A stretch of 64,000 nt of DNA. It comes from an uncultured Hyphomicrobiales bacterium. Its GTDB lineage: Bacteria > Pseudomonadota > Alphaproteobacteria > Rhizobiales > Xanthobacteraceae. The stretch covers positions 1 to 64,000 of the forward strand of contig CAIMEA010000204.1 in the NCBI GenBank assembly GCA_903839845.1, given 5' to 3'. This document shows, piece after piece, positions 1 through 64,000 of the stretch. A model generated the notes under the pieces. The model saw only the letters and a list, made by a program, of their open reading frames with translations, made no database searches and was not told the origin of the DNA. Positions within the stretch are counted from its first letter, which is position 1, and every line of letters starts with the position of its first letter. A program made the position numbers and the translations under genes.

Positions 1-11
1 CATAAAAAACA

Positions 12-40
12 TAAAAAATGCCGGCGCGAAGGCCGGCATC
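12..40 (-). terminator. Rho-independent terminator downstream of infA
   Basis: Hairpin ATGCCGGC...GCCGGCAT followed (minus strand) by a T-run. Confidence 0.8.
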
Positions 41-63
41 TTTTGTCGAAAATTCTGTGGGCG

Positions 64-336
64 CTATCGCCGTCGGAAATTCGGCCGCCGGCTCTGCGGT
101 GAGGGCGAGGGCGCGTCGCCCTTGTGGCGGAAGCTGATGCGCCCGCGCTGCAGGTCATAGGGCGACATTTCCACGATCACGCGGTCACCGACGCCGGTGC
201 GGATGCGGAACTTGCGCATCTTGCCGGCGGTGTAGGCCAGCACCTCGTGCTCGTTATCGAGCTTCACCCGGAAATTCCCGTCCGGCAACACTTCGGTCAC
301 CGTGCCGTCGAATTCCAGCAGTTCTTCCTTCGCCAT
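64..336 (-). CDS. infA: Translation initiation factor IF-1, with basic C-terminal extension
   Basis: [72 protein letters not shown] is a canonical IF-1 OB-fold; followed by a [17 protein letters not shown] tail. Confidence 0.96.
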
Positions 337-383
337 CCAATTTCTCTCCCGGTCAGCTATCTGCTCGGCCCGCTCTATATCCG

Positions 384-443
384 AAAAAAAGCTCCCGCCC
401 CAGTGCCAAGGCCCTAAGCCAGGGCAAAAGGGCGGGCTTTTTT
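384..443 (-). terminator. Terminator downstream of DEAD-box helicase
   Basis: CCCGCCC/GGGCGGG stem flanked by A7 and T6 tracts (bidirectional appearance). Confidence 0.65.
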
Positions 444-453
444 CCGGAATTCG

Positions 454-1941
454 CTAGCGCGGGGTCCGATTGCCGCCACGCTGCAGAAAGCTAACAGTTC
501 CAATGCTGTTTGGCTCGCCCGGCGAGGCTTCCGCGCGCGGAATCGCCGGGTTATTGCCCTGGCTGCCCCGGCTCGGGCGGCCCTGGTTGCCGCCGTTACG
601 GTTGCCGCCGCCACCGTTGCGATTGCCGCCGCCATGATTCTGGCCATTGCCGTTACCGCCACCGCCATTGCCGCCGAAGCGGCCACGGTTGGGACGGTTC
701 GAGGCCTGGTGATGATCGGCCGGGCGCTGCGCCGGACGGAGGCCGGTGCGCTTGTCGATCGACGGGATGGTGATGCGGATCATGCGCTGGATATCGCGCA
801 GGAAAGCTGCTTCCTCGTGATCGCAGAACGAAATTGCGATGCCGTCGGCGCCGGCGCGCGCGGTGCGGCCGATGCGGTGGACATACGATTCCGGAATGTT
901 CGGCAGGTCGTAGTTGACCACATGGCTGACGCCGTCGACGTCGATGCCGCGGGCGGCGATGTCGGTGGCGACGAGGATACGCAGCTTGCCGTTACGGAAG
1001 TCGGCGAGCACGCGCTCGCGCTGGTTCTGCGACTTGTTGCCGTGGATCGCCTCGGCGCCGAAGCCGGACTTCTGCAAATGGCGGACGACCTTGTCGGCGC
1101 AATGCTTGGTGCGTGTGAACACCAGCACGCGGTCGGTGGTCTCGGTCTTGAGCGTTTCGACCAGCAGATCGTTCTTGGCCGACTTCTCAGTCAGGATGAC
1201 GCGCTGCGCGATGCGGTCAACGGTCGAGGCCTGCGGCGTCACGGCGACGCGCTCCGGGTTTGTCAGCATCGAGTCGGCCAGCTTGGTGATCTCGCCCGGC
1301 ATTGTGGCCGAGAAGAACAAGGTCTGCCGCTCCTTGCGCAGCATCGCGACAACCTTCCGGATGTCGTTGATGAAGCCCATGTCGAGCATGCGGTCGGCTT
1401 CGTCGAGGACGAGGATTTCGACCTGGTTGAGCGTGATCGCGCGCTGGTGCACGAGATCGAGCAGACGGCCCGGCGTGGCGACGAGAACTTCGACGCCATG
1501 CGCGAGGCCGCGGATCTGCCGGTTGATCGGCACGCCGCCGATAGCCAGTTCGATCGCCAGCGGTTTCATGTGCCGGCCATAGGCGCGAAATGAGTCGGCG
1601 ATCTGGCCGGACAGTTCGCGCGTCGGTGACAAAACGAGCACGCGGCAGGACTTGCGTTCCGGGCGCATGCGCTTGGTGTAGAGGTGGTTCAGGATCGGCA
1701 ACGCGAAGGCCGCGGTCTTGCCGGTGCCGGTTTGCGCGATGCCGATGACGTCGCGTCCGGTGAGGACGATCGGAACGGTCTGGGCCTGGATCGGAGTGGG
1801 GGTGACGTAATTCTCTTCGACAAGGGCGCGAAGGATCGGCTCTGCGAGGCCGAAGTCGTTAAATGAGGTCAAAGGTAACTTTCTATATGGCAAGACGGCC
1901 GAATCGCTGAGCGAACCGGCGGTATCGCGGTTTTTTGACAT
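454..1941 (-). CDS. DEAD/DEAH-box RNA helicase with Gly/Asn-rich C-terminus
   Basis: Motifs AQTGTGKT, PTREL, DEAD (VLDEADRMLDMGF), SAT, HRIGRTARAG; start set at MSKNRDTAG rather than the longer ORF (2256), whose extra N-terminus runs through a palindromic repeat. Confidence 0.95.
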   Translation of the reverse strand: MSKNRDTAGSLSDSAVLPYRKLPLTSFNDFGLAEPILRALVEENYVTPTPIQAQTVPIVLTGRDVIGIAQTGTGKTAAFALPILNHLYTKRMRPERKSCRVLVLSPTRELSGQIADSFRAYGRHMKPLAIELAIGGVPINRQIRGLAHGVEVLVATPGRLLDLVHQRAITLNQVEILVLDEADRMLDMGFINDIRKVVAMLRKERQTLFFSATMPGEITKLADSMLTNPERVAVTPQASTVDRIAQRVILTEKSAKNDLLVETLKTETTDRVLVFTRTKHCADKVVRHLQKSGFGAEAIHGNKSQNQRERVLADFRNGKLRILVATDIAARGIDVDGVSHVVNYDLPNIPESYVHRIGRTARAGADGIAISFCDHEEAAFLRDIQRMIRITIPSIDKRTGLRPAQRPADHHQASNRPNRGRFGGNGGGGNGNGQNHGGGNRNGGGGNRNGGNQGRPSRGSQGNNPAIPRAEASPGEPNSIGTVSFLQRGGNRTPR

Positions 1942-2154
1942 CCCGCGTTGCCAGGGCTGTCGCTTATTCAGGAAATCGAATGGGCGGGGCGAAATTCGTA
2001 GAAGGAAGTTCGTGCACGCAGCCCGCAAACCCCAATTCTTGAAACTTTCAAGGTCGGGTCGTTCATTCGCAAGGTTCATATGACAGGGGTCGGTGGTCTT
2101 TTCAAGGCAAGTTCCGGCTTTATTGCCCGGATTGATGAATAAAGCCCAATTTCT

Positions 2155-2245
2155 GTCATTCCGGGGCGGCCCATCTGGGGCCGAACCCGGAATCCAGCTC
2201 TGGATTCCGGGTTCGCTCGCCTTTCGGCTCGCGCCCCGGAATGAC
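2155..2245. repeat. Cloverleaf-like palindromic intergenic element
   Basis: Outer arms GTCATTCCGGGGCG/CGCCCCGGAATGAC enclosing CGAACCCGGAATCCA-gctc-TGGATTCCGGGTTCG and smaller hairpins. Confidence 0.85.
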
Positions 2246-2318
2246 GGGGGTGACAACCCCTGGCCAATCGGGGAATGTCTGCCCCCGCACCGAAGTATCG
2301 AGAGCCGGAGCTGCCATT

Positions 2319-3512
2319 ATGACGTTTCCCCGGGCTTCAGAGGCCCTGTCCCGCTTTACTGTGCTCGATCTGACCCGCGTCCGCTCCGGCCCGACCTGCG
2401 TACGCCAGCTCGCCGACTGGGGCGCCAACGTCATCAAGATCGAGACGCCGGCGCATCTGGAAAAGGGCGAGGGGCCGGGCGGGCCGCGCAACAATGCCGA
2501 CTTCCAGAACTTGCATCGGAACAAGCGCAGCATCACCCTGGATCTAAAATCGCCGCGGGGCCTGGCCGCGTTCAAGAGACTGGTCGAAAAAGCCGACGTC
2601 GTCGTTGAGAACTTCCGCCCCGACGTGAAGGACCGCCTCGGCATCGCCTATGAGGACCTCAAGAAGGTCAACAAGCGCATCGTGCTCGCCAGCATTTCCG
2701 GTTTTGGTCAGGACGGGCCCTATGCCGGCCGTCCGGGCTTCGACCAGATCGCGCAAGGCATGGGCGGGCTGATGTCGATCACCGGCGAACCGGGCCGTGG
2801 GCCGATGCGCGTCGGCATTCCGGTCGCCGATCTTTGCGCCGGCCTGTTCGCCGCGCTCGGTATCCAGACCGCGCTGCTCGAGCGCGAAGTCTCCGGCGAG
2901 GGCCAATGGGTCAACACCTCGCTGCTGCAGGCGCAGATATTCATGCTCGATTTCCAGGCGGCGCGCTGGCTGCAGATGGGCGAGGTCGCCAAGCAGGCCG
3001 GCAACAATCACCCGACCTCGATACCGACCGGCGTGTTCAAGACCAAGGATGGCCACATCAACATCGCCTCGACCGGCCAGGTGATGTGGGAACGGTTGTG
3101 CAAATCAATCGGGCTACCCGAGCTGATCGACCATCCCGACTACAAGACCGGCGCGCTGCGCTCGAAGAATCGCGATGCGATCAATGCCGCGCTCGAGGCC
3201 AAGACCATCGCGAGATCAAGCGCCGAATGGATCGACCTGTTCGAGCAGGCCGGCGTGCCGTCAGGCCCGATCTACAACATCGATCAGGTCTTCGCCGACG
3301 AGCAGGTCAAGCATCTCGGCATCGCGCAGGATGCGAAAAAGCCGAACGGCGAAACGCAGACTTTCGTCGGCCAGCCCTTCGCGCTGTCGCGCACGCCGAG
3401 CAAAATCGTCGCCACGCCGCCGGAACAAGGCCAGCACACCGACGAAGTGTTCAAGGAATTCGGATTTGCCGACGACGAAATCGCCGCGCTGCACGCGGCG
3501 AAAGCAGTTTGA
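2319..3512 (+). CDS. CaiB/BaiF family (class III) CoA-transferase
   Basis: VLDLTRVRSGPTCVRQLADWGANVIKIE, GFGQDGPYAGRPGFDQIAQGMGG family signatures. Confidence 0.92.
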   Translation: MTFPRASEALSRFTVLDLTRVRSGPTCVRQLADWGANVIKIETPAHLEKGEGPGGPRNNADFQNLHRNKRSITLDLKSPRGLAAFKRLVEKADVVVENFRPDVKDRLGIAYEDLKKVNKRIVLASISGFGQDGPYAGRPGFDQIAQGMGGLMSITGEPGRGPMRVGIPVADLCAGLFAALGIQTALLEREVSGEGQWVNTSLLQAQIFMLDFQAARWLQMGEVAKQAGNNHPTSIPTGVFKTKDGHINIASTGQVMWERLCKSIGLPELIDHPDYKTGALRSKNRDAINAALEAKTIARSSAEWIDLFEQAGVPSGPIYNIDQVFADEQVKHLGIAQDAKKPNGETQTFVGQPFALSRTPSKIVATPPEQGQHTDEVFKEFGFADDEIAALHAAKAV

Positions 3513-3540
3513 CGGCTCAAGTCAGCGAAGGAATAAAACA

Positions 3541-4341
3541 ATGAACGCGCCTGTGAAGACCGACAAGATGCTGTCCCGCAAAGAGGGGCAGGTCGGCTAT
3601 CTGACCTTCAACAATCCGGAAAAGCACAACGCCGTGTCGCTTGAAATGTGGGAAGCCGCCGAAGGCTTTCTCGACGAATTCAAGAACGACCGGAACATCC
3701 GCGTCGTGGTGGTCAACGGCGCCGGCGGCAAAGCCTTCGTGTCGGGCGCTGACATTTCCAAATTCGAAAAGGAGCGCTCCGACAAGGAAACCTCCGACCG
3801 CTACAACGAAGCGGTGGATCGCGCCTATGGCGCCTTCTACAGCTTTCCGAAGCCGACCATCGCCATGATCCGCGGCTACTGCATCGGCGGCGGCGTCGGT
3901 CTGGCGCTGAGCTGCGACCTGCGGATCTGCACCGAGGGCTCGAAATTCGCGGTGCCCGCGGCCAAGCTCTCCATCGGCTACCGCTATGCCGGCCTGAAAA
4001 AACTTGTCGACGTTGTCGGCCCGGCCTTCGCCAAGGAAATCTTCTACACCGCGCGGCAGTTCACCGCGCAAGAAGCCTTGATGATGGGTCTGGTCAATCG
4101 CGTGCTGCCGGACGGCGAGTTCGACGCCTACGTCAAGGATTACGCCGAGACCATTGCCGGCAATGCGCCGCTCAGCGTCGATTCGGTCAAATTCATTGTC
4201 GGTCAAATCCTCACCGACGAGAGCAAACGCGATCTCGCCAAGGCTGAAGAGATGGTGCAGGCCTGCTTTGCGTCCAACGATTTCAAGGAAGGCCGCACCG
4301 CCTTCATGGAAAAGCGCAAGCCGAAGTTCACCGGCACCTGA
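3541..4341 (+). CDS. Enoyl-CoA hydratase/isomerase (crotonase) family protein
   Basis: VSGADISKFEKER, IRGYCIGGGVGLALSCDLRI crotonase signatures; start at MNAPVKTDK. Confidence 0.93.
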   Translation: MNAPVKTDKMLSRKEGQVGYLTFNNPEKHNAVSLEMWEAAEGFLDEFKNDRNIRVVVVNGAGGKAFVSGADISKFEKERSDKETSDRYNEAVDRAYGAFYSFPKPTIAMIRGYCIGGGVGLALSCDLRICTEGSKFAVPAAKLSIGYRYAGLKKLVDVVGPAFAKEIFYTARQFTAQEALMMGLVNRVLPDGEFDAYVKDYAETIAGNAPLSVDSVKFIVGQILTDESKRDLAKAEEMVQACFASNDFKEGRTAFMEKRKPKFTGT

Positions 4342-4453
4342 ACGCGACGCCGCATTGCTGCACTGCAAGCCGAGGCCTGCCCGCCGGGGTGGCCGCTTTC
4401 GGCTGAAAGTGCTATCTGACCGACATAATTATCGTTGTCCCCACGAGGTCCCC

Positions 4454-5881
4454 ATGTATTCCGATCTGAAACTTTATATCGACGGCCAATGGCTGAATGG
4501 CGAAGGCCGCAAGGGCGAAGACGTCATCAACCCGGCGACCGGCAAGGTGCTTGGCCAGTTGCCGCACGCCAGCAAGTCCGATCTCGACAGTGCGCTCGGC
4601 GCCGCCCAGAAGGGCTTTCAGGTCTGGAAGAATACCTCGGCCTACGATCGCGCCAAGATCATGCGCAAGGCCGCCGATTTGTTGCGTGAGCGCGTCGAGC
4701 ACGTCGCCACCGCGCAGACCATGGAGCAGGGCAAGTCGATCAACGAATCGCGCATCGAGGTCATGACCTCGGCCGACATCATCGACTGGTATGCCGAGGA
4801 AGGCCGCCGCGCTTATGGCCGCATCGTGCCTGGCCGCGGCAAGGGCGTGCGCCAGATCGTGCTGCAGGAGCCGGTCGGTGTCGTTGCCGCCTTCACGCCG
4901 TGGAATTTCCCGACGCTGACGCCGGTGCGCAAGATCGCCGGCGCGCTCGCCGCCGGTTGCTCGATCATCATCAAGGCGTCGGAAGAAACCCCGGCGGGCT
5001 GTTATGAACTGGTCAAGTGCTTCGCCGATGCCGGCCTGCCGGCCGGCGTTCTCAATCTGGTGTTCGGCGTCCCGGCGCAGATTTCGGAGCACCTCGTCGC
5101 CTCCGATATCGTGCGCAAGATTTCCTTCACCGGCTCGATCCCCGTCGGCAAGCATCTTGCCGGTTTGGCCGCCAAGGGCATGAAGCGCGCCACCATGGAG
5201 TTGGGCGGTCACTCGCCGGTCGTCGTGTTCGACGATTACGATCCGGAAAAGGCCGCCGACATCATCTCGGCATTCAAGTATCGCAACGCCGGCCAGGTCT
5301 GCATTTCGCCGACGCGCTTTTATGTGCAGGAGAAGGGCTATAACAAGTTCGTTGCCCGCTTCACCGAATACGCGAAAAATCTCAAGCTCGGCGACGGCCT
5401 CGAAAAAGGGACGACGCTCGGGCCTTTGGCCAATCCGCGTCGGCTCGACGCGATGGAATCCTTCGTCAACGATGCCAAGGCGCGCGGCGGCAAGATCCAG
5501 ACCGGTGGCAACCGGCACGGCAATCAGGGCTTCTTCTTCGAGCCGACCGTCATCACCGATGTGCCGGACGACAGCAAGATCATGACCGAGGAGCCGTTCG
5601 GGCCGGTGGCGCCGATCGTGCCGTTCAAGACCTTCGACGAAGTCGTGCAGCGCGCCAACTCGCTGCAGTTCGGTCTGGCTGCCTACACCTTCACCAATTC
5701 GAGTTCGCAGGCGATTGCCATCGGCGATGCCATCCAGTCCGGCATGGTCGGCGTCAACAGCGTCGCCATCTCGACGCCGGAAACGCCGTTCGGCGGCATC
5801 AAGGAATCCGGTTATGGCTCCGAAGGCGGCATCGAAGGCTTGCAGGCTTATATGAACACGAAGTTCATCAGCCAGGCGTAA
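4454..5881 (+). CDS. NAD(P)-dependent aldehyde dehydrogenase, succinate-semialdehyde dehydrogenase-like
   Basis: PWNFP, MELGGHSPVVVFDDYDPE, GQVCISPTRFYV ALDH motifs; start at MYSDLKLYIDGQW. Confidence 0.93.
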   Translation: MYSDLKLYIDGQWLNGEGRKGEDVINPATGKVLGQLPHASKSDLDSALGAAQKGFQVWKNTSAYDRAKIMRKAADLLRERVEHVATAQTMEQGKSINESRIEVMTSADIIDWYAEEGRRAYGRIVPGRGKGVRQIVLQEPVGVVAAFTPWNFPTLTPVRKIAGALAAGCSIIIKASEETPAGCYELVKCFADAGLPAGVLNLVFGVPAQISEHLVASDIVRKISFTGSIPVGKHLAGLAAKGMKRATMELGGHSPVVVFDDYDPEKAADIISAFKYRNAGQVCISPTRFYVQEKGYNKFVARFTEYAKNLKLGDGLEKGTTLGPLANPRRLDAMESFVNDAKARGGKIQTGGNRHGNQGFFFEPTVITDVPDDSKIMTEEPFGPVAPIVPFKTFDEVVQRANSLQFGLAAYTFTNSSSQAIAIGDAIQSGMVGVNSVAISTPETPFGGIKESGYGSEGGIEGLQAYMNTKFISQA

Positions 5882-5907
5882 GCTTCTCTCTCATTTGAAA
5901 TGAAATA

Positions 5908-5934
5908 GGCCGGGGGCAAACCCCGGCCTTTTGT
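5908..5934 (+). terminator. Rho-independent terminator after aldehyde dehydrogenase
   Basis: GGCCGGGG-gcaaa-CCCCGGCC followed by TTTTGTT. Confidence 0.8.
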
Positions 5935-5937
5935 TAT

Positions 5938-5963
5938 GTCGTCCCCGCTTGCGCGGGGACGAC
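5938..5963. repeat. Short palindrome (GTCGTCCCCGC family)
   Basis: Perfect 11-bp arms GTCGTCCCCGC-TTGC-GCGGGGACGAC. Confidence 0.85.
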
Positions 5964-5965
5964 AG

Positions 5966-8293
5966 TTATCCCGCCAGCCCTTTTTGCACCGCTTCCCACA
6001 CCTTCGACGGCGTCGCCGGCATTTCCATGTGATCGGCTGCGCCGTTCGGGATGGCATTCGAGATCGCATTCATCACCGCGGCGATGGCCGCCGTCGTGCC
6101 GGCCTCACCGGTGCCCTTGACGCCGAGCGGGTTGGTCGTCGCCGGTGTGATGTGCGTCGCCTCGCGAAGTTCAATCGGCATGTCATGGGCGCGCGGCATG
6201 CCGTAATCCATGAACGAGCCGGTGACCAGCTGGCCGCTCACCGAATCGTACACCGCGTTCTCGGTCAAGGCCTGGCCGAGGCCGTTGGCGATCGAGCCCT
6301 GCACCTGGCCTTCGACGACGATCTTGTCGAGCATGTTGCCGCAGTCGTCGACCGCCGTATAGGTGACGATGTCAAACTTGCCGGTGTCGGGATCGATCTC
6401 GATCTCGGCGATGTGGCAGCCATTGGGAAACGTCAAAGGCGCTTCCGCCTTGTCTTTGGTGTCGAGGGTCTCGCCCATTTCCTTGGCGCGGCGCGCGGTA
6501 TCGAACAGCGAAATCCTGCGGTCGGTGCCGACCACTTCGAAGCCGCCATTCCTGAATTGAATGTCGGACTCGGAGGTCTCCAGCGCCGCGGCGGCGATCT
6601 TCTTGCCCTTAGCCAGCATCGCGTCGGCGGTGACGACGATGGCCGAGCCCGCGCACATCGCCGAGCGCGAGCCGACCGAGGCGAAGCCGGTCAGGCCCAT
6701 ATCGGTGTCGCCGTGCCGGTGTTCGATGGTCTTCGCATCGATGCCGAGCTTGTGCGCCAGCATGCGGCCGAACACGGTGGCGTGGCTCTGGCCGGTCGAT
6801 TGCACGTTGCAGCCGAGGATCAGTTTCTCGCCGCCGGGAAAGCCGATCGACGCGGTTTCCATCGGCATCGCGCCGGCATGCTCCAGCATGCAGGAAACGC
6901 CGATGCCGCGCAGCTTCTTGCGTTTCGCCGCCTCGCGCTTGCGCTTGGCGAAATTGTCATAGTCGGCGAGCTTGAGCGCCTTGTCGACGATGCCGGGGAA
7001 GTCGCCAGAGTCGTATGTATTGATCGGCGTCTTGAACGGCATTTTTGACGCCGGGATCAAATTCTTTTTGCGCAAGCGCACCGGGTCCATCTTCAGAAGG
7101 CGCGCGGCTTCCTCAACCGCGCGTTCCAGCGCGTAATTCGCCTCGGGGCGGCCGGCGCCGCGATACGGTCCGATGGCAATCGTGTTGGAAAAATAGCAGG
7201 CGACGCCGATATCGATCTTTCCAATACTGTACATGCCGGGCAGGCAGCGAGCGAAATTGTTGGTGTTGATGTTGACGCCGGCGGTCGAGACATAGGCGCC
7301 CTGGTTGCAGATGTGGCGCACGCGCAGCGCGACGAACTTGCCGTTGTCGTCGCAGGCGAGTTCGACATGGGTGACGGTATCGCGCGCCTGCGTGTCGGTG
7401 ACGAAGGCTTCCGCGCGCGTCGACTGCCAGTGCACCGGCCGGCCTAGTTTTTTCGCCCCGACCAGCACCGCGATATATTCCGGATAGACCGGGGTCTTCA
7501 TGCCGAAGGCGCCGCCGACATCCTCGGTGATGACGCGCAATTTTTCGTTCGGCACGCCCATGATCGAGGCGGCCTGGCCGCGCAGCGAATCTGCGCCCTG
7601 CGAGCAGGCATAGAGCGTGTAGCTGTCGGCTGTCTTGTCATAGACGCCGGTCGAGCCGCGCGTTTCCATCGAGGCCACCACCATGCGCTGGTTGGTGACG
7701 GAGACTTTCGCCACATGCGCCGCCTTGGCGATGAGGGCATCGACCTCGCGCTCGTTGTCGTCGCTCGGCACCGGACCGGCCCAGTCAACGCAGAGATTGC
7801 CGGGGACGTCCGCGTAAAGCTGGGTCTTGCCCTTCATCGCGGTGTCGAGATCGACCACCGCCGGCAATTCCTCGTAGTCGACCTGCACCAGATCGGCGGC
7901 GTCCTGCGCCTGCGCGGTCGTCTCGGCCACCACCATCGCCACCGGATCGCCGCCATGCATGACCTTGTCGCCGCATAAAGCCGGGCGGAACGGCATCGGC
8001 ATCTTGACGCCGCCACGGCCGACCACCGGCGGGTGACGCGAGATGCTGCCGATATTCATCGCTTTGAGGTCCTCAGCGGTGATCACCGCCAGCACGCTCT
8101 TCGCGCGCAGCGCCTCGTCGGTGTTGACCGACTTGATGCGCGCATGCGCGTGCGGCGAGCGCACGAACACGGCGTAAGCCTGGTTCGGCAAGCGCGGATC
8201 GTCGGCGAAGCGTCCCTGGCCGCGCACCAGCGCATCGTCCTCGACGCGTGGTTCGCTTTTGTTGCGGGCGGGGGCGGCGGTCGCTGATGTCAT
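5966..8293 (-). CDS. Xanthine dehydrogenase/CO dehydrogenase family molybdopterin-binding subunit (form II-like)
   Basis: DDPRLPNQAYAVFVRSPHAHARI, EDVGGAFGMK, PYRGAGRPEANYALERAVEEAAR, KGTGEAGTTAAIAAVMNA. Confidence 0.93.
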   Translation of the reverse strand: MTSATAAPARNKSEPRVEDDALVRGQGRFADDPRLPNQAYAVFVRSPHAHARIKSVNTDEALRAKSVLAVITAEDLKAMNIGSISRHPPVVGRGGVKMPMPFRPALCGDKVMHGGDPVAMVVAETTAQAQDAADLVQVDYEELPAVVDLDTAMKGKTQLYADVPGNLCVDWAGPVPSDDNEREVDALIAKAAHVAKVSVTNQRMVVASMETRGSTGVYDKTADSYTLYACSQGADSLRGQAASIMGVPNEKLRVITEDVGGAFGMKTPVYPEYIAVLVGAKKLGRPVHWQSTRAEAFVTDTQARDTVTHVELACDDNGKFVALRVRHICNQGAYVSTAGVNINTNNFARCLPGMYSIGKIDIGVACYFSNTIAIGPYRGAGRPEANYALERAVEEAARLLKMDPVRLRKKNLIPASKMPFKTPINTYDSGDFPGIVDKALKLADYDNFAKRKREAAKRKKLRGIGVSCMLEHAGAMPMETASIGFPGGEKLILGCNVQSTGQSHATVFGRMLAHKLGIDAKTIEHRHGDTDMGLTGFASVGSRSAMCAGSAIVVTADAMLAKGKKIAAAALETSESDIQFRNGGFEVVGTDRRISLFDTARRAKEMGETLDTKDKAEAPLTFPNGCHIAEIEIDPDTGKFDIVTYTAVDDCGNMLDKIVVEGQVQGSIANGLGQALTENAVYDSVSGQLVTGSFMDYGMPRAHDMPIELREATHITPATTNPLGVKGTGEAGTTAAIAAVMNAISNAIPNGAADHMEMPATPSKVWEAVQKGLAG

Positions 8294-8397
8294 GAGGGCA
8301 TCCTGTCGAAACGCGAAAGGGACGGCTTTTATAACTTAATCCGTGCGAGGCGACAGGGGGCGCATGTTTCAAGCCGCGAAATTATGCGGCAGTGGGC

Positions 8398-9294
8398 CTA
8401 ATCCCGCGTCGGCCTGAACGGCCAGACCAGTTGCTGCACGAAGCCCGGCGGCATTGCTTCCTTGATGCCGATATCGGCCGGCGGCCGGTAGTCGCGCGAA
8501 TTGTAATAGGTGCCGAACACATGGTCCCAGAGCATGATGTTTTCGGAGTAATTCTTGTTGCCTTCGCGCAGTTCCTTGCTGTGATGCCAGCGGTGCAGCT
8601 CCGGCGTGTTGAACCACCAGGACAGCGCGCCGAAGCGCATGTCGACATTGCAATGCGTCATCATGCCGATGAAGGCGGTGATCGCCGACAGCCAGGTCAG
8701 CACTTCCATCGGCGCGCCGAGCGCCAGCAGGATGGCCATGCCGATCAGGATGCTCTTGAAGCTGTCGACGAAATGAAACCGGCCGGTATTGACGATCCAC
8801 AGCCGCGTCACGCTGTGATGCACGGCGTGGAAGCGCCACAGCCACGGCCATTCATGCGCGATGCGGTGCGCCCAGTAGAAACCGAATTCGGCGACGATGA
8901 CAGCGAGCACGGCTTGCGCCGCCATCGGCCACGACCGCGGCCATATGCCGTAGCCGGGCTCCGACACCGGCGTGATGTAAACGGTGAGCCCGATTACCGC
9001 GCTGAAGATCACCAGCGACTGCACCACGCCCTTCGAGGTCAGCGTATGCGCGATATTGGCGAAGGTCTGCCCGTCATTCTCGTTCCAGGCGCGCTCGTAC
9101 GGCATTGTCTGTTCCAGTGTGTACAGGCAGATGGCGAGAAACGCATAGGCAATGTTGAAGAGCAGCGCCGGGTGATCGACGGTAAAGCCATAAGCCGAGA
9201 TACCGATGCAGATCGCCAGCAGGCCCGGCCATGCGGTCCAGGCAATGACGGTGCGAAGCGCCGACGGCGCCGGGACGATCGATGAATCGCTCAT
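8398..9294 (-). CDS. Sterol desaturase/fatty acid hydroxylase family membrane protein
   Basis: His-box pattern WAHRIAHEWPWLWRFHAVHHS and HRWHHSKELREGNKNY. Confidence 0.9.
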   Translation of the reverse strand: MSDSSIVPAPSALRTVIAWTAWPGLLAICIGISAYGFTVDHPALLFNIAYAFLAICLYTLEQTMPYERAWNENDGQTFANIAHTLTSKGVVQSLVIFSAVIGLTVYITPVSEPGYGIWPRSWPMAAQAVLAVIVAEFGFYWAHRIAHEWPWLWRFHAVHHSVTRLWIVNTGRFHFVDSFKSILIGMAILLALGAPMEVLTWLSAITAFIGMMTHCNVDMRFGALSWWFNTPELHRWHHSKELREGNKNYSENIMLWDHVFGTYYNSRDYRPPADIGIKEAMPPGFVQQLVWPFRPTRD

Positions 9295-9326
9295 CCGGCG
9301 AATTTAATGCAGCAGGCGCGCCGGCG

Positions 9327-10052
9327 CTAGACGCCGACGCCGAACACCTGCGCTGCGAATTGCGGATAAAGCTCGGCCAATTGCGGGGCCACCGTTTCGC
9401 GCATCAGTCTGAGCGTTTCCGGCGAGGGTGACGGCGTCTCCGGCACCTGCGCCGGGCGATCGAAGTCGAAGCCGGTATGCTCGATGACCTCCTCGACCGT
9501 GTGGCCGGGATGCACGCTTTGCAGCGTGAAGCGGCCGTCGGTAAAGGAGAACAGGCAGCGGTTGGTAATCAGTGCGACCGGCCCGCCGGTGCGGAACACG
9601 TTCGGCTCGCTCGCCCCGGGCGCGCTGATGTAATCGACGCGCGGCACCAAAGTGCGGCGCGAATGCTCGGTACGAAACAGGATGACCTTCGGCACGACAT
9701 AATAAAGATAGGCCGAGCCGAATGAGCCGGGAAAGCGCACCTTCGGATGGGCGTGCTCGCCGATCTCGACAAGATTGATATTGCCGTGGCCGTCGATCTG
9801 CCCGCCGGACAGAAAGAACACGTCGATGCGGCCCTGGCCGGCGCAGTCGAACAGTTCGCGCGCGCCGTCGGTCCAGAATGTGTTCTTCGGCGAGCCGAGC
9901 AGCGACACGTAAGGCCGCCCATTGCCGCGCTCGCGCGCCAGCAGCGCCGCGGTTGCAGGTATCGGCGAGGCATTGCCGACGGCGACATGGCGCACATCGC
10001 CGATGAGTTGGGCGATCTGGTCGGCGAGCAGTTCCTCGGGGCGGAATTCCAC
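9327..10052 (-). CDS. CoA-transferase beta subunit (glutaconate CoA-transferase B/IpdB-like)
   Basis: LLGSPKNTFWTDGARELFDCAGQGRIDVFFLSGGQIDGHGNINLVEIGEHAHPKVRFPGSFGSAY; abuts the alpha subunit gene. Confidence 0.85.
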   Translation of the reverse strand: MEFRPEELLADQIAQLIGDVRHVAVGNASPIPATAALLARERGNGRPYVSLLGSPKNTFWTDGARELFDCAGQGRIDVFFLSGGQIDGHGNINLVEIGEHAHPKVRFPGSFGSAYLYYVVPKVILFRTEHSRRTLVPRVDYISAPGASEPNVFRTGGPVALITNRCLFSFTDGRFTLQSVHPGHTVEEVIEHTGFDFDRPAQVPETPSPSPETLRLMRETVAPQLAELYPQFAAQVFGVGV

Positions 10053-10877
10053 TTAAGCCGCCTGTTTCTCGTAGACATATTTGTCGAGATATTCGGCGAA
10101 GCCTTGTTCCGTCGCCGCCATCTTGGCGTATTCGGCCAGATGCGCGGCGTCGGCGGCGTAGTAATCCGGCAGCGGCAGCGGCCAGGCGCCGCGCTCGGTC
10201 AGCGCGATGCGGTCGACATAGAAGCCGGGCAGCGTGCCGGCAGCGAACGTCGGATTGTCGAGCAGATTGCCGGGATGAATGCGATCGACCGTGACCACGG
10301 TTTTTTCCGCCGCATGCGCCATGGTGGCCAGTTCGCGTTGTCGCCCGATCCAGATATTGCCGTAGACATCGGCCATCGCGGCGTGAAACAGCGCCACGTC
10401 CGGTTTGATCGCCGGCAGCAGCACGATCGGGTCGTTGTCGCCGAACGGACTATCGATCACCTTCCAGTCGTCGCGATATTTCAACACGTCGGAGCCGATC
10501 AGCCCGCGCAACGGCATGAACGGCACGCCCTTTTCCGATGCCTGCAGCGCGGCGTGCAGCGCCGGGCAGGTGGCGTCTTTCATCTTGATCGAGCCGGCCA
10601 GAATGGCGGCGGTGAAGCGCGGCGCGGGCCCATATTCGCCTAGTGAGACCGCGCTGGTTTCCAAGGTCTCGACGCAGCCGGCGCCGATCAACAGATCGGC
10701 TTGCAGGCTCGATGTCGGCAGCGCCACCAGGTGCAGCTGCCGGATGCCGCGCCTGATCAGCGCGCGCGTCGCGTCCATCGGCACGCCGGAGACTTCCCGC
10801 GGCACCACCAGCATGCAGCCGTCGGCGATAATTTCGAGCGCCTCGTCGAGCGATTTCGCGATGTGAGACATGCCCAT
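10053..10877 (-). CDS. CoA-transferase alpha subunit (IpdA-like)
   Basis: HLVALPTSSLQADLLIGAGCVETLETSAVSLGEYGPAPRF; KPDVALFHAAMADVYGNIWIG. Confidence 0.85.
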   Translation of the reverse strand: MGMSHIAKSLDEALEIIADGCMLVVPREVSGVPMDATRALIRRGIRQLHLVALPTSSLQADLLIGAGCVETLETSAVSLGEYGPAPRFTAAILAGSIKMKDATCPALHAALQASEKGVPFMPLRGLIGSDVLKYRDDWKVIDSPFGDNDPIVLLPAIKPDVALFHAAMADVYGNIWIGRQRELATMAHAAEKTVVTVDRIHPGNLLDNPTFAAGTLPGFYVDRIALTERGAWPLPLPDYYAADAAHLAEYAKMAATEQGFAEYLDKYVYEKQAA

Positions 10878-10982
10878 CCTCTTGCCGGCTTCCGCCCACC
10901 TTCAGTGGGCGGCCCGAACCGACAGTTAAGTGTATTCGCGCTTGCCAGGTCCACATAATTTTGCGACTTCGGGGGCATGGAA

Positions 10983-11888
10983 ATGACCCTGCAAGCCAAG
11001 CTCGCCGCCAAGCGTTTTGTCATCACCGCCGAAGTGACGCCGCCGGTCTCGTTCGACCGCGCCGAGCTTATCGCCAAGGCGCTCCCTCTCAAGGGCCTCG
11101 CCGATGCGGTCAATATCACCGACGGCGCCGGCGCGCGGCCGCATCTCGGCAGCGTCACGGCGGCGGCGTTCTTGGTGCAGGAGGGCATCGAGCCGATCCT
11201 GCAATTCACCTGCCGCGACCGCAACCGCATCGCACTGCAAAGCGACTTGATCGCGGCGGCGGCGAGCGGCATCCGCAATCTGCTGATCCTGCGCGGCGAC
11301 GATCCGTCGGCCGGCGACCAGCCGGACGCCAAGCCGGTGTTCGATCTCGACGCGCGGCAATTGCTCGAGACGGCGCGTAACCTGCGCGATAAAGGCGAAC
11401 TGCCGAGCGGCCGCAAGGTCACCGGCCGCGCCGAATTCTTGCTCGGCGGCGCCGATAGTCCGATCGATCCGCCGGCCGGCTGGGAGCCGAAGGGCCTCGC
11501 CGCCAAGATCGCCGCCGGTGCGCAGTTCGTGCAGACGCAGTTCTGCATGGATACGGACGTGGTGCGGCGCTATCTGGCGCGGCTTAACGAACACAACATC
11601 AAGGACCTTTCGATGATTGTCGGCATCGCTCCGTTGCGTTCGGCCAAGTCGGCGCTGTGGATGAAGGAAAAATTGTTCGGCACGATCATTCCCGATGTGC
11701 TGGTCGCGCGCATGGAAGCGGCCGCCGATCCGCTCGCGGAAGGCCGCGCCATCTGTGTCGAGACGATCAGCGCGCTCGCCGATATTCCCGGTGTCGCCGG
11801 CGTCCACATAATGGCGCCGAACAACGACGCGGCCGTGCCGGATGTTATTCGCGAAGCAAGGGCAAGCGTGAAGCGGCTAGGCAATTAA
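10983..11888 (+). CDS. Methylenetetrahydrofolate reductase family protein (MetF-like, about 300 aa)
   Basis: FVITAEVTPPVSFDRAEL, EPILQFTCRDRNRIALQSDLIAAAASGIRNLLILRGDDP; start at MTLQAK favoured by GGGGG spacing (ORF track starts at 10977). Confidence 0.87.
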   Translation: MTLQAKLAAKRFVITAEVTPPVSFDRAELIAKALPLKGLADAVNITDGAGARPHLGSVTAAAFLVQEGIEPILQFTCRDRNRIALQSDLIAAAASGIRNLLILRGDDPSAGDQPDAKPVFDLDARQLLETARNLRDKGELPSGRKVTGRAEFLLGGADSPIDPPAGWEPKGLAAKIAAGAQFVQTQFCMDTDVVRRYLARLNEHNIKDLSMIVGIAPLRSAKSALWMKEKLFGTIIPDVLVARMEAAADPLAEGRAICVETISALADIPGVAGVHIMAPNNDAAVPDVIREARASVKRLGN

Positions 11889-11897
11889 CCAGAGATT

Positions 11898-11985
11898 GTC
11901 ATGGCCGGGCCTGTCCCGGCCATCCCGTTTAGGCGGGCACAATGCGTCCCTAAGCGGGATCACCGGGACAAGCCCGGTGATGACA
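11898..11985. repeat. Large palindromic element between convergent genes
   Basis: TTGTCAT..CCGGGC..TGTCCCGG..ATCCCG arm and its near-reverse complement; each arm is also self-complementary. Confidence 0.8.
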
Positions 11986-11986
11986 A

Positions 11987-12991
11987 TCAATTGAGCGCCG
12001 CCACCGCCTTAAACAACCCGCGCACCGCCTTCTCGTTCACGCCGCGCGTGATGAACACAACGCGGCTTTGCCGGTTGTCGTCCGGCCAGTCGCGCAATTC
12101 GACCGGCGGATGCGCCAGGTGCTGCACGAACTGCACGACGACCGGCCCTGTGCAGCCGTCGACGGCGAGGAAGCCCTTCACGCGCAAGAGATCGCCACCG
12201 CGCATCGCCATCAACGTGTCCATCGCGCGCAGCCACACGGTCCAGAGTATCGGCGCGTCGAAGGTCAACACGAAACTCGCTATGCCGTCGCTGTGTTCGG
12301 CTTCGGCGACGAAGGGATTGCGCTGGCCGTCGCCCGGCTCGGTCAAGCTTTTCGGATCGACCGCGCCATTGACCGCTTCGATGATCTCCGCGCTCGTATT
12401 GAGCGCACGCAGCCGCGCCCGCAAGGGTTCGGCGTCTGCGATGTCGGATTTGCTGACGATGATGCGGTCGGCCAGGATGGCCTGCTTGCGTGCTTCCGAC
12501 GACCACTCCAGCGTTTTGAGGCCGGTCGCGGCGTCGGCCACCGTGAGCACCAGTTCGAGATAGAAGGCGTCGCCGAGCGCACGGTCGGTCGAAAACGTCT
12601 GCAGAATCGGCGACGGATCGGCCAGCCCCGACGTCTCGATGACGACGCGCTTGAAATCCGGCAGTTCGCCGCGTTCACGTTCGACCAGCAGGCCGCGCAA
12701 TGTTTCCTGCAAATCGGTGCGGGCGATGCAGCACAGGCAGCCATTGCCGATCAGCAGGGTCTCGTCGGCGCTGCCGCGCACCAGTGCGTCGTCGATTCCG
12801 GTTTCGCCGAATTCATTGATGACGACGGCAGTGCCGGCGCCCTCCGGCGATTCCAAAAAGCGTTTCAGCAGCGTGGTTTTTCCCGCACCAAGAAAGCCGG
12901 TCAGCACGGTCACCGGCACCTTGGCGCCGCGCGCGCGCTTCAGGCGGCGGCCGAAGGGGCCGGCGGTGGGGGAAGGGAAGGGCGAGTTCAT
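11987..12991 (-). CDS. G3E-family GTP-binding protein (CobW/YjiA-like metallochaperone)
   Basis: TVLTGFLGAGKTTLLKRFLES P-loop, GCLCC metal motif, SKSDIAD; start at MNSPFPSP preferred. Confidence 0.9.
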   Translation of the reverse strand: MNSPFPSPTAGPFGRRLKRARGAKVPVTVLTGFLGAGKTTLLKRFLESPEGAGTAVVINEFGETGIDDALVRGSADETLLIGNGCLCCIARTDLQETLRGLLVERERGELPDFKRVVIETSGLADPSPILQTFSTDRALGDAFYLELVLTVADAATGLKTLEWSSEARKQAILADRIIVSKSDIADAEPLRARLRALNTSAEIIEAVNGAVDPKSLTEPGDGQRNPFVAEAEHSDGIASFVLTFDAPILWTVWLRAMDTLMAMRGGDLLRVKGFLAVDGCTGPVVVQFVQHLAHPPVELRDWPDDNRQSRVVFITRGVNEKAVRGLFKAVAALN

Positions 12992-13027
12992 ATTGGGATT
13001 ATAGCAGCATCCACAAACTCCGCTCAT

Positions 13028-13094
13028 TCCCGCGAAAGCGGGAATCCAGTTCTTTGACTCAAGGGCTGGACCCCCGCTTTCGCGGGGGTGAGCG
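13028..13094. repeat. Double-hairpin palindromic intergenic element
   Basis: TTCCCGCgaaaGCGGGAA and CCCCCGCtttcGCGGGGG separated by CCAG...CTGG. Confidence 0.75.
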
Positions 13095-13117
13095 ATGTTC
13101 GATGCGCCGCCAATAAA

Positions 13118-14359
13118 TTAGAAATCACACTCCAGAATATACAGCCCACCCGAAAACCGATCGACCGTATAAACGATCTGGTTCTCGTCGACATAGACGT
13201 CGTTGAGCTGGATCGAGCCGATCTTGGAGCCATTCGGCGCCGGCGGCACGAAGGCGGCGATTTCCTTCGGCTGATAGGCATTGGAAATGTCGTAGGCGCG
13301 CAGGCCGCCATTAAAGAAGGTGCCGAACACGATCTGGTCGGACTGAAACGAACTCGGCACCGGCACATTCTCGTGAATATTGTGCGCGCCGAATCGGCCG
13401 CCGCGATCCTTGTAGGCATCGACCGGCGGCAGCGGGCAGGTCGAGATCGCCACCAGATGCTGCTCGTCGCGCGCATCCAGCATCCAGATCAGCTTCGGCC
13501 AGTCGAGCGCATTGTCCTCGGTCGATTCGTCGGTGACCAGCATCAGGTTGCGGTCGAACAACGGCACCGCGGTGTGCATGAAACCGGTGTAAGGCGGCGA
13601 GTTGGTCCAGTGCGAGATCACCTTCGGGTTGGCCTTGTCCTTGATGTCCATCACGAACATGCCGCCGTCGATGTAGCAAAGATAAAGCCGGTCCGGTCGC
13701 TGCGGGTAGACATTGGTGTTGTGCGCGCGATACCCCTTGTCGAGCGGATGGCGCGGCGGCGGCGCGATGTTGTCGGTCGCCGAAGTGCCCGGCATCCACC
13801 AGCGGCCGACTTCCTTCGGCTTCGACGGATCGCGCACGTCGATGCAGCGATAGAACTGGTCGTCGTTCGGATGGCTCGGATTGAAGTCCGGAGCGCCGGC
13901 AGCCATGTGGACATATTCGCCGTCGCAGAACCACAATTGATGCACGCCGCGCGAATGCGGTCCCGAGCAGTCGAAGAACGAGATCGAGCGCGGCTCTTCC
14001 GGCACCGACACGTCGAACAGCTCAAGGCCGGCGGGCTTCATGCCGGTCTTCTGCGTCTGGTAGGCGACCGCGAGAATGTCGCCGGACAGATCGAGCGAGT
14101 TCGAGCGCATCTGCATGTTCGGCAGTTCGGTCTGCACGATCACTTTCGGATTGCGCGGATCGGAGACGTCGACGCCGGTAAAATTCTTCGGCGCGCTTTC
14201 ATGCGCCAGCCAGGCGATGCGGCGGCCATCCTTGGCCAGCTGGATAGCGATGCCTTCGCCCATGCCGCCGAAGCCGCCGAGATTGTTTTGCGACAGCAGG
14301 TTGAAATTCCAGCTGACCGGCTCGAGCTTCTGATTGAGCGGATTGTTGGCAGCAGACAT
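13118..14359 (-). CDS. LVIVD-repeat beta-propeller-like protein of unknown function
   Basis: Repeated GVDVSDPRNPKVI / LFDVSVPEEPRSI / CIDVRDPSKPKEV / DIKDKANPKVIS / YDISNAYQPKEIA. Confidence 0.8.
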   Translation of the reverse strand: MSAANNPLNQKLEPVSWNFNLLSQNNLGGFGGMGEGIAIQLAKDGRRIAWLAHESAPKNFTGVDVSDPRNPKVIVQTELPNMQMRSNSLDLSGDILAVAYQTQKTGMKPAGLELFDVSVPEEPRSISFFDCSGPHSRGVHQLWFCDGEYVHMAAGAPDFNPSHPNDDQFYRCIDVRDPSKPKEVGRWWMPGTSATDNIAPPPRHPLDKGYRAHNTNVYPQRPDRLYLCYIDGGMFVMDIKDKANPKVISHWTNSPPYTGFMHTAVPLFDRNLMLVTDESTEDNALDWPKLIWMLDARDEQHLVAISTCPLPPVDAYKDRGGRFGAHNIHENVPVPSSFQSDQIVFGTFFNGGLRAYDISNAYQPKEIAAFVPPAPNGSKIGSIQLNDVYVDENQIVYTVDRFSGGLYILECDF

Positions 14360-14389
14360 TGACGTCTCCGTGGATCGCGATTGCGGTAA

Positions 14390-14420
14390 AGAAAAAGCCG
14401 GCGCCAATGCGCCGGCTTGA
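14390..14420 (-). terminator. Terminator downstream of ABC-transporter operon
   Basis: GCCGGCGC-caat-GCGCCGGC followed (minus strand) by TTTTTCTTT. Confidence 0.75.
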
Positions 14421-14458
14421 GGTTTAGACCATTATAGGTGCCGCCGTCACCGGGGGTG

Positions 14459-15466
14459 TCAGGCGCTCGCTTGCTTGAAGAAGTCGCCGCGCAGCACGGT
14501 CTTCCAGTCCGGAATCGCCTTGATCTTCTTTTCACCCAGCAAAATCTCGGCCTGGGTCTGCATATAAGGGCCGAAATCGGCCGGCGAGCCTGGATTGACC
14601 TCGACGCGGGCCAAAGCCTTGGTGAAGGTTGCCTTCGACATCGTGTAGCCCTTGGAGGCGTAGTAGGCGAAGATCAGGTCGGCGACCTTGTCGGGGCTGT
14701 TCTTGAAATCCTTCGACACGTCGATCCAGGCTTTCAGATAGGCGACGATCGTTTCCGGATTTTTCTCGGCGAAGTCCGGCGTCGCCGCCATGAACACCGG
14801 CATCTTGTCGAAATCGTAGAACTCCGCGATCGTATTGGCGTAGCCGTCGTCCTCGGCGATCTGGTTATAGGGTTCGACCGTGACCATGGCATCGACGGTC
14901 TTGGCGGCGAGCGCCGCGGCCTGGTCGTCGGTGTTCATGCGCACTTCTTGCCAGTCGGACTTTTTCAGGCCCGCCTTGGTGGCGATCTGGTCGGAGAAGA
15001 TATTGCCCGTTGACGAGCCAGTCTGGTTGGCGACCTTCAGGCCTTTGAGTTGTTCGACCTTGGTCAGGCCTAGTTCCTTGCGCGCCATGACGCGCGCCGT
15101 CTTGCCGACATTCTCGATATAGGCGATGGCAATCAGCCCGCCTTTGTCATGGCCAAGACACAGCGACGGCCCGGCATAGGTGCCGAGATCGACCTGGCGC
15201 GCCACCTGCTGCTGCATGGTGAGATTGCCGGACGGCACGGCGAATTCCTCGAACTTGACGCCGTGCTTTTCCAGAAGTCCCGAGCGCAGCAGATAATAAG
15301 TCGGCATGCCCCACATATTGGTCTGATAGCCCTGCCGTACGGTGGCGAGCGGCGCCGCGCCGGCCGGCCGCATGCCCAGTCCCGCGACGAGAGCGCCGGC
15401 GCCGGCCATCGCCAAAGTGTGCCGCCGGGTTAGTCCCGAGTTGTTGCCCTTGCTTGACGTGGTCAT
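14459..15466 (-). CDS. ABC transporter substrate-binding protein (NitT/TauT/SsuA type)
   Basis: Twin-arginine-like signal (RRHTLAMAGAGALVAG), NMT1/SsuA-like fold sequence, operonic with ATPase and permeases. Confidence 0.88.
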   Translation of the reverse strand: MTTSSKGNNSGLTRRHTLAMAGAGALVAGLGMRPAGAAPLATVRQGYQTNMWGMPTYYLLRSGLLEKHGVKFEEFAVPSGNLTMQQQVARQVDLGTYAGPSLCLGHDKGGLIAIAYIENVGKTARVMARKELGLTKVEQLKGLKVANQTGSSTGNIFSDQIATKAGLKKSDWQEVRMNTDDQAAALAAKTVDAMVTVEPYNQIAEDDGYANTIAEFYDFDKMPVFMAATPDFAEKNPETIVAYLKAWIDVSKDFKNSPDKVADLIFAYYASKGYTMSKATFTKALARVEVNPGSPADFGPYMQTQAEILLGEKKIKAIPDWKTVLRGDFFKQASA

Positions 15467-15502
15467 CGCAGATCCTCCCTGTTGTTCGTTCGATCGCGCT
15501 TC

Positions 15503-16276
15503 TTAATGTCCGACACCGTTGCCGCTCACTTTGTGGCCGAGGTGCCGCATCAGTTGCTTCTGGCATTCGAGGAATTCGACGCTGAGCGGATCGCGCGGCC
15601 GCGGCAGGTCGATCCGGATATCGGCCTGCACGGTGCCCGGATGCGCCGACATGACGATGACGCGGTCGGCGAGATAGACCGCCTCGGCGACATTATGCGT
15701 GACATAGATGACGGTCTTGCGGGTGGCGCGCCAGACATCGGCGAGCAGCGATTGCATGTCGTCGCGCGTCATCGCGTCGAGTGCTGCGAACGGCTCGTCC
15801 ATCAGCAGCACCGACGGGTCATAGGCGAGCGCGCGCGCGATGGCGACGCGCTGCTGCATGCCGCCGGACAAATGATGCGGAAACGAATCGACGAACTTCT
15901 CCAGCTTGACCAGCCGCAATTGCTCGCGGGCGATTCTGTCGCGTTCGGGCTTGGGGATGCCCTTCATCTCCAGCCCGAACGAGACATTGCCGAGCGCGGT
16001 GCGCCACGGAAACAACTGCGCGAAATCCTGGAACACGACGCCGCGATCCATGCCGTGGCCCTTCACGGTCTTGCCGTCGATGCGGATTTCGCCGGCCGCC
16101 GGCGGCAGGAATCCGGCAATGACATTGAGCAATGTCGACTTGCCGCAGCCGGACGGCCCAACAATGCAGACGAATTCGGACGCGCCGATGTCGAACGAGA
16201 CATCCTTGACGCCGGTGACCTTGCCGGCCGGGGTGTCGTATTCGAGCGTCACATTGTCGATCGCGATCGGAACCAT
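15503..16276 (-). CDS. ABC transporter ATP-binding protein (NitT/TauT/SsuB type)
   Basis: GPSGCGKSTLL Walker A, LSGGMQQRVAIARAL, LLMDEPF Walker B. Confidence 0.96.
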   Translation of the reverse strand: MVPIAIDNVTLEYDTPAGKVTGVKDVSFDIGASEFVCIVGPSGCGKSTLLNVIAGFLPPAAGEIRIDGKTVKGHGMDRGVVFQDFAQLFPWRTALGNVSFGLEMKGIPKPERDRIAREQLRLVKLEKFVDSFPHHLSGGMQQRVAIARALAYDPSVLLMDEPFAALDAMTRDDMQSLLADVWRATRKTVIYVTHNVAEAVYLADRVIVMSAHPGTVQADIRIDLPRPRDPLSVEFLECQKQLMRHLGHKVSGNGVGH

Positions 16277-16302
16277 AGATCTCGCCTTCTTGTCTTTAGC
16301 CT

Positions 16303-17154
16303 TTAGCCTTTAGCCACGCGCGACATGCCCCAGCGCTGGATCGTCGCTTTCTCGAGCGAGCCGAACACCATCTTCTCGAACACAAAGCCGATGCCGCCGA
16401 TCACCACCAAGGCTGCCAGCATGACGTCGGTGTTGAGGAATTCCTTGGCGTCGAAAATGACCCAACCGAGTCCCCAGTCGGAAGCCGCGATCATCTCGGC
16501 GCCGACCACGGCGATCCAGGCGCGCAGGAAGGACTGGCGCAGGCCGGTAATGATGAAGGGCGAGGCGCCTGGAATGATGACTTTCCAGAACAGCGCGCTC
16601 TCGTCGGCGCCCATCGCGCCCGCCGCGCGCAGCCACAACGGATTGACCGAGCGCACGCCCGACCATGTGTTGAACATCATCGGGAACGTCGCGGCGTAGA
16701 ACACGATCAGGATCGTCGTCAGGTTGCCGATGCCGAACCACAGCATGAACAAGGGCACCAGCGCGAAGGACGGGATCGGCATCAAGGCCGAGACCAGCGG
16801 CAGGAAAAAGCCTTCGACCGCGGCAAAGCGCGCCATCAATATGCCGAGCGGCAGGCCAACGAGAACCGCCAGCAGGAAGCCGAACATCACGCGATACAAA
16901 GTATAGACCGAATGCTCGAGCATGGTGCCGTCGGCCAGCATGGTCACCAACGTCTGCGCGACCAGCGACAATTTCGGCATCAAGGCCGGCGCGAAAGTGC
17001 CGCTGCGCGCGACCGCCTCGTAGCAGCAGGCGGCGACGATCAGCACGATCGCCGCGCGCCACAGCGAACGCCGGCTCTTGTGCCGTTCGGTCATCGCCGT
17101 GCCGCTTGCCGCCGCGCCTGTTGTCGCTTCGCTGTTGATGGTCGTTTCGGTCAT
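16303..17154 (-). CDS. ABC transporter permease (NitT/TauT type)
   Basis: BPD_transp_1-like EAA region AAGAMGADESALFWKVIIPGASPFIITGLRQSFLRAW; start MTETTIN overlaps previous stop (ATGA). Confidence 0.92.
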   Translation of the reverse strand: MTETTINSEATTGAAASGTAMTERHKSRRSLWRAAIVLIVAACCYEAVARSGTFAPALMPKLSLVAQTLVTMLADGTMLEHSVYTLYRVMFGFLLAVLVGLPLGILMARFAAVEGFFLPLVSALMPIPSFALVPLFMLWFGIGNLTTILIVFYAATFPMMFNTWSGVRSVNPLWLRAAGAMGADESALFWKVIIPGASPFIITGLRQSFLRAWIAVVGAEMIAASDWGLGWVIFDAKEFLNTDVMLAALVVIGGIGFVFEKMVFGSLEKATIQRWGMSRVAKG

Positions 17155-17984
17155 GCCGCCACCATGCCCCAGCGCACCACGGTGTAGTTTTCGATTTTCT
17201 GGAAGACCAGTTTTTCCAGAAGCAGACCGATCAGCGCGATGACGACGATGCCGGCGAGCATGGCATCGGTGTTGAGGAATTTGCGGGCGCCGAAAATCAG
17301 CCAGCCGAGGCCCCATGGCACGGCGGCGAGCATTTCGACCGCGACCAACACGCGCCAGGCTTGCGCCAGGCCGAGCCGTAATCCGGTGAGAATGTAAGGC
17401 AGCGCGCCCGGCAGGATCACATGCGTGAACATGCGGCGGTCGTCGGCGCCCATCGAATGCGCCGAGCGCACCCAGATTTCCTTCACCGCCTTGACGCCGG
17501 TCCAGCTGTTGAAGATCACCGGAAACGCCGAAACGAATCCGACCAGAAGGATCGAGGAGAAACTGCCGAGCCCGAACCACAACAGAAACAGCGGCGTATA
17601 AGCGAGACCGGGAATCGGCGCGCAGATCGACACCAGCGGCAGGAAAATATCTTCCGCCAGCCGCGAGCGGCCCATCAATATGCCGATGGTGACGCCGAAC
17701 ACGCCGGCCAGCGCGAAGCCCGACAACAGCCGGATCAATGTCTCGATGGCGTGATGCGGCAGAATGCCGTTGGCGGTGAGCGTGAAGAAGGTTTTCGCCA
17801 CCGCCTCGATCGTCGGAAACAGGCGCGCCGGAAATATGCCGGAGATGGCGACGATCTCCCACAGCACGGCGACGACGATGAACGGAAAAATATTGCGCCA
17901 GATGCCGCGCAAGCGATGCGCGGCGCGGCCCGGCGCATGGCCGGGCGCCTCGCGAGCGGATAAGGTGGTGGCCGCGTCCTGCAT
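17151..17984 (-). CDS. ABC transporter permease (NitT/TauT type), second permease
   Basis: AHSMGADDRRMFTHVILPGALPYILTGLRLGLAQAWRVLVAVEML; start at MQDAATT with GGAGGAG upstream. Confidence 0.9.
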   Translation of the reverse strand: MQDAATTLSAREAPGHAPGRAAHRLRGIWRNIFPFIVVAVLWEIVAISGIFPARLFPTIEAVAKTFFTLTANGILPHHAIETLIRLLSGFALAGVFGVTIGILMGRSRLAEDIFLPLVSICAPIPGLAYTPLFLLWFGLGSFSSILLVGFVSAFPVIFNSWTGVKAVKEIWVRSAHSMGADDRRMFTHVILPGALPYILTGLRLGLAQAWRVLVAVEMLAAVPWGLGWLIFGARKFLNTDAMLAGIVVIALIGLLLEKLVFQKIENYTVVRWGMVAA

Positions 17985-18222
17985 CTGTGCTGGTACTCCT
18001 CCCACGCTTTCTTCGACTGGCCTCGTTGAGTGGGCCATTGCGCCGGCCATTTCGACCAGCCGCAAGAGGATAATGCTTTTTGATCGGGCACTACAAGCAT
18101 CTCGGCCCCGCCGGGAAACCCTCTGGCGATTTTGTGGCGGAACGGCTAAAGCGCCAGCCAAGATCATGATGGGCGCCGCTGTGTGAGGCGCGCGCTTCAA
18201 GCAAGAACGGGAGAGTTTCGTG

Positions 18223-19182
18223 ATGTCGAAGAATGCTCAAAAAATCGGCTGGATCGGCGTTGGCCGCATGGGTTACCAGATGGCGGAACGCCTTGCGACG
18301 GCGGGTTTCGACATCTCCATCTGGAACCGCACCAAGTCCAAAGCCGAGCCGCTGACTAAGCTTGGCGCCAAGGTGGTCGACAAGCCGGTCGATCTGGCCG
18401 GCGTCGACATGCTGTTTGCCATCGTGTCGGAAGGCAAGGATCTCGAAGAAGTCTATTTCGGCGCCAACGGCATCGTCACCAACGCAAACGGCAAGCTGCC
18501 GAAGACCTTCGTCGATTGCTCGTCGATCTCGGTCGAGGATTCAGTGCGCATTCGCGCCCGTCTCAAGGAGCACAATGTCGAATTCGTCTGCGCGCCGGTG
18601 TCGGGCAATGCCCGGGTCATCAGCGCCGGCAAATTGTCGTCGGTCGTGTCCGGTCCGGAAGCGGCGGCGAAAGCGGCGATACCGGTGATTGAAGTGTTCG
18701 CGCCGCGCGGCGTGTCCTATGTCGGCGACGGCGAACTGGCGCGCATCTGCAAGATCGCGCACAACGTCATGCTCGGCGTCGTCATCGAGAACCTGATCGA
18801 GATCACGCTGCTCGCCAACAAGATGGGCGTGCCGCGCCACGCCTTCCTCGCCTTCATGAACAACGGCGTCATGGGCTCGATGTTCACCGCCTACAAGACG
18901 TCGTCGCTGGTCAATCTCGACTGGACCACGACCTTCACGCCCGAACTGCTGCGCAAGGACCTCGATCTCGGCCTCGATCTCGGCCGCGAATACGACGTGC
19001 CGATGCCGGTGACGGCGGCGACCCGCGAGGTCATCCAGCAGCACATCGGCAAGGCGCTGTCGCAGCCGAACGCCAAGGAAATCCTGGCCGAGGACTTCGC
19101 CAAGATGGCGGAGACTATGGCGGAACTCGCCGGCATGAAACTGACGTCGGAAAACAAGAAAGTGCCGAGCGGCCTGGAATAA
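18223..19182 (+). CDS. NAD(P)-dependent oxidoreductase, 3-hydroxyisobutyrate dehydrogenase family
   Basis: IGWIGVGRMGYQMAERLATAGFDISIWNRTKSKA, FVDCSSIS, APVSGNARVISAGKLSSVVSG. Confidence 0.92.
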   Translation: MSKNAQKIGWIGVGRMGYQMAERLATAGFDISIWNRTKSKAEPLTKLGAKVVDKPVDLAGVDMLFAIVSEGKDLEEVYFGANGIVTNANGKLPKTFVDCSSISVEDSVRIRARLKEHNVEFVCAPVSGNARVISAGKLSSVVSGPEAAAKAAIPVIEVFAPRGVSYVGDGELARICKIAHNVMLGVVIENLIEITLLANKMGVPRHAFLAFMNNGVMGSMFTAYKTSSLVNLDWTTTFTPELLRKDLDLGLDLGREYDVPMPVTAATREVIQQHIGKALSQPNAKEILAEDFAKMAETMAELAGMKLTSENKKVPSGLE

Positions 19183-19191
19183 TCAAATACT

Positions 19192-19292
19192 GTCGACCCC
19201 GCGCATAGGCTTCGCGAAGCGACGCCGTCCTAAGGACGGATATGGCGGGGACCCATACGCCGTACCCTATCGATGGTAAACGGAGTATGGGT
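19192..19292. repeat. Composite palindromic element (GTCGTCCCCGC family plus ACCCATAC...GTATGGGT inverted repeat)
   Basis: CCCCGCGCATAG-GCTTCGCGAAGC-CCGTCCTAAGGACGG-ATATGGCGGGG then ACCCATAC/GTATGGGT. Confidence 0.8.
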
Positions 19293-19347
19293 CCCGGGTC
19301 TCACTGCCGTTCGCTCGGGACGACAAACGAATGCACGCACAAAAAAA

Positions 19348-19371
19348 GAGGGCCCCTTCGCAGGGGCCCTT
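19348..19371 (+). terminator. Hairpin terminator candidate
   Basis: AGGGCCCC-ttcgca-GGGGCCCT followed by TTTG; A7 on the other side gives a better minus-strand T tract. Confidence 0.55.
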
Positions 19372-19552
19372 TGTGCAAGAAGTGGAGGATTCTGGCCGTC
19401 GTTTTATTCCCAAGGGAGGAGAAGCGACGGCCGCGCACCGTTGCAGTGAACCGAGCGCAGGCTGCGGCGACAAGTAAATTGCCTGTAAATTTCCGCCGCC
19501 CCGGCCCATGCTGGCCTCGCGCCACCGCCATATTTTCCCGAAGGAACGAGCC

Positions 19553-20146
19553 ATGAACCCACAGATCGCGGCGCTCATTGACAGGATCAGCGCGCTCGAA
19601 GGCGAACTCGACGCCGAACTGGCCAAGCGCAGCGCCGAGCTGAAGATCGGCATCGAGCATGGCCGCGTCGCCTTCGAGGAGGAACTTCTGCGCCGACATC
19701 GGCAGCTGCGCAGCAAGCTTTTGCCCTATGTGTTCGGCGCCCATCCGCTGATCATGCTGACCTCGCCGGTCATCTATGCCGGCATCGTGCCGTTCCTGCT
19801 GCTCGATCTGTTCGTCACTGTTTTTCAGGCGGTGTGCTTCCCGATTTACGGCATCGCGAAAATCAAGCGCGCCGATTATCTGGTGTTCGACCGCCACCAT
19901 CTGGCCTATCTCAACGCGCTGGAAAAACTCAACTGCGCCTATTGCTCCTATGCCAATGGCGTCATCGCCTATGCGCGCGAAATCGCCGCGCGCACCGAGC
20001 AGTACTGGTGCCCGATCAAGCACGCGCGCCGCGTCATCGGCACGCATGCCCGCTATGCGTTGTTCGAGGATTACGGCGATGGCGAGAATTATCAGCTTCG
20101 GCTGGAAGAACTGCGCAAGGGGCTGGCAACCAACCCGTCATCCTGA
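19553..20146 (+). CDS. Conserved hypothetical membrane protein with Cys motifs
   Basis: Amphipathic N-terminus, hydrophobic segment LIMLTSPVIYAGIVPFLLLDLFVTVFQAVCFPIYGI, then NCAYCSYANG...QYWCPIKHARR. Confidence 0.8.
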   Translation: MNPQIAALIDRISALEGELDAELAKRSAELKIGIEHGRVAFEEELLRRHRQLRSKLLPYVFGAHPLIMLTSPVIYAGIVPFLLLDLFVTVFQAVCFPIYGIAKIKRADYLVFDRHHLAYLNALEKLNCAYCSYANGVIAYAREIAARTEQYWCPIKHARRVIGTHARYALFEDYGDGENYQLRLEELRKGLATNPSS

Positions 20147-20186
20147 GGTGCGGGCCTGCGCAGCGGCGAGCCTTGAAGGATGACGG
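20135..20186. repeat. Palindromic element overlapping the 3' end of the preceding CDS
   Basis: CCGTCATCCT...AGGATGACGG perfect 10-bp arms. Confidence 0.8.
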
Positions 20187-20237
20187 GCAGCGCTTGAGCA
20201 TGTAGGATTTGTTTTTCGCACGAGGAGTAATCGTCAA

Positions 20238-21002
20238 ATGGCCTTCAAACTCTACAACGCGCCGCAATCGACCTGCAGCCAGCGGGTGCGCTTCGTGCTC
20301 AACGCCAAGCATTTGCCGTTCGACGAAGTGAAGCTCAATCTGCTCGACGGCGACCAGCTCAAGCCGGATTATCTCAAGCTCAACCCGAACGGCGTGGTGC
20401 CGACGCTCGATCATGACGGCGCCATCGTTACCGATTCCACCGTCATCACCGAATATCTCGACGAGGTCGTGCCGGAAAACAGCTTCACCCCGGAAAATCC
20501 GGTGACGCGCGCCCGCATGCGCGCGCTGATGCATTTCATGGACGAGATGCCGGCCGCCTCGGTGCGGGTGCCAACCTTCAATCTCGCCTTCCTGCCGAAA
20601 TTCCAGGCGATGAGCCGCGAGGACTTCGTCGCCATGGCGATGAGCAAGCCGCTGCGCAAGGAATTCATGCTGGCGATGGGCCAGACCGGCTTTCCCAAGG
20701 CGGAGATGGACGCCGCGCTCGCCCGCCTGCGCCGCTCCTACGAGCGCATGGACCGCGAGATCGAGTTGAGCGGCGGCCCGTGGCTCTTGGGCAAGGACAT
20801 GTCGCTCGCCGATGTCGCGGCGATGCCGGCGCTGGTGCGCATGTACGATCTCAATTACGCCGATTGGCAGGATCTGCCGCGTGTCATCACCTGGTTCGAC
20901 AATGTCCGCGCGCATCCGTCCTTCGTGCCGACTTATTATCACGGCTCGCTGCTCACCGAACGGTTCCCGCATTTGAAGGAAACGCTGGCCGCGCGGGCAT
21001 AA
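20238..21002 (+). CDS. Glutathione S-transferase family protein
   Basis: FKLYNAPQSTCSQRVRFVLNAKHLPFDEVKLNL...LNPNGVVPTLDHDGAIVTDSTVITEYLDEV. Confidence 0.92.
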   Translation: MAFKLYNAPQSTCSQRVRFVLNAKHLPFDEVKLNLLDGDQLKPDYLKLNPNGVVPTLDHDGAIVTDSTVITEYLDEVVPENSFTPENPVTRARMRALMHFMDEMPAASVRVPTFNLAFLPKFQAMSREDFVAMAMSKPLRKEFMLAMGQTGFPKAEMDAALARLRRSYERMDREIELSGGPWLLGKDMSLADVAAMPALVRMYDLNYADWQDLPRVITWFDNVRAHPSFVPTYYHGSLLTERFPHLKETLAARA

Positions 21003-21029
21003 TCACTTTCGCAAAGTGTATAATGGTGC

Positions 21030-21063
21030 AACCCGTGGCGGAAGTTTTCGCCACGGGTTTTGT
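21030..21063 (+). terminator. Rho-independent terminator after GST gene
   Basis: AACCCGTGGCG-gaagtttt-CGCCACGGGTTTTGT. Confidence 0.85.
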
Positions 21064-21212
21064 ATGGCTGTGATTTGTGACAGCGCGAGAACGTGCGCAT
21101 ACCCGTCGACTCAATTTATGACAAAGGCGACGGAAGCGTGACCGCGAGATTAAGCGATCACGAACCATTTGACGGCTAGAAAGGCGGCGTCACCGCACCT
21201 CCAGGTATTTTA

Positions 21213-22907
21213 ATGCTGCGACTGAAATCGATTCGCCTGCCGATCGCCGCCAAGGCGATGTTGCTGATCGGCGCGCTCGGAATCCTGTCGGCGGCGGCCA
21301 ACTGGTACAGCCTGCGCAGCCTGCACGAGATCGATCGCATCAACGAGATCGTCGCCAACGAGGTCATGCCGACCCGGCTGGTTCTCACCGAGGCCAAGAG
21401 CGCGGTGCAGTCTCTGGGGCTTGCAACGTATAAAATGGCGGCGGCGACCGACCCCGATACTATTCTCGAAGCGACCGAGGAGCGGGCCGGACAATATGCC
21501 GCGGCCAAATCCTGGCTCAACGGCGTGACCGAGACGCTGCCGCGGCACCGCGACGATGTGAACGGCATGCTGCGACGCCTGGATCTGGTCAACGCCATCG
21601 CCGGACAGGTGCGTCTGATGACCGTGAATAACCAGCGCGAGCCGGCGCGCGAACTGCTCGAACTGAAATTCGATCCGGCCTTGGTCGACGCAACCACCAG
21701 CATGAACCGCCTGATCGGCATTCTCGGCGGGCAGATGCGGGAAACGTCGGAAGCTGCCGCCGCGCGCAAGGCGCAGACCTACCAGCTTTTGTCGGTCATG
21801 CTGATCGGCGGCACGCTGTTCACCATCCTGTTGGCGATGGCGCTGGCCCATCGCACGGTGGCGCGGCCGTTGCAGCGGCTCGCCGCCGTCATGCGCGAGA
21901 TCGCGCAAGGCCGATTCAACGGACGCATCGAGGGCCTCAAGCGCGGCGATGAAGTCGGCACCATGGCGCGCGCCGTTCTGGTTTTCCGTGACAACGCCGT
22001 TGCGCTCGGCGAAGGGCAAGAGCAGCGCGCCCGCGCCCGCGCCCAGGCCGAGGCGGAAAAGCGCCAGGCGCTCGACCAGTTCGCCCGCAATTTTGAAAAC
22101 AAGATTCTCAGCGTCGCGGCGGCGCTGGCGCAAGCCGCCGCCGAACTCGATCAATCCGCGCGCGCGATGAGCGAAATGGCCGACGAGTCCGGGCGCAATG
22201 CGCAGGCCGCCACCGGCGCCGCCGACGCGAGCACGACGGTTGCCGGCACGGTGTCGCACGCCATCGACGAACTCTCGATGGCGATGAATGATATCGACGC
22301 GCAGCTCGCCAACGCCTCCGGCGTCGTCGCGGAAGCGACCCGCCGCGCCGATATCGCCGTCGCCAATGCCGATGGCCTCAACCCGGCGGTCGACGACATC
22401 GAGAAGGTGGCCGGCATGATTCACGCCATCGCCGGCCAGACCAATCTGCTGGCGCTCAATGCCACGATCGAGGCGGCGCGCGCCGGCGAAGCCGGTCGCG
22501 GCTTCGCCGTGGTGGCGCAGGAGGTCAAGACGCTGGCGGCCCAGACCACCCGGGCGCTCGGCCATATCCAGGATCGCACCGGCTCGATGGGCCAGATCAT
22601 CGACGGCGTGCGCACCGCCACCCAGTCGATGTCGTCGGCGATCGCGCAGATCGAAACCGTCGCGCGCGCCATCACCGGCTCGGTCAAGCTGCAAAATCAG
22701 GCGACGCAGAAAATCGCCGAAAGCGTCGAAGGCGCCGCGCTGCGCTCGCGCCAGGTGTCCGACGCCATCGCCGGCGTCAACGAATTCGCCGCCCGCACCC
22801 ACACCGGCGCGCAGCAAATCTCGCAAGCCGTCGCCGATTTGAACCGCCAGGCCGCGGCGTTGCAGGACGAGGCGCAGGATTTCGTCGCCCGCGTGCGCGC
22901 CGCCTGA
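21213..22907 (+). CDS. Methyl-accepting chemotaxis protein
   Basis: HAMP-like region after TM ([25 protein letters not shown]) and MCP signalling core [40 protein letters not shown]. Confidence 0.96.
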
Positions 22908-23046
22908 TCGTCCGCCGCGGCGATAACGCCGATTTTATGCACCGCGCCCTTGCCGGGCGCTTGTGCTTTGGCGCCGAGGGCGTATCTGCATAAGAGGCGC
23001 CCGGTCGCCGCCGGCGCCGCCGTTCCTCGCACCGCGGAGCCCTGCC

Positions 23047-23895
23047 ATGAATCAAATCACTTTGCTCATCACCGTCGTTTTCGGCGGCATCGGAGTGGTC
23101 TTGTTTCTCGGCCAGATGCCATGGCCCGGGCTTGTCTTTGTCGCACTCGCCGTGCTCACCTTCTTTTCGCTCAAGATGGCCAATAACTGGCAGCGCTTCG
23201 TCATCCTGCGCGCCGGCAAGCTGTCGAGCGTCAAGGGCCCCGGCCTGTTCTTCATCATCCCGATCTTCGACAGCATCACCGCGGTGATCGACGAGCGCAT
23301 CCAGACCACGCAATTCAACGCCGAATCGGCGCTGACCCGCGACACCGTGCCGGTCAATGTCGACGCCGTCATCTTCTGGCACGTGCATGATGCGCAGGCC
23401 GCCGCGCTCAACATCACCGATTATCGTCAGGCCATCGACCGGGTGGCGCAGACCTCGTTGCGCGAAATGATCGGCGCGTCGCTTCTGTCGGCGTTGCTCG
23501 CCGAACGCAAGTCGGCGGATGAAGTGCTGCGCACCGAAATCGCGCGCAAGACCGCGAACTGGGGCATCTCGGTTAATTCGGTCGAAATCCGCGACGTCGC
23601 CATCCCGGTCGCGTTGCAGGATGCCATGTCGCGCCAGGCGCAGGCCGAGCGCGAGAAGGAAGCCCGCGTCATCCTCGGCTCGGCCGAAGCGGCCATCGCG
23701 CAGAAATTCGTCGACGCCGCGCGCACCTATGCCGGCGAACCGGCGGCGCTGCACTTGCGCGCCATGAACATCATCTATGAAACGACCAAGGAGCGCGGCG
23801 CCACCATTCTCATTCCGACCACGATGGTGGATTCGATGAGCGTCGCTTTGCCGGCGGCGATGCTGGCGCAGAAGGATCTCGGTGGCAAAACCTAA
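23047..23895 (+). CDS. Slipin/stomatin-like SPFH-domain protein
   Basis: GPGLFFIIPIFDSITAVIDERIQTTQFNAESALTRDTVPVNVDAVIFW; RQAQAEREKEARVILGSAEA. Confidence 0.93.
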   Translation: MNQITLLITVVFGGIGVVLFLGQMPWPGLVFVALAVLTFFSLKMANNWQRFVILRAGKLSSVKGPGLFFIIPIFDSITAVIDERIQTTQFNAESALTRDTVPVNVDAVIFWHVHDAQAAALNITDYRQAIDRVAQTSLREMIGASLLSALLAERKSADEVLRTEIARKTANWGISVNSVEIRDVAIPVALQDAMSRQAQAEREKEARVILGSAEAAIAQKFVDAARTYAGEPAALHLRAMNIIYETTKERGATILIPTTMVDSMSVALPAAMLAQKDLGGKT

Positions 23896-24851
23896 GCGCG
23901 CCGGCGCATGTAAGCCTTCACCACCGTTCGCAGATGGCCGATGAATAATTGAACCGCCGGGCTGAGGCTGCGGTTCTTCAAACTGACGATGGCGATCGGC
24001 TGCGGCGTGGCGCGCAATTTGACCGGCAGCGCGCGCAGCGCCCATTGCTTCGCATTGTAGCGCAGCACCGACTCGGGCAGCACCGTGACGAAGCGCCCGC
24101 TCGCCAGCAAATGGTTGCGCATCAGGATGAACGAGGTAATGACCTTCTCTGCCGGCGGCTTCAGCCCTTGCGCCGCGAAGGCCTCCTCGAGAATCGCATT
24201 GACGATCGGCGATGGCGGGATGATCCACGGCTCGCCGGCCAGGTCGGCCAGTTTGACCGCGCGCTTGCCGGCCCACGGGCTTTTCTCGCCGACCACCACC
24301 AGATGCGGATCGTCGTACAGTACCTCGACGTCGAGATCGTCGTCGGCAAAGGCGTTCGGCACGCGCGTCACCATCAAGTCCACGGCGCGCTCCTGCAACT
24401 GGCGGAAATCCAGAGTGCTGACATCGGCCTCGACGACGTGGCAGAGGATGTCGGGATAGGCGCGCGAAAAGCCGTCAATGGCGTCGGTCATCAGCCCGGC
24501 GGCGAGAAATTCCGGGCAGGCGATGCGAATTTCGCCTGTCGCCTGGCCGGACAGTCGCTCAATCTCCTTGATGCCTTCGCGCAGTTCATCGAAGACGACA
24601 TGGCCGCGCTTGAGCAAAGCGGTCGCATAGATCGTCGGCGCTATGCCGCGCGGGCTGCGGTCGAGCAGGGTGACGCCGAGCGCGCTTTCCAGGCTGGCAA
24701 TCGCCTCGGAGACGACCGACTGCGAGGTATCGAGATGCGCGGCGGCCTTGGCCATGCTGCCCCAGCGCACGACGACGGACAGGATGTGCAGGTCGCGCAG
24801 CTTGAGCCGCCGGCCGATCCGGGTGTCCCAGTCCGAGCGCGCCTTGGCCAT
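23892..24851 (-). CDS. LysR family transcriptional regulator
   Basis: N-terminal wHTH LKLRDLHILSVVVRWGSMAKAAAHLDTSQSVVSEAIASLESALGVTLLDRSPRGI; start among several in-frame GTG/ATG codons uncertain (24851-24860). Confidence 0.93.
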   Translation of the reverse strand: MAKARSDWDTRIGRRLKLRDLHILSVVVRWGSMAKAAAHLDTSQSVVSEAIASLESALGVTLLDRSPRGIAPTIYATALLKRGHVVFDELREGIKEIERLSGQATGEIRIACPEFLAAGLMTDAIDGFSRAYPDILCHVVEADVSTLDFRQLQERAVDLMVTRVPNAFADDDLDVEVLYDDPHLVVVGEKSPWAGKRAVKLADLAGEPWIIPPSPIVNAILEEAFAAQGLKPPAEKVITSFILMRNHLLASGRFVTVLPESVLRYNAKQWALRALPVKLRATPQPIAIVSLKNRSLSPAVQLFIGHLRTVVKAYMRRRA

Positions 24852-24946
24852 CGTCATCACCGATACCGGTATTTGATATTCACGATACCACGGGCGTTCG
24901 AGGTCGCCTAGCCTCCCGGAAACGCAACCACACCCCGGGAAGCATT

Positions 24947-25591
24947 ATGGCCAAGCAACGCATCAGCTACGTTCCGCTCGACAAGATGGACGACAAAATG
25001 CGCGCCGAGATGGAGCGCTGCCAGCGCGAGGGCACGCCGCGGCCGGAAAGCTCGGCCATCCGCGCGCATGTGCCGGCGGCGTTCTGGTTCTTCGCCGACA
25101 GCTGGAACAACCTGTTCCGCAACGGCATCGCCGATCATCCGCTCAAGGAATTGTGCCGGCTTTACGTGTCGCGCTCGGTGCAATGCGAATATTGCGGCAA
25201 CCAGCGCTCGGTGAAATCGACATCGACCGGCGCGCTGATCGAGGATCACGTTCTTGACCTACTCAATTTCGAAAAGTCGACCCGCTACACCGAACGCCAG
25301 AAGGCGGCTCTGTCCTATGCCGAGGCCATCGTCTGGCATCTCAACACCGACGACGCCTTCTGGGACCGCCTGCACGCGAATTTCACCGAGGCGGAGCTGG
25401 TCGAGATCGGCTGCATGATCGGCCTGACGCTCGGCCAGCAGAGCTGGCTGCGGCTTCTCAATATCGAGCACCACCAGGTGCTGGCCGGCACCGATGCGTC
25501 GATGGCGCCGGGCTACAAGGATATGGCCGCGCTTAAGGCCACCAAGTCGGCTGAGGACTATTGGGCCAAGGCGCCGCTGCAAGTGAAATAG
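24947..25591 (+). CDS. Carboxymuconolactone decarboxylase (AhpD-like) family protein
   Basis: CEYCGNQRS CxxC motif, AALSYAEAIVWHLNTDDAFWDRLHANFTEAELVEIGCMIGL. Confidence 0.85.
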   Translation: MAKQRISYVPLDKMDDKMRAEMERCQREGTPRPESSAIRAHVPAAFWFFADSWNNLFRNGIADHPLKELCRLYVSRSVQCEYCGNQRSVKSTSTGALIEDHVLDLLNFEKSTRYTERQKAALSYAEAIVWHLNTDDAFWDRLHANFTEAELVEIGCMIGLTLGQQSWLRLLNIEHHQVLAGTDASMAPGYKDMAALKATKSAEDYWAKAPLQVK

Positions 25592-25620
25592 GCGGCCCCA
25601 AGACAGCGCCCGAAACAGAA

Positions 25621-25644
25621 AAGCCGGCCATGCATGGCCGGCTT
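25621..25644 (+). terminator. Rho-independent terminator
   Basis: Perfect palindrome AAGCCGGCCATGCATGGCCGGCTT followed by T tract. Confidence 0.85.
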
Positions 25645-25670
25645 TTTTATTCAAAAATTCAGATCGCTTA

Positions 25671-25835
25671 TTATTTCGAAGTGCTGACTTTGGGGAGCTC
25701 GACCTTCAGGGTCGTCGACTTGCTGCCGCCCAGATTGCCGGTCGCGAACAGCAAACCGCCGCCGACGACAACCACGATAAGCGCTCCCACGAGCACCCCA
25801 AGCACGCCAATTCCGCCGCCGCTGCCTTCAGCCAT
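25671..25835 (-). CDS. Small glycine-rich single-TM protein
   Basis: MAEGSGGGIGVLGVLVGALIVVVVGGGLLFATGNLGGSKSTTLKVELPKVSTSK; own flanking terminator. Confidence 0.55.
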   Translation of the reverse strand: MAEGSGGGIGVLGVLVGALIVVVVGGGLLFATGNLGGSKSTTLKVELPKVSTSK

Positions 25836-25917
25836 TTTACATTCCTTCGTTGGATTCATCGGAAATGTAAGTGCCAGCACCGGCAGATAGTTCCGTGGTG
25901 CCGCCGCCGCGGCAAAG

Positions 25918-25945
25918 AAAAAGGCACGCCGAAGCGCGCCTTTTG
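25918..25945 (-). terminator. Terminator downstream of M24 peptidase
   Basis: AGGCGCGC-ttcg-GCGTGCCT followed by TTTTTCTTT on minus strand. Confidence 0.7.
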
Positions 25946-25972
25946 TGATTTTTCAACAGTCGAGGACTGCGT

Positions 25973-27265
25973 CTAGTACTTGTTCGAGATCGGCAGTTCT
26001 TCCGCCGGGAACAGCGAGATCACCTTGCAGCCCTTGTCGGTGACCACGACTTCTTCCTCGATGCGGGCGCCGGAGAAACCATCGGCCGACGGGCAGAAGG
26101 TTTCGATGGCGAACACCATGCCTTCCTTGATCTCGGTCGGATGATCCATCGAGATGACGCGCGAGATGATCGGCCGCTCGTGCAGCGCCAGGCCGAGACC
26201 GTGCGCGAATTGCAGGCCGAAGGCCGACAGTTCGTCCGGGAAGCCGAACTCGCCGGCCTTCGGGAAGGCTTCGGCGATATGCGCGGTCGAGGCGCCGGGC
26301 TTGATGCGCATCATCGCATTGTCCAGCCATTCGCGCGCCATCTTGTAGGCATCGTGCTGCATCGGCGTCGCACGGCCGACGGCGAAGGTGCGGTAGTAGC
26401 AGGTGCGGTAGCCGACGAAGGCCTGCAGAATGTCGAAATAGGCCATGTCGCCGGGGCGGATCATGCGGTCGGTGAAGTTGTGCGGATGCGGATTGCCGCG
26501 CTCGCCGGACACCGCGTTGACCGCTTCGACGTCGTCGGAGCCGTTGCGATAGAGGAAGTCGTTGACCATGGCGACGATGTCGTTCTCGCGCACGCCCGGC
26601 CTCAGCTCCTTGTTCACGAGGTCATAGGCGCCGTCGACCATGCAGGCGGCGTGGTTCAGGAGCGCGATTTCGTCCTGCGACTTGATCTCGCGTGCTTCCA
26701 GCATGACCTGCTGACCGTCGGCGATCTTGAGGCCGGCTTTCTGCAGTTCGAACATCATCGGCGGTTCGACGATGTCGACGCCGATCGGCATGTCGGCGAC
26801 GCCGTGTTCGCGCAGGATCGAGGCGAGTTCCTCGGCGTGCTTCTTCATCAGGCCGAAGGAGGGCGCCACGGTGCCGCGCAGGCCGATCAGGCCGGCCTTG
26901 CAGTTCTGCGGGTCGAGCCACGGCGCATAGAGCTTGTGATGCACGGCGGCGGAGCCGAAGTCCCACAGGATCGGTTCGCCGGTGCGGGTCAGCAGCGCCC
27001 AGCGCGCCAGCTTGTCGCGCTCCCACTCGCCGATCTTGGTCGAGGTGAGATAGCGGATGTTGTTGACGTCGAACACCAGCAGCGCGCCAAGTTCGGACTT
27101 CTCCAGTGCCTGCTTGGCGCGGCCGAGGCGGTAGCGGTGCAGGCGGCGGAAATCGACGCGCTCCTCGAAGTCGACGCCCATGATGCCGAGCGAGGGCAGC
27201 GCGCGGCCCCAGTTGTGGCGCGGGTTGATGTCCTCGGCGCTGATCTGACGGACGGCCTTGTCCAT
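25973..27265 (-). CDS. M24 family (Xaa-Pro dipeptidase/creatinase-fold) metallopeptidase-like protein
   Basis: ALLVFDVNNIRYLTSTKIGEWERDKLARW; FAHGLGLALHERPIISR; KEGMVFAIETFCPS; start at MDKAVRQIS. Confidence 0.87.
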   Translation of the reverse strand: MDKAVRQISAEDINPRHNWGRALPSLGIMGVDFEERVDFRRLHRYRLGRAKQALEKSELGALLVFDVNNIRYLTSTKIGEWERDKLARWALLTRTGEPILWDFGSAAVHHKLYAPWLDPQNCKAGLIGLRGTVAPSFGLMKKHAEELASILREHGVADMPIGVDIVEPPMMFELQKAGLKIADGQQVMLEAREIKSQDEIALLNHAACMVDGAYDLVNKELRPGVRENDIVAMVNDFLYRNGSDDVEAVNAVSGERGNPHPHNFTDRMIRPGDMAYFDILQAFVGYRTCYYRTFAVGRATPMQHDAYKMAREWLDNAMMRIKPGASTAHIAEAFPKAGEFGFPDELSAFGLQFAHGLGLALHERPIISRVISMDHPTEIKEGMVFAIETFCPSADGFSGARIEEEVVVTDKGCKVISLFPAEELPISNKY

Positions 27266-27466
27266 GGGTCTCTCCTTGAAGGTTCTTGTACGGCCGGGGA
27301 TACCGGCTCCGGTTTGCAGCATTATAGGCGTTCCCGCCGGGCATTAACACGCGCGCGTCCGCCGGTCACGGGCAGATTCGCCCCGCATTTCACCCATGCG
27401 GGGCCGCGCGGCGGCGTGGGCCGCGACAGGATGAAATTTCAGCCGACAAAAAAGCGGACGCGCCTA

Positions 27467-27494
27467 TTGACTTAAGTCCTAAGATAGATATCCT
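27467..27494 (+). promoter_or_regulatory. Sigma70-like promoter
   Basis: TTGACT (27467-27472), 16-nt spacer, TATCCT (27489-27494). Confidence 0.5.
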
Positions 27495-27524
27495 ATGTAT
27501 GTCCGATCCGCCGAGGGCGCTGTC

Positions 27525-27707
27525 ATGAGGCGTCATGAGAAGTGGGAGAGGACGCGGTGCCCGCGGGCGGAGGGATACGCATCCTCCGCTCCCGGGCGGC
27601 GCCGGACCCCGCCCGGAGGCAATAAGACCTCCCGCGAGGAGCTCGCTGACGAGGCGAAGCAACTGCGCAAGCAGTTAGCCCTTGGAAGCGCGGCCCGGCA
27701 GCCGTAA
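27525..27707 (+). CDS. Possible small protein (60 aa) or non-coding structured region
   Basis: ATG preceded by GAGG; TTGACT-N16-TATCCT promoter-like element just upstream; C-terminal half SREELADEAKQLRKQLALG is helix-like, N-terminal half is low complexity. Confidence 0.25.
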   Translation: MRRHEKWERTRCPRAEGYASSAPGRRRTPPGGNKTSREELADEAKQLRKQLALGSAARQP

Positions 27708-27969
27708 CGACACCGCGATGGAGCGCCGCGGGGCGCAGCGTCCTTCGCCAAAGGACGCGCACGCCTTTCCAGGGCGTGAATGAGATGTGGCGCCACGCGG
27801 CGCTCCGTCCCCTCGGGCTGTGGCCCGGGGGAGAAAAAGAGAAGGCGGCCTGCCCGGGGCCTCAAACAATACGGGCGATGAATCGCGCCCTCACCACTTT
27901 GAATTATGCTGCGCTAGGCAGTTCAAGCCGTGCCCGGCATAATGGCAAAAATCCTGGGAGGACGATGCG

Positions 27970-29523
27970 ATGACAGCCGTCGAAGGGGACGCGCGGGCCT
28001 ATAATTTCGCCGCCGACGTCTTGCAGCGCAACCTCGCGGCCGGCCGCAAGGACAAGCCGGCCTATATCGATGCGCGCGGGACCTGGACCTACGGCCAGCT
28101 CGCCGACCGGGTCGCGCGCTTTTCGGCGGCTTTGCGTGGCCTCGGCGTCCGGCGTGAGGAGCGGGTGCTGATCGCGCTGACCGACACGATCGACTGGCCG
28201 ACCGCGTTTCTCGGCTGCCTCAAGGCCGGCATCATCGCCGTGCCGGTCAACACGCTGCTGACCGAGGACGACTACCGCTTCATGCTCGCCGACAGCCGCG
28301 CCAAATGCCTGGTGGTGTCGGAAGTGCTGTTTCCGAAATTCGAGAAGCTGATCGCGCAAAGCCCCGACCTCGATCACGTCGTCGTCTCCGGCGAGGTGCC
28401 GCACGGTTACCGGTTGTTCGAGGATCTCATCGGCGCCGACGAGCCGGAGCCTTACACCGCGCCGACCGTCGGTGACGACATGGCGTTCTGGCTCTACACC
28501 TCGGGCTCCACCGGCAAGCCGAAAGGCGCGGTGCATTGTCACGCCAGCCTGAAGCTGACCGCCGACCTCTATGGCACCCCGGTCGTCGGGCTGAAGGAAA
28601 CCGATGTCGTCCACTCGGTGGCGAAATTGTTCTTCGCCTATGGCCTCGGCAACGCCATGACATTTCCCTTGAGCGTCGGCGCGACGACGGTGCTCAATCC
28701 GGAACGGCCGACGCCGGATGGCGTCGCCGCGCTGCTGCGCAAGCATCCGGTCACGGTCTTCTTCGGCGTGCCGACCTTCTACGCCGCGTTCCTCAACAGT
28801 CCGAATGCGCCGGACAAATCCGAACTGAAACTGCGACGCTGCCAGTCCGCCGGCGAGGCGCTGCCCGAGGAGGTCGCCAAGAATTTCTTCGCCCGCTACG
28901 GTGTCGAAATCTCCGACGGCCTCGGCACAACGGAGATGCTGCACATCTTCCTGACCAACTGGCCGGGCACCAATAAATACGGAACGACCGGGAAATGCGT
29001 ACCCGGCTACGAGATCAAGCTTATCGGTGAAGATGGCGAGCCCGTCGCGCCGGGCGAAATGGGCGAACTGCATGTGCGCGGCCCGACCAGCGCCCTGATG
29101 TACTGGAACAACCGTGAGAAATCGCGCGATACGTTTCGCGGCGAATGGACCCGCTGCGGCGACAAATATATCGAGGATGCCGACGGCTTCTACATCTGCT
29201 GCGGCCGTGCCGACGACATGCTGAAAGTGTCGGGCATGTACGTTTCGCCCTTCGAGGTCGAGGCGGCTCTATCATCGCATCCGGATGTGCTGGAAGCCGC
29301 GGTGGTCGGCTGGAACGACGAGCAGAAACTGATCAAGCCGCGCGCCTTTGTCGTGTTGAAGCAGCCCGACAAGGCCAGCGACGCGCTGGCGCAGGTGTTG
29401 CAGGATCACGTCAAGCAAAAGCTGGCGCCGTTCAAATATCCGCGCTGGATCGAATTCCGCAATGAGCTGCCAAAAACGGCGACGGGGAAGATTCAACGCT
29501 TCAAGTTGCGCGCAGAACAATGA
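27970..29523 (+). CDS. Benzoate-CoA ligase family protein (AMP-forming aryl-CoA ligase)
   Basis: YTSGSTGKPKGAVH, SDGLGTTEMLHIFLTN, GRADDMLKVSGMYVSPFEVE, LPKTATGKIQRFKLR. Confidence 0.9.
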   Translation: MTAVEGDARAYNFAADVLQRNLAAGRKDKPAYIDARGTWTYGQLADRVARFSAALRGLGVRREERVLIALTDTIDWPTAFLGCLKAGIIAVPVNTLLTEDDYRFMLADSRAKCLVVSEVLFPKFEKLIAQSPDLDHVVVSGEVPHGYRLFEDLIGADEPEPYTAPTVGDDMAFWLYTSGSTGKPKGAVHCHASLKLTADLYGTPVVGLKETDVVHSVAKLFFAYGLGNAMTFPLSVGATTVLNPERPTPDGVAALLRKHPVTVFFGVPTFYAAFLNSPNAPDKSELKLRRCQSAGEALPEEVAKNFFARYGVEISDGLGTTEMLHIFLTNWPGTNKYGTTGKCVPGYEIKLIGEDGEPVAPGEMGELHVRGPTSALMYWNNREKSRDTFRGEWTRCGDKYIEDADGFYICCGRADDMLKVSGMYVSPFEVEAALSSHPDVLEAAVVGWNDEQKLIKPRAFVVLKQPDKASDALAQVLQDHVKQKLAPFKYPRWIEFRNELPKTATGKIQRFKLRAEQ

Positions 29524-29524
29524 A

Positions 29525-30310
29525 ATGAAGCTTACCGACAACGGCTTTCTCTCTATTGGATCTCAAAGCCTCGAATACCGCTTCATCGGCTCGACGCCGG
29601 ATAAAGCGCCGACTTTGGTGCTGCTGCACGAAGGCCTCGGCTGCGTTGGGCTATGGGGCGATTTTCCCGATAAGCTTGCGCAGGCGACCGGCTGCGGCGT
29701 CTTTGTCTATTCGCGCGCCGGTTACGGACAATCGTCGCCTGTGGCCTTGCCGCGCCCGCTGACCTATATGCACGACGAGGCGCGCGATGTGTTGCCGCGA
29801 TTGCTGGATGAAATCGGCTTCCGGCGCGGCCTGTTGATCGGCCACAGCGACGGCGCGTCGATCACAGCGATCTATGCTGGTACGCATCAGGATCATCGCC
29901 TCAGTGGGCTGGTGTTGATAGCGCCGCATTTCTTCACCGAAGATATGGGCATCGCCGCCATCGTCGAGGCGAGGAAGGCTTACGAGACAACGGACCTCAA
30001 ACAGAAGCTCGCGCGCTGGCACAAGGACCCCGACAACGGCTTTTACGGCTGGAACGGCGCCTGGCTCGATCCGGGATTCCGGAAATGGGATATCACCGAG
30101 CAACTCGCCTATATCCGCGTGCCGATATTGATTGTGCAGGGCGCGGACGACCAATACGGCACGGTCGCGCAGATCGAAGCGGCCGAGCGTGAGTGCTATT
30201 GCCCGGTCGAGGTTGCGCTATTGCCGGGCGTCAAGCATTCGCCGCAACGGGAAGCGCCGGATGTGACGCTGACGGCGATCGCGGATTTCGTAAAACGTGC
30301 TCTCGCATAA
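29525..30310 (+). CDS. Alpha/beta hydrolase
   Basis: LVLLHEGLGCVGLWGDFP, LIGHSDGASITAIYAG nucleophile elbow; start 1 nt after upstream stop. Confidence 0.9.
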   Translation: MKLTDNGFLSIGSQSLEYRFIGSTPDKAPTLVLLHEGLGCVGLWGDFPDKLAQATGCGVFVYSRAGYGQSSPVALPRPLTYMHDEARDVLPRLLDEIGFRRGLLIGHSDGASITAIYAGTHQDHRLSGLVLIAPHFFTEDMGIAAIVEARKAYETTDLKQKLARWHKDPDNGFYGWNGAWLDPGFRKWDITEQLAYIRVPILIVQGADDQYGTVAQIEAAERECYCPVEVALLPGVKHSPQREAPDVTLTAIADFVKRALA

Positions 30311-30312
30311 AA

Positions 30313-30341
30313 AAATGGCCGGGCTCGCGGCCCGGCCATTC
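30313..30341 (-). terminator. Rho-independent terminator after aminotransferase gene
   Basis: ATGGCCGGGC-tcgcg-GCCCGGCCAT followed by T7 on minus strand. Confidence 0.85.
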
Positions 30342-30361
30342 GAATTTATCAGAAGCGAAAA

Positions 30362-31570
30362 TTATTCCGCCGCCTGTTTCTTGCCGCCGCCATGCGCGGT
30401 GACCAGATAATCCATCGCCGCCTGCACGCCGCCCTTCTTGATCGGCACGCCGGCGAGCTGCAGCGCCATTTCGGTACAGGAAAGACCGCCCATCAGCATG
30501 GCATCGTTGATGTCGCCGAGATGGCCGATGCGGAAATACTTGCCGGCGAAAGGACCGAAGCTGGCGCCGTAGGAGATGTTGAATGTCTCGAGCGCCAGCG
30601 CGCGGAAGGCGTCGGCATTATGACCTTCCGGCAGCATCACCGCGGTCAGTGTCGACGACTGATATTTGACGTCGCCGCACACGGTGTCGAGGCCCCAGGT
30701 CTTGACCGCGCGACGGGTGGCTTCCGCCAGCCGCTCGTGACGCGCGAACACGTTGTCGAGGCCTTCCTCGTGCAGCATCTCGATGCCGACGGCGAGGCCC
30801 TGCAGCATCTGCGTGCCGGGCGTATAGGGGAAGAAGCCGACTTTGTTCATAGCCAGCATTTCGTCCCAGGCCCAGAACGACTTGGGCAGCTTGGAGGTCT
30901 TGTTGGCTGCGATCGCCTTGTCGCTGATGGCGTTAAACGACATGCCGGGCGGCAGCATCAGGCCCTTCTGCGCGCCGCCGACCGAGACATCGACGCCCCA
31001 TTCGTCGTGGCGGTAGTCCATCGAGGCCAGAGAGGAAATCGTATCGACCATCAGCAGCGCCGGATGTCCGGCGGCGTCGATCGCCTTGCGGATGGCGGCG
31101 ATGTCGGTCTGGCAGCCGGTCGAGGTCTCGTTGTGCAGCACGCACACCGCCTTGATCTCGTGCGCCTTGTCGTCGCGCAGCCGCGCTTCGATCAGTTTCG
31201 GATCGGTGCCGACGCGCCAGTTGGTCGGGATCAGTTCGGGCACCAGCCCGAGCTTCTCGGCCATCTTCTTCCACAACGTGGCGAACTGGCCGGTCTCGAC
31301 CATCAGCACCTTGTCGCCAGGCGACAAAGTGTTGACGAGCGCGCCTTCCCAGGCGCCGGTGCCGGTCGCGGTATAGATGATCACTGGGTTGGTCGTCTTG
31401 AAAATGGTCTTGATGCCGTCGAGGCACTTTTTGGCCAGCTTGGAAAATTCCGGACCGCGATGATCGATCATCGGCGTGTCCATGGCGCGCAGGACGCGGT
31501 CGGGCACCGGCGTCGGCCCGGGAATGTGCAGGAAGTGGCGACCGGCCATACGTGAGGAATTCTGAGCCAT
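30362..31570 (-). CDS. Serine-glyoxylate aminotransferase/class V aminotransferase
   Basis: FLHIPGPTPVPDRVLRAMDTPMIDHRGPEF; VDTISSLASMDYRHDEWGVDVSVGGAQKGLMLPPGM (PLP Lys region). Confidence 0.93.
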   Translation of the reverse strand: MAQNSSRMAGRHFLHIPGPTPVPDRVLRAMDTPMIDHRGPEFSKLAKKCLDGIKTIFKTTNPVIIYTATGTGAWEGALVNTLSPGDKVLMVETGQFATLWKKMAEKLGLVPELIPTNWRVGTDPKLIEARLRDDKAHEIKAVCVLHNETSTGCQTDIAAIRKAIDAAGHPALLMVDTISSLASMDYRHDEWGVDVSVGGAQKGLMLPPGMSFNAISDKAIAANKTSKLPKSFWAWDEMLAMNKVGFFPYTPGTQMLQGLAVGIEMLHEEGLDNVFARHERLAEATRRAVKTWGLDTVCGDVKYQSSTLTAVMLPEGHNADAFRALALETFNISYGASFGPFAGKYFRIGHLGDINDAMLMGGLSCTEMALQLAGVPIKKGGVQAAMDYLVTAHGGGKKQAAE

Positions 31571-31749
31571 GGGAAATCCGCTCCTAAAACGGCAGCTTTT
31601 GTCGAGAATGTGTGGGCGTAAAGTCCACGGCCCGTCCCGGCTGGGGAGCGGTGCTTGTGGCGTTGAACTATGAATGCAACATTGCGGTCAAGCGGTTTTC
31701 CGCAATCGGCTCATGCAATAAACCCATACACAATGCGAGGATCGGCGGT

Positions 31750-34689
31750 TTGACGGTTGTTCTACCCGGCCTGGAAAGGCGTCTGAAGGCCGAATTGACG
31801 GGGGATGTCCAGTTCGACCGCTATACCCGCGGCCGCTATGCGACCGACGCCTCGCATTACCAGATCACCCCGGTCGGCGTGGTGGCCCCCCGAACGGTCG
31901 AGGAGGCCGAGCGGGCGATCGGGATCGCCCGGCAGGAGGGCGTTACCGTCCTCGCCCGTGGCGGCGGCACCTCCCAGTGTGGCCAGACGGTGGGCTCCTC
32001 GCTGGTCGTCGATGGCTCGAAATACCTCACCCGAATCCTCGAACTGGACGTCAAAAACGCCCGCGTCACGGTCGAGCCGGGCATTGTGCTGGACGAACTC
32101 AATCGGCAGCTTAAAGGCCATGGCCTGTGGTTCCCGGTCGACATTTCGACCGCCTCCCGCGCCACCATCGGCGGTATGGCCGGCAACAATTCCTGCGGCG
32201 GTCGTTCGCTGCGCTACGGCACCACGCGCGACAATGTGCTGTCGATCGACGCGCTGCTGGCCGACGGGACGAAAGCGCATTTCGGGCCGATGGGCGGCAG
32301 CCTCGACGATGTGCCGCCGGCGATACGGCCGCTGGCGAAGGACCTGCTCGAGATCGGCGCGCGCGAGGCCAGCGAGATCGCCGCGCGCTTCCCCAAAGTG
32401 CAGCGCCGCGTCGGCGGCTATAATCTCGATGCGCTGGTACCGGGCAAGTACTCGGGCAAGAACGATATCAACCTGTCGCATATTCTTGTCGGCTCGGAAG
32501 GCACGCTCGGCTATTCGACGCGCATCGAATTGAAGTTGTCGCCCTTGCTCGGCAAGCGCGCCGTCGGCGCCGTGCATTTCGGCAGCTTCTACGAGGCGAT
32601 GAATTGCGCGCAGCACATCGTCAAGCTGAAGCCCATCGCGGTCGAACTGATCGACCAGACCATGATCGAACTGGCTGGTGCGATCGCGATGTTCAAGCCG
32701 ACGCTCGATCGGTTCGTGCGCGATTTGCCGGCGGCGATCCTGCTGGTCGAGTTCGGCGAGGACGATCAGAACGAAAATCTGTCGCGGCTGCGCCAGCTTA
32801 ACGAATTGATCGGCGATCTCGGTTTTGCCTGGAGCAACAGCGGCGCCAAATGGGGCGGTGTTGTCGACATTCTCGACGGCAGCTTGCAAGCAGCGATCAC
32901 CGACGTGCGCACGTCGGGCCTCAACATCATGATGTCGATGAAGGAGAGCGGCAAGCCGGTGTCCTTCGTCGAGGATTGCGCGGTGCCGCTCGAACATCTC
33001 GCCGACTACACGACGCGGCTGACGGAAATCTTCGAGAAGAACGGCACGCGCGGTACCTGGTACGCCCATGCCGGCAATGGTTGCCTGCATGTACGGCCGG
33101 TGCTGAACTTGCGGCTGGACAAAGATGTGCATGCGATGCGCGCGATCGCCGAAGAGGCCTTCGCCATGGTGCGCGAATACAAGGGCTCGCATTCCGGCGA
33201 ACATGGCGACGGGCTGGTGCGCTCGGAATTCAATGAGCCGATGTTCGGCTCGCAACTCGCCCGCGCCTTCGAGGAAATAAAGGACCGTTTCGATCCGAAT
33301 GGTTTCTACAATCCCGGCAGGATCGTGCGCGCGCCGAAATTCGATGACCGCTCGCTGTTCCGCTACAAGCCGGATTACGCCGGCGTCGAGATCAAGACCG
33401 AACTGGACTGGTCGGCCTATCCAGGCGTCGGCGGTGGCCTGCAAGGCGCCGTCGAGATGTGCAACAACAATGGCGCTTGCCGCAAACTGGCCGGCGGCGC
33501 AATGTGCCCATCCTATCGCGTCACCCGCGACGAGCGTGACGTCACCCGCGGCCGCGCCAATACATTGCGGCTGGCGATCAGCGGCCAGCTTGGGCCGGAT
33601 GCGCTGGCCTCGGACGAGATGGCGGAAACGCTGTCGCTGTGCGTCTCGTGCAAGGCCTGCCGCAGCGAATGTCCGACCGGCGTCGACATGGCCCGCATGA
33701 AAATCGAAGTGCTGGCCGCGCGCGCCGCCAAGCATGGGCTCACGCTGCACGACCGGCTGGTCGGCTATTTGCCACGTTACGCGCCGCTGGCCGCGCGCTT
33801 TGCCGCTTTTTTCAATCTGCGCGACAAGGTGCCGTTGCTGCGCTGGGCTTCGGAAGCCTTCGCCGGCTTCTCCACGCGACGCAGCCTGCCGCGTTGGCGA
33901 GGCGATATTTATCGCGACCGTTCCGCCGGTGAAGAGCCGAGGCGCGAGGTCTTGCTGTTTGCCGACACCTTCAACCGCTATTTCGAACGCGAGAATCTCG
34001 ACGCGGCGCTGTCGGTGCTGGTCGCCGGCGGCTATCGCGTCCATGCGGCAATGCCCGCCGATGGCACAACCCGGCCGTTGTGCTGCGGCCGCACTTTCCT
34101 GTCGGTCGGCAAAGTCGACGAGGCGCGCGCCGAGATGCGCCGCACTTTGGCGGCTTTGGCGCCCTTCGCGATGCGCGGAATTCCCATCGTCGGCCTGGAA
34201 CCAAGTTGCCTGCTGACCTTGCGCGATGAATTGCCGGCGCTGCTCAAAGGCGAGGTTGCCGACAAGATTGCAATCAACGCGCTGCTGTTGGAGGAATTTC
34301 TCGCTCGCGAACATAAAGCCGGGAATCTTGAATTGCCGCTCGGGGCGCTGCCGCAAAAGGCGCTGCTGCATGGCCACTGCCATCAGAAGTCCTTCGGTGC
34401 GATGGGCGCGGTGGAAAGCGTGTTGAAGCTCATTCCCGGACTGAGCGTCGAGACGATCGAATCGAGCTGCTGCGGCATGGCCGGCTCGTTCGGCTATAAC
34501 AAGGATACGATCGACGTATCGCTCAAAATGGGCGAGTTGTCGCTGTTGCCGGCGGTGCGCAAAGCGCCCGGCGATACGATGATCGTCGCAGACGGTACGT
34601 CATGCCGGCACCAGATCCACGACGGCGCCGCGCGCGATGCCCTGCACGTCGCGCGCGTGCTGGCGATGAGCGTCGCAGCAGCGAAGTAA
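31750..34689 (+). CDS. FAD-binding oxidase fused to Fe-S (GlcF-like/CCG-domain) protein
   Basis: RGGGTSQCGQTVG and GNNSCGGRSLRYGTTRDNV (FAD_binding_4), GTWYAHAGNGCLHVRP, CVSCKACRSECPTGVDMAR [4Fe-4S], CCG motifs CCGRTF and CCGMAGSFGY; TTG start at 31750 inferred (ORF track start 31612). Confidence 0.9.
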   Translation: MTVVLPGLERRLKAELTGDVQFDRYTRGRYATDASHYQITPVGVVAPRTVEEAERAIGIARQEGVTVLARGGGTSQCGQTVGSSLVVDGSKYLTRILELDVKNARVTVEPGIVLDELNRQLKGHGLWFPVDISTASRATIGGMAGNNSCGGRSLRYGTTRDNVLSIDALLADGTKAHFGPMGGSLDDVPPAIRPLAKDLLEIGAREASEIAARFPKVQRRVGGYNLDALVPGKYSGKNDINLSHILVGSEGTLGYSTRIELKLSPLLGKRAVGAVHFGSFYEAMNCAQHIVKLKPIAVELIDQTMIELAGAIAMFKPTLDRFVRDLPAAILLVEFGEDDQNENLSRLRQLNELIGDLGFAWSNSGAKWGGVVDILDGSLQAAITDVRTSGLNIMMSMKESGKPVSFVEDCAVPLEHLADYTTRLTEIFEKNGTRGTWYAHAGNGCLHVRPVLNLRLDKDVHAMRAIAEEAFAMVREYKGSHSGEHGDGLVRSEFNEPMFGSQLARAFEEIKDRFDPNGFYNPGRIVRAPKFDDRSLFRYKPDYAGVEIKTELDWSAYPGVGGGLQGAVEMCNNNGACRKLAGGAMCPSYRVTRDERDVTRGRANTLRLAISGQLGPDALASDEMAETLSLCVSCKACRSECPTGVDMARMKIEVLAARAAKHGLTLHDRLVGYLPRYAPLAARFAAFFNLRDKVPLLRWASEAFAGFSTRRSLPRWRGDIYRDRSAGEEPRREVLLFADTFNRYFERENLDAALSVLVAGGYRVHAAMPADGTTRPLCCGRTFLSVGKVDEARAEMRRTLAALAPFAMRGIPIVGLEPSCLLTLRDELPALLKGEVADKIAINALLLEEFLAREHKAGNLELPLGALPQKALLHGHCHQKSFGAMGAVESVLKLIPGLSVETIESSCCGMAGSFGYNKDTIDVSLKMGELSLLPAVRKAPGDTMIVADGTSCRHQIHDGAARDALHVARVLAMSVAAAK

Positions 34690-37600
34690 TTATTCCGCGG
34701 GGCGTTCCGCCGCGCGCGGCGGCGGCGCTGTGTGGGCTACCGCGGGCATGAAGAGTCGCGCAAAGATCGGTATTACCAGCAAGCTGCAGATCGGCGAAAG
34801 CAGCATTCCGCCGACGATGACGCAGGCCAGCGGCTGCTGCACCTGCGAGCCGATGCCGGTCGAGAACGCGGCCGGCACGAGGCCGATACAGGCCGAGAAA
34901 CCGGTCATGAATATCTGCCGCATGCGGGTCTGCGCGGCGCCTATGATAGACTCTTCGCGGCTCAGGCCTTCCTCCATGCTGCGGCGGATGTAAGAGACCA
35001 GCAGGATGCCATCCATCGCCGACACGCCGAACAGCGAAATGAAGCCGACCGCCGCCGAGACGCTTGCGTTCAGGCCCGCGACATAGAGGCCGAGAATGCC
35101 GCCCGCCACCGCGAAGGGAATCCCGGCAAGCGCCAGCAGGCTGTCGCGAACCGAATTAAACAGGCTGTAGAGCAGCATCATAATCAGCACGAGGCTGAGC
35201 GGCACGATGATGGCAAGGCGCTTCTTGGCCTCGACCAGCGCGCCGAACTCGCCCGACCATTCTAGGCGATAGCCGGTCTGCAATGGCACGTTCATGGCAA
35301 TGCGGGCCTGCGCCTCGCCAACCGTCGAGCCGAGGTCGCGGCCGCGCACACTGTATTTGATCGGGATGAAACGCTCGGTATTCTGGCGGTAGATATAGGC
35401 CGCGCCCGTTTCCACCCGGACTGACGCGACGTCGCCGAGCGTGATATAGCTGGTCGGCGCTTTCGGGTCGGCGTTCGGTAAAGCGACCGGCACCGAACGG
35501 ATGGCGTCGATGTTGTCGCGGTATTGCGGCGCGAGGCGCACGGTGAGCGGAAAGTTTTTCTCGCCTTCGTAGATGCGCGTCACTTCCTGACCGCCGATGG
35601 CGGCCTGCACCACAGTGTTCATGTCGCTGACGGTGATGCCGTAGCGCGCGGCCTTGGCGCGGTCGACCTGGATCAGCAGGTTGGGCTGGCCGAGCAGGCT
35701 GAAGGCGCCCGGATCGGTAACGCCCGGCACTTTCGCCAATTCATCCTTGACCAGTTTGGAAAGGCGTTCGAGTTCGGCGAGATCGGGGCCGAATATCTTG
35801 ACCGAGTTCTCCCCCTTCACGCCGGAAACGGCCTCCTCGATGTTATCCTGGATGTATTGCGAGAAATTGAAATCGACGCCGATGAACTCGCTCTCAAGCT
35901 GGTTGGATATCTGCTTGACCAGCATCGGCTTGGTCAGGCCTTTCGGCCATTCGTTGAACGGCTTGAGGGGCACGAAGAATTCGGCGACGAACGAGCCGTC
36001 CGGATCGGTGGCGTCCTCGCCGCGGCCTTGTTCGGACACCACCGTCTGCACCGGCGCGTAGCCGGCGATGATATTGCGGATCTTGTCGACGTTGTCGCGG
36101 CCGGCTTCAAGCGTCACCGTCGGCGGCAGCAGAGCGCGGATCCACATGTTGCCTTCTTCCAGCTTCGGCAGGAACTCGGTGCCGAGCTGCACGCCGAGCC
36201 CGCCGCAGATCACCAGAAACGCAACCGCGCTCATGGCCGCCGGTTTCGCATTGCGCACCGCCAGGATCAGCACGCGCTGGTAGCCGATGCGGATATGGCG
36301 CACCAGGAAGGTTTCAACCTCGTTGACCTTGTCGGGCAACAGCAGCGCGGACAAGACCGGCGTAATTGTGAAGGTCGCGATCACGGCGCCGAGCAAAGCG
36401 TAGGCGTAGGTACGAGCCATCGGGCTGAAAATCTGGCCTTCGACGCCCTGCATCGTGAACAGCGGCAGGAAGGCGGCGATGGTGATGATCACCGAGAAGA
36501 AAATCGCCTTATCGACTTCGATCGCCGCGGTGAGAATGCGGTGCAGCTTGTCGCCGAGCGAACCGCCGCGGTCGGAAAAAGACTTGTAGGCGTGATGCGC
36601 CAGATGGCGGAAGACGTTTTCCACCATGATAACGGTGCCGTCGACAATGATGCCAAGGTCGATCGCGCCGACCGACAGCAGGTTCGCTGAATCGCCGCGC
36701 AGCACGGTGATGATAACGGCGAGGAAAAGCGCGACCGGAATGGTGGCGGCGACGATAATGGCGCAGCGCAGATTTCCGAGGAACATCCACTGGATCAGGA
36801 AGATCAGCGCGATACCGAACAGCATGTTGTGCATCACGGTGCTAACTGTGATCGCGACCAGATCTCCGCGGTCGTAGAATGGATCAATCTTGACGCCCGG
36901 CGGCAGGCTGCCGTCGTTGTTGATGCGCTCGATCGCGGCGCGCACGCGCGTCACCACGTCCATGGTGCGTTCGAGTTTTTGCATCAGTACGATGCCGAAA
37001 ATGACGTCGTCCTGTTTGTCGCGTCCCGCTATGCCGAGCCGGGGCGTGAAGCCGACGCGGTCGCGGGCGATGTCCGACAGCAGCACCGGCAGGCCGCCTT
37101 GCTGGGAGATCACGATGTTGTCGATATCGCTGAGCGAGCCCAGCGCGCCGACGCCGCGCACGTTTACCGATTGCTCGCCGACGGCGATGGTGCGGCCGCC
37201 GACATTGGCGTTGCTGGTCGAGATCGAATTGATGATCTGCGGCAGCGTCAGACCGTAGGCGCGCAAGCGGTCGAGATCAATTTCCGCCTGGTATTCCTTG
37301 GTCTTGCCGCCCAGCACCGAAACGTCGGCGACGCCCGGCACGACGCGCAGTTTACGCTCCACCACCCAGTCCTGGATGGTCTTGAGCTCGATCAGGTCCA
37401 TGCCCGGCGGACCCTTGAGCTGATAGCGCAGGATTTCGCTTATGCCGCCGGCCGGCGAGATGACCGGCGTGACGGTCGCGGGCAAGGTTGCGTCTTTCAG
37501 CCGGTTGACGACCTGCTGGCGGACGAAATTGTAATCGCGCCCGTATTCGAACTGCAGGCGGATGAAGCCCAGCGCGAACACTGTGTTCGAGCGGATGAAA

Positions 37601-37839
37601 GTAAGCCCCGGCGTGCTGGCGACCGCGATCTCCAGCGGGATCGTAACGTAGCGCTCGACTTCCTCGGGCGATTGCCCCGGAAATTGCGCGATGATCTCGA
37701 CGATCGGCGGCGCCGGATCCGGGTAAGCCTCGACGTTAAGCGTGGTGAATGCGACGTAGCCGATGCCGATGAAGGCGGCGAACCCGACCAAAGCGAGAGG
37801 GCGGCGGGACAGGCAAGCTGCGATAAGGCTGCGGATCAT
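34690..37839 (-). CDS. Efflux RND transporter permease, heavy-metal (HME/CzcA-like) family
   Basis: PDPAPPIVEIIAQFPGQSPEEVERYVTIPLE; GAIDLGIIVDGTVIMVENVFRHL; 12-TM RND architecture. Confidence 0.94.
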   Translation of the reverse strand: MIRSLIAACLSRRPLALVGFAAFIGIGYVAFTTLNVEAYPDPAPPIVEIIAQFPGQSPEEVERYVTIPLEIAVASTPGLTFIRSNTVFALGFIRLQFEYGRDYNFVRQQVVNRLKDATLPATVTPVISPAGGISEILRYQLKGPPGMDLIELKTIQDWVVERKLRVVPGVADVSVLGGKTKEYQAEIDLDRLRAYGLTLPQIINSISTSNANVGGRTIAVGEQSVNVRGVGALGSLSDIDNIVISQQGGLPVLLSDIARDRVGFTPRLGIAGRDKQDDVIFGIVLMQKLERTMDVVTRVRAAIERINNDGSLPPGVKIDPFYDRGDLVAITVSTVMHNMLFGIALIFLIQWMFLGNLRCAIIVAATIPVALFLAVIITVLRGDSANLLSVGAIDLGIIVDGTVIMVENVFRHLAHHAYKSFSDRGGSLGDKLHRILTAAIEVDKAIFFSVIITIAAFLPLFTMQGVEGQIFSPMARTYAYALLGAVIATFTITPVLSALLLPDKVNEVETFLVRHIRIGYQRVLILAVRNAKPAAMSAVAFLVICGGLGVQLGTEFLPKLEEGNMWIRALLPPTVTLEAGRDNVDKIRNIIAGYAPVQTVVSEQGRGEDATDPDGSFVAEFFVPLKPFNEWPKGLTKPMLVKQISNQLESEFIGVDFNFSQYIQDNIEEAVSGVKGENSVKIFGPDLAELERLSKLVKDELAKVPGVTDPGAFSLLGQPNLLIQVDRAKAARYGITVSDMNTVVQAAIGGQEVTRIYEGEKNFPLTVRLAPQYRDNIDAIRSVPVALPNADPKAPTSYITLGDVASVRVETGAAYIYRQNTERFIPIKYSVRGRDLGSTVGEAQARIAMNVPLQTGYRLEWSGEFGALVEAKKRLAIIVPLSLVLIMMLLYSLFNSVRDSLLALAGIPFAVAGGILGLYVAGLNASVSAAVGFISLFGVSAMDGILLVSYIRRSMEEGLSREESIIGAAQTRMRQIFMTGFSACIGLVPAAFSTGIGSQVQQPLACVIVGGMLLSPICSLLVIPIFARLFMPAVAHTAPPPRAAERPAE

Positions 37840-37845
37840 GACCGG

Positions 37846-39108
37846 TCAGCTACCGGTGGCTTCGCGGTCGACGAACAGGCTGCCCCTGCCGATAACCTTT
37901 TCGCCGACGCTCAGGCCTTCGAGGACCTGAACGGCTTGTCCATTGGAAAGGCCGGTCTTGATGGTGCGTGATTCAAGGGATTTATCGTCGCGGACCACCC
38001 AGACCCGCGCGATGTTGCCGTCGTTGATGATGGCTTCGCGCGGCACTGCCAGTGAGCTGTCGCCCTCGTCGGTGACGATGGTCACGCTGGCGAACATTTC
38101 GGGGCGCAGTATGCCTTCGGCGTTGTTGAGCGTCGCACGCACCACCAAACGGCGGGTGCCGGAGTCGAGCGAGGTCGCGACATAGGCAATGTCCGCGCTG
38201 AAGACGCGGTTCGGATAAGCAAGAACCGAAAAACGCAACGACTGGCCAACTCTTACGTTCGGCGCGTCGATTTCGCGGATGTAAGCGATCAGCCAGACAG
38301 TCGACAGATCGCCAATCACGAACGTCGCGTCATTGGCTGCGGCGCTGTTTGACGTTGTATTGACGTATTGGCCGGGGCCGACCTTGCGCTGCACGACGGT
38401 GCCGGCGATCGGCGAAGAGATCGTGGTCTGTGGGCTGATGTCACCGGTCTCGCCGAACTTGGTGATCTCCTCGTCGGTCTTGCCGAGGATGCGTAAACGG
38501 TTGCGCACGGCTTCGAGCGAAATCTGCGCCGAACGCAAATCGTTCTGCGCGGCCAGGCTCGCTGCCTGCGATTGTTGCACGTCACGCAGCGGTGCGGCGC
38601 GGGTCTCATAAAGCGATTTGTTCTGCTGCTCGACGATCCTAGCCAGGTCGAGCGCGGACTTGGCCTTGTTCATGGTGACGATGGCGCCGATGAAGTCGTT
38701 TTGCGCCTGCACCATGTCCGGCGATTCAACGACGAAAAGGCCTTGGCCGGCCTGCACCATGTCGCCGGGCTTGGCGAGAAGCTTTACGACGCGTCCGGCA
38801 TAGGGCGAATAGACAAGCGTCGCGCGGTCTTCGTCGATGGAGATTTTGCCCTCGGTCAATCGCTCGGTGCGGAAGGTCTGCTGCGTCACTGGCTCGATCG
38901 ACAGCGAGCCCCATTGCTTGGGTCCCGGATACAGACGGTCGCCGACCCGGCGCGCCTGGTTGGGCCGGTCAACTTCGGCAACGACATCGTCCTTATGGCG
39001 CGCGAATGTGCCCGTCAACACGGTCAGCGATATCCCAGCGATCAATACGACTGCTGCGATCGCTATATTTCGCGGGGTCGTCAGCGGCCGCAGTGCAAAC
39101 GGCATCAT
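37846..39108 (-). CDS. RND efflux periplasmic adaptor (membrane fusion) subunit, CzcB-like
   Basis: GRVVKLLAKPGDMVQAGQGLFVVESPDMVQAQNDF; immediately upstream of the RND permease. Confidence 0.92.
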   Translation of the reverse strand: MMPFALRPLTTPRNIAIAAVVLIAGISLTVLTGTFARHKDDVVAEVDRPNQARRVGDRLYPGPKQWGSLSIEPVTQQTFRTERLTEGKISIDEDRATLVYSPYAGRVVKLLAKPGDMVQAGQGLFVVESPDMVQAQNDFIGAIVTMNKAKSALDLARIVEQQNKSLYETRAAPLRDVQQSQAASLAAQNDLRSAQISLEAVRNRLRILGKTDEEITKFGETGDISPQTTISSPIAGTVVQRKVGPGQYVNTTSNSAAANDATFVIGDLSTVWLIAYIREIDAPNVRVGQSLRFSVLAYPNRVFSADIAYVATSLDSGTRRLVVRATLNNAEGILRPEMFASVTIVTDEGDSSLAVPREAIINDGNIARVWVVRDDKSLESRTIKTGLSNGQAVQVLEGLSVGEKVIGRGSLFVDREATGS

Positions 39109-39190
39109 TTTTTAATTGTCCCGATGAGCCGAACCAGAACCCTACGAGCGTGGATCGCCCCCGGCAGGTTTATAGGCCCTACTCATTAAT

Positions 39191-39267
39191 TGCAGCGCTT
39201 TCGTCATATAAATTTTTCACATCGGCATTAAAGCAGTAATCTTGGTCGCTTTTAATGCTGCGCTGCA
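39191..39267. repeat. Nested inverted repeats in divergent intergenic region
   Basis: TGCAGCGC(39191-39198)/GCGCTGCA(39260-39267) enclosing GCATTAAA(39225-39232)/TTTAATGC(39251-39258). Confidence 0.75.
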
Positions 39268-39362
39268 CATTTTACGTTGCAGTGCCTTCCTTATTAAGAA
39301 TAACTTGCAACAAGGCCGTCGGCCGTTATGCTCTGTCTTAACGAATTGGAACAGGCTTTTCC

Positions 39363-40733
39363 GTGCGGGTAATGTCAGTGGTGTCCAGGCGCGTTTTTTT
39401 TATTCTCTGCCTGGTTCTGGGCGCTTTTGCTGCGGCGCCGGCCGCCGCGCAGACAGCGAATGGCAACGGCATCACCGAGCCTTCGATCGCGACCAGCCTG
39501 CCGCAGAACGGCGATCCGGCCGGTGCCCGCAAGCGGCTCGCCGAGCGCGGTTTTACCTACTACCTGATCTATACAAACGACGTTCTCAGCAACCTGTCGG
39601 GTGGCACCCGACGTGGCACCATCGACCAGGGCAAGCTTGAAGCCCAATTCACCCTCGACCTGGAAAAATTCGCCGGCTGGAAGGATCTGACGCTCTACGC
39701 CAACCTCTTCCAGACCCATAATACCGGCCGGATGCGCCGCGACTACATCGGCGGCATGAATACGATCGCGGCAATTGAGGCCAATCCGTCAATCCGCCTG
39801 TCCGAATTGTGGTTCGAGCGGAAATTTTGGGACGGTGCCGCCAGTTTCCGGATCGGCCAGCTCGTCGCCGACAACGAATTCTTCTTCAGCGACCTCAGTA
39901 ATATGTTTTTGCAGACCGACTGGCCGACGATTACGGCGGTCAATCTGCCGGGCGGTGCGCCGGCTTACCCGCTGTCGACGCCGGGTGCGCGGGTGAAGTT
40001 CGATGTCACGCCGAATGTTTCGCTGCTGGCCGCTGTCTTCAATGGCGATCCGGCTGGTCCCTGTGCCGGCGATCCCGACACTTGCAATCGTTATGGCTTG
40101 AATTTCCGGCTGCGTGATCCGGCCTTGGGCGTCGCCGAAGCGCAGTTCCGCTCCAATCAAGGCAAGGACGACACGGGACTGGCGCAGACCATCAAGCTTG
40201 GCGGCTGGAGCCATATTGGCCAGTTCGCCGACCAGCGCTTCGCCAATGACGGCACGTTACTAGCCAATCCGCAGGGTAGCGGCGTGCCGGCGCGGCATCG
40301 CGGCGATTACGGCTTCTATGGCATTATCGATCAACAGATTTACCGGCCGCGCGGCGCCGCCGCCGATGGCGGAATCTCAGTCTATGGCCTTGCGTCGATC
40401 ACGCCGTCCGACCGCAATCTCGTCAACCTCCAGCTCAACGGCGGCGTTGTCTTCGCAGGCTTCGTTCCCGGCCGTCCGGACGATCGTTTTGGTGCCAGCG
40501 TGGTGTATTCGCGCTTCTCGAATAGCGTCAGCGGGTTCGATCAGGATTTGATCAACACCAGCGGCGTGCCAGGCAATGTGCGTGACTATGAAGCCAATAT
40601 TGAGCTGTCCTACGTCGCGCAGATAGTGCCCGGCTGGACGGTGCAACCGGACTTTCAATATATCCGTCATCCGAGCGGTGTCTCCGGCCGCGACGCCAAG
40701 ATGCTGGGCGTCCGCTCTATCTTGAAATTCTGA
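39363..40733 (+). CDS. OprB-like carbohydrate porin family outer-membrane protein
   Basis: Signal peptide (FILCLVLGAFAAAPAAAQ), RLAERGFTYYLIYTNDVLSNLSGGTRRG, LSELWFERKFWDGAASFRIGQLVADNEFF, terminal ...RSILKF; GTG 39363 or ATG 39372 start. Confidence 0.88.
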   Translation: MRVMSVVSRRVFFILCLVLGAFAAAPAAAQTANGNGITEPSIATSLPQNGDPAGARKRLAERGFTYYLIYTNDVLSNLSGGTRRGTIDQGKLEAQFTLDLEKFAGWKDLTLYANLFQTHNTGRMRRDYIGGMNTIAAIEANPSIRLSELWFERKFWDGAASFRIGQLVADNEFFFSDLSNMFLQTDWPTITAVNLPGGAPAYPLSTPGARVKFDVTPNVSLLAAVFNGDPAGPCAGDPDTCNRYGLNFRLRDPALGVAEAQFRSNQGKDDTGLAQTIKLGGWSHIGQFADQRFANDGTLLANPQGSGVPARHRGDYGFYGIIDQQIYRPRGAAADGGISVYGLASITPSDRNLVNLQLNGGVVFAGFVPGRPDDRFGASVVYSRFSNSVSGFDQDLINTSGVPGNVRDYEANIELSYVAQIVPGWTVQPDFQYIRHPSGVSGRDAKMLGVRSILKF

Positions 40734-40835
40734 AGGCCAAAAATTGACCCGCCCGGAGTGGGTCTCTCCGAATTTGCCGCTGCCTCGGCGTTTCTTATTG
40801 GCTATAATTCACAGCCGCCGGGCAGGGACCGAATC

Positions 40836-41861
40836 ATGCAAGTTAACCGAATGGCGCGGAACGCCACTCTTGCCGCCGCCTTTGCCGTCACCTTCGCCAC
40901 GGTTCTGGCGCCGGCCGCGCCGGCGCAGACCCTCGACAAGGTGCGTTTCGGGACCAATTGGGTGGCCGAGGCCGAGCATGGTGGCTACTACCAGGCGGTC
41001 GCCGACGGCACCTACAAGAAGTACGGACTGGACGTCACCATCGTCCCGGGCGGACCGAATGTGAACAACCGCCTGCTGTTGCCGGTCGGCAAGCTCGACT
41101 TCTTCATGAGCGCCAATTCGCTGCAAAGCTTCGACGCGGTCGAGCAGAATGTCCCCACCATCGCCGTGGCGGCAAGCTTCCAGAAGGACCCGCAGGTTCT
41201 GCTGGCGCATCCCGGCAAGGCCAAAAAACTCGAAGACCTCAAGAGACTGACGCTGCTCGTGTCCAAGGAGGGCATCGCCAGCTATTTTCAGTGGCTGAAA
41301 GCCGACTACGGTTTCGACGAAGCCAAGGTGAAGCCCTACACCTTCAATCCGCAGCCCTTCCTTGCCGACGAGAATACGGCGATGCAAGGCTATGTCACGT
41401 CCGAGCCCTACGCGATCGAGACGCAGGGGCATTTCAAGCCGGAAATTTTTCTGCTCGCCGACCATGGCTTCAACAGCTATTCGACCCTGATCGAGACGCG
41501 GCGCGAACTGGTCGAGAAGAATCCCGCGATGGTGCAACGCTTCGTCGATGCTTCGGCGATCGGCTGGTACCATTACCTTTATGGCGACAGCCGGCCCGGC
41601 AACGAGCTGATTAAAAAACAAAATCCGGAAATGACCGATGCGCTTCTGGCCTATTCCATCGCCAAGATGAAAGAATATGGCATCGTCGATTCCGGCGACG
41701 CCGAGAAGCTCGGCATAGGCGCCATGACCGACGCGCGCATGAAAAGTTTTTTCGACAAGATGGTGCGGGCCGGCGTTGTCAACAAAGCAATCGATTACCG
41801 CAAGGCTTTCACGCTGCAGTTCGTCAACAAGGCCGTTGGCGTCGACTTGCGGCCTAAATGA
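40836..41861 (+). CDS. ABC transporter substrate-binding protein (NMT1/THI5-like, NitT/TauT type)
   Basis: Signal peptide; KVRFGTNWVAEAEHGGYYQAVADGTYKKYGLDVTIVPGGPNVNNRLLLPVGKLDFFM. Confidence 0.9.
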   Translation: MQVNRMARNATLAAAFAVTFATVLAPAAPAQTLDKVRFGTNWVAEAEHGGYYQAVADGTYKKYGLDVTIVPGGPNVNNRLLLPVGKLDFFMSANSLQSFDAVEQNVPTIAVAASFQKDPQVLLAHPGKAKKLEDLKRLTLLVSKEGIASYFQWLKADYGFDEAKVKPYTFNPQPFLADENTAMQGYVTSEPYAIETQGHFKPEIFLLADHGFNSYSTLIETRRELVEKNPAMVQRFVDASAIGWYHYLYGDSRPGNELIKKQNPEMTDALLAYSIAKMKEYGIVDSGDAEKLGIGAMTDARMKSFFDKMVRAGVVNKAIDYRKAFTLQFVNKAVGVDLRPK

Positions 41862-42613
41862 CCGCGCAAGGCGAGACAATCGTCCGGCTGCGTGACGTCG
41901 GCAAGACGTTCGACAATGGCACCGCCGCGCTCGCCGGACTGACATTCGACGTCGCCGCCGGCGAATTCGTGTCGCTGCTCGGGCCGTCCGGCTGCGGCAA
42001 ATCGACCGCGCTGCGGATTGTCGCGGGCTTAAGCGAAGCGAGCGCCGGCGTCGTCGAGCGACCTAGCGGCTCGCTCGGCTTCGTGTTCCAGGATCCGACC
42101 TTGATGCCGTGGGCGAGCGTCGCGGCGAACGTGTCCTTGCCGTTCAAACTGCGCGGCGCCGATAATGCCCCATCGCGCGCGGCGGTCACGCAGGCTTTGA
42201 CGCGGGTCGGTTTAGGCGAATTTGCCGCCGCCTATCCGCGCCAGCTGTCGGGCGGCATGCGCATGCGCGTCTCGATTGCCCGTGCACTCGTCACCGAGCC
42301 GGCCCTGCTGCTGATGGACGAGCCATTCGCCGCGCTCGATGAGATCACCCGCTTCAAGCTTAACAACGAATTGCTGACATTGTGGCAGGAGCAGTGCTGC
42401 ACGGTGATCTTCGTCACCCATTCGGTGTTCGAGTCGGTCTTCCTGTCGCAACGCATCCTGGTGATGGCGCCGCGGCCGGGCCGTGTGTTCGCCGAAATCG
42501 ACATACCGGCTTCCTATCCGCGCGACGAGCATTTCCGCACCTCGGCTGAATACGCCGATTATTGCCGGCAGGTATCGGAAGCGCTGGCGCAAGCGATGAA
42601 GGTCGGGCCATGA
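41858..42613 (+). CDS. ABC transporter ATP-binding protein (NitT/TauT type)
   Basis: GPSGCGKSTAL, LSGGMRMRVSIARAL, LLMDEPFAALDEITR; ATGA overlap with upstream gene. Confidence 0.96.
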   Translation: MTAQGETIVRLRDVGKTFDNGTAALAGLTFDVAAGEFVSLLGPSGCGKSTALRIVAGLSEASAGVVERPSGSLGFVFQDPTLMPWASVAANVSLPFKLRGADNAPSRAAVTQALTRVGLGEFAAAYPRQLSGGMRMRVSIARALVTEPALLLMDEPFAALDEITRFKLNNELLTLWQEQCCTVIFVTHSVFESVFLSQRILVMAPRPGRVFAEIDIPASYPRDEHFRTSAEYADYCRQVSEALAQAMKVGP

Positions 42614-43404
42614 ATCGCGCGGCAAACGAACGTAGGCTGCGCGTCGTCGTGCCACTGGCGATGCTGGCGCTGACCCTGCTCGCCTGGGATCTGGCGGTGC
42701 GGGGTTTTGCGATTCCGCCCTATGTGTTGCCGTCGCCAGTCGTCGTCGCGACGACCTTGATCGACGATCGCGATCTGCTGTGGCAGTCGTTACTGGTCAC
42801 GCTGACCATTACCGCCGAGGGCTTTCTGCTGGCCGGTCTCGGCGGCGTGGCGCTGGCGGTTGCCTTCAATCGATGGCGGATCGCTGAATTCGCGCTTTAT
42901 CCTTACGCGGTCATCTTGCAGGTGACGCCGGTGGTCGCGGTGGCGCCGCTGCTGCTGATCTATCTGCCGCAACCTTTGGCCGTGCTGGCCTGCGCCTGGA
43001 TCGTCGCGTTCTTTCCGGTGCTGGCCAATACCACGCTGGGTCTGAACTCGGTCGACCGCAACCTCGTCGCGCTGTTCCAGCTTTACAAGGCGTCACGCTG
43101 GCAGGTGCTGTTGCGCCTGAAACTGCCGGCGGCGCTGCCGCAAATGCTGGCGGGATTGCGCATCGCCGGCGGCCTGTCGCTGATCGGCGCGGTGGTGGCG
43201 GAAATCGCCGCGGGCTCGGCCGGCGCCGGTTCGGGCCTCGCCTATCGCATCGCCGAATCCGGATATCGCCTCAACATCGCGCGCATGTTCGCGGCATTGC
43301 TGCTGCTGTCGCTGGCCGGCGTCGCCATCTTTTTCGTGCTATCGGCGGTGTCGCATCTCCTGCTGCGCCGCTGGCACGAAAGCGCGGCGAAGCAGGAGAG
43401 CTAG
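42610..43404 (+). CDS. ABC transporter permease (NitT/TauT type)
   Basis: YKASRWQVLLRLKLPAALPQMLAGLRIAGGLSLIGAVVAEIAAG; ATGA overlap with ATPase gene. Confidence 0.93.
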   Translation: MNRAANERRLRVVVPLAMLALTLLAWDLAVRGFAIPPYVLPSPVVVATTLIDDRDLLWQSLLVTLTITAEGFLLAGLGGVALAVAFNRWRIAEFALYPYAVILQVTPVVAVAPLLLIYLPQPLAVLACAWIVAFFPVLANTTLGLNSVDRNLVALFQLYKASRWQVLLRLKLPAALPQMLAGLRIAGGLSLIGAVVAEIAAGSAGAGSGLAYRIAESGYRLNIARMFAALLLLSLAGVAIFFVLSAVSHLLLRRWHESAAKQES

Positions 43405-43424
43405 TGGTCCGATTCTAACCCGGA

Positions 43425-44750
43425 TCAGAAGGAGGCCTGCGTCATGATTCCCAGCAGGGCCATGACACCGATCACCTCGATCAGGCTGCGGTGAAAGCGG
43501 AACGTCAGCAAGGCCGCGGTCACGGCCAGGACCGTCACGTGGCTGTCGAGCGCGTGTGGATCGAAGGCATACCAGCGCAGCGGTCCCGCATGCATCTCGG
43601 TCACCTTGCCGAACAGCACGTGCAGGGCGAACCACACCGACAGATTGAGGATGACGCCGACCACGGCGGCGGTGATGGCCGCCAGGGCGCCGGCCAGTTT
43701 CCGGTTGCCGCGCAGGTCCTCGATGAATGGCGCGCCGGCGAGGATCCATAATATCGACGGCACGAAGGTGACCCATATCGTCAGCCCGGCGCCAAGCAAA
43801 CCGGCGACAAGCGGCGTGAACGGCGCGGCGTCGCGAAACGCGGCGAGAAAACCGACGAACTGCGTCACCAGAATCAACGGGCCCGGCGTGGTCTCGGCCA
43901 GGCCGAGCGCGTCGACCATTTCCGGCGCGGTCAGCCAGCCATTGGTCTCGACCGCCTGCTGCGCCATGTACGCGAGCACCGCATAGGCGCCGCCGAAGGT
44001 GACGACCGCCAACTTTGAAAAGAACAATCCGATCGAGACCAGCACATGCTGCGGACCCAGCGCGAGCAAGACGACGAGAACGGGCGCCCACCACGTCAAC
44101 AGGCCGACCGGAATGGCAATCGCGGCATGCCGCCAGCGTCCGGCGATCGGCGTGACAACGTTGTCGTTGGCCGGCACGCCGAGGCGCTCCGGATAGGTCT
44201 TGGCGACGAAAAAGCCGACAGCGCCCGCAGCCACGACGATCAGCGGGAAGGGAAGATCGAAAAAAAAGATACCGACGAAGGCGGCGGCCGCGAGTGCCAC
44301 AAGCAATCGGGATTTCAAGGCGCGCTTGCTGATCCGCAGCAAGGCCTCGACGACGATGACCAGCACGGCGGCCTTGATGCCGAATAACGCACCATCGACG
44401 ACGCCGACGCCGCGGCCATAGGCGTAAAGCAGGCTCAAGGCCAGCATCACCACGGCGCCGGGCAGCACGAACAAGATACCGGCGGCCAATCCGCCGCGCA
44501 CGCCATGTAGCAGCCAGCCGGTATAGGTGGCGAGTTGTTGCGCCTCCGGCCCCGGCAGCAGCATGCAGAAGTTCAGCGCGTGCAGATATTGCGCTTCCGG
44601 CACCCATCTCTTCTCGTCGACGACGATGCGATGCATCAAGGCAATCTGGCCGGCCGGCCCGCCGAAGGACAGGCAGCCGATCTTGAACCAGACCTTGAGC
44701 GCTTCGTTGAAGCTCGGCTTCGGCGTGGCTTGTTTGTTGTTGTCCATCAT
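43425..44750 (-). CDS. chrA: Chromate transporter, long-chain ChrA
   Basis: Two homologous halves; FKIGCLSFGGPAGQIALMHR and FSKLAVVTFGGAYAVLAYMAQQAVE; start codon overlaps chrB stop (TAATG). Confidence 0.93.
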   Translation of the reverse strand: MMDNNKQATPKPSFNEALKVWFKIGCLSFGGPAGQIALMHRIVVDEKRWVPEAQYLHALNFCMLLPGPEAQQLATYTGWLLHGVRGGLAAGILFVLPGAVVMLALSLLYAYGRGVGVVDGALFGIKAAVLVIVVEALLRISKRALKSRLLVALAAAAFVGIFFFDLPFPLIVVAAGAVGFFVAKTYPERLGVPANDNVVTPIAGRWRHAAIAIPVGLLTWWAPVLVVLLALGPQHVLVSIGLFFSKLAVVTFGGAYAVLAYMAQQAVETNGWLTAPEMVDALGLAETTPGPLILVTQFVGFLAAFRDAAPFTPLVAGLLGAGLTIWVTFVPSILWILAGAPFIEDLRGNRKLAGALAAITAAVVGVILNLSVWFALHVLFGKVTEMHAGPLRWYAFDPHALDSHVTVLAVTAALLTFRFHRSLIEVIGVMALLGIMTQASF

Positions 44751-45574
44751 TACAGCGCCTTCGCTGGCCAATTGTGCTTCTCGTCGGCGGCAAAGCGCAG
44801 CCCGGCGAACAGCGCATCATAGATGACAAAGCCCTGCTTTAGCAGGCCATGGTCGTCGTCACCGGCCAGAGCCGAAAGGCCAAGCGACACCGCGTGCAGG
44901 CCGGCGGCTTCCGGCGCAAGGTCAAGCCGTGCCGTGTCGGCGCCGCGCACGATCAAGGCCAGCCGGGCGAGCGACGGCTCGCTCTCGATCCCGAACAGCT
45001 TCAACAACGTATCGAAACTGCAGCGCCCGCCCTCATGCGAAATCTCGACGCCTTCGATATCGAACGGGATCGCGCCGAATTCGCGCGCGGCGTCGGCGAC
45101 ATAGGCCGGATCGACGAACAGGAATTTGGCGTCGGCATCGATGAAGCGGCTGATCAGCCACGGGCAGGCGATGCGGTCGATCTTCGGCCGCCGTCGTGTG
45201 ATCCAGCGGCTCGGCCGCTGCGGCATGATGCGGTCGGCTGTCGCGCGGTCGATGAGCGGCAGCTTGGCCTCCAGCCAGGCGCCCTGGCCGCCGGCGAGCA
45301 TCGTGGCGTTATAGCCGTCGGCGCGCAGTTCGGCGGTGATGGTCTGGCTGAGTTCTTTGCCGGCCTTGCAGGCGATGATGATCGGCCGGGCGCGGTCGAG
45401 CGTATCGATCCAACTGGCCAGCGCGGTCGGCTCGCGCCAGACGGAGCCCGGCAGCAATCCGGCGACGGATTCGTAGATGTCGCGGCGGCGCACGTCGATG
45501 AGTTGCGGCGCGCGCGGCGTTGCCATCGCGTGCCAGAGTTCTAAGGGTGAGATCGAGAAGCTTTGCGCAAGCAT
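44750..45574 (-). CDS. chrB: ChrB-type chromate resistance protein with N-terminal rhodanese domain
   Basis: Rhodanese LIDVRRRDIYESVAGLLPGSVW...IIACKAGKELS; ChrB C-terminal IDRIACPWLISRFIDADAKFLFVDP...FDIEGVEISHEGGRCSFDTLL. Confidence 0.9.
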   Translation of the reverse strand: MLAQSFSISPLELWHAMATPRAPQLIDVRRRDIYESVAGLLPGSVWREPTALASWIDTLDRARPIIIACKAGKELSQTITAELRADGYNATMLAGGQGAWLEAKLPLIDRATADRIMPQRPSRWITRRRPKIDRIACPWLISRFIDADAKFLFVDPAYVADAAREFGAIPFDIEGVEISHEGGRCSFDTLLKLFGIESEPSLARLALIVRGADTARLDLAPEAAGLHAVSLGLSALAGDDDHGLLKQGFVIYDALFAGLRFAADEKHNWPAKAL

Positions 45575-45653
45575 AAGCCCCCTCCATTCATGAAGGAGAC
45601 GGTGCTTGGGCTGTGAAGCCTTCAAAGCGCGGGGCGACCGCCGCTGGCCCCGC
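45575..45653 (-). ncRNA. Structured 5' leader of chrB (candidate cis-regulatory RNA)
   Basis: GCGGGGC/GCCCCGC 7-bp hairpin at predicted TSS, GGCU-UCAC-AGCC hairpin, GCCC..CUCC/GGAG.GGGC helix sequestering GGAGG SD. Confidence 0.7.
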
Positions 45654-45659
45654 TGAAAA

Positions 45660-45688
45660 ATTCTAACGCAGTGTGTCGTCACAGGCAA
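45660..45688 (-). promoter_or_regulatory. chrB promoter
   Basis: TTGCCT-N17-TAGAAT on minus strand. Confidence 0.6.
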
Positions 45689-45691
45689 GCG

Positions 45692-46432
45692 TTAGTGAAA
45701 GAACGCCGGAGCGACCAGCGACACGCCGGATATCAGCAGCAAAACGAGAATGGCTTTGCGGAAGGCCGCGTCATCGAGCCTGCCGTAGAGCCTGACGCCG
45801 AGCCACAGGCCGAGCAACAGCGCCGGCAGGCCCATGACGAAGAGTTTGACGATATCCATGTTGAACAGGTGGCCCGCGGCCGCGAATGTCAGCGTCGCCA
45901 TCGTCATGGTGAAGAACAGCACGGGCTGAAACACGGCGCGCTGCGCGTCCTTCGCGCCGCCGCCGAGTTGCACCCAGATCGTGCTGATGACGCCGCCCAG
46001 CCCGGTGAGACCGCCGAGCAGGCCGTTGAGAACGCCAATGCCGCCATCCAGTGCCGGATTGGACTTGATGGGCGTCAATGTCGGCCGCGCCAGATTATAG
46101 GTGCTGTACGCGATCAGCAGGATGCCGACGCCGATGCGCAGATGCGCGGGATTTAGATACGTCACCAGATAAGCGCCGAGCGGCACGCCGATCGCGCCGC
46201 CGATCACGAAGGGCAGGATTCGCCGCCACTGCAAGGCGTGGCGGACTTTCCAGACGCCATAGGCCTGATTGACGATGCCATAGGCCGCGATCAGCACCGC
46301 CGTTTGCAGCGGCGTGAGAATTTGCAACCAGATGCCCGAGACGACCAGCCCGGCGGCGAAGCCGGTCAAGCCGCTGGTGAAGCCGCCAAGAAATGTCGCG
46401 AGAAAAAAAAGCCCGATTACCATGCCATCCAT
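45692..46432 (-). CDS. TauE/SafE (DUF81) family sulfite exporter-like protein, copy A
   Basis: MDGMVIGLFFLATFLGGFTSGLTGFAAGLVVSGIWLQILTPLQTAVLIAAYG; multi-TM. Confidence 0.9.
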   Translation of the reverse strand: MDGMVIGLFFLATFLGGFTSGLTGFAAGLVVSGIWLQILTPLQTAVLIAAYGIVNQAYGVWKVRHALQWRRILPFVIGGAIGVPLGAYLVTYLNPAHLRIGVGILLIAYSTYNLARPTLTPIKSNPALDGGIGVLNGLLGGLTGLGGVISTIWVQLGGGAKDAQRAVFQPVLFFTMTMATLTFAAAGHLFNMDIVKLFVMGLPALLLGLWLGVRLYGRLDDAAFRKAILVLLLISGVSLVAPAFFH

Positions 46433-46508
46433 AGGTCGCTCCAAAGCGGAAGTGACCAGCGCTTGGATGGAGGAGGACCATCTGGAGGGGAGGCTGTTTG
46501 ATCCCCTG
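46433..46508 (-). ncRNA. Structured 5' leader of tauE copy A (candidate cis-regulatory RNA)
   Basis: AGGGGA-N10-UCCCCU hairpin; GAUGG/CCAUC hairpin; CCAUCC-AAGCGCU-GGUC...GACC-UAU-GGAUGG helix covering the start codon; shared with copy B. Confidence 0.7.
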
Positions 46509-46515
46509 CATGACG

Positions 46516-46542
46516 ACTATACCGGAATGTCCGGCCATCTCA
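46516..46542 (-). promoter_or_regulatory. tauE-A promoter
   Basis: TTGAGA-N16-TATAGT on minus strand. Confidence 0.55.
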
Positions 46543-46559
46543 AGATGGCCGATGAAGGG

Positions 46560-47300
46560 TCAGCCAAACATCGACATCGGCACGATCAGAACGACCCCCG
46601 ACAGCAGCAACAGATAAAGAATGACCTTGCGAAAAGCCATCTCGTCGAGATGGCCGTACAGCTTCAAGCCCACCCAGACGCCAGCGGCGAGAAGCGGCAA
46701 GCCCATGGCATAAATCTTGAGGAGTGCGATGGTGATCGTGCCGTTCACCGTCAAGGATGTGGCCGTCAGAATGAACGCGGCCAGGATTACCGGCTGGAAG
46801 ATCGCCCGCTGTTCGTCCTTTCGCCAGCCGCGCAATTGGCACCAGATGGTGATGATCGGACCGGCGAGTCCCGTCATGCCGCCGAGAATGCCGTTGATGA
46901 TGCCAATACCGAAATCGGCGCGGATGTCGGTTCGAATCGTATGCACTGTCGGCCGCAGCAGGAAGAAGCTGCTGTAGGCGACGAGCAGGACACCAACGGC
47001 GGTGCGCAGGTAATCCGGGTTGGTGAAGGTAAGCAGCGCGGCGCCGAGCGGAACCCCGATGACGCCGCCGGCGATGAACGGCGCTACTGTGCGCCAGTTC
47101 AGCGCATGCCGCAGCTTCCAGATGCTGTAGGTCTGGACCAAAAGACCGTAACCGACGATGAGAGCCGCGGTCTGCGCCGGGGTGAGGATGTGCAGCCAGA
47201 TGCCGGAGACCACCAGGCCCATGGCAAATCCGGCCAGCCCAGAAACGATGCCGCCAAAGAACACCGAAAACAGGAAAAGCGCCAGCGTCAGGCCATCCAT
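46560..47300 (-). CDS. TauE/SafE (DUF81) family sulfite exporter-like protein, copy B
   Basis: MDGLTLALFLFSVFFGGIVSGLAGFAMGLVVSGIWLHILTPAQTAALIVGYG; clear paralogue of copy A. Confidence 0.9.
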   Translation of the reverse strand: MDGLTLALFLFSVFFGGIVSGLAGFAMGLVVSGIWLHILTPAQTAALIVGYGLLVQTYSIWKLRHALNWRTVAPFIAGGVIGVPLGAALLTFTNPDYLRTAVGVLLVAYSSFFLLRPTVHTIRTDIRADFGIGIINGILGGMTGLAGPIITIWCQLRGWRKDEQRAIFQPVILAAFILTATSLTVNGTITIALLKIYAMGLPLLAAGVWVGLKLYGHLDEMAFRKVILYLLLLSGVVLIVPMSMFG

Positions 47301-47391
47301 AGGTCGCCCCGTAAGATAGACGTGACCAGCGCTTGGATGCGACCTTTGGACGGATGGCTGCCATCGCAAGGGGAGGCTGCTATTTCCCCTA
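47301..47391 (-). ncRNA. Structured 5' leader of tauE copy B (candidate cis-regulatory RNA)
   Basis: AGGGGA-N10-UCCCCU hairpin, GAUGG-cag-CCAUC hairpin, CAUCCAAGCGCUGGUCAC block and GCGACCUAUGGAUGG, as in copy A. Confidence 0.7.
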
Positions 47392-47441
47392 CAATCGGAT
47401 TATACCATCACTCAAGCGAAAACAAACGTGGGGAAGCGCCT

Positions 47442-48197
47442 ATGTCCAACAAGATCGATTTGAATGGCAAATTCGCCGTCGTCACTGGCGGCGCGCAAGG
47501 CATCGGCCGCGCCATCGTCGAGCGCTTTCTCGATTCCGGCGCCACGGTCGCGATCTGGGACCGCGATCTGGATTTCGCGAAAAAGACCGTTGCGGAACTG
47601 GCCAAACGCGGCCGCGTCGAAGCGGTCGCCGTCGATGTCAGCGATTATGCCTCGGTCGAAAAGGCGCGCGACCAGACCGCGACGCTGTTTGGCCGCATCG
47701 ATATTCTCGTCAACAATGCCGGCGTCGCCGGGATGAATACGACGACATGGGAATATCCGGTCGAGGAATGGCGCAAGGTCATGTCGATCAATCTCGACGG
47801 CCCGTTCCACTGCTGCAAAGCCATTGCGCCTGTTATGATCGCGCAGAATTATGGCCGCATCGTCAACATCGCCTCGGTCGCCGGCAAGGAAGGCAATCCG
47901 AACGCGCCGGCTTATTCCGCCTCGAAGGCCGGCGTCATTTCGCTGACCAAGTCGCTGGCCAAGGAAACCGCGAACAAGGACATCTCGGTCAACTGCATCA
48001 CGCCGGCGGCGGCGCGCACCGCGATCTTCGATCAGATGACGCAGACGCATATCGACTTCATGCTGTCGAAAATTCCGCGTGGACGTTTCGTGCTGGTCGA
48101 TGAGATCGCGGCGCTCGCCGCGTTCTGCGCCTCGGCCGATTGTTCGTTCACCACTGGCGCGGCCTTCGACATTTCCGGCGGGCGGGCAACCTATTGA
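47442..48197 (+). CDS. SDR family oxidoreductase (3-oxoacyl-ACP reductase-like)
   Basis: VTGGAQGIGRAIVERF, NNAG, YSASKAGVISLTK. Confidence 0.94.
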   Translation: MSNKIDLNGKFAVVTGGAQGIGRAIVERFLDSGATVAIWDRDLDFAKKTVAELAKRGRVEAVAVDVSDYASVEKARDQTATLFGRIDILVNNAGVAGMNTTTWEYPVEEWRKVMSINLDGPFHCCKAIAPVMIAQNYGRIVNIASVAGKEGNPNAPAYSASKAGVISLTKSLAKETANKDISVNCITPAAARTAIFDQMTQTHIDFMLSKIPRGRFVLVDEIAALAAFCASADCSFTTGAAFDISGGRATY

Positions 48198-49105
48198 CCG
48201 ATCCAGCGCTGCTTCGCCGACAACGCCTGACCGGCATCGCGCTGATGTGCGGCGCGGTCGCGACATTTTCCTGTCTCGACACGACCGGGAAATACCTGAT
48301 CGGGTACATGGACCCGTTGCAGGTGGTGTGGGCGCGCTACTTCGGCGCTTTTCTGCTGGCGCTGGTTTTTCTTAATCCGGTCAATACGCCGGGCATGATG
48401 GTGACGCGCCGGCCGTGGTTGCAGATCGGCCGGTCGGCGCTATTGCTGCTGTCGACCGCGCTCAATTTCTTCGCCTTGCGCTATTTGCAACTCGACGAGG
48501 CGCTGTCGATCCTGTTCGCCACGCCGTTCATCGTTGCGATCATGTCCGGCCCCTTGTTGGGCGAGTGGGTCGGCTGGCGGCGCTGGACCGCGATCGGCGT
48601 CGGCTTCTTCGGCGTGTTGCTGGTGGCGCGTCCAGGCTTTGGTGGAATTCATCCGGCCGCCTTGCTCTCGCTCGGCAGCGCCGTCTGCTATTCGCTCTAT
48701 TCGATCTCGACCCGGTTTCTGGCGCGCACCGATTCGAGCGAGACGACATTGTTCTATACAAATCTGGTCGGCGCGCTGGCGATGCTGCCCATCGTCGCGT
48801 TTGTCTGGACCACGCCGACGAGCCTCTTTGTCATCGTGCTGATGGTGCTGATCGGCGCTTTCGGCAGTTTCGGCCATTATCTGTTGATCCGTGGCCACCG
48901 GCTGGCGCCCGCGTCGACCCTGGCGCCATTCATCTATACCCAGATGGTGTGGACCTCGACCCTGGGCTTCCTGACCTTTGGCGACGTCCCGCACTATTGG
49001 ACCGTGGTGGGCGGGCTGATCGTGGTGGCCTCGGGCCTCTATCTTCTCAACCGCGAGCGCAAAACCGGCACAGCGGTGACTGGCGGCGGCGTCATTCCGG
49101 AATAA
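48194..49105 (+). CDS. DMT/EamA family transporter
   Basis: Ten-TM EamA pattern; TTG start overlapping upstream TGA (TTGA) inferred. Confidence 0.87.
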   Translation: MTDPALLRRQRLTGIALMCGAVATFSCLDTTGKYLIGYMDPLQVVWARYFGAFLLALVFLNPVNTPGMMVTRRPWLQIGRSALLLLSTALNFFALRYLQLDEALSILFATPFIVAIMSGPLLGEWVGWRRWTAIGVGFFGVLLVARPGFGGIHPAALLSLGSAVCYSLYSISTRFLARTDSSETTLFYTNLVGALAMLPIVAFVWTTPTSLFVIVLMVLIGAFGSFGHYLLIRGHRLAPASTLAPFIYTQMVWTSTLGFLTFGDVPHYWTVVGGLIVVASGLYLLNRERKTGTAVTGGGVIPE

Positions 49106-49322
49106 TTTCATGATCCTGAAAGGATGCCGGAATTCCAGTGCCGGGATCATAGCTGATACCGATACGCGGCAGTTGCAGGCGTGCATTCATCGGCGCTAAG
49201 TTCCTGGCCGAACGCATGATCCCGAGCCCAGTCCCGAGCCAAATCCTGCGCCACGGGAACCTGTTTCGGACTAGGATCATGCTCAATCCGTCACGTTGAT
49301 TTCGACCCTTCGAGGATAATTC

Positions 49323-50357
49323 ATGTCGACAGCAAAAGATCGGGCGCCGGGGCCTGCCGGTTCCGGTTTGAACGACGATATCGGCGAGGAAAAGCGTCTG
49401 GCCCTGTACCGGTCGCAGGTGCGCCTGCGCGACGCCGAGCAGCGCGCCTTCGACCTGTTCCTGCAAAACCTGGTGAAGGGCACCAGCCATTTGTCGCTCG
49501 GTCAGGAAGCCATCGCCGCCGGTTTCGCCGAAGCGATGGTCAAGGGAGATCTGTCGTTCTGCACCTATCGTGGGCACGCGCACACTTTGGCGCGCGGCGT
49601 GCCGGTCGAGAAGGTGCTGGGCGAGCTGATGCAGAAGGACAACGGCCTGATGCGCGGCAAAGGCGGCTCGATGCATCTGACCTCCGAAAAGCACGGGGTG
49701 ATGGGCTCTTATGCCATCATCGGCGCGCATCTGCCGATCGCCTGCGGCGCCGCCTGGCGCGCGCAATATCGCGGCGACAAGGACGTGTCGGTCTGCTTCT
49801 TCGGCGACGGCACCACCAATATCGGCGCGTTCCACGAGGCGCTGAACTTCGCCGCGGTATGGAAGTTGCCGGTCGTGTTCGTCTGCGAAAACAATCTCTA
49901 CATGGAATACACGCCGATCAAGGACGTGATCCCGATCCCGCAGCCGGCCGCGGATCGCGCCTCGGCCTACGGCCTGGAGCGCATCCTGATCGACGGCAAC
50001 GACGCCGACATCGTCTATCGCACCGCGCAGAAGGCTTTTGCCCGCGCGCGGGCCGGCGAAGGTCCGTCGCTGATCGAATGTCTCACTTATCGTCACTCAG
50101 GCCATTCGCGCGCCGACCCGGCCAAGTATCGCCCCGAGGGCGAACTGGAAGAGTGGAAAAAGCACGATCCTGTCAAGCTCTACCGCGAACGGCTCAAGCA
50201 GTTCGGCGTCAGCGACGCGCAGATCGCCGAGATCGACGCCTCCGTCCGCAAGGAAGTCGACGACGCTACCGAAGCCTGCAAAGCCGCGCCGAGCCCGCCG
50301 CTCGATATCATCACCACCGATGTCTATGCCGATGGCGGCTGGGCGTGGCGAAATTAG
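49323..50357 (+). CDS. Thiamine-PP-dependent dehydrogenase E1 component alpha subunit (pyruvate/acetoin type)
   Basis: RGHAHTLARGVPVEKVLGELMQKDNGLMRGKGGSMHL; FFGDGTTNIGAFHEALNFAAVWKLPVVFVCENN. Confidence 0.94.
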   Translation: MSTAKDRAPGPAGSGLNDDIGEEKRLALYRSQVRLRDAEQRAFDLFLQNLVKGTSHLSLGQEAIAAGFAEAMVKGDLSFCTYRGHAHTLARGVPVEKVLGELMQKDNGLMRGKGGSMHLTSEKHGVMGSYAIIGAHLPIACGAAWRAQYRGDKDVSVCFFGDGTTNIGAFHEALNFAAVWKLPVVFVCENNLYMEYTPIKDVIPIPQPAADRASAYGLERILIDGNDADIVYRTAQKAFARARAGEGPSLIECLTYRHSGHSRADPAKYRPEGELEEWKKHDPVKLYRERLKQFGVSDAQIAEIDASVRKEVDDATEACKAAPSPPLDIITTDVYADGGWAWRN

Positions 50358-50416
50358 CGATGGTGAATTGAACGCAACGGCCCTCGAATTGTCGACAGTG
50401 ATTGTGAGAAATTGAC

Positions 50417-51397
50417 ATGGCAGAAATCAGCTATCGCGACGCGGTAACCCGCGGCATCGCGCAGGAAATGGCGCGCGACCCCGACGTCGTGTTTCTCGGC
50501 GAGGACGTCGCCAAGCCGGGCGGCTGCTTCAAGGCGACGGTCGGCCTCTACGAACAGTTCGGTGGGGTGCGCGTGCGCGACACGCCGATCTCCGAGCAGG
50601 CGATCCTCGGCGCCGCGATGGGCGCGGCGATGACCGGCCTGAAGCCGATTGCCGAAATCATGTTCTCGGATTTCATCGCGGTGTGTTTCGACTACATCGC
50701 CAATGAATTCCCGAAAGCGCGCTATATGTCGAATGGGCAGACCAAATGCCCGCTGGTGGTACGCACCGCCAACGGCGCCGGCTCCCGTTTCGGCGCGCAA
50801 CATTCCCAGTCGGTCGAGAACTGGTGCATGATGATCCCCGGCCTCAAGGTCGTGGCGCCGTCGTCGCCGATCGATGTCGTCGGACTGATGGCCGCCGCGG
50901 TGCGTGATCCCGATCCGGTGATCTTTTTCGAGCACAAGTCGTTGTACAATTCGAAGGGCGAAGTGCCCGACGGCGAAATTCTCGACACACTGGGTACCGC
51001 CAAGATATTGCGTCCCGGCAAGGACTGCACCATCGTCGCGCTGGCTTTGATGGTGCCGCGCGCGCTGGAAGCGGCCGAGCGTCTGCGCATCGACCACGGC
51101 ATCGACTGCGAAGTCATCGATGTGCGCTCGCTGGTGCCGCTCGACACCAAGACTATCCTGGCTTCGGTTGCCAAGACGCATCGCCTGTTCACCGTTGAGG
51201 AAAATCCGCGTCTGTGCGGCTGGGGCGCCGAAATCGTGTCCATCGTCGCCGACGAAGCATTCTACGACCTCGATGGCCCGCCGGTGCGCATCACCACGCC
51301 GCATATTCCATTGCCGGCCGCCGACATTATGGAAGACGTCGTGCTGCCGACACCGCAGCGCATCATGGAAACGATCCGTCGGTCGCTCGGAAGTTAA
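50417..51397 (+). CDS. 2-oxoacid dehydrogenase E1 component beta subunit
   Basis: VVFLGEDVAKPGGCFKATVGLYEQFGGVRVRDTPISEQAILGAAMGAAMTGLKPIAEIMFSDF. Confidence 0.94.
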   Translation: MAEISYRDAVTRGIAQEMARDPDVVFLGEDVAKPGGCFKATVGLYEQFGGVRVRDTPISEQAILGAAMGAAMTGLKPIAEIMFSDFIAVCFDYIANEFPKARYMSNGQTKCPLVVRTANGAGSRFGAQHSQSVENWCMMIPGLKVVAPSSPIDVVGLMAAAVRDPDPVIFFEHKSLYNSKGEVPDGEILDTLGTAKILRPGKDCTIVALALMVPRALEAAERLRIDHGIDCEVIDVRSLVPLDTKTILASVAKTHRLFTVEENPRLCGWGAEIVSIVADEAFYDLDGPPVRITTPHIPLPAADIMEDVVLPTPQRIMETIRRSLGS

Positions 51398-51417
51398 TTT
51401 AGGTAAGGATTCGCGCC

Positions 51418-52869
51418 ATGTACGACAATCTTCTCGCCAACGTCCCGACCGACCTGTGGATCGGCGGCAAATGGAAAAAGGCGTCCGACGGCGGCCGTTT
51501 CGACGTCATCGATCCGGCGACCGAGAAGACCATCGCCTCGGTGGCCAGCGCCACCGTCGAAGATGCCAAGGCTGCGATCGACGCCGCCGATGCCGCGTTT
51601 CCGGCCTGGGCCGCGAAGAAGCCGCGCGAGCGCGCCGAAATTCTGCGCAAGGCCTTCGAGATCATCATGCGCGACGCCGAGCGCTTCGCCAAGATCATCA
51701 CGCTGGAAAACGGCAAGTCGCTCACCGACTCGCGTGGTGAGATCGCTTACGCCGCCGAATTCTTCCGCTGGTACGCCGAGGAAGCCGTGCGCAATGTCGG
51801 ACAGGTGTCGATAGCGCCGGCCTCGGGCGCGCGCATCGTCGCGCAGCAGAAGCCGGCCGGCATCGCCGTCCTGGTGACGCCATGGAACTTCCCGGCCGCG
51901 ATGGCGACCCGCAAGATCGGCCCGGCGCTCGCCGCCGGCTGCCCGGTCGTGCTCAAGCCGGCGTCGGATACGCCGCTGACCATGCTGGCGCTGATGCAGG
52001 CCCTGGAAGAAGCCGGCGTGCCGCCCGGCGTCGTCAACGTCATTCCGTCACGCTCGTCCGGCAAGGTCGTCTCGGCCATGCTGCATGACATGCGCGTGCG
52101 CGTCGTCTCCTTCACCGGTTCGACCGAAGTCGGCCGCAAGCTGCTGCACGAAGCGGCCGACAACATCGTCAAGCCGGCCATGGAACTGGGCGGCAACGCG
52201 CCGTTCATCGTGTTCGAGGATGCCGACATCGACGCGGCCATCGAAGGCGCCATGGTCGCCAAGATGCGCAACATGGGCGAGGCCTGCACCGCGGCGAACC
52301 GCTTCTACGTGCACGAGAAGGTGCATGACGAATTCGCCAAAAAGCTCACCGACAAGATGGCGGCGTTGAAGGTCGGTAATGGACTCGACGACGGCGTTGC
52401 CGTCGGTCCGCTGGTCAATGCCGAGGGCCGCGACAAGGTGATCGAGCTGGTCGATGACGCCGTGGCCAAGGGCGCCAAGGTGTTGACCGGCGGCAAGGCA
52501 CCGGGTGGCGTCGGCTTCTTCTATCCGGCCACCGTCATTACCAATGTTCCCGATAACGCCAATATGCTGCGCGAGGAAATCTTCGGGCCGGTGGCCTCGA
52601 TCCAGACCTTCAAGGCCGAAGACGAAGTCATCAAGCGGGCCAACGACACCGAATACGGCCTGGTCGCTTATCTTTACACCAAGGATATGTCACGCGGCCT
52701 GCGCGTCTCGGAGAAGCTCGACTTCGGCATGATCGGTCTGAACCGTGGCCTGGTTTCGGACCCGGCGGCGCCGTTCGGCGGCACCAAGCAGTCCGGCCTC
52801 GGCCGCGAAGGCGGCCAGGAAGGCATGAAGGAATTTCTCGAGATGCAGTACGTCTCGACGAATTGGTAG
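51418..52869 (+). CDS. NAD-dependent succinate-semialdehyde dehydrogenase-like ALDH
   Basis: TPWNFPAAMATRKIGPALAAGCPVVLKPASDTPLT, MELGGNAPFIVFEDADIDAAIEGAM, GEACTAANRFYV. Confidence 0.94.
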   Translation: MYDNLLANVPTDLWIGGKWKKASDGGRFDVIDPATEKTIASVASATVEDAKAAIDAADAAFPAWAAKKPRERAEILRKAFEIIMRDAERFAKIITLENGKSLTDSRGEIAYAAEFFRWYAEEAVRNVGQVSIAPASGARIVAQQKPAGIAVLVTPWNFPAAMATRKIGPALAAGCPVVLKPASDTPLTMLALMQALEEAGVPPGVVNVIPSRSSGKVVSAMLHDMRVRVVSFTGSTEVGRKLLHEAADNIVKPAMELGGNAPFIVFEDADIDAAIEGAMVAKMRNMGEACTAANRFYVHEKVHDEFAKKLTDKMAALKVGNGLDDGVAVGPLVNAEGRDKVIELVDDAVAKGAKVLTGGKAPGGVGFFYPATVITNVPDNANMLREEIFGPVASIQTFKAEDEVIKRANDTEYGLVAYLYTKDMSRGLRVSEKLDFGMIGLNRGLVSDPAAPFGGTKQSGLGREGGQEGMKEFLEMQYVSTNW

Positions 52870-52872
52870 TTT

Positions 52873-52934
52873 GTCGTCCCCGCGCATAGCCGTCCAAAGG
52901 ACGGCGTTCTTCGAACGCCTATGGCGGGGACGAC
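52873..52934. repeat. Cloverleaf-like palindromic element (GTCGTCCCCGC family)
   Basis: GTCGTCCCCGC/GCGGGGACGAC arms enclosing CCGTCCaaaGGACGG and CGTTCttcGAACG. Confidence 0.85.
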
Positions 52935-52966
52935 CGCTAAAAGATCTCGCGAATGGGAAGTGATCA

Positions 52967-54289
52967 ATGGATGTCCTGATGCCGCAACTCGGCGAAACCG
53001 TCGCCGAAGGCAAAATCGTCAAGTGGTTCGTCAAGCCCGGCGACGCCATCAAGCCGGGTGACAACCTGTTCGAGATCGAGACCGACAAGACATCGATGGA
53101 AGTGCCGGCGACTTTCGGCGGCACGCTCAGCGACATTCATTTCAGTGTTGGCGAAACCGCGAAAGTAGGCGCTTCGGTCGCGACGATTGCGGTCGCGGGC
53201 GAAAGCGCCGCGCCGAAGGCTGCGCCGGCCGCGACGCCGGTGCCGATCGCGCCGCATACGCCGCCGGTGACGCCAGCCCAGATCGGCGCCCACGTTCCGG
53301 TCGCCGCGGTGGCCTCGGCGCCGATTAAAATGGATATGTACAACGAAGTCCGCTCGCCGGCGCGCAACTTCGGTCCCGCGAAATTATCGAGCGGCACGTT
53401 CATAACCCCACTCGCACGCCGCCTGGCGTCGGAACGCGGCATCGATATCTCACGCGTCGCAGGCTCCGGCCCGCATGGCCGCATCGTTGCCGGCGACATC
53501 GAGAAAGCACAGCCCGCTTCGAGCGGCGGCGTTATGGTGACCGGCGCCAGCTTCGCGCAGGTCAAGGCGCTCTATGACGGCGTGGATCATGTCGAAGTGC
53601 CGCTCGACGGCATGCGCGCAACCATCGCCAAACGGCTGGTCGAAGCCAAGCAGACCATTCCGCATTTCTATCTGACCGCCGATATCGAGATCGGCCGGCT
53701 GATGGCGATGCGCGAAGAGGCCAACATGGCCGCGCCGAAAGACCGCGATGGCAATGCCGCGTTCAAGCTTTCGCTCAACGATTTCATCATCAAGGCCTGG
53801 GCGGCTGCGTTGCAGCGCATCCCGGCGGCCAATGCCGTGTGGGCCGGCGACCGAATTCTGCGTTTCACGCATTCCGATATCGGCATCGCCGTGGCGCTCG
53901 ACGGCGGCCTGATCACGCCGGTTATTCGCAATGCCGAGCAAAAATCGCTCACCGCGATCTCGGTTGAGATTCGCGATCTGGCCGAGCGCGCTCGCGCCAA
54001 AAAGCTGAAAGCCAATGAGTATCAGGGCGGCGCGTCAGCCATATCCAACCTCGGCATGTACGGGGTACGCGAATTCTCCGCCATTATCAATCCGCCGCAC
54101 GCGACGATCCTCGCCGTCGGCGCTTCGCGCCGTGCGCCGGTCGAAGCCGAGGACGGCGGCGTCAAATTCGTCAGCGTCATGACCGCCACTCTGTCCTGCG
54201 ACCATCGCGTCGTCGATGGCGCGCTCGGCGCCGAACTGCTGGCGGCATTCAAGAATTTTTGCGAAAGCCCGGTCACCGCTTTGATCTGA
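52967..54289 (+). CDS. Dihydrolipoamide acyltransferase (E2) of 2-oxoacid dehydrogenase complex
   Basis: Lipoyl domain ETDKTSMEVPA, peripheral-subunit-binding ITPLARRLASERGIDISRVAGSGPHGRIVAGDIE, catalytic LSCDHRVVDGA. Confidence 0.94.
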   Translation: MDVLMPQLGETVAEGKIVKWFVKPGDAIKPGDNLFEIETDKTSMEVPATFGGTLSDIHFSVGETAKVGASVATIAVAGESAAPKAAPAATPVPIAPHTPPVTPAQIGAHVPVAAVASAPIKMDMYNEVRSPARNFGPAKLSSGTFITPLARRLASERGIDISRVAGSGPHGRIVAGDIEKAQPASSGGVMVTGASFAQVKALYDGVDHVEVPLDGMRATIAKRLVEAKQTIPHFYLTADIEIGRLMAMREEANMAAPKDRDGNAAFKLSLNDFIIKAWAAALQRIPAANAVWAGDRILRFTHSDIGIAVALDGGLITPVIRNAEQKSLTAISVEIRDLAERARAKKLKANEYQGGASAISNLGMYGVREFSAIINPPHATILAVGASRRAPVEAEDGGVKFVSVMTATLSCDHRVVDGALGAELLAAFKNFCESPVTALI

Positions 54290-54330
54290 CGCATGCTAAG
54301 GTCGCGCGCGGAACCTGATGGAGTTGAACG

Positions 54331-55305
54331 ATGGCGGGCGACAAGCGTGACGTGCTCCTGATCGGCGCGCGCAAGCCGGTTCTGGTCAAGGGACTGGAAT
54401 CAAAGGTAAACCTTCACTATCTCCTCGAAGCGAAGGACAAGGACGCCTTCATCAGGGAGGTTGGCCCGAAAATCAGCGCGATGGCCGTTGCCTATACCAG
54501 CAACAAGGTCGACGGCGATTTCATGAGCCGCTTCCCCAAACTGGAGCAGATTTCCAGCTTCGGCGTCGGCTATGACCACATCGACGCCAAATGGGCCGGG
54601 GCCCACGGCATCGTCGTCACCAACACGCCGGACGTGCTCAACGAGGAAGTCGCCGACACTGCGCTCGGACTTCTGCTCTGCACCGTGCGCGAATTTCCGC
54701 AGGGCGACCGCTACGTCCGTGCCGGCAAATGGCCGCAGGCGCAGTACCCGCTCGCGAAAGCAACCTTGCGCGACCGCACCGTCGGCATGGTCGGCATGGG
54801 GCGCATCGGCAAGGCCATCGCCCGGCGCCTGGAAGCCTTCGGCGTGCCGGTCGTCTATCATTCGCGCAATCCGCAGGACGTAACTTACAAATATTATCCC
54901 AAGCTCATCGATATGGCGCGCGATGTCGATACCTTGATGATCATCGTGCCGGGCGGTCCGGCCACACAGAACCTCGTCAATGCCGAAGTGCTCAAGGCGC
55001 TCGGGCCGCGCGGCATCGTCATCAACATGGCGCGCGGCTCGGTCGTCGACGAGCCGGCTTTGATCGAAGCGCTCAAGAACAAGACCATTTATTCCGCCGG
55101 TCTCGATGTCTTTGCCAAGGAGCCCGAGGTTCCGAAGGAACTGCTCGAGATGGATCATGTCGTTCTGCTGCCGCATCTCGGCTCGTCGACCGAGGTGACG
55201 CGCGCGGCGATGGATCAGTTGCTGGTCGACAACATCCTGGCTTGGCTGGCCGGCAAGCCGCCGCTGACGCCGGTGCCGGAAACGCCGTACCCGCCGAAGC
55301 GGTGA
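54331..55305 (+). CDS. D-isomer-specific 2-hydroxyacid dehydrogenase
   Basis: TVGMVGMGRIGKAIARRLEAFGVPVVYHSR; INMARGSVVDEPALIEAL; LLPHLGSSTEVTRAAM. Confidence 0.93.
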   Translation: MAGDKRDVLLIGARKPVLVKGLESKVNLHYLLEAKDKDAFIREVGPKISAMAVAYTSNKVDGDFMSRFPKLEQISSFGVGYDHIDAKWAGAHGIVVTNTPDVLNEEVADTALGLLLCTVREFPQGDRYVRAGKWPQAQYPLAKATLRDRTVGMVGMGRIGKAIARRLEAFGVPVVYHSRNPQDVTYKYYPKLIDMARDVDTLMIIVPGGPATQNLVNAEVLKALGPRGIVINMARGSVVDEPALIEALKNKTIYSAGLDVFAKEPEVPKELLEMDHVVLLPHLGSSTEVTRAAMDQLLVDNILAWLAGKPPLTPVPETPYPPKR

Positions 55306-55310
55306 TCCAC

Positions 55311-55988
55311 ATGGTTCGCATCACGATAGGGCTCGCCGCGTTTTGCTTCGCTTCGGTCGCGCTGGCGCAGACCGCGACGCTCGGCGATTCGGCCAAAGGC
55401 CTGCTCGGCTCCTGGGAATTCTCCAACGCCGACCGCGACAAGGTCTGTACCGCGACTTTCAAGACCGATCCAACGCCGGTCGGTTTCAAGGTCGAGTTCG
55501 ACGGCAATTGTGGCAATCTGTTTCCCCTTGTGCTGCGCGTCGCCGGCTGGAAATTTCCGGACAACGACAACCTGTTCCTGCTCGACTCCGACGGCAGGGC
55601 GCTGGTGGAATTCAGCGAAGTCGAGACCGGGATGTATGAGGCGCCGACTCCCGGCGTCGGTGTTCTGTTCCTGCAGGCGGCCGCTGCCGGTCCGGCGCCG
55701 AAGCCGCCGGAGCAGGTCGCCGGCACCTGGGCGATCACGCGCGGTGGCAAGACCGTCTGCACGCTGGCGCTGGCCAGCACGGTCTTGCGCGACGGTTTCA
55801 CGCTGACCACGCAGCCGGGCTGCGACGCCGAGTTCGCGCGGCTCAATGTCACGCAATGGCGGCTCGATCGCGGTGAATTGCTGCTGGTGCCGGCGCGCGG
55901 CAATCCGTGGCGATTCGAGGAAGCCGACGGCGGCAACTGGCGCCGTGTGCCGGAAAGCGCCGTCGAGACGTTGCTGGTGCGGCAGTAA
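55311..55988 (+). CDS. Secreted AprI/Inh-type inhibitor-like protein with two tandem domains
   Basis: Signal peptide FCFASVALAQ; repeats LLGSWEFSNADRDKVCTATF... and VAGTWAITRGGKTVCTLAL...GCDAEFARLNVTQW. Confidence 0.75.
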   Translation: MVRITIGLAAFCFASVALAQTATLGDSAKGLLGSWEFSNADRDKVCTATFKTDPTPVGFKVEFDGNCGNLFPLVLRVAGWKFPDNDNLFLLDSDGRALVEFSEVETGMYEAPTPGVGVLFLQAAAAGPAPKPPEQVAGTWAITRGGKTVCTLALASTVLRDGFTLTTQPGCDAEFARLNVTQWRLDRGELLLVPARGNPWRFEEADGGNWRRVPESAVETLLVRQ

Positions 55989-55994
55989 TATTTC

Positions 55995-56118
55995 TTGTCC
56001 CGGACGCGGAGCAGCGCATTTGCGATGCACCGCAGATCCGGGACCGTCCCAGAATCGGAATTTGTAAAGGTCCCGGTTCTGCAGCGCGCCATTTCATGCC
56101 GCGCTGCGCCCGGGACAA
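55995..56118. repeat. Long palindromic element between convergent genes
   Basis: TTGTCCCGG...CCGGGACAA outer arms with internal GGTCCCGG/CCGGGACC and GCAGCGC-rich sub-repeats. Confidence 0.8.
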
Positions 56119-56123
56119 GGACA

Positions 56124-56846
56124 TCAGATCAACTTCAGTCCCTTGAAGCTCGCATGGCCTTCCTTGCCGACGATGATGTGGTCGTGCACCGAAATGCCGA
56201 GCGGCCTGGCGACATCGATGATCGCTTGCGTCATCTGGATGTCGGCGCGCGACGGCGTCGGATCGCCGGACGGATGATTGTGCACCAGGATCAGCGCGGT
56301 CGCCGACAGCTCCAGCGCGCGCTTGACCACTTCGCGCGGATAGACCGGCGTATGATCGACCGTGCCGACCTGTTGCACCTCGTCGGCGATCAGCTGGTTG
56401 CGCTTGTCGAGGAACAGCAGGCGGAATTGCTCCTTGTCCTCGTAGGCCATCGCGGTGCGGCAATAGTCGATCACGCTCGACCATGACGACAACACGGTGC
56501 GCTTTTGCGCCTGCCCGCGCGTCATACGCGTCGCGGCGGCGTGCACGATCTTGAGTTCGTCGACCACCGCCTCGCCGATACCTTTGACTTCCTTCAATCG
56601 GGCGCGCGGCGCGGCGACCACTTCGCCAAACGAACCGAATTTGGCGATCAGCTCCTTGGCCAGCGGCTTGACGTCGCGCTGCGGGATGGCGCGAAACAGA
56701 ACCAGCTCAAGCAATTCGTAATCGCTGACCGCGTCGGCACCGGCCTCGCGAAAACGCCCGCGCAGCCTTTCCCGGTGGCCGTGATAATGCGGCGTCGCTT
56801 CCGAGAGGCCGAGGACCTCGTCCGCGCTGTCGTTCTGGTCGCTCAT
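56124..56846 (-). CDS. radC: RadC family JAB-domain protein
   Basis: HHH region then [23 protein letters not shown] (JAMM/MPN motif). Confidence 0.94.
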
Positions 56847-56924
56847 GAGGAAGCGTCCGCCCTGATCCGTCAGGGGGATTGTAATGCAACCCGATGCAAT
56901 CCACGAGGGTAGTTTGCGCTTGGC

Positions 56925-57749
56925 TCAGCGTTTGTAGGGCGGTTTATCCAAGCCCGCCGGCGAGAAGGTGAACACCTCGACGCCGTCCTGGGTCACGCCC
57001 ACGCTGTGCTCGAACTGCGCCGACAGCGATCGGTCGCGCGTGACGGCGGTCCAGCCGTCCGACAGCACCTTCACATGCGGCCGTCCGAGATTGATCATCG
57101 GTTCGACCGTGAAAAACATGCCCGGTTTGAGAACCACGCCTTCGCCAGGGCGGCCGACATGGACGATGTTGGGCTCGTCGTGGAACAGCTGGCCGAGGCC
57201 GTGCCCGCAGAAATCCCGCACCACGCTCATGTGCTGGGCCTCGACGTAACTCTGAATGGCGTGGCCGATGTCGCCGGTGGTCGAGCCGGGACGGATGGTG
57301 GCGATGCCGCGCATCATCGATTCGAACGTCACCTCGATCAGCCGCTCGGCCCGGCGCGGGATGTCGCCGACCGGGTACATGCGGCTCGAGTCACCGTGCC
57401 AGCCGTCGAGGATCAAGGTGACATCGATATTGACGATGTCGCCGTCCTTGAGCGGCTTGTCGCCGGGAATGCCGTGGCAGACCACATGGTTGAGCGAGGT
57501 GCAGGTGGACTTCTTGTAGCCGCGATACATCAGCGTGGCCGGCAAGGCGCCGTTGTCCAGTGCGAAGTCGTGCACCAGCCGGTCGATCGTGTCGGTCGGT
57601 ACGCCTGGCTGAACATGCTCGGTCAGCATGTCGAGGCAGCGCGCCGTCAGCTGGCCGGCCCGGCGCATGCCTTCGAAGGCGGCGGGCCCGTGAATTTTGA
57701 TTTGTCCGGTCTTACGGAGGGGGGTGGCGGCGGCGTCAACATAGGTCAT
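56925..57749 (-). CDS. map: Type I methionyl aminopeptidase
   Basis: TSLNHVVCHGIPGDKPLKDGDIVNIDV, FCGHGLGQLFHDEPNIVH, PGMFFTVEPMIN; start at MTYVDAAATP preferred. Confidence 0.95.
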   Translation of the reverse strand: MTYVDAAATPLRKTGQIKIHGPAAFEGMRRAGQLTARCLDMLTEHVQPGVPTDTIDRLVHDFALDNGALPATLMYRGYKKSTCTSLNHVVCHGIPGDKPLKDGDIVNIDVTLILDGWHGDSSRMYPVGDIPRRAERLIEVTFESMMRGIATIRPGSTTGDIGHAIQSYVEAQHMSVVRDFCGHGLGQLFHDEPNIVHVGRPGEGVVLKPGMFFTVEPMINLGRPHVKVLSDGWTAVTRDRSLSAQFEHSVGVTQDGVEVFTFSPAGLDKPPYKR

Positions 57750-57803
57750 GGCCCCAATGTAGGGACCGCGGCCGAAACCGGCAAGTTCGGCTGTCAAGTT
57801 CGC

Positions 57804-57829
57804 CCGTCATGGCCGGCCGGCCCTGACGG
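57804..57829. repeat. 26-bp palindrome
   Basis: CCGTCA-tGGCCGGCCGGCCc-TGACGG. Confidence 0.6.
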
Positions 57830-57841
57830 TATTGCCCGGGA

Positions 57842-58819
57842 TTATGCGATTCTGCCGCCCAGTTCGTCCTCGATATGGGCCTTGATGATCTCGTCGAAAT
57901 TGGCCTCGGCAGTAAAGCCGAGGGCGGCGGCGCGCTTGGCGTCCAGCCGTTCCGACCAGCCGGCGACGATCCGCATGACTAGTTCGTCCGGCTCGCGCTT
58001 GATGCGGGCGGCGACCTTCGGGCCGGCGATTCGGGCCAGCGCCTCAATCTGTTCGGCGACGGTGCAGCAGACGCCGGGCATCGCCAGGCTGATGCGTGGA
58101 CCGAGCTGGTCGCGCGTCAGCCCGGCGGCATGAATGAGAAAGCCGACCGCTGCACGCGGGCTGGCATGGGTGTGCCGGACCGTATCGGCGACCGGCAGAA
58201 TGGCCTCCTGACCGGCCAGCGGTTCGCGGATGATGCCCGAGAAGAAGCCAGACGCCGCCTTGTTCGGCTTGCCTGGCCGCACGCAGATCGTCGGCAGGCG
58301 AATGCCGACGCCATCAAGAAAACCGCGGCGGTTGTAATCGGCCAGCAGCAATTCGCTGATCGCCTTCTGCGTGCCGTAGGAGGTCAGCGGCGTGAGATGA
58401 AACTCGTCGGGAATCGCGTAGGGAAACGGCGCGCCGTAAACCGCGATCGACGAGGTGAAGATCACCTTCGGTTTGTAGCCATCGGCATGGCGGATCGCTT
58501 CCAGCAGCGCGCGGGTGCCGTCGAGATTGACGTGATAGCCCTTGTCGAAATCGATCTCGGCTTCGCCCGAGACGACACCGGCGAGGTGAAAGATCGTGTC
58601 GGGGCGTTGCGCGATCAATTTATCCGCAGCACCTGGCGCGGCCAGATCGCCGGTCGAGATGTCGACCGCGCCGGCAAAGCCCACGGGCTTTTCCGCGGCG
58701 ACCACGTCGGTCAGTGTGAATTTGTCGATCGTCTTGCCGTTGAGTTTTCCGTCCTTGACCAGCCGGGCGGCAAGCTTGCGCCCGATCATACCGGCGGCGC
58801 CGGTAATCAGAATATGCAT
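57842..58819 (-). CDS. denD: SDR-type D-erythronate dehydrogenase-like protein
   Basis: MHILITGAAGMIGRKLAARLV; SYGTQKAISELLLADYNRRGFLDGVGIRLPTICVRPGKPNKAASGFFSGIIREPL resembles DenD. Confidence 0.8.
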   Translation of the reverse strand: MHILITGAAGMIGRKLAARLVKDGKLNGKTIDKFTLTDVVAAEKPVGFAGAVDISTGDLAAPGAADKLIAQRPDTIFHLAGVVSGEAEIDFDKGYHVNLDGTRALLEAIRHADGYKPKVIFTSSIAVYGAPFPYAIPDEFHLTPLTSYGTQKAISELLLADYNRRGFLDGVGIRLPTICVRPGKPNKAASGFFSGIIREPLAGQEAILPVADTVRHTHASPRAAVGFLIHAAGLTRDQLGPRISLAMPGVCCTVAEQIEALARIAGPKVAARIKREPDELVMRIVAGWSERLDAKRAAALGFTAEANFDEIIKAHIEDELGGRIA

Positions 58820-58837
58820 CGCGTTCCACTCCAGGCT

Positions 58838-60088
58838 TTAATCTCGTTTCTTTTCAGCCGCCGGCTCGAACCGGTCGATTTTCCGCAAATCAGGAAACAG
58901 GCCCATCCAGGTCGCCGCGATGATCAGCGAGCCGATACCGCCGATCAGCACCGACGGCACCGCGCCCAGCCAGGCGGCGACCGCGCCGGACTCGAACTCG
59001 CCCAGCGTATTCGATGAGCCGACGAAAAGGTAGTTGATCGCGCTGACCCGGCCGCGCATGTCCTCGGGCGTCTCGATCTGCACCAAAGTGAAGCGGATGA
59101 CGACGCTGACCGCGTCCGACGCGCCGAGCGCGACCAGTGCCAGCAAAGACAGCGGAAACCAGTTCGACAGTGCGAAGGTGATGGTGGCGATGCCATAGAT
59201 TGCGACCACGCCGAACATCTTGCGGCCGATATGCCGCTCGACCGGGTAATGCGACAGGATCACCGCCGTGGTCAGCGCGCCGACCGCCGGCGCCGAGCGC
59301 AAAAGGCCGAGTCCGATCGGGCCGACGTCCAGAATGTCCTTGGCGAAAACCGGCAAAAGCGCGGTGGCGCCGCCGAGCAGGACGACGAACAAATCGAGCG
59401 TGATGACGCCGAGGAGTCGCCGGCGCCGCCGGATATAATGGAATCCCGCCAGGACCGAACTGAATGTCGGCGGTTCGCGGTTGGCAATAACATTCGTCAC
59501 GACGCGAATCATGCTCACCAGCGTCACCGACGTCATGAAGAACACGACGCACAGTGCGCTTACCGCGGCCGGCATCACAGCATAGATTATGCCGCCAAGC
59601 GCCGGGCCGCTGATGACCGCGACCTGATTGGCCGAACTCCAGGCCGCGACCGCGCGCGGCAATAGCCGCGCTGGCACCAAAGCCGGCACCAGCGCGTGGC
59701 CGGTCGGCAATTCAAAGGCGCGGGCGCAGCCGATCATGAACACGGCGAAGAACAGGAGGTCGCGATTGAGAAAGCCGAACCAGGTCGCCCCGGCCACCAA
59801 GGCGGCGGCCAGCGCATAAACGCTCTGCGACAACTGGACGATGCGGCGACGGTCGTAACGGTCGGCGGTGTGGCCGATGAGCAAGGTCAACACGACCGCC
59901 GGGATGAACAAGATCAGCCCGACCAGGCCGAGATCGAAGGCGCTGCCGGTGATTTCGTAGATCTTCCAGCCGATGACCAGCGCCATCATCTGGTAGCCGA
60001 TGGTGGCGGCGATCCGCGCCAGCCAGAACAGCACGAACGGGCGTTGCTGGACGAGGCCGCCGGCCGGCGACAAATCCGTTTGGCTCAT
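58838..60088 (-). CDS. MFS transporter (EntS-like)
   Basis: 12-TM MFS, ADRYDRRRIVQLSQSVYAL; start MSQTDLS overlaps upstream stop (ATGA). Confidence 0.9.
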   Translation of the reverse strand: MSQTDLSPAGGLVQQRPFVLFWLARIAATIGYQMMALVIGWKIYEITGSAFDLGLVGLILFIPAVVLTLLIGHTADRYDRRRIVQLSQSVYALAAALVAGATWFGFLNRDLLFFAVFMIGCARAFELPTGHALVPALVPARLLPRAVAAWSSANQVAVISGPALGGIIYAVMPAAVSALCVVFFMTSVTLVSMIRVVTNVIANREPPTFSSVLAGFHYIRRRRRLLGVITLDLFVVLLGGATALLPVFAKDILDVGPIGLGLLRSAPAVGALTTAVILSHYPVERHIGRKMFGVVAIYGIATITFALSNWFPLSLLALVALGASDAVSVVIRFTLVQIETPEDMRGRVSAINYLFVGSSNTLGEFESGAVAAWLGAVPSVLIGGIGSLIIAATWMGLFPDLRKIDRFEPAAEKKRD

Positions 60089-60795
60089 ACCGAGACGCCG
60101 TTGATCGCGCCGAGGCTGAGCTTCTGCCCGCCATCGGCGTTGAAATTCTCCGGCGCCAGCCAGCGTTCGAAGGCCGCCTTGCGCGCCGGCCATTCGCCAT
60201 CGAGCATCGAGAACATCGCGGTGTCGCGATTGCGGCCCTTGGCGATCATCTGCTGGCGCAGGATGCCCTCGAACTTGAAGCCGTAGCGCAGGGCGGCGCG
60301 CCGCGACGGCACATTCAGCGCGTTGCATTTCCATTCGTAGCGGCGATAGCCCAATGTCTCGAAGGCGTAGCGCGCCAGCAGATATTGCGCCTCGGTGCCG
60401 AGCGGCGTCTTCTGCAAAGCCGGCGAATAGACGATATGGCCGACTTCGATCGCGCGCATCGCCGGCCTGATCTCCATCAGAGTGGCGATGCCGACGCAGC
60501 GATCATTCTTGTCGATGATGGCGTAAGAATAGGGGTCATCAAGCGGCGGGCGCGAAGCGACCCAGGCGGCGAATTCCGCGGCATCTTTAAACGGCCCGTA
60601 GGCGCTCATGTAAGTCCAGATCGTGTCATGGTCCTTGACCAGCGGCCAGAGGTCGGCCGCGTGCCCGGCTTGCAGCCTTTCGACGCGACCATGCCGGCCT
60701 TGCAGTGTAACCGGCCCCGGACGTTGCGCCGGCGTGGCGTCGACCTTGAGACCGACCGGCTGGCCGGTTTCGGGCAGTGGCTCTGACTCGATCAT
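60085..60795 (-). CDS. GNAT family N-acetyltransferase (RimJ/RimL-like)
   Basis: CVGIATLMEIRPAMRAIEVGHIVYSPALQKTPLGTEAQYLLARYAFETLGYRRYEWKCNALNVPSRRAALRYGFKFEGILRQ. Confidence 0.93.
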   Translation of the reverse strand: MIESEPLPETGQPVGLKVDATPAQRPGPVTLQGRHGRVERLQAGHAADLWPLVKDHDTIWTYMSAYGPFKDAAEFAAWVASRPPLDDPYSYAIIDKNDRCVGIATLMEIRPAMRAIEVGHIVYSPALQKTPLGTEAQYLLARYAFETLGYRRYEWKCNALNVPSRRAALRYGFKFEGILRQQMIAKGRNRDTAMFSMLDGEWPARKAAFERWLAPENFNADGGQKLSLGAINGVSV

Positions 60796-60796
60796 G

Positions 60797-61639
60797 CTAT
60801 TTTCGTTTCGCGGCGCTGTCGGCAAAGAATTTGTTGAGTTCGGCGTTTGAGATCACGCCGGCGAAACTCTCGAAGCTGCCTTCGTTGGCAATCGCCCGTG
60901 CCGATTTCATGAAGGCGTCCATCGCCACCCGCGCCATCGTGCCGCCGACGCTGATCCGCCGCACGCCCATGCCGGCAATATCGTTGACCGAAAAGCCGCC
61001 GGCAAACGACATCAGCAGGTTGACCGGCTTCGGCGCCACCGCCTTGACCACGGTCTCGATCTGCTCGCGTGTTTTGATTCCCGGGACATACAGACAATCC
61101 GCGCCGGCGTCGCCGAAGGCTTTCAGACGGCGGATCGCTTCGTCCATATCGGCGCGGCCGTGCAGGAATCCTTCGGTGCGGGCGGTGAACACGACATCGG
61201 TGCCGTACTGGTCAATGGCCTTGCGCGCCGCCTTGACCCGCGCCAGCGCGAGATCGAAATCGTACAGCGGTGCGCTCTCGTCGCCGGTGAAGTCCTCGAT
61301 CGACAGCCCGGCGACGCCGGTCTCGATGCACATCCGGACATTGGCGGCGACGTCGACCGGATCGTGCGCATAGCCATTCTCGAAATCGGCATTCACCGGA
61401 ATGTCGGTCGCCGCTGCCAATTCGTGGTAGTGCGCCAGCACCATGTCGCGGCTTTCGGCGCCGTCCGGCAGGCCGAGCGAATGGGCGTGGCCGGAACTGG
61501 TGGTGGCCAGCGCCTTGAAGCCGAGGCCTTGCAGATAAAGCGCCGAGCCGACATTCCACGGATTGGGAATGACAAAGCAGCCGCTGTCATGCAGCGCGCG
61601 AAAGACGCGGCGTTTGTCGGCGGTGGAAGGCTTGGGCAT
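60797..61639 (-). CDS. Isocitrate lyase/PEP phosphonomutase superfamily protein
   Basis: VIPNPWNVGSALYLQGLGFKALATTSSGHAHSLG; NADFENGYA; GVAGLSIED; start at MPKPSTADK. Confidence 0.92.
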   Translation of the reverse strand: MPKPSTADKRRVFRALHDSGCFVIPNPWNVGSALYLQGLGFKALATTSSGHAHSLGLPDGAESRDMVLAHYHELAAATDIPVNADFENGYAHDPVDVAANVRMCIETGVAGLSIEDFTGDESAPLYDFDLALARVKAARKAIDQYGTDVVFTARTEGFLHGRADMDEAIRRLKAFGDAGADCLYVPGIKTREQIETVVKAVAPKPVNLLMSFAGGFSVNDIAGMGVRRISVGGTMARVAMDAFMKSARAIANEGSFESFAGVISNAELNKFFADSAAKRK

Positions 61640-61801
61640 GGCGCACTCTGGATGAAGCGGCGCGACCGTGCCACGATTACACGGACAAGGACAATGCCAT
61701 TCCGTGATGGCGGACATGACCATCTTTCATGAAACTCTCTGATACAGTGCCGCCTGCGCTCAAATTGTTGCATCGCGAAATAATCATGTTGGAGGATCGC
61801 C

Positions 61802-62857
61802 GTGGATAGTGTCGATTTCGATGCCCTGGAACACGAAGCGCGCAGGCTGATGCCCCCGGCGTCCTTTGCCTTCTGCGCCTGCGGCGCCGACGACGAAATC
61901 AGCATGGTCGAAAATATCGCCGCCTGGCGCGCTTTGCGGTTGCGGCCGCGCGTCTTGCGCGATGTCACCGCGATCGACACCCGCGTCACGCTCTTGGGCC
62001 GTCAGGTGCCGACGCCGATCATGGTGGCGCCGACCGGCCGGCATAAGCTGTTCCACCCGCTTGGCGAGCGCGCCACCGCGCGCGGCGCGGCGGCTGCCGG
62101 CTCGGCCTATGTGATGGCCAGCAACTCCAACATCCTGATCGAGGATGTCGCCGAGGAACGCCGCGACGCGCCGCAGTGGTTTCAGCTTTATTATTGGCCG
62201 AACCGCGCCGAGGTCGAAGCCTTGATCGATCGTCTGGTCGAGGCCGGCTTCACCGCGCTGGTGCTGACTGTCGATGCGCCGGTGGGCGGCTGGGCGCCGC
62301 GCGCCGCGCGCGAGCAGCATCAGCCGACGCCGGACATTCTCAACATCAACATGCCCGGCCGGCCGATGGCGCGCACCGCCTACCATCCCGACTTCGTCGG
62401 CAAAGTGATGTATCCGGCGACCTGGCGCGAACTCGAATGGCTGGTCAAGCGGTCGCCGATCCCGGTGATCGTCAAGGGCGTGCTGCGCGGTGATGACGCC
62501 GTCGCCTGTGTCGAGCAGGGCGCGCGCGCGATCATGGTGTCCAATCATGGCGGGCGCCATCTCGACACCACGGTGACGACGGCGGCCGTGATTGGTGAGG
62601 TCGTGCAGGCGGTCGGCGACAAGGCCGAGGTCTATGTCGATGGCGGCATAAGACGCGGCACCGACATTCTCAAGGCGCTGGCGCTCGGCGCACGCGCGGT
62701 CATGGTCGGCCGGCCGATCATCTGGGGCCTGACGGTGAACGGCGCCGACGGCGTCACCGCGGTACTCGACCATCTGCACGTCGAACTGGTGCGGGCCATG
62801 CAGCTCAGCGGCACGGCCAGTCTCAGCGAGGCCGTGCCGGATCTGCTGGCGCGTTAA
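61802..62857 (+). CDS. FMN-dependent alpha-hydroxy-acid oxidizing enzyme
   Basis: PIMVAPTGRHKLFHPLGERATARGAAAAGSAYVMASNSN; VSNHGGRHLDTTVTT; VYVDGGIRRGTDILKALALGARAVMVGRP; GTG start. Confidence 0.94.
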   Translation: MDSVDFDALEHEARRLMPPASFAFCACGADDEISMVENIAAWRALRLRPRVLRDVTAIDTRVTLLGRQVPTPIMVAPTGRHKLFHPLGERATARGAAAAGSAYVMASNSNILIEDVAEERRDAPQWFQLYYWPNRAEVEALIDRLVEAGFTALVLTVDAPVGGWAPRAAREQHQPTPDILNINMPGRPMARTAYHPDFVGKVMYPATWRELEWLVKRSPIPVIVKGVLRGDDAVACVEQGARAIMVSNHGGRHLDTTVTTAAVIGEVVQAVGDKAEVYVDGGIRRGTDILKALALGARAVMVGRPIIWGLTVNGADGVTAVLDHLHVELVRAMQLSGTASLSEAVPDLLAR

Positions 62858-62871
62858 TTGTGACCTCAGGA

Positions 62872-63195
62872 TCAGCCGCTACGCTTGGCCCGCTGCGCCT
62901 GCGGCCGGCCATCGACGCGCGCCATGACCAGACGGCCCTGTTCGTCGATCGAGGTGATAATCGATTGCGGCTTGTATTTGCGCAGGAAGCCGCCGAGCTG
63001 GCGCTGCGCCCGCTCGGGAAGCTCCAGATAGGCGCGGATCAAATCGACAATGCCCGGCTCGCGGGTCCAGTAATACATTTCCAGCAGCCGGCTGGCGTCG
63101 CCTTCGCTGGCGGCGATTATCTTGATGACTTCGCCGGCGTTGCCAGCGGCCTCGCCCGGCGCATCGATGCCGCTGCCTTTCACGTTACGCCTCAT
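62872..63195 (-). CDS. Conserved hypothetical protein
   Basis: MRRNVKGSGIDAPGEAAGNAGEVIKIIAASEGDASRLLEMYYWTREPGIVDLIRAYLELPERAQRQLGGFLRKYKPQ; good coding character. Confidence 0.7.
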   Translation of the reverse strand: MRRNVKGSGIDAPGEAAGNAGEVIKIIAASEGDASRLLEMYYWTREPGIVDLIRAYLELPERAQRQLGGFLRKYKPQSIITSIDEQGRLVMARVDGRPQAQRAKRSG

Positions 63196-63489
63196 ATCCC
63201 CCGTCCCCCGATGGGTAGAAAGCATCGCCGTTTTCCGGCGTAGTTCAATTGCGGTCCGGCGTCATGCGTGGAAGTCGCTCCAGCGATTTTGACTCTAGCG
63301 CCCTTCTCGGCAGGCGGGTAGTGCCGGAAATTACAACGGCTCAGGAAACCAAAGCCGCATTTATGAGCTATTCGCGGACGCATGGGTGGCCACGCCGCCG
63401 CTTTCGCGGGTGAGCCGGATTTGTTGATTTCGGCCAACGAATGCGGTGAAGTGCCGGCCAAACAGGAATGCGCCGGGGAGGACTTTAAA

Positions 63490-64000
63490 ATGCTGAAGAC
63501 AGTCGCGAATTTCGACCGGATCGGCGAGGAAAATGCCTTCGCGGTCCTCGCCCGCGCCAATGCGCTGGCCGCCCAGGGCCGCGACATCATCAGCCTCGGC
63601 ATCGGCCAGCCGGATTTTCGCACGCCCGAGTTCATTGTCGAGGCGGCGATCAAGGCGCTGCGCGACGGTCACCATGGCTATACCGCGGCCAACGGCATTC
63701 TGCCGCTGCGCGAGGCAGTCGCCGCGTCCTTGCACCAGCGCTATGGCGTCGATGTCTCGCCCGACTCGGTGATGATCATGCCGGGCGGCAAGCCGACCAT
63801 GTTCATGTCGATCATGATGTTCGGCGAGCCGGGCGTGGAAATCCTTTATCCGGACCCGGGTTTCCCGATCTATCGCTCGATGATCGAATTCACTGGAGCC
63901 ACGCCGGTGCCGGTGCCGATCCGCGAGGAGAACGGCTTCGCCTTTTCGGCCGAGGAAACGCTCAAGCTGATCACGCCGAAGACGCGGCTGCTGATCGTCA
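63490..64000 (+). CDS. PLP-dependent aminotransferase class I/II (truncated by window end)
   Basis: DIISLGIGQPDFRTPEFIVEAAIKALRDGHHGYTAANGILPLREAVA; no stop before window end. Confidence 0.94.
   Translation, partial: MLKTVANFDRIGEENAFAVLARANALAAQGRDIISLGIGQPDFRTPEFIVEAAIKALRDGHHGYTAANGILPLREAVAASLHQRYGVDVSPDSVMIMPGGKPTMFMSIMMFGEPGVEILYPDPGFPIYRSMIEFTGATPVPVPIREENGFAFSAEETLKLITPKTRLLIV

Follow-up and report, generated by a model that had tools for sequence, protein, structure and literature searches.

The RNA families chrB-a (RF03078) and chrB-b (RF03086) are catalogued in Rfam, where their function is left unexplained, and no experimental work on chrB RNA was found in the open-access literature. 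A NAR paper of 2017 is reportedly the primary source for both. The fluoride (crcB) riboswitch is a short leader for anion detoxification built on a pseudoknot; the leaders described here resemble it in their working only, have no Rfam match to crcB and are not claimed as members. The chrB RNA is named in the CaCoFold study as a case in which covariation revealed a new pseudoknot helix, while the register, the regulon and a translation clamp are not part of the text found of that study (PMC7657543). The chromate operon of plasmid pMOL28 in Cupriavidus metallidurans CH34 has the gene order chrB, chrA, SOD, chrE, a ChrB-domain gene, two small genes, MFS, DUF1259 and YncE. The genes from chrO to chrZ are reported to be induced by chromate (PMC2864759). 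The chrB, chrA, SOD, MFS, DUF1259 and YncE genes of this operon are homologues of leader-bearing genes, but in CH34 they form a single operon that adjoins the protein regulator gene chrI, and no such leader RNA was found in it.

The window, by which is meant the whole 64 kb stretch of DNA analysed, carries chrA, chrB and two tauE genes in a row on the minus strand, with one leader each before chrB and the two tauE genes (Table 1). The leaders and the genes lying between them extend over 45575-47404. With cmscan and Rfam 15, at gathering cut-offs of 36.5 bits for chrB-b and 43.9 bits for chrB-a, the window gave two matches above cut-off, both to chrB-b and corresponding to the two tauE leaders. 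These pass over the full chrB-b model, with an identical layout of P1, P2, CCAAG and 3' strand; the Infernal-aligned model stops before the ribosome binding site and thereby leaves the clamp helices P3 and P4 outside. The chrB leader was matched by both models at a permissive threshold (chrB-b E 0.0012), reaching the gathering cut-off of neither, and it is an intermediate between the two types. The original prediction had taken the system to be undescribed, which does not hold because the two Rfam families cover it. No chrB-b or chrB-a score above 19 bits, and no further credible copy, was found in the rest of the organism's own genome, the weak extra matches (18.9 bits or less) being discarded as leaders. 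Ten TauE genes are present in this genome and only the two in the array have a leader match. An ABC transporter set (substrate-binding protein, ATPase and permease) lies at 40758-43404 on the plus strand, convergent with chrA; it is kin to the sulfonate/taurine/nitrate families, and the leader was not found there.

Table 1. Positions in the window of the genes, leader cores, helices and promoter of the chr-tauE array
Feature	Position	Strand	Remarks
chrA, chromate efflux transporter (TIGR00937)	43425..44771	-	overlaps chrB end
chrB, rhodanese PF00581 + ChrB_C PF09828 fusion	44750..45574	-	
chrB SD-clamping hairpin CUCCUUCA/UGAAUGGAG + start codon	45572..45604	-	MFE -20.4, z -3.6
chrB leader core, intermediate chrB-b/chrB-a	45599..45652	-	chrB-b 29.4, chrB-a 26.9 bits; R1 22.7 bits, E 5e-5
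chrB leader P1 GCGGGGC/GCCCCGC, P2 GGCU/AGCC	within 45599..45652	-	
chrB leader pseudoknot, GCGGU with ACCGU	45637-45641 with 45599-45603	-	
tauE-A gene (PF01925)	45692..46432	-	start ATGGATGG
tauE-A clamp, P4 CAUCCA/UGGAUG around P3 GGUC/GACC	46427..46469	-	holds start codon; MFE -16.1 kcal/mol, z -2.2; register test
tauE-A leader core, chrB-b RNA (P1, P2, CCAAG, pseudoknot strand)	46456..46507	-	RF03086 49.6 bits; model R1 43.6 bits
tauE-A P2 hairpin GAUGG...CCAUC	46466..46482	-	strands 46478-46482 / 46466-46470
tauE-A pseudoknot 5' strand ACAGC, in P1 loop	46493..46497	-	CAGC pairs with GCUG in 46456-46460
tauE-A P1 5' strand AGGGGA	46502..46507	-	pairs with UCCCCU 46486-46491
tauE-A sigma-70-like promoter TTGAGA-16-TATAGT	46516..46543	-	fits family-wide promoter profile
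tauE-B gene (PF01925)	46560..47300	-	start ATGGATGG
tauE-B clamp, CAUCCA/UGGAUG around GGUC/GACC	47295..47337	-	MFE -14.6 kcal/mol, z -1.0
tauE-B leader core, chrB-b RNA	47326..47390	-	RF03086 36.9 bits; model R1 34.2 bits
tauE-B pseudoknot 5' strand GCAGC	47376..47380	-	CAGC pairs with GCUG in 47326-47330

A unified covariance model, R1, was built from both leader types, with tauE-A as the only leader of the window in its seed. Exactly the three window leaders were matched by R1 in the 64 kb (E 3e-11 to 5e-5), tauE-B (E 2e-8) and chrB thus being found from outside the seed, in agreement with the prediction that chrB and the two tauE genes follow a single leader logic. Among 398 genomes of the order, chrB-b was above cut-off in 25 and chrB-a in 92; 19 of the 166 distinct loci in the order were matched by both models. 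Within the family R1 has matches in 254 of 399 genomes, and among 256 genomes sampled across the class in 27; of the genomes sampled in the phylum outside this class, a single one was matched. In one genome outside the class (L271, G1155) a chrB-a-like leader stands with a chr-type gene, possibly as a result of horizontal transfer. In a test set beforehand, a model trained solely on 16 tauE leaders recovered seven chrB-b-type chrA/chrB leaders at E < 1e-4 from 78 chr loci. It also picked up a few chrB-a leaders with weak scores, yet missed the one before chrB in the window; the link between the three leaders therefore rests on the intermediates and on the shared covarying structure.

The elements common to both types are P1 (GGGG/CCCC), a strand in the P1 loop, P2, (C)CAAG, one spacer base and a second strand. 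The pseudoknot joins the P1 loop strand, which in both types lies directly 5' of one C and then the P1 3' strand, to the strand just 3' of (C)CAAG, with P2 in between. It comprises 4-5 pairs in each of the three window leaders, and at least four pairs are possible in 155 of 158 leaders when one register step is allowed. The strands are GCGAU/AUCGC in chrB-a as against GCAGN/NCUGC in chrB-b, and the variants observed are GCGAU/AUCGC, GCGAA/UUCGC, GCAGA/UCUGC, GCAGU/ACUGC, GCAGC/GCUGC, GCGGC/GCCGC, GCGGU/ACCGC and GCAAC/GUUGU. P2 varies as GGC/GCC, GAC/GUC, GAU/AUC and AAU/AUU. The conserved unpaired bases are AAG, the A 5' of P2 and the C 5' of the P1 3' strand. The Rfam structure line of chrB-a has P1 and the SD hairpin, which is P3, but not P2; P1, the pseudoknot with the P1 loop and the following strand are the same in this family, which is without P4.

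The alignment of all leaders by MAFFT put P1 in the wrong place and the seeds were therefore restricted to sequences of equal loop length. In 24 seed sequences of both types, 98.2% of the cells in the three helices are paired, with a covariation of 0.577 compared to 0.224 in shuffles, and on a model without the pseudoknot 117 distinct sequences gave 97.2% paired and a covariation of 0.474 compared to 0.198, shuffle statistics that overstate independence because the sequences are related. Slid registers in the 24-sequence alignment gave a covariation of at most 0.13. On the basis of this shared covarying structure chrB-a and chrB-b are regarded as one RNA class.

The original prediction had drawn a G-rich hairpin near the predicted +1 with CAGC in its loop, a short second hairpin, and an outer helix in which CC-AAGC leads to pairing at the SD/AUG. 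The first hairpin is found in all three leaders and the second corresponds to P2, which is supported by covariation in both the 24 seed and the 117 distinct sequences. CAGC is found in the loops of the two tauE leaders, where it is predicted to be functional as part of the pseudoknot strand; as an element common to all three it was rejected, the chrB leader having GCGGU as its pseudoknot strand and its CAGC being coincidental. The outer helix is contained in the minimum free energy structures of both tauE leaders. In the chrB leader the AGCCC/GGGCU pairing is possible, yet the minimum free energy structure favours CAAGCA/UGCUUG around a strong SD hairpin. Because the minimum free energy structure of tauE-A coincides exactly with the drawn outer helix, asymmetric loop included, what had been seen was the predicted OFF fold; its alternative is the pseudoknot fold, for which P2 and the second strand are used. 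Much of the covariation lies in the pseudoknot, and this was missing from the drawing.

The position of the transcript start is suggested by the promoter pattern. Two boxes recur upstream of P1 in 330 related leaders, an AT-rich hexamer starting at a distance of 14 nt and a TTG box at 37 nt. From this -35/-10 pattern the start is predicted at or next to P1. The three leaders of the window agree with these family-wide positions, a -10-like hexamer starting 13-14 nt 5' of the first hairpin in each.

Downstream of the core, the leaders can pair with the translation start in one or two ways. In chrB-a the 5' strand of P3 begins 2 nt inside the pseudoknot strand and its partner lies just upstream of the AUG; all six pairs are found in 137 of 154 leaders, with the compensatory variants GCAUCC/GGAUGC, GCUUCC/GGAAGC and GCGUUC/GAACGC. 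In chrB-b, pairing with the ribosome-site region is likewise best when it starts 2 nt within the pseudoknot strand (Z 14.2 relative to permuted partners) and drops off to either side. P4 is formed in chrB-b between the 3' strand of P2 (RYCC, the four bases before AAG) and the G of AUG together with codon 2, as GUCC/GGAC or GGAU, AUCC/GGAU and GCCC/GGGC. All four pairs are present in 85 of 176 chrB-b leaders and in five or fewer at any other register tested; a register with codon 2 alone gave no signal, the correct one taking in the G of AUG. Covariation of P4 counted by unique strand pairs was not significant in the first 44 sequences (p 0.37), and the signal is clear only with the 176 leaders. 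The exchange of U-A and C-G at the second pair (p 3.5e-8 in all leaders, 0.0017 within chr genes) is indicative, the sequences being related. P4 is imperfect in the chrB leader of the window and as a universal feature it was rejected, being absent from chrB-a (mean 1.2 pairs). Folding of the clamp region is more stable than that of dinucleotide shuffles (mean z from -1.6 to -3.5), and the downstream coding control is near 0.

The pairing of P4 is reflected in the coding sequence. Base 43, the partner of the G of AUG, is a C in 171 of 176 chrB-b leaders and variable in chrB-a, and a G follows the AUG in only 8 of 154 chrB-a genes. The second codon of leader-bearing genes encodes Asp in 42 of 61 TauE, 14 of 17 Cj0069, 8 of 9 lectin-like and 7 of 10 MFS genes. 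Asp as the second residue of these unrelated proteins is apparently an RNA-level constraint on codon 2.

The core fold and the clamp are predicted to compete because both need the same bases, i.e. the end of the pseudoknot strand for P3 and the 3' strand of P2 for P4, and the mutually exclusive pairing at the translation start proposed earlier is in this sense backed by the comparison. The overlap between P3 and the pseudoknot is just 1-3 bases and some coexistence is therefore possible. In tauE-A the overlap with P3 amounts to a single pseudoknot pair; there it is chiefly P2 and P4 that are in conflict.

The reading that we consider probable is that each leader is a chrB RNA that sits at the 5' end of the transcript and regulates translation in cis, most likely as a riboswitch, namely an ON switch with chromate or a related oxyanion as its signal. 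P1 would begin near the transcript start, its loop pairing 3' of (C)CAAG with P2 between. In the OFF state the downstream half of the second strand (the final 2-3 pseudoknot bases and the four that follow) would pair with the ribosome-site region as P3, and P4 in chrB-b would tie the 3' strand of P2 to codon 2 and the G of AUG before it. In the ON state a ligand would stabilise the fold of pseudoknot and P2, so that the clamp is released and the gene can be translated. A translational ON switch is the best model for these structures. Comparison shows the common structure, the competing helices, the position of the promoter and the associated genes; the direction of the switch and the binding of a ligand by the RNA are inferred.

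The signal is suggested by the regulon. The leader is found before ChrB and/or ChrA at most loci. As anticipated by the original prediction, the regulon goes beyond the genes of the window and includes, besides TauE, the Cj0069 family (NF033816, DUF6815), MFS, DUF1259, lectin-like, Fe-SOD, YncE-like and ornithine-cyclodeaminase family genes. Ornithine cyclodeaminase/mu-crystallin genes have a chrB-b leader at four loci (L027, L032, L236 and L237), and chrB-a leaders precede genes for an ABC-transporter ATPase and small PepSY-like proteins at three (L322 in G708, L323 in G663 and L341 in G685). The Methylobacterium plasmid pMRE25 (L367) has a PepSY gene beside a chr gene. Compared with ChrC, ChrP, ChrY and ChrZ of CH34 pMOL28, the leader-bearing homologues have identities of 68% (SOD), 53-56% (MFS), about 32-37% (DUF1259) and 25% (YncE-like). 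In Arthrobacter FB24 the DUF1259 homologue chrL belongs to a chromate-induced cluster, on most genes of which lead, arsenate and peroxide have little or no effect (PMC2751784), and deletion of chrL lowers resistance, as cited in PMC7060636. The chr operon of Cupriavidus STM 6070 has a lectin-domain gene, cep, as the neighbour of chrL (PMC7060636). Methylobacterium plasmids have Cj0069, DUF1259, a lectin-like gene and chrA/chrB within a short distance of one another, and a plasmid of Pannonibacter from chromium slag has Cj0069, a TauE and chrA/chrB in the same way. The latter co-occurrence was set aside as proof because the TauE proteins of the window are not close to that TauE (no match at 1e-3).

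Judging from the leader-bearing genes, a plausible signal is chromate, a related oxyanion or something produced on its entry, in line with the oxyanion-related signal of the original prediction. The same genes bear on the reading, which we hold to be unlikely, that the riboswitch responds to an ordinary sulfur metabolite or to sulfate or sulfite, with chr and tauE serving sulfur-oxyanion homeostasis. The family annotation of TauE agrees with a sulfur signal. Many leader hosts are ordinary soil and nodule bacteria in which an encounter with chromate is not known, which counts against chromate. However, SOD, MFS, DUF1259, YncE and ChrA match the chromate-induced pMOL28 set, and no sulfur-assimilation gene was found among the genes downstream of the leaders.

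Little credence is given to a protein-binding site, at which ChrB or another protein would bind the hairpins and autoregulate translation or transcription. The leader is most frequent before chrB/chrA, and ChrB of Ochrobactrum tritici is known to act as a chromate-responsive transcriptional regulator (PMC3817168). The window ChrB is a rhodanese-ChrB_C fusion, not of the CH34 regulator type (36.6% identity over 134 aa only), and ChrB as the only effector is unlikely because, of 24 genomes with a leader match that were tested, 18 have no ChrB_C domain, several of them complete and a few of the matches weak. A ligand-free RBS hairpin, constitutive or temperature-sensitive and similar between genes through duplication of leader and gene, is very improbable, for although the clamp is stable by itself and the leaders that occur in tandem in the genus suggest duplication events, the pseudoknot, which a bare hairpin does not need, covaries strongly over many genera and unrelated genes, and the three unpaired elements named above (AAG, the A next to P2 and the C next to the P1 3' strand) are conserved.

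The array itself is conserved. Leader matches were found at a loose threshold in 41 of 44 genomes of the genus of the window; the relatives of the locus that bear a name belong to Pseudolabrys and allied Rhizobiales. The order tauE(-tauE)-chrB with a leader per gene recurs in most arrays fetched, and G684, G598 and G631, for example, share the pair of tauE genes seen in the window. In several genomes a chrB-type leader without a gene lies 61-154 nt upstream of the tauE leader (L301 1153-1317, L302 285-457, L326 222-389, L303 on the minus strand, L324, L319, L320, L300 and L288). These tandem leaders may be relics of an insertion of tauE between the leader of chrB and chrB, or tandem switches.

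Returning to the oxyanion switch, the observations can be joined in a more tentative proposal, which is possible but somewhat less likely true than not: chrB-a and chrB-b would be one pseudoknot riboswitch class, sensing chromate or a related oxyanion, that opens a clamp on the start codon, TauE, MFS, Cj0069-family and lectin-like proteins would begin with Met-Asp for the sake of the RNA, and the genes would be the scattered units of a chromate-induced set that Cupriavidus holds in one operon. The chrB RNAs, for which no reported function was found, now have a joined structure, an exclusive clamp and a regulon, amounting to a concrete hypothesis with a short list of ligands. If true, the leaders would be natural sensors of a toxic oxyanion made of RNA, which is unusual, and would be useful as chromate biosensors, and the TauE, Cj0069-family and lectin-like genes would become candidates for chromate resistance.
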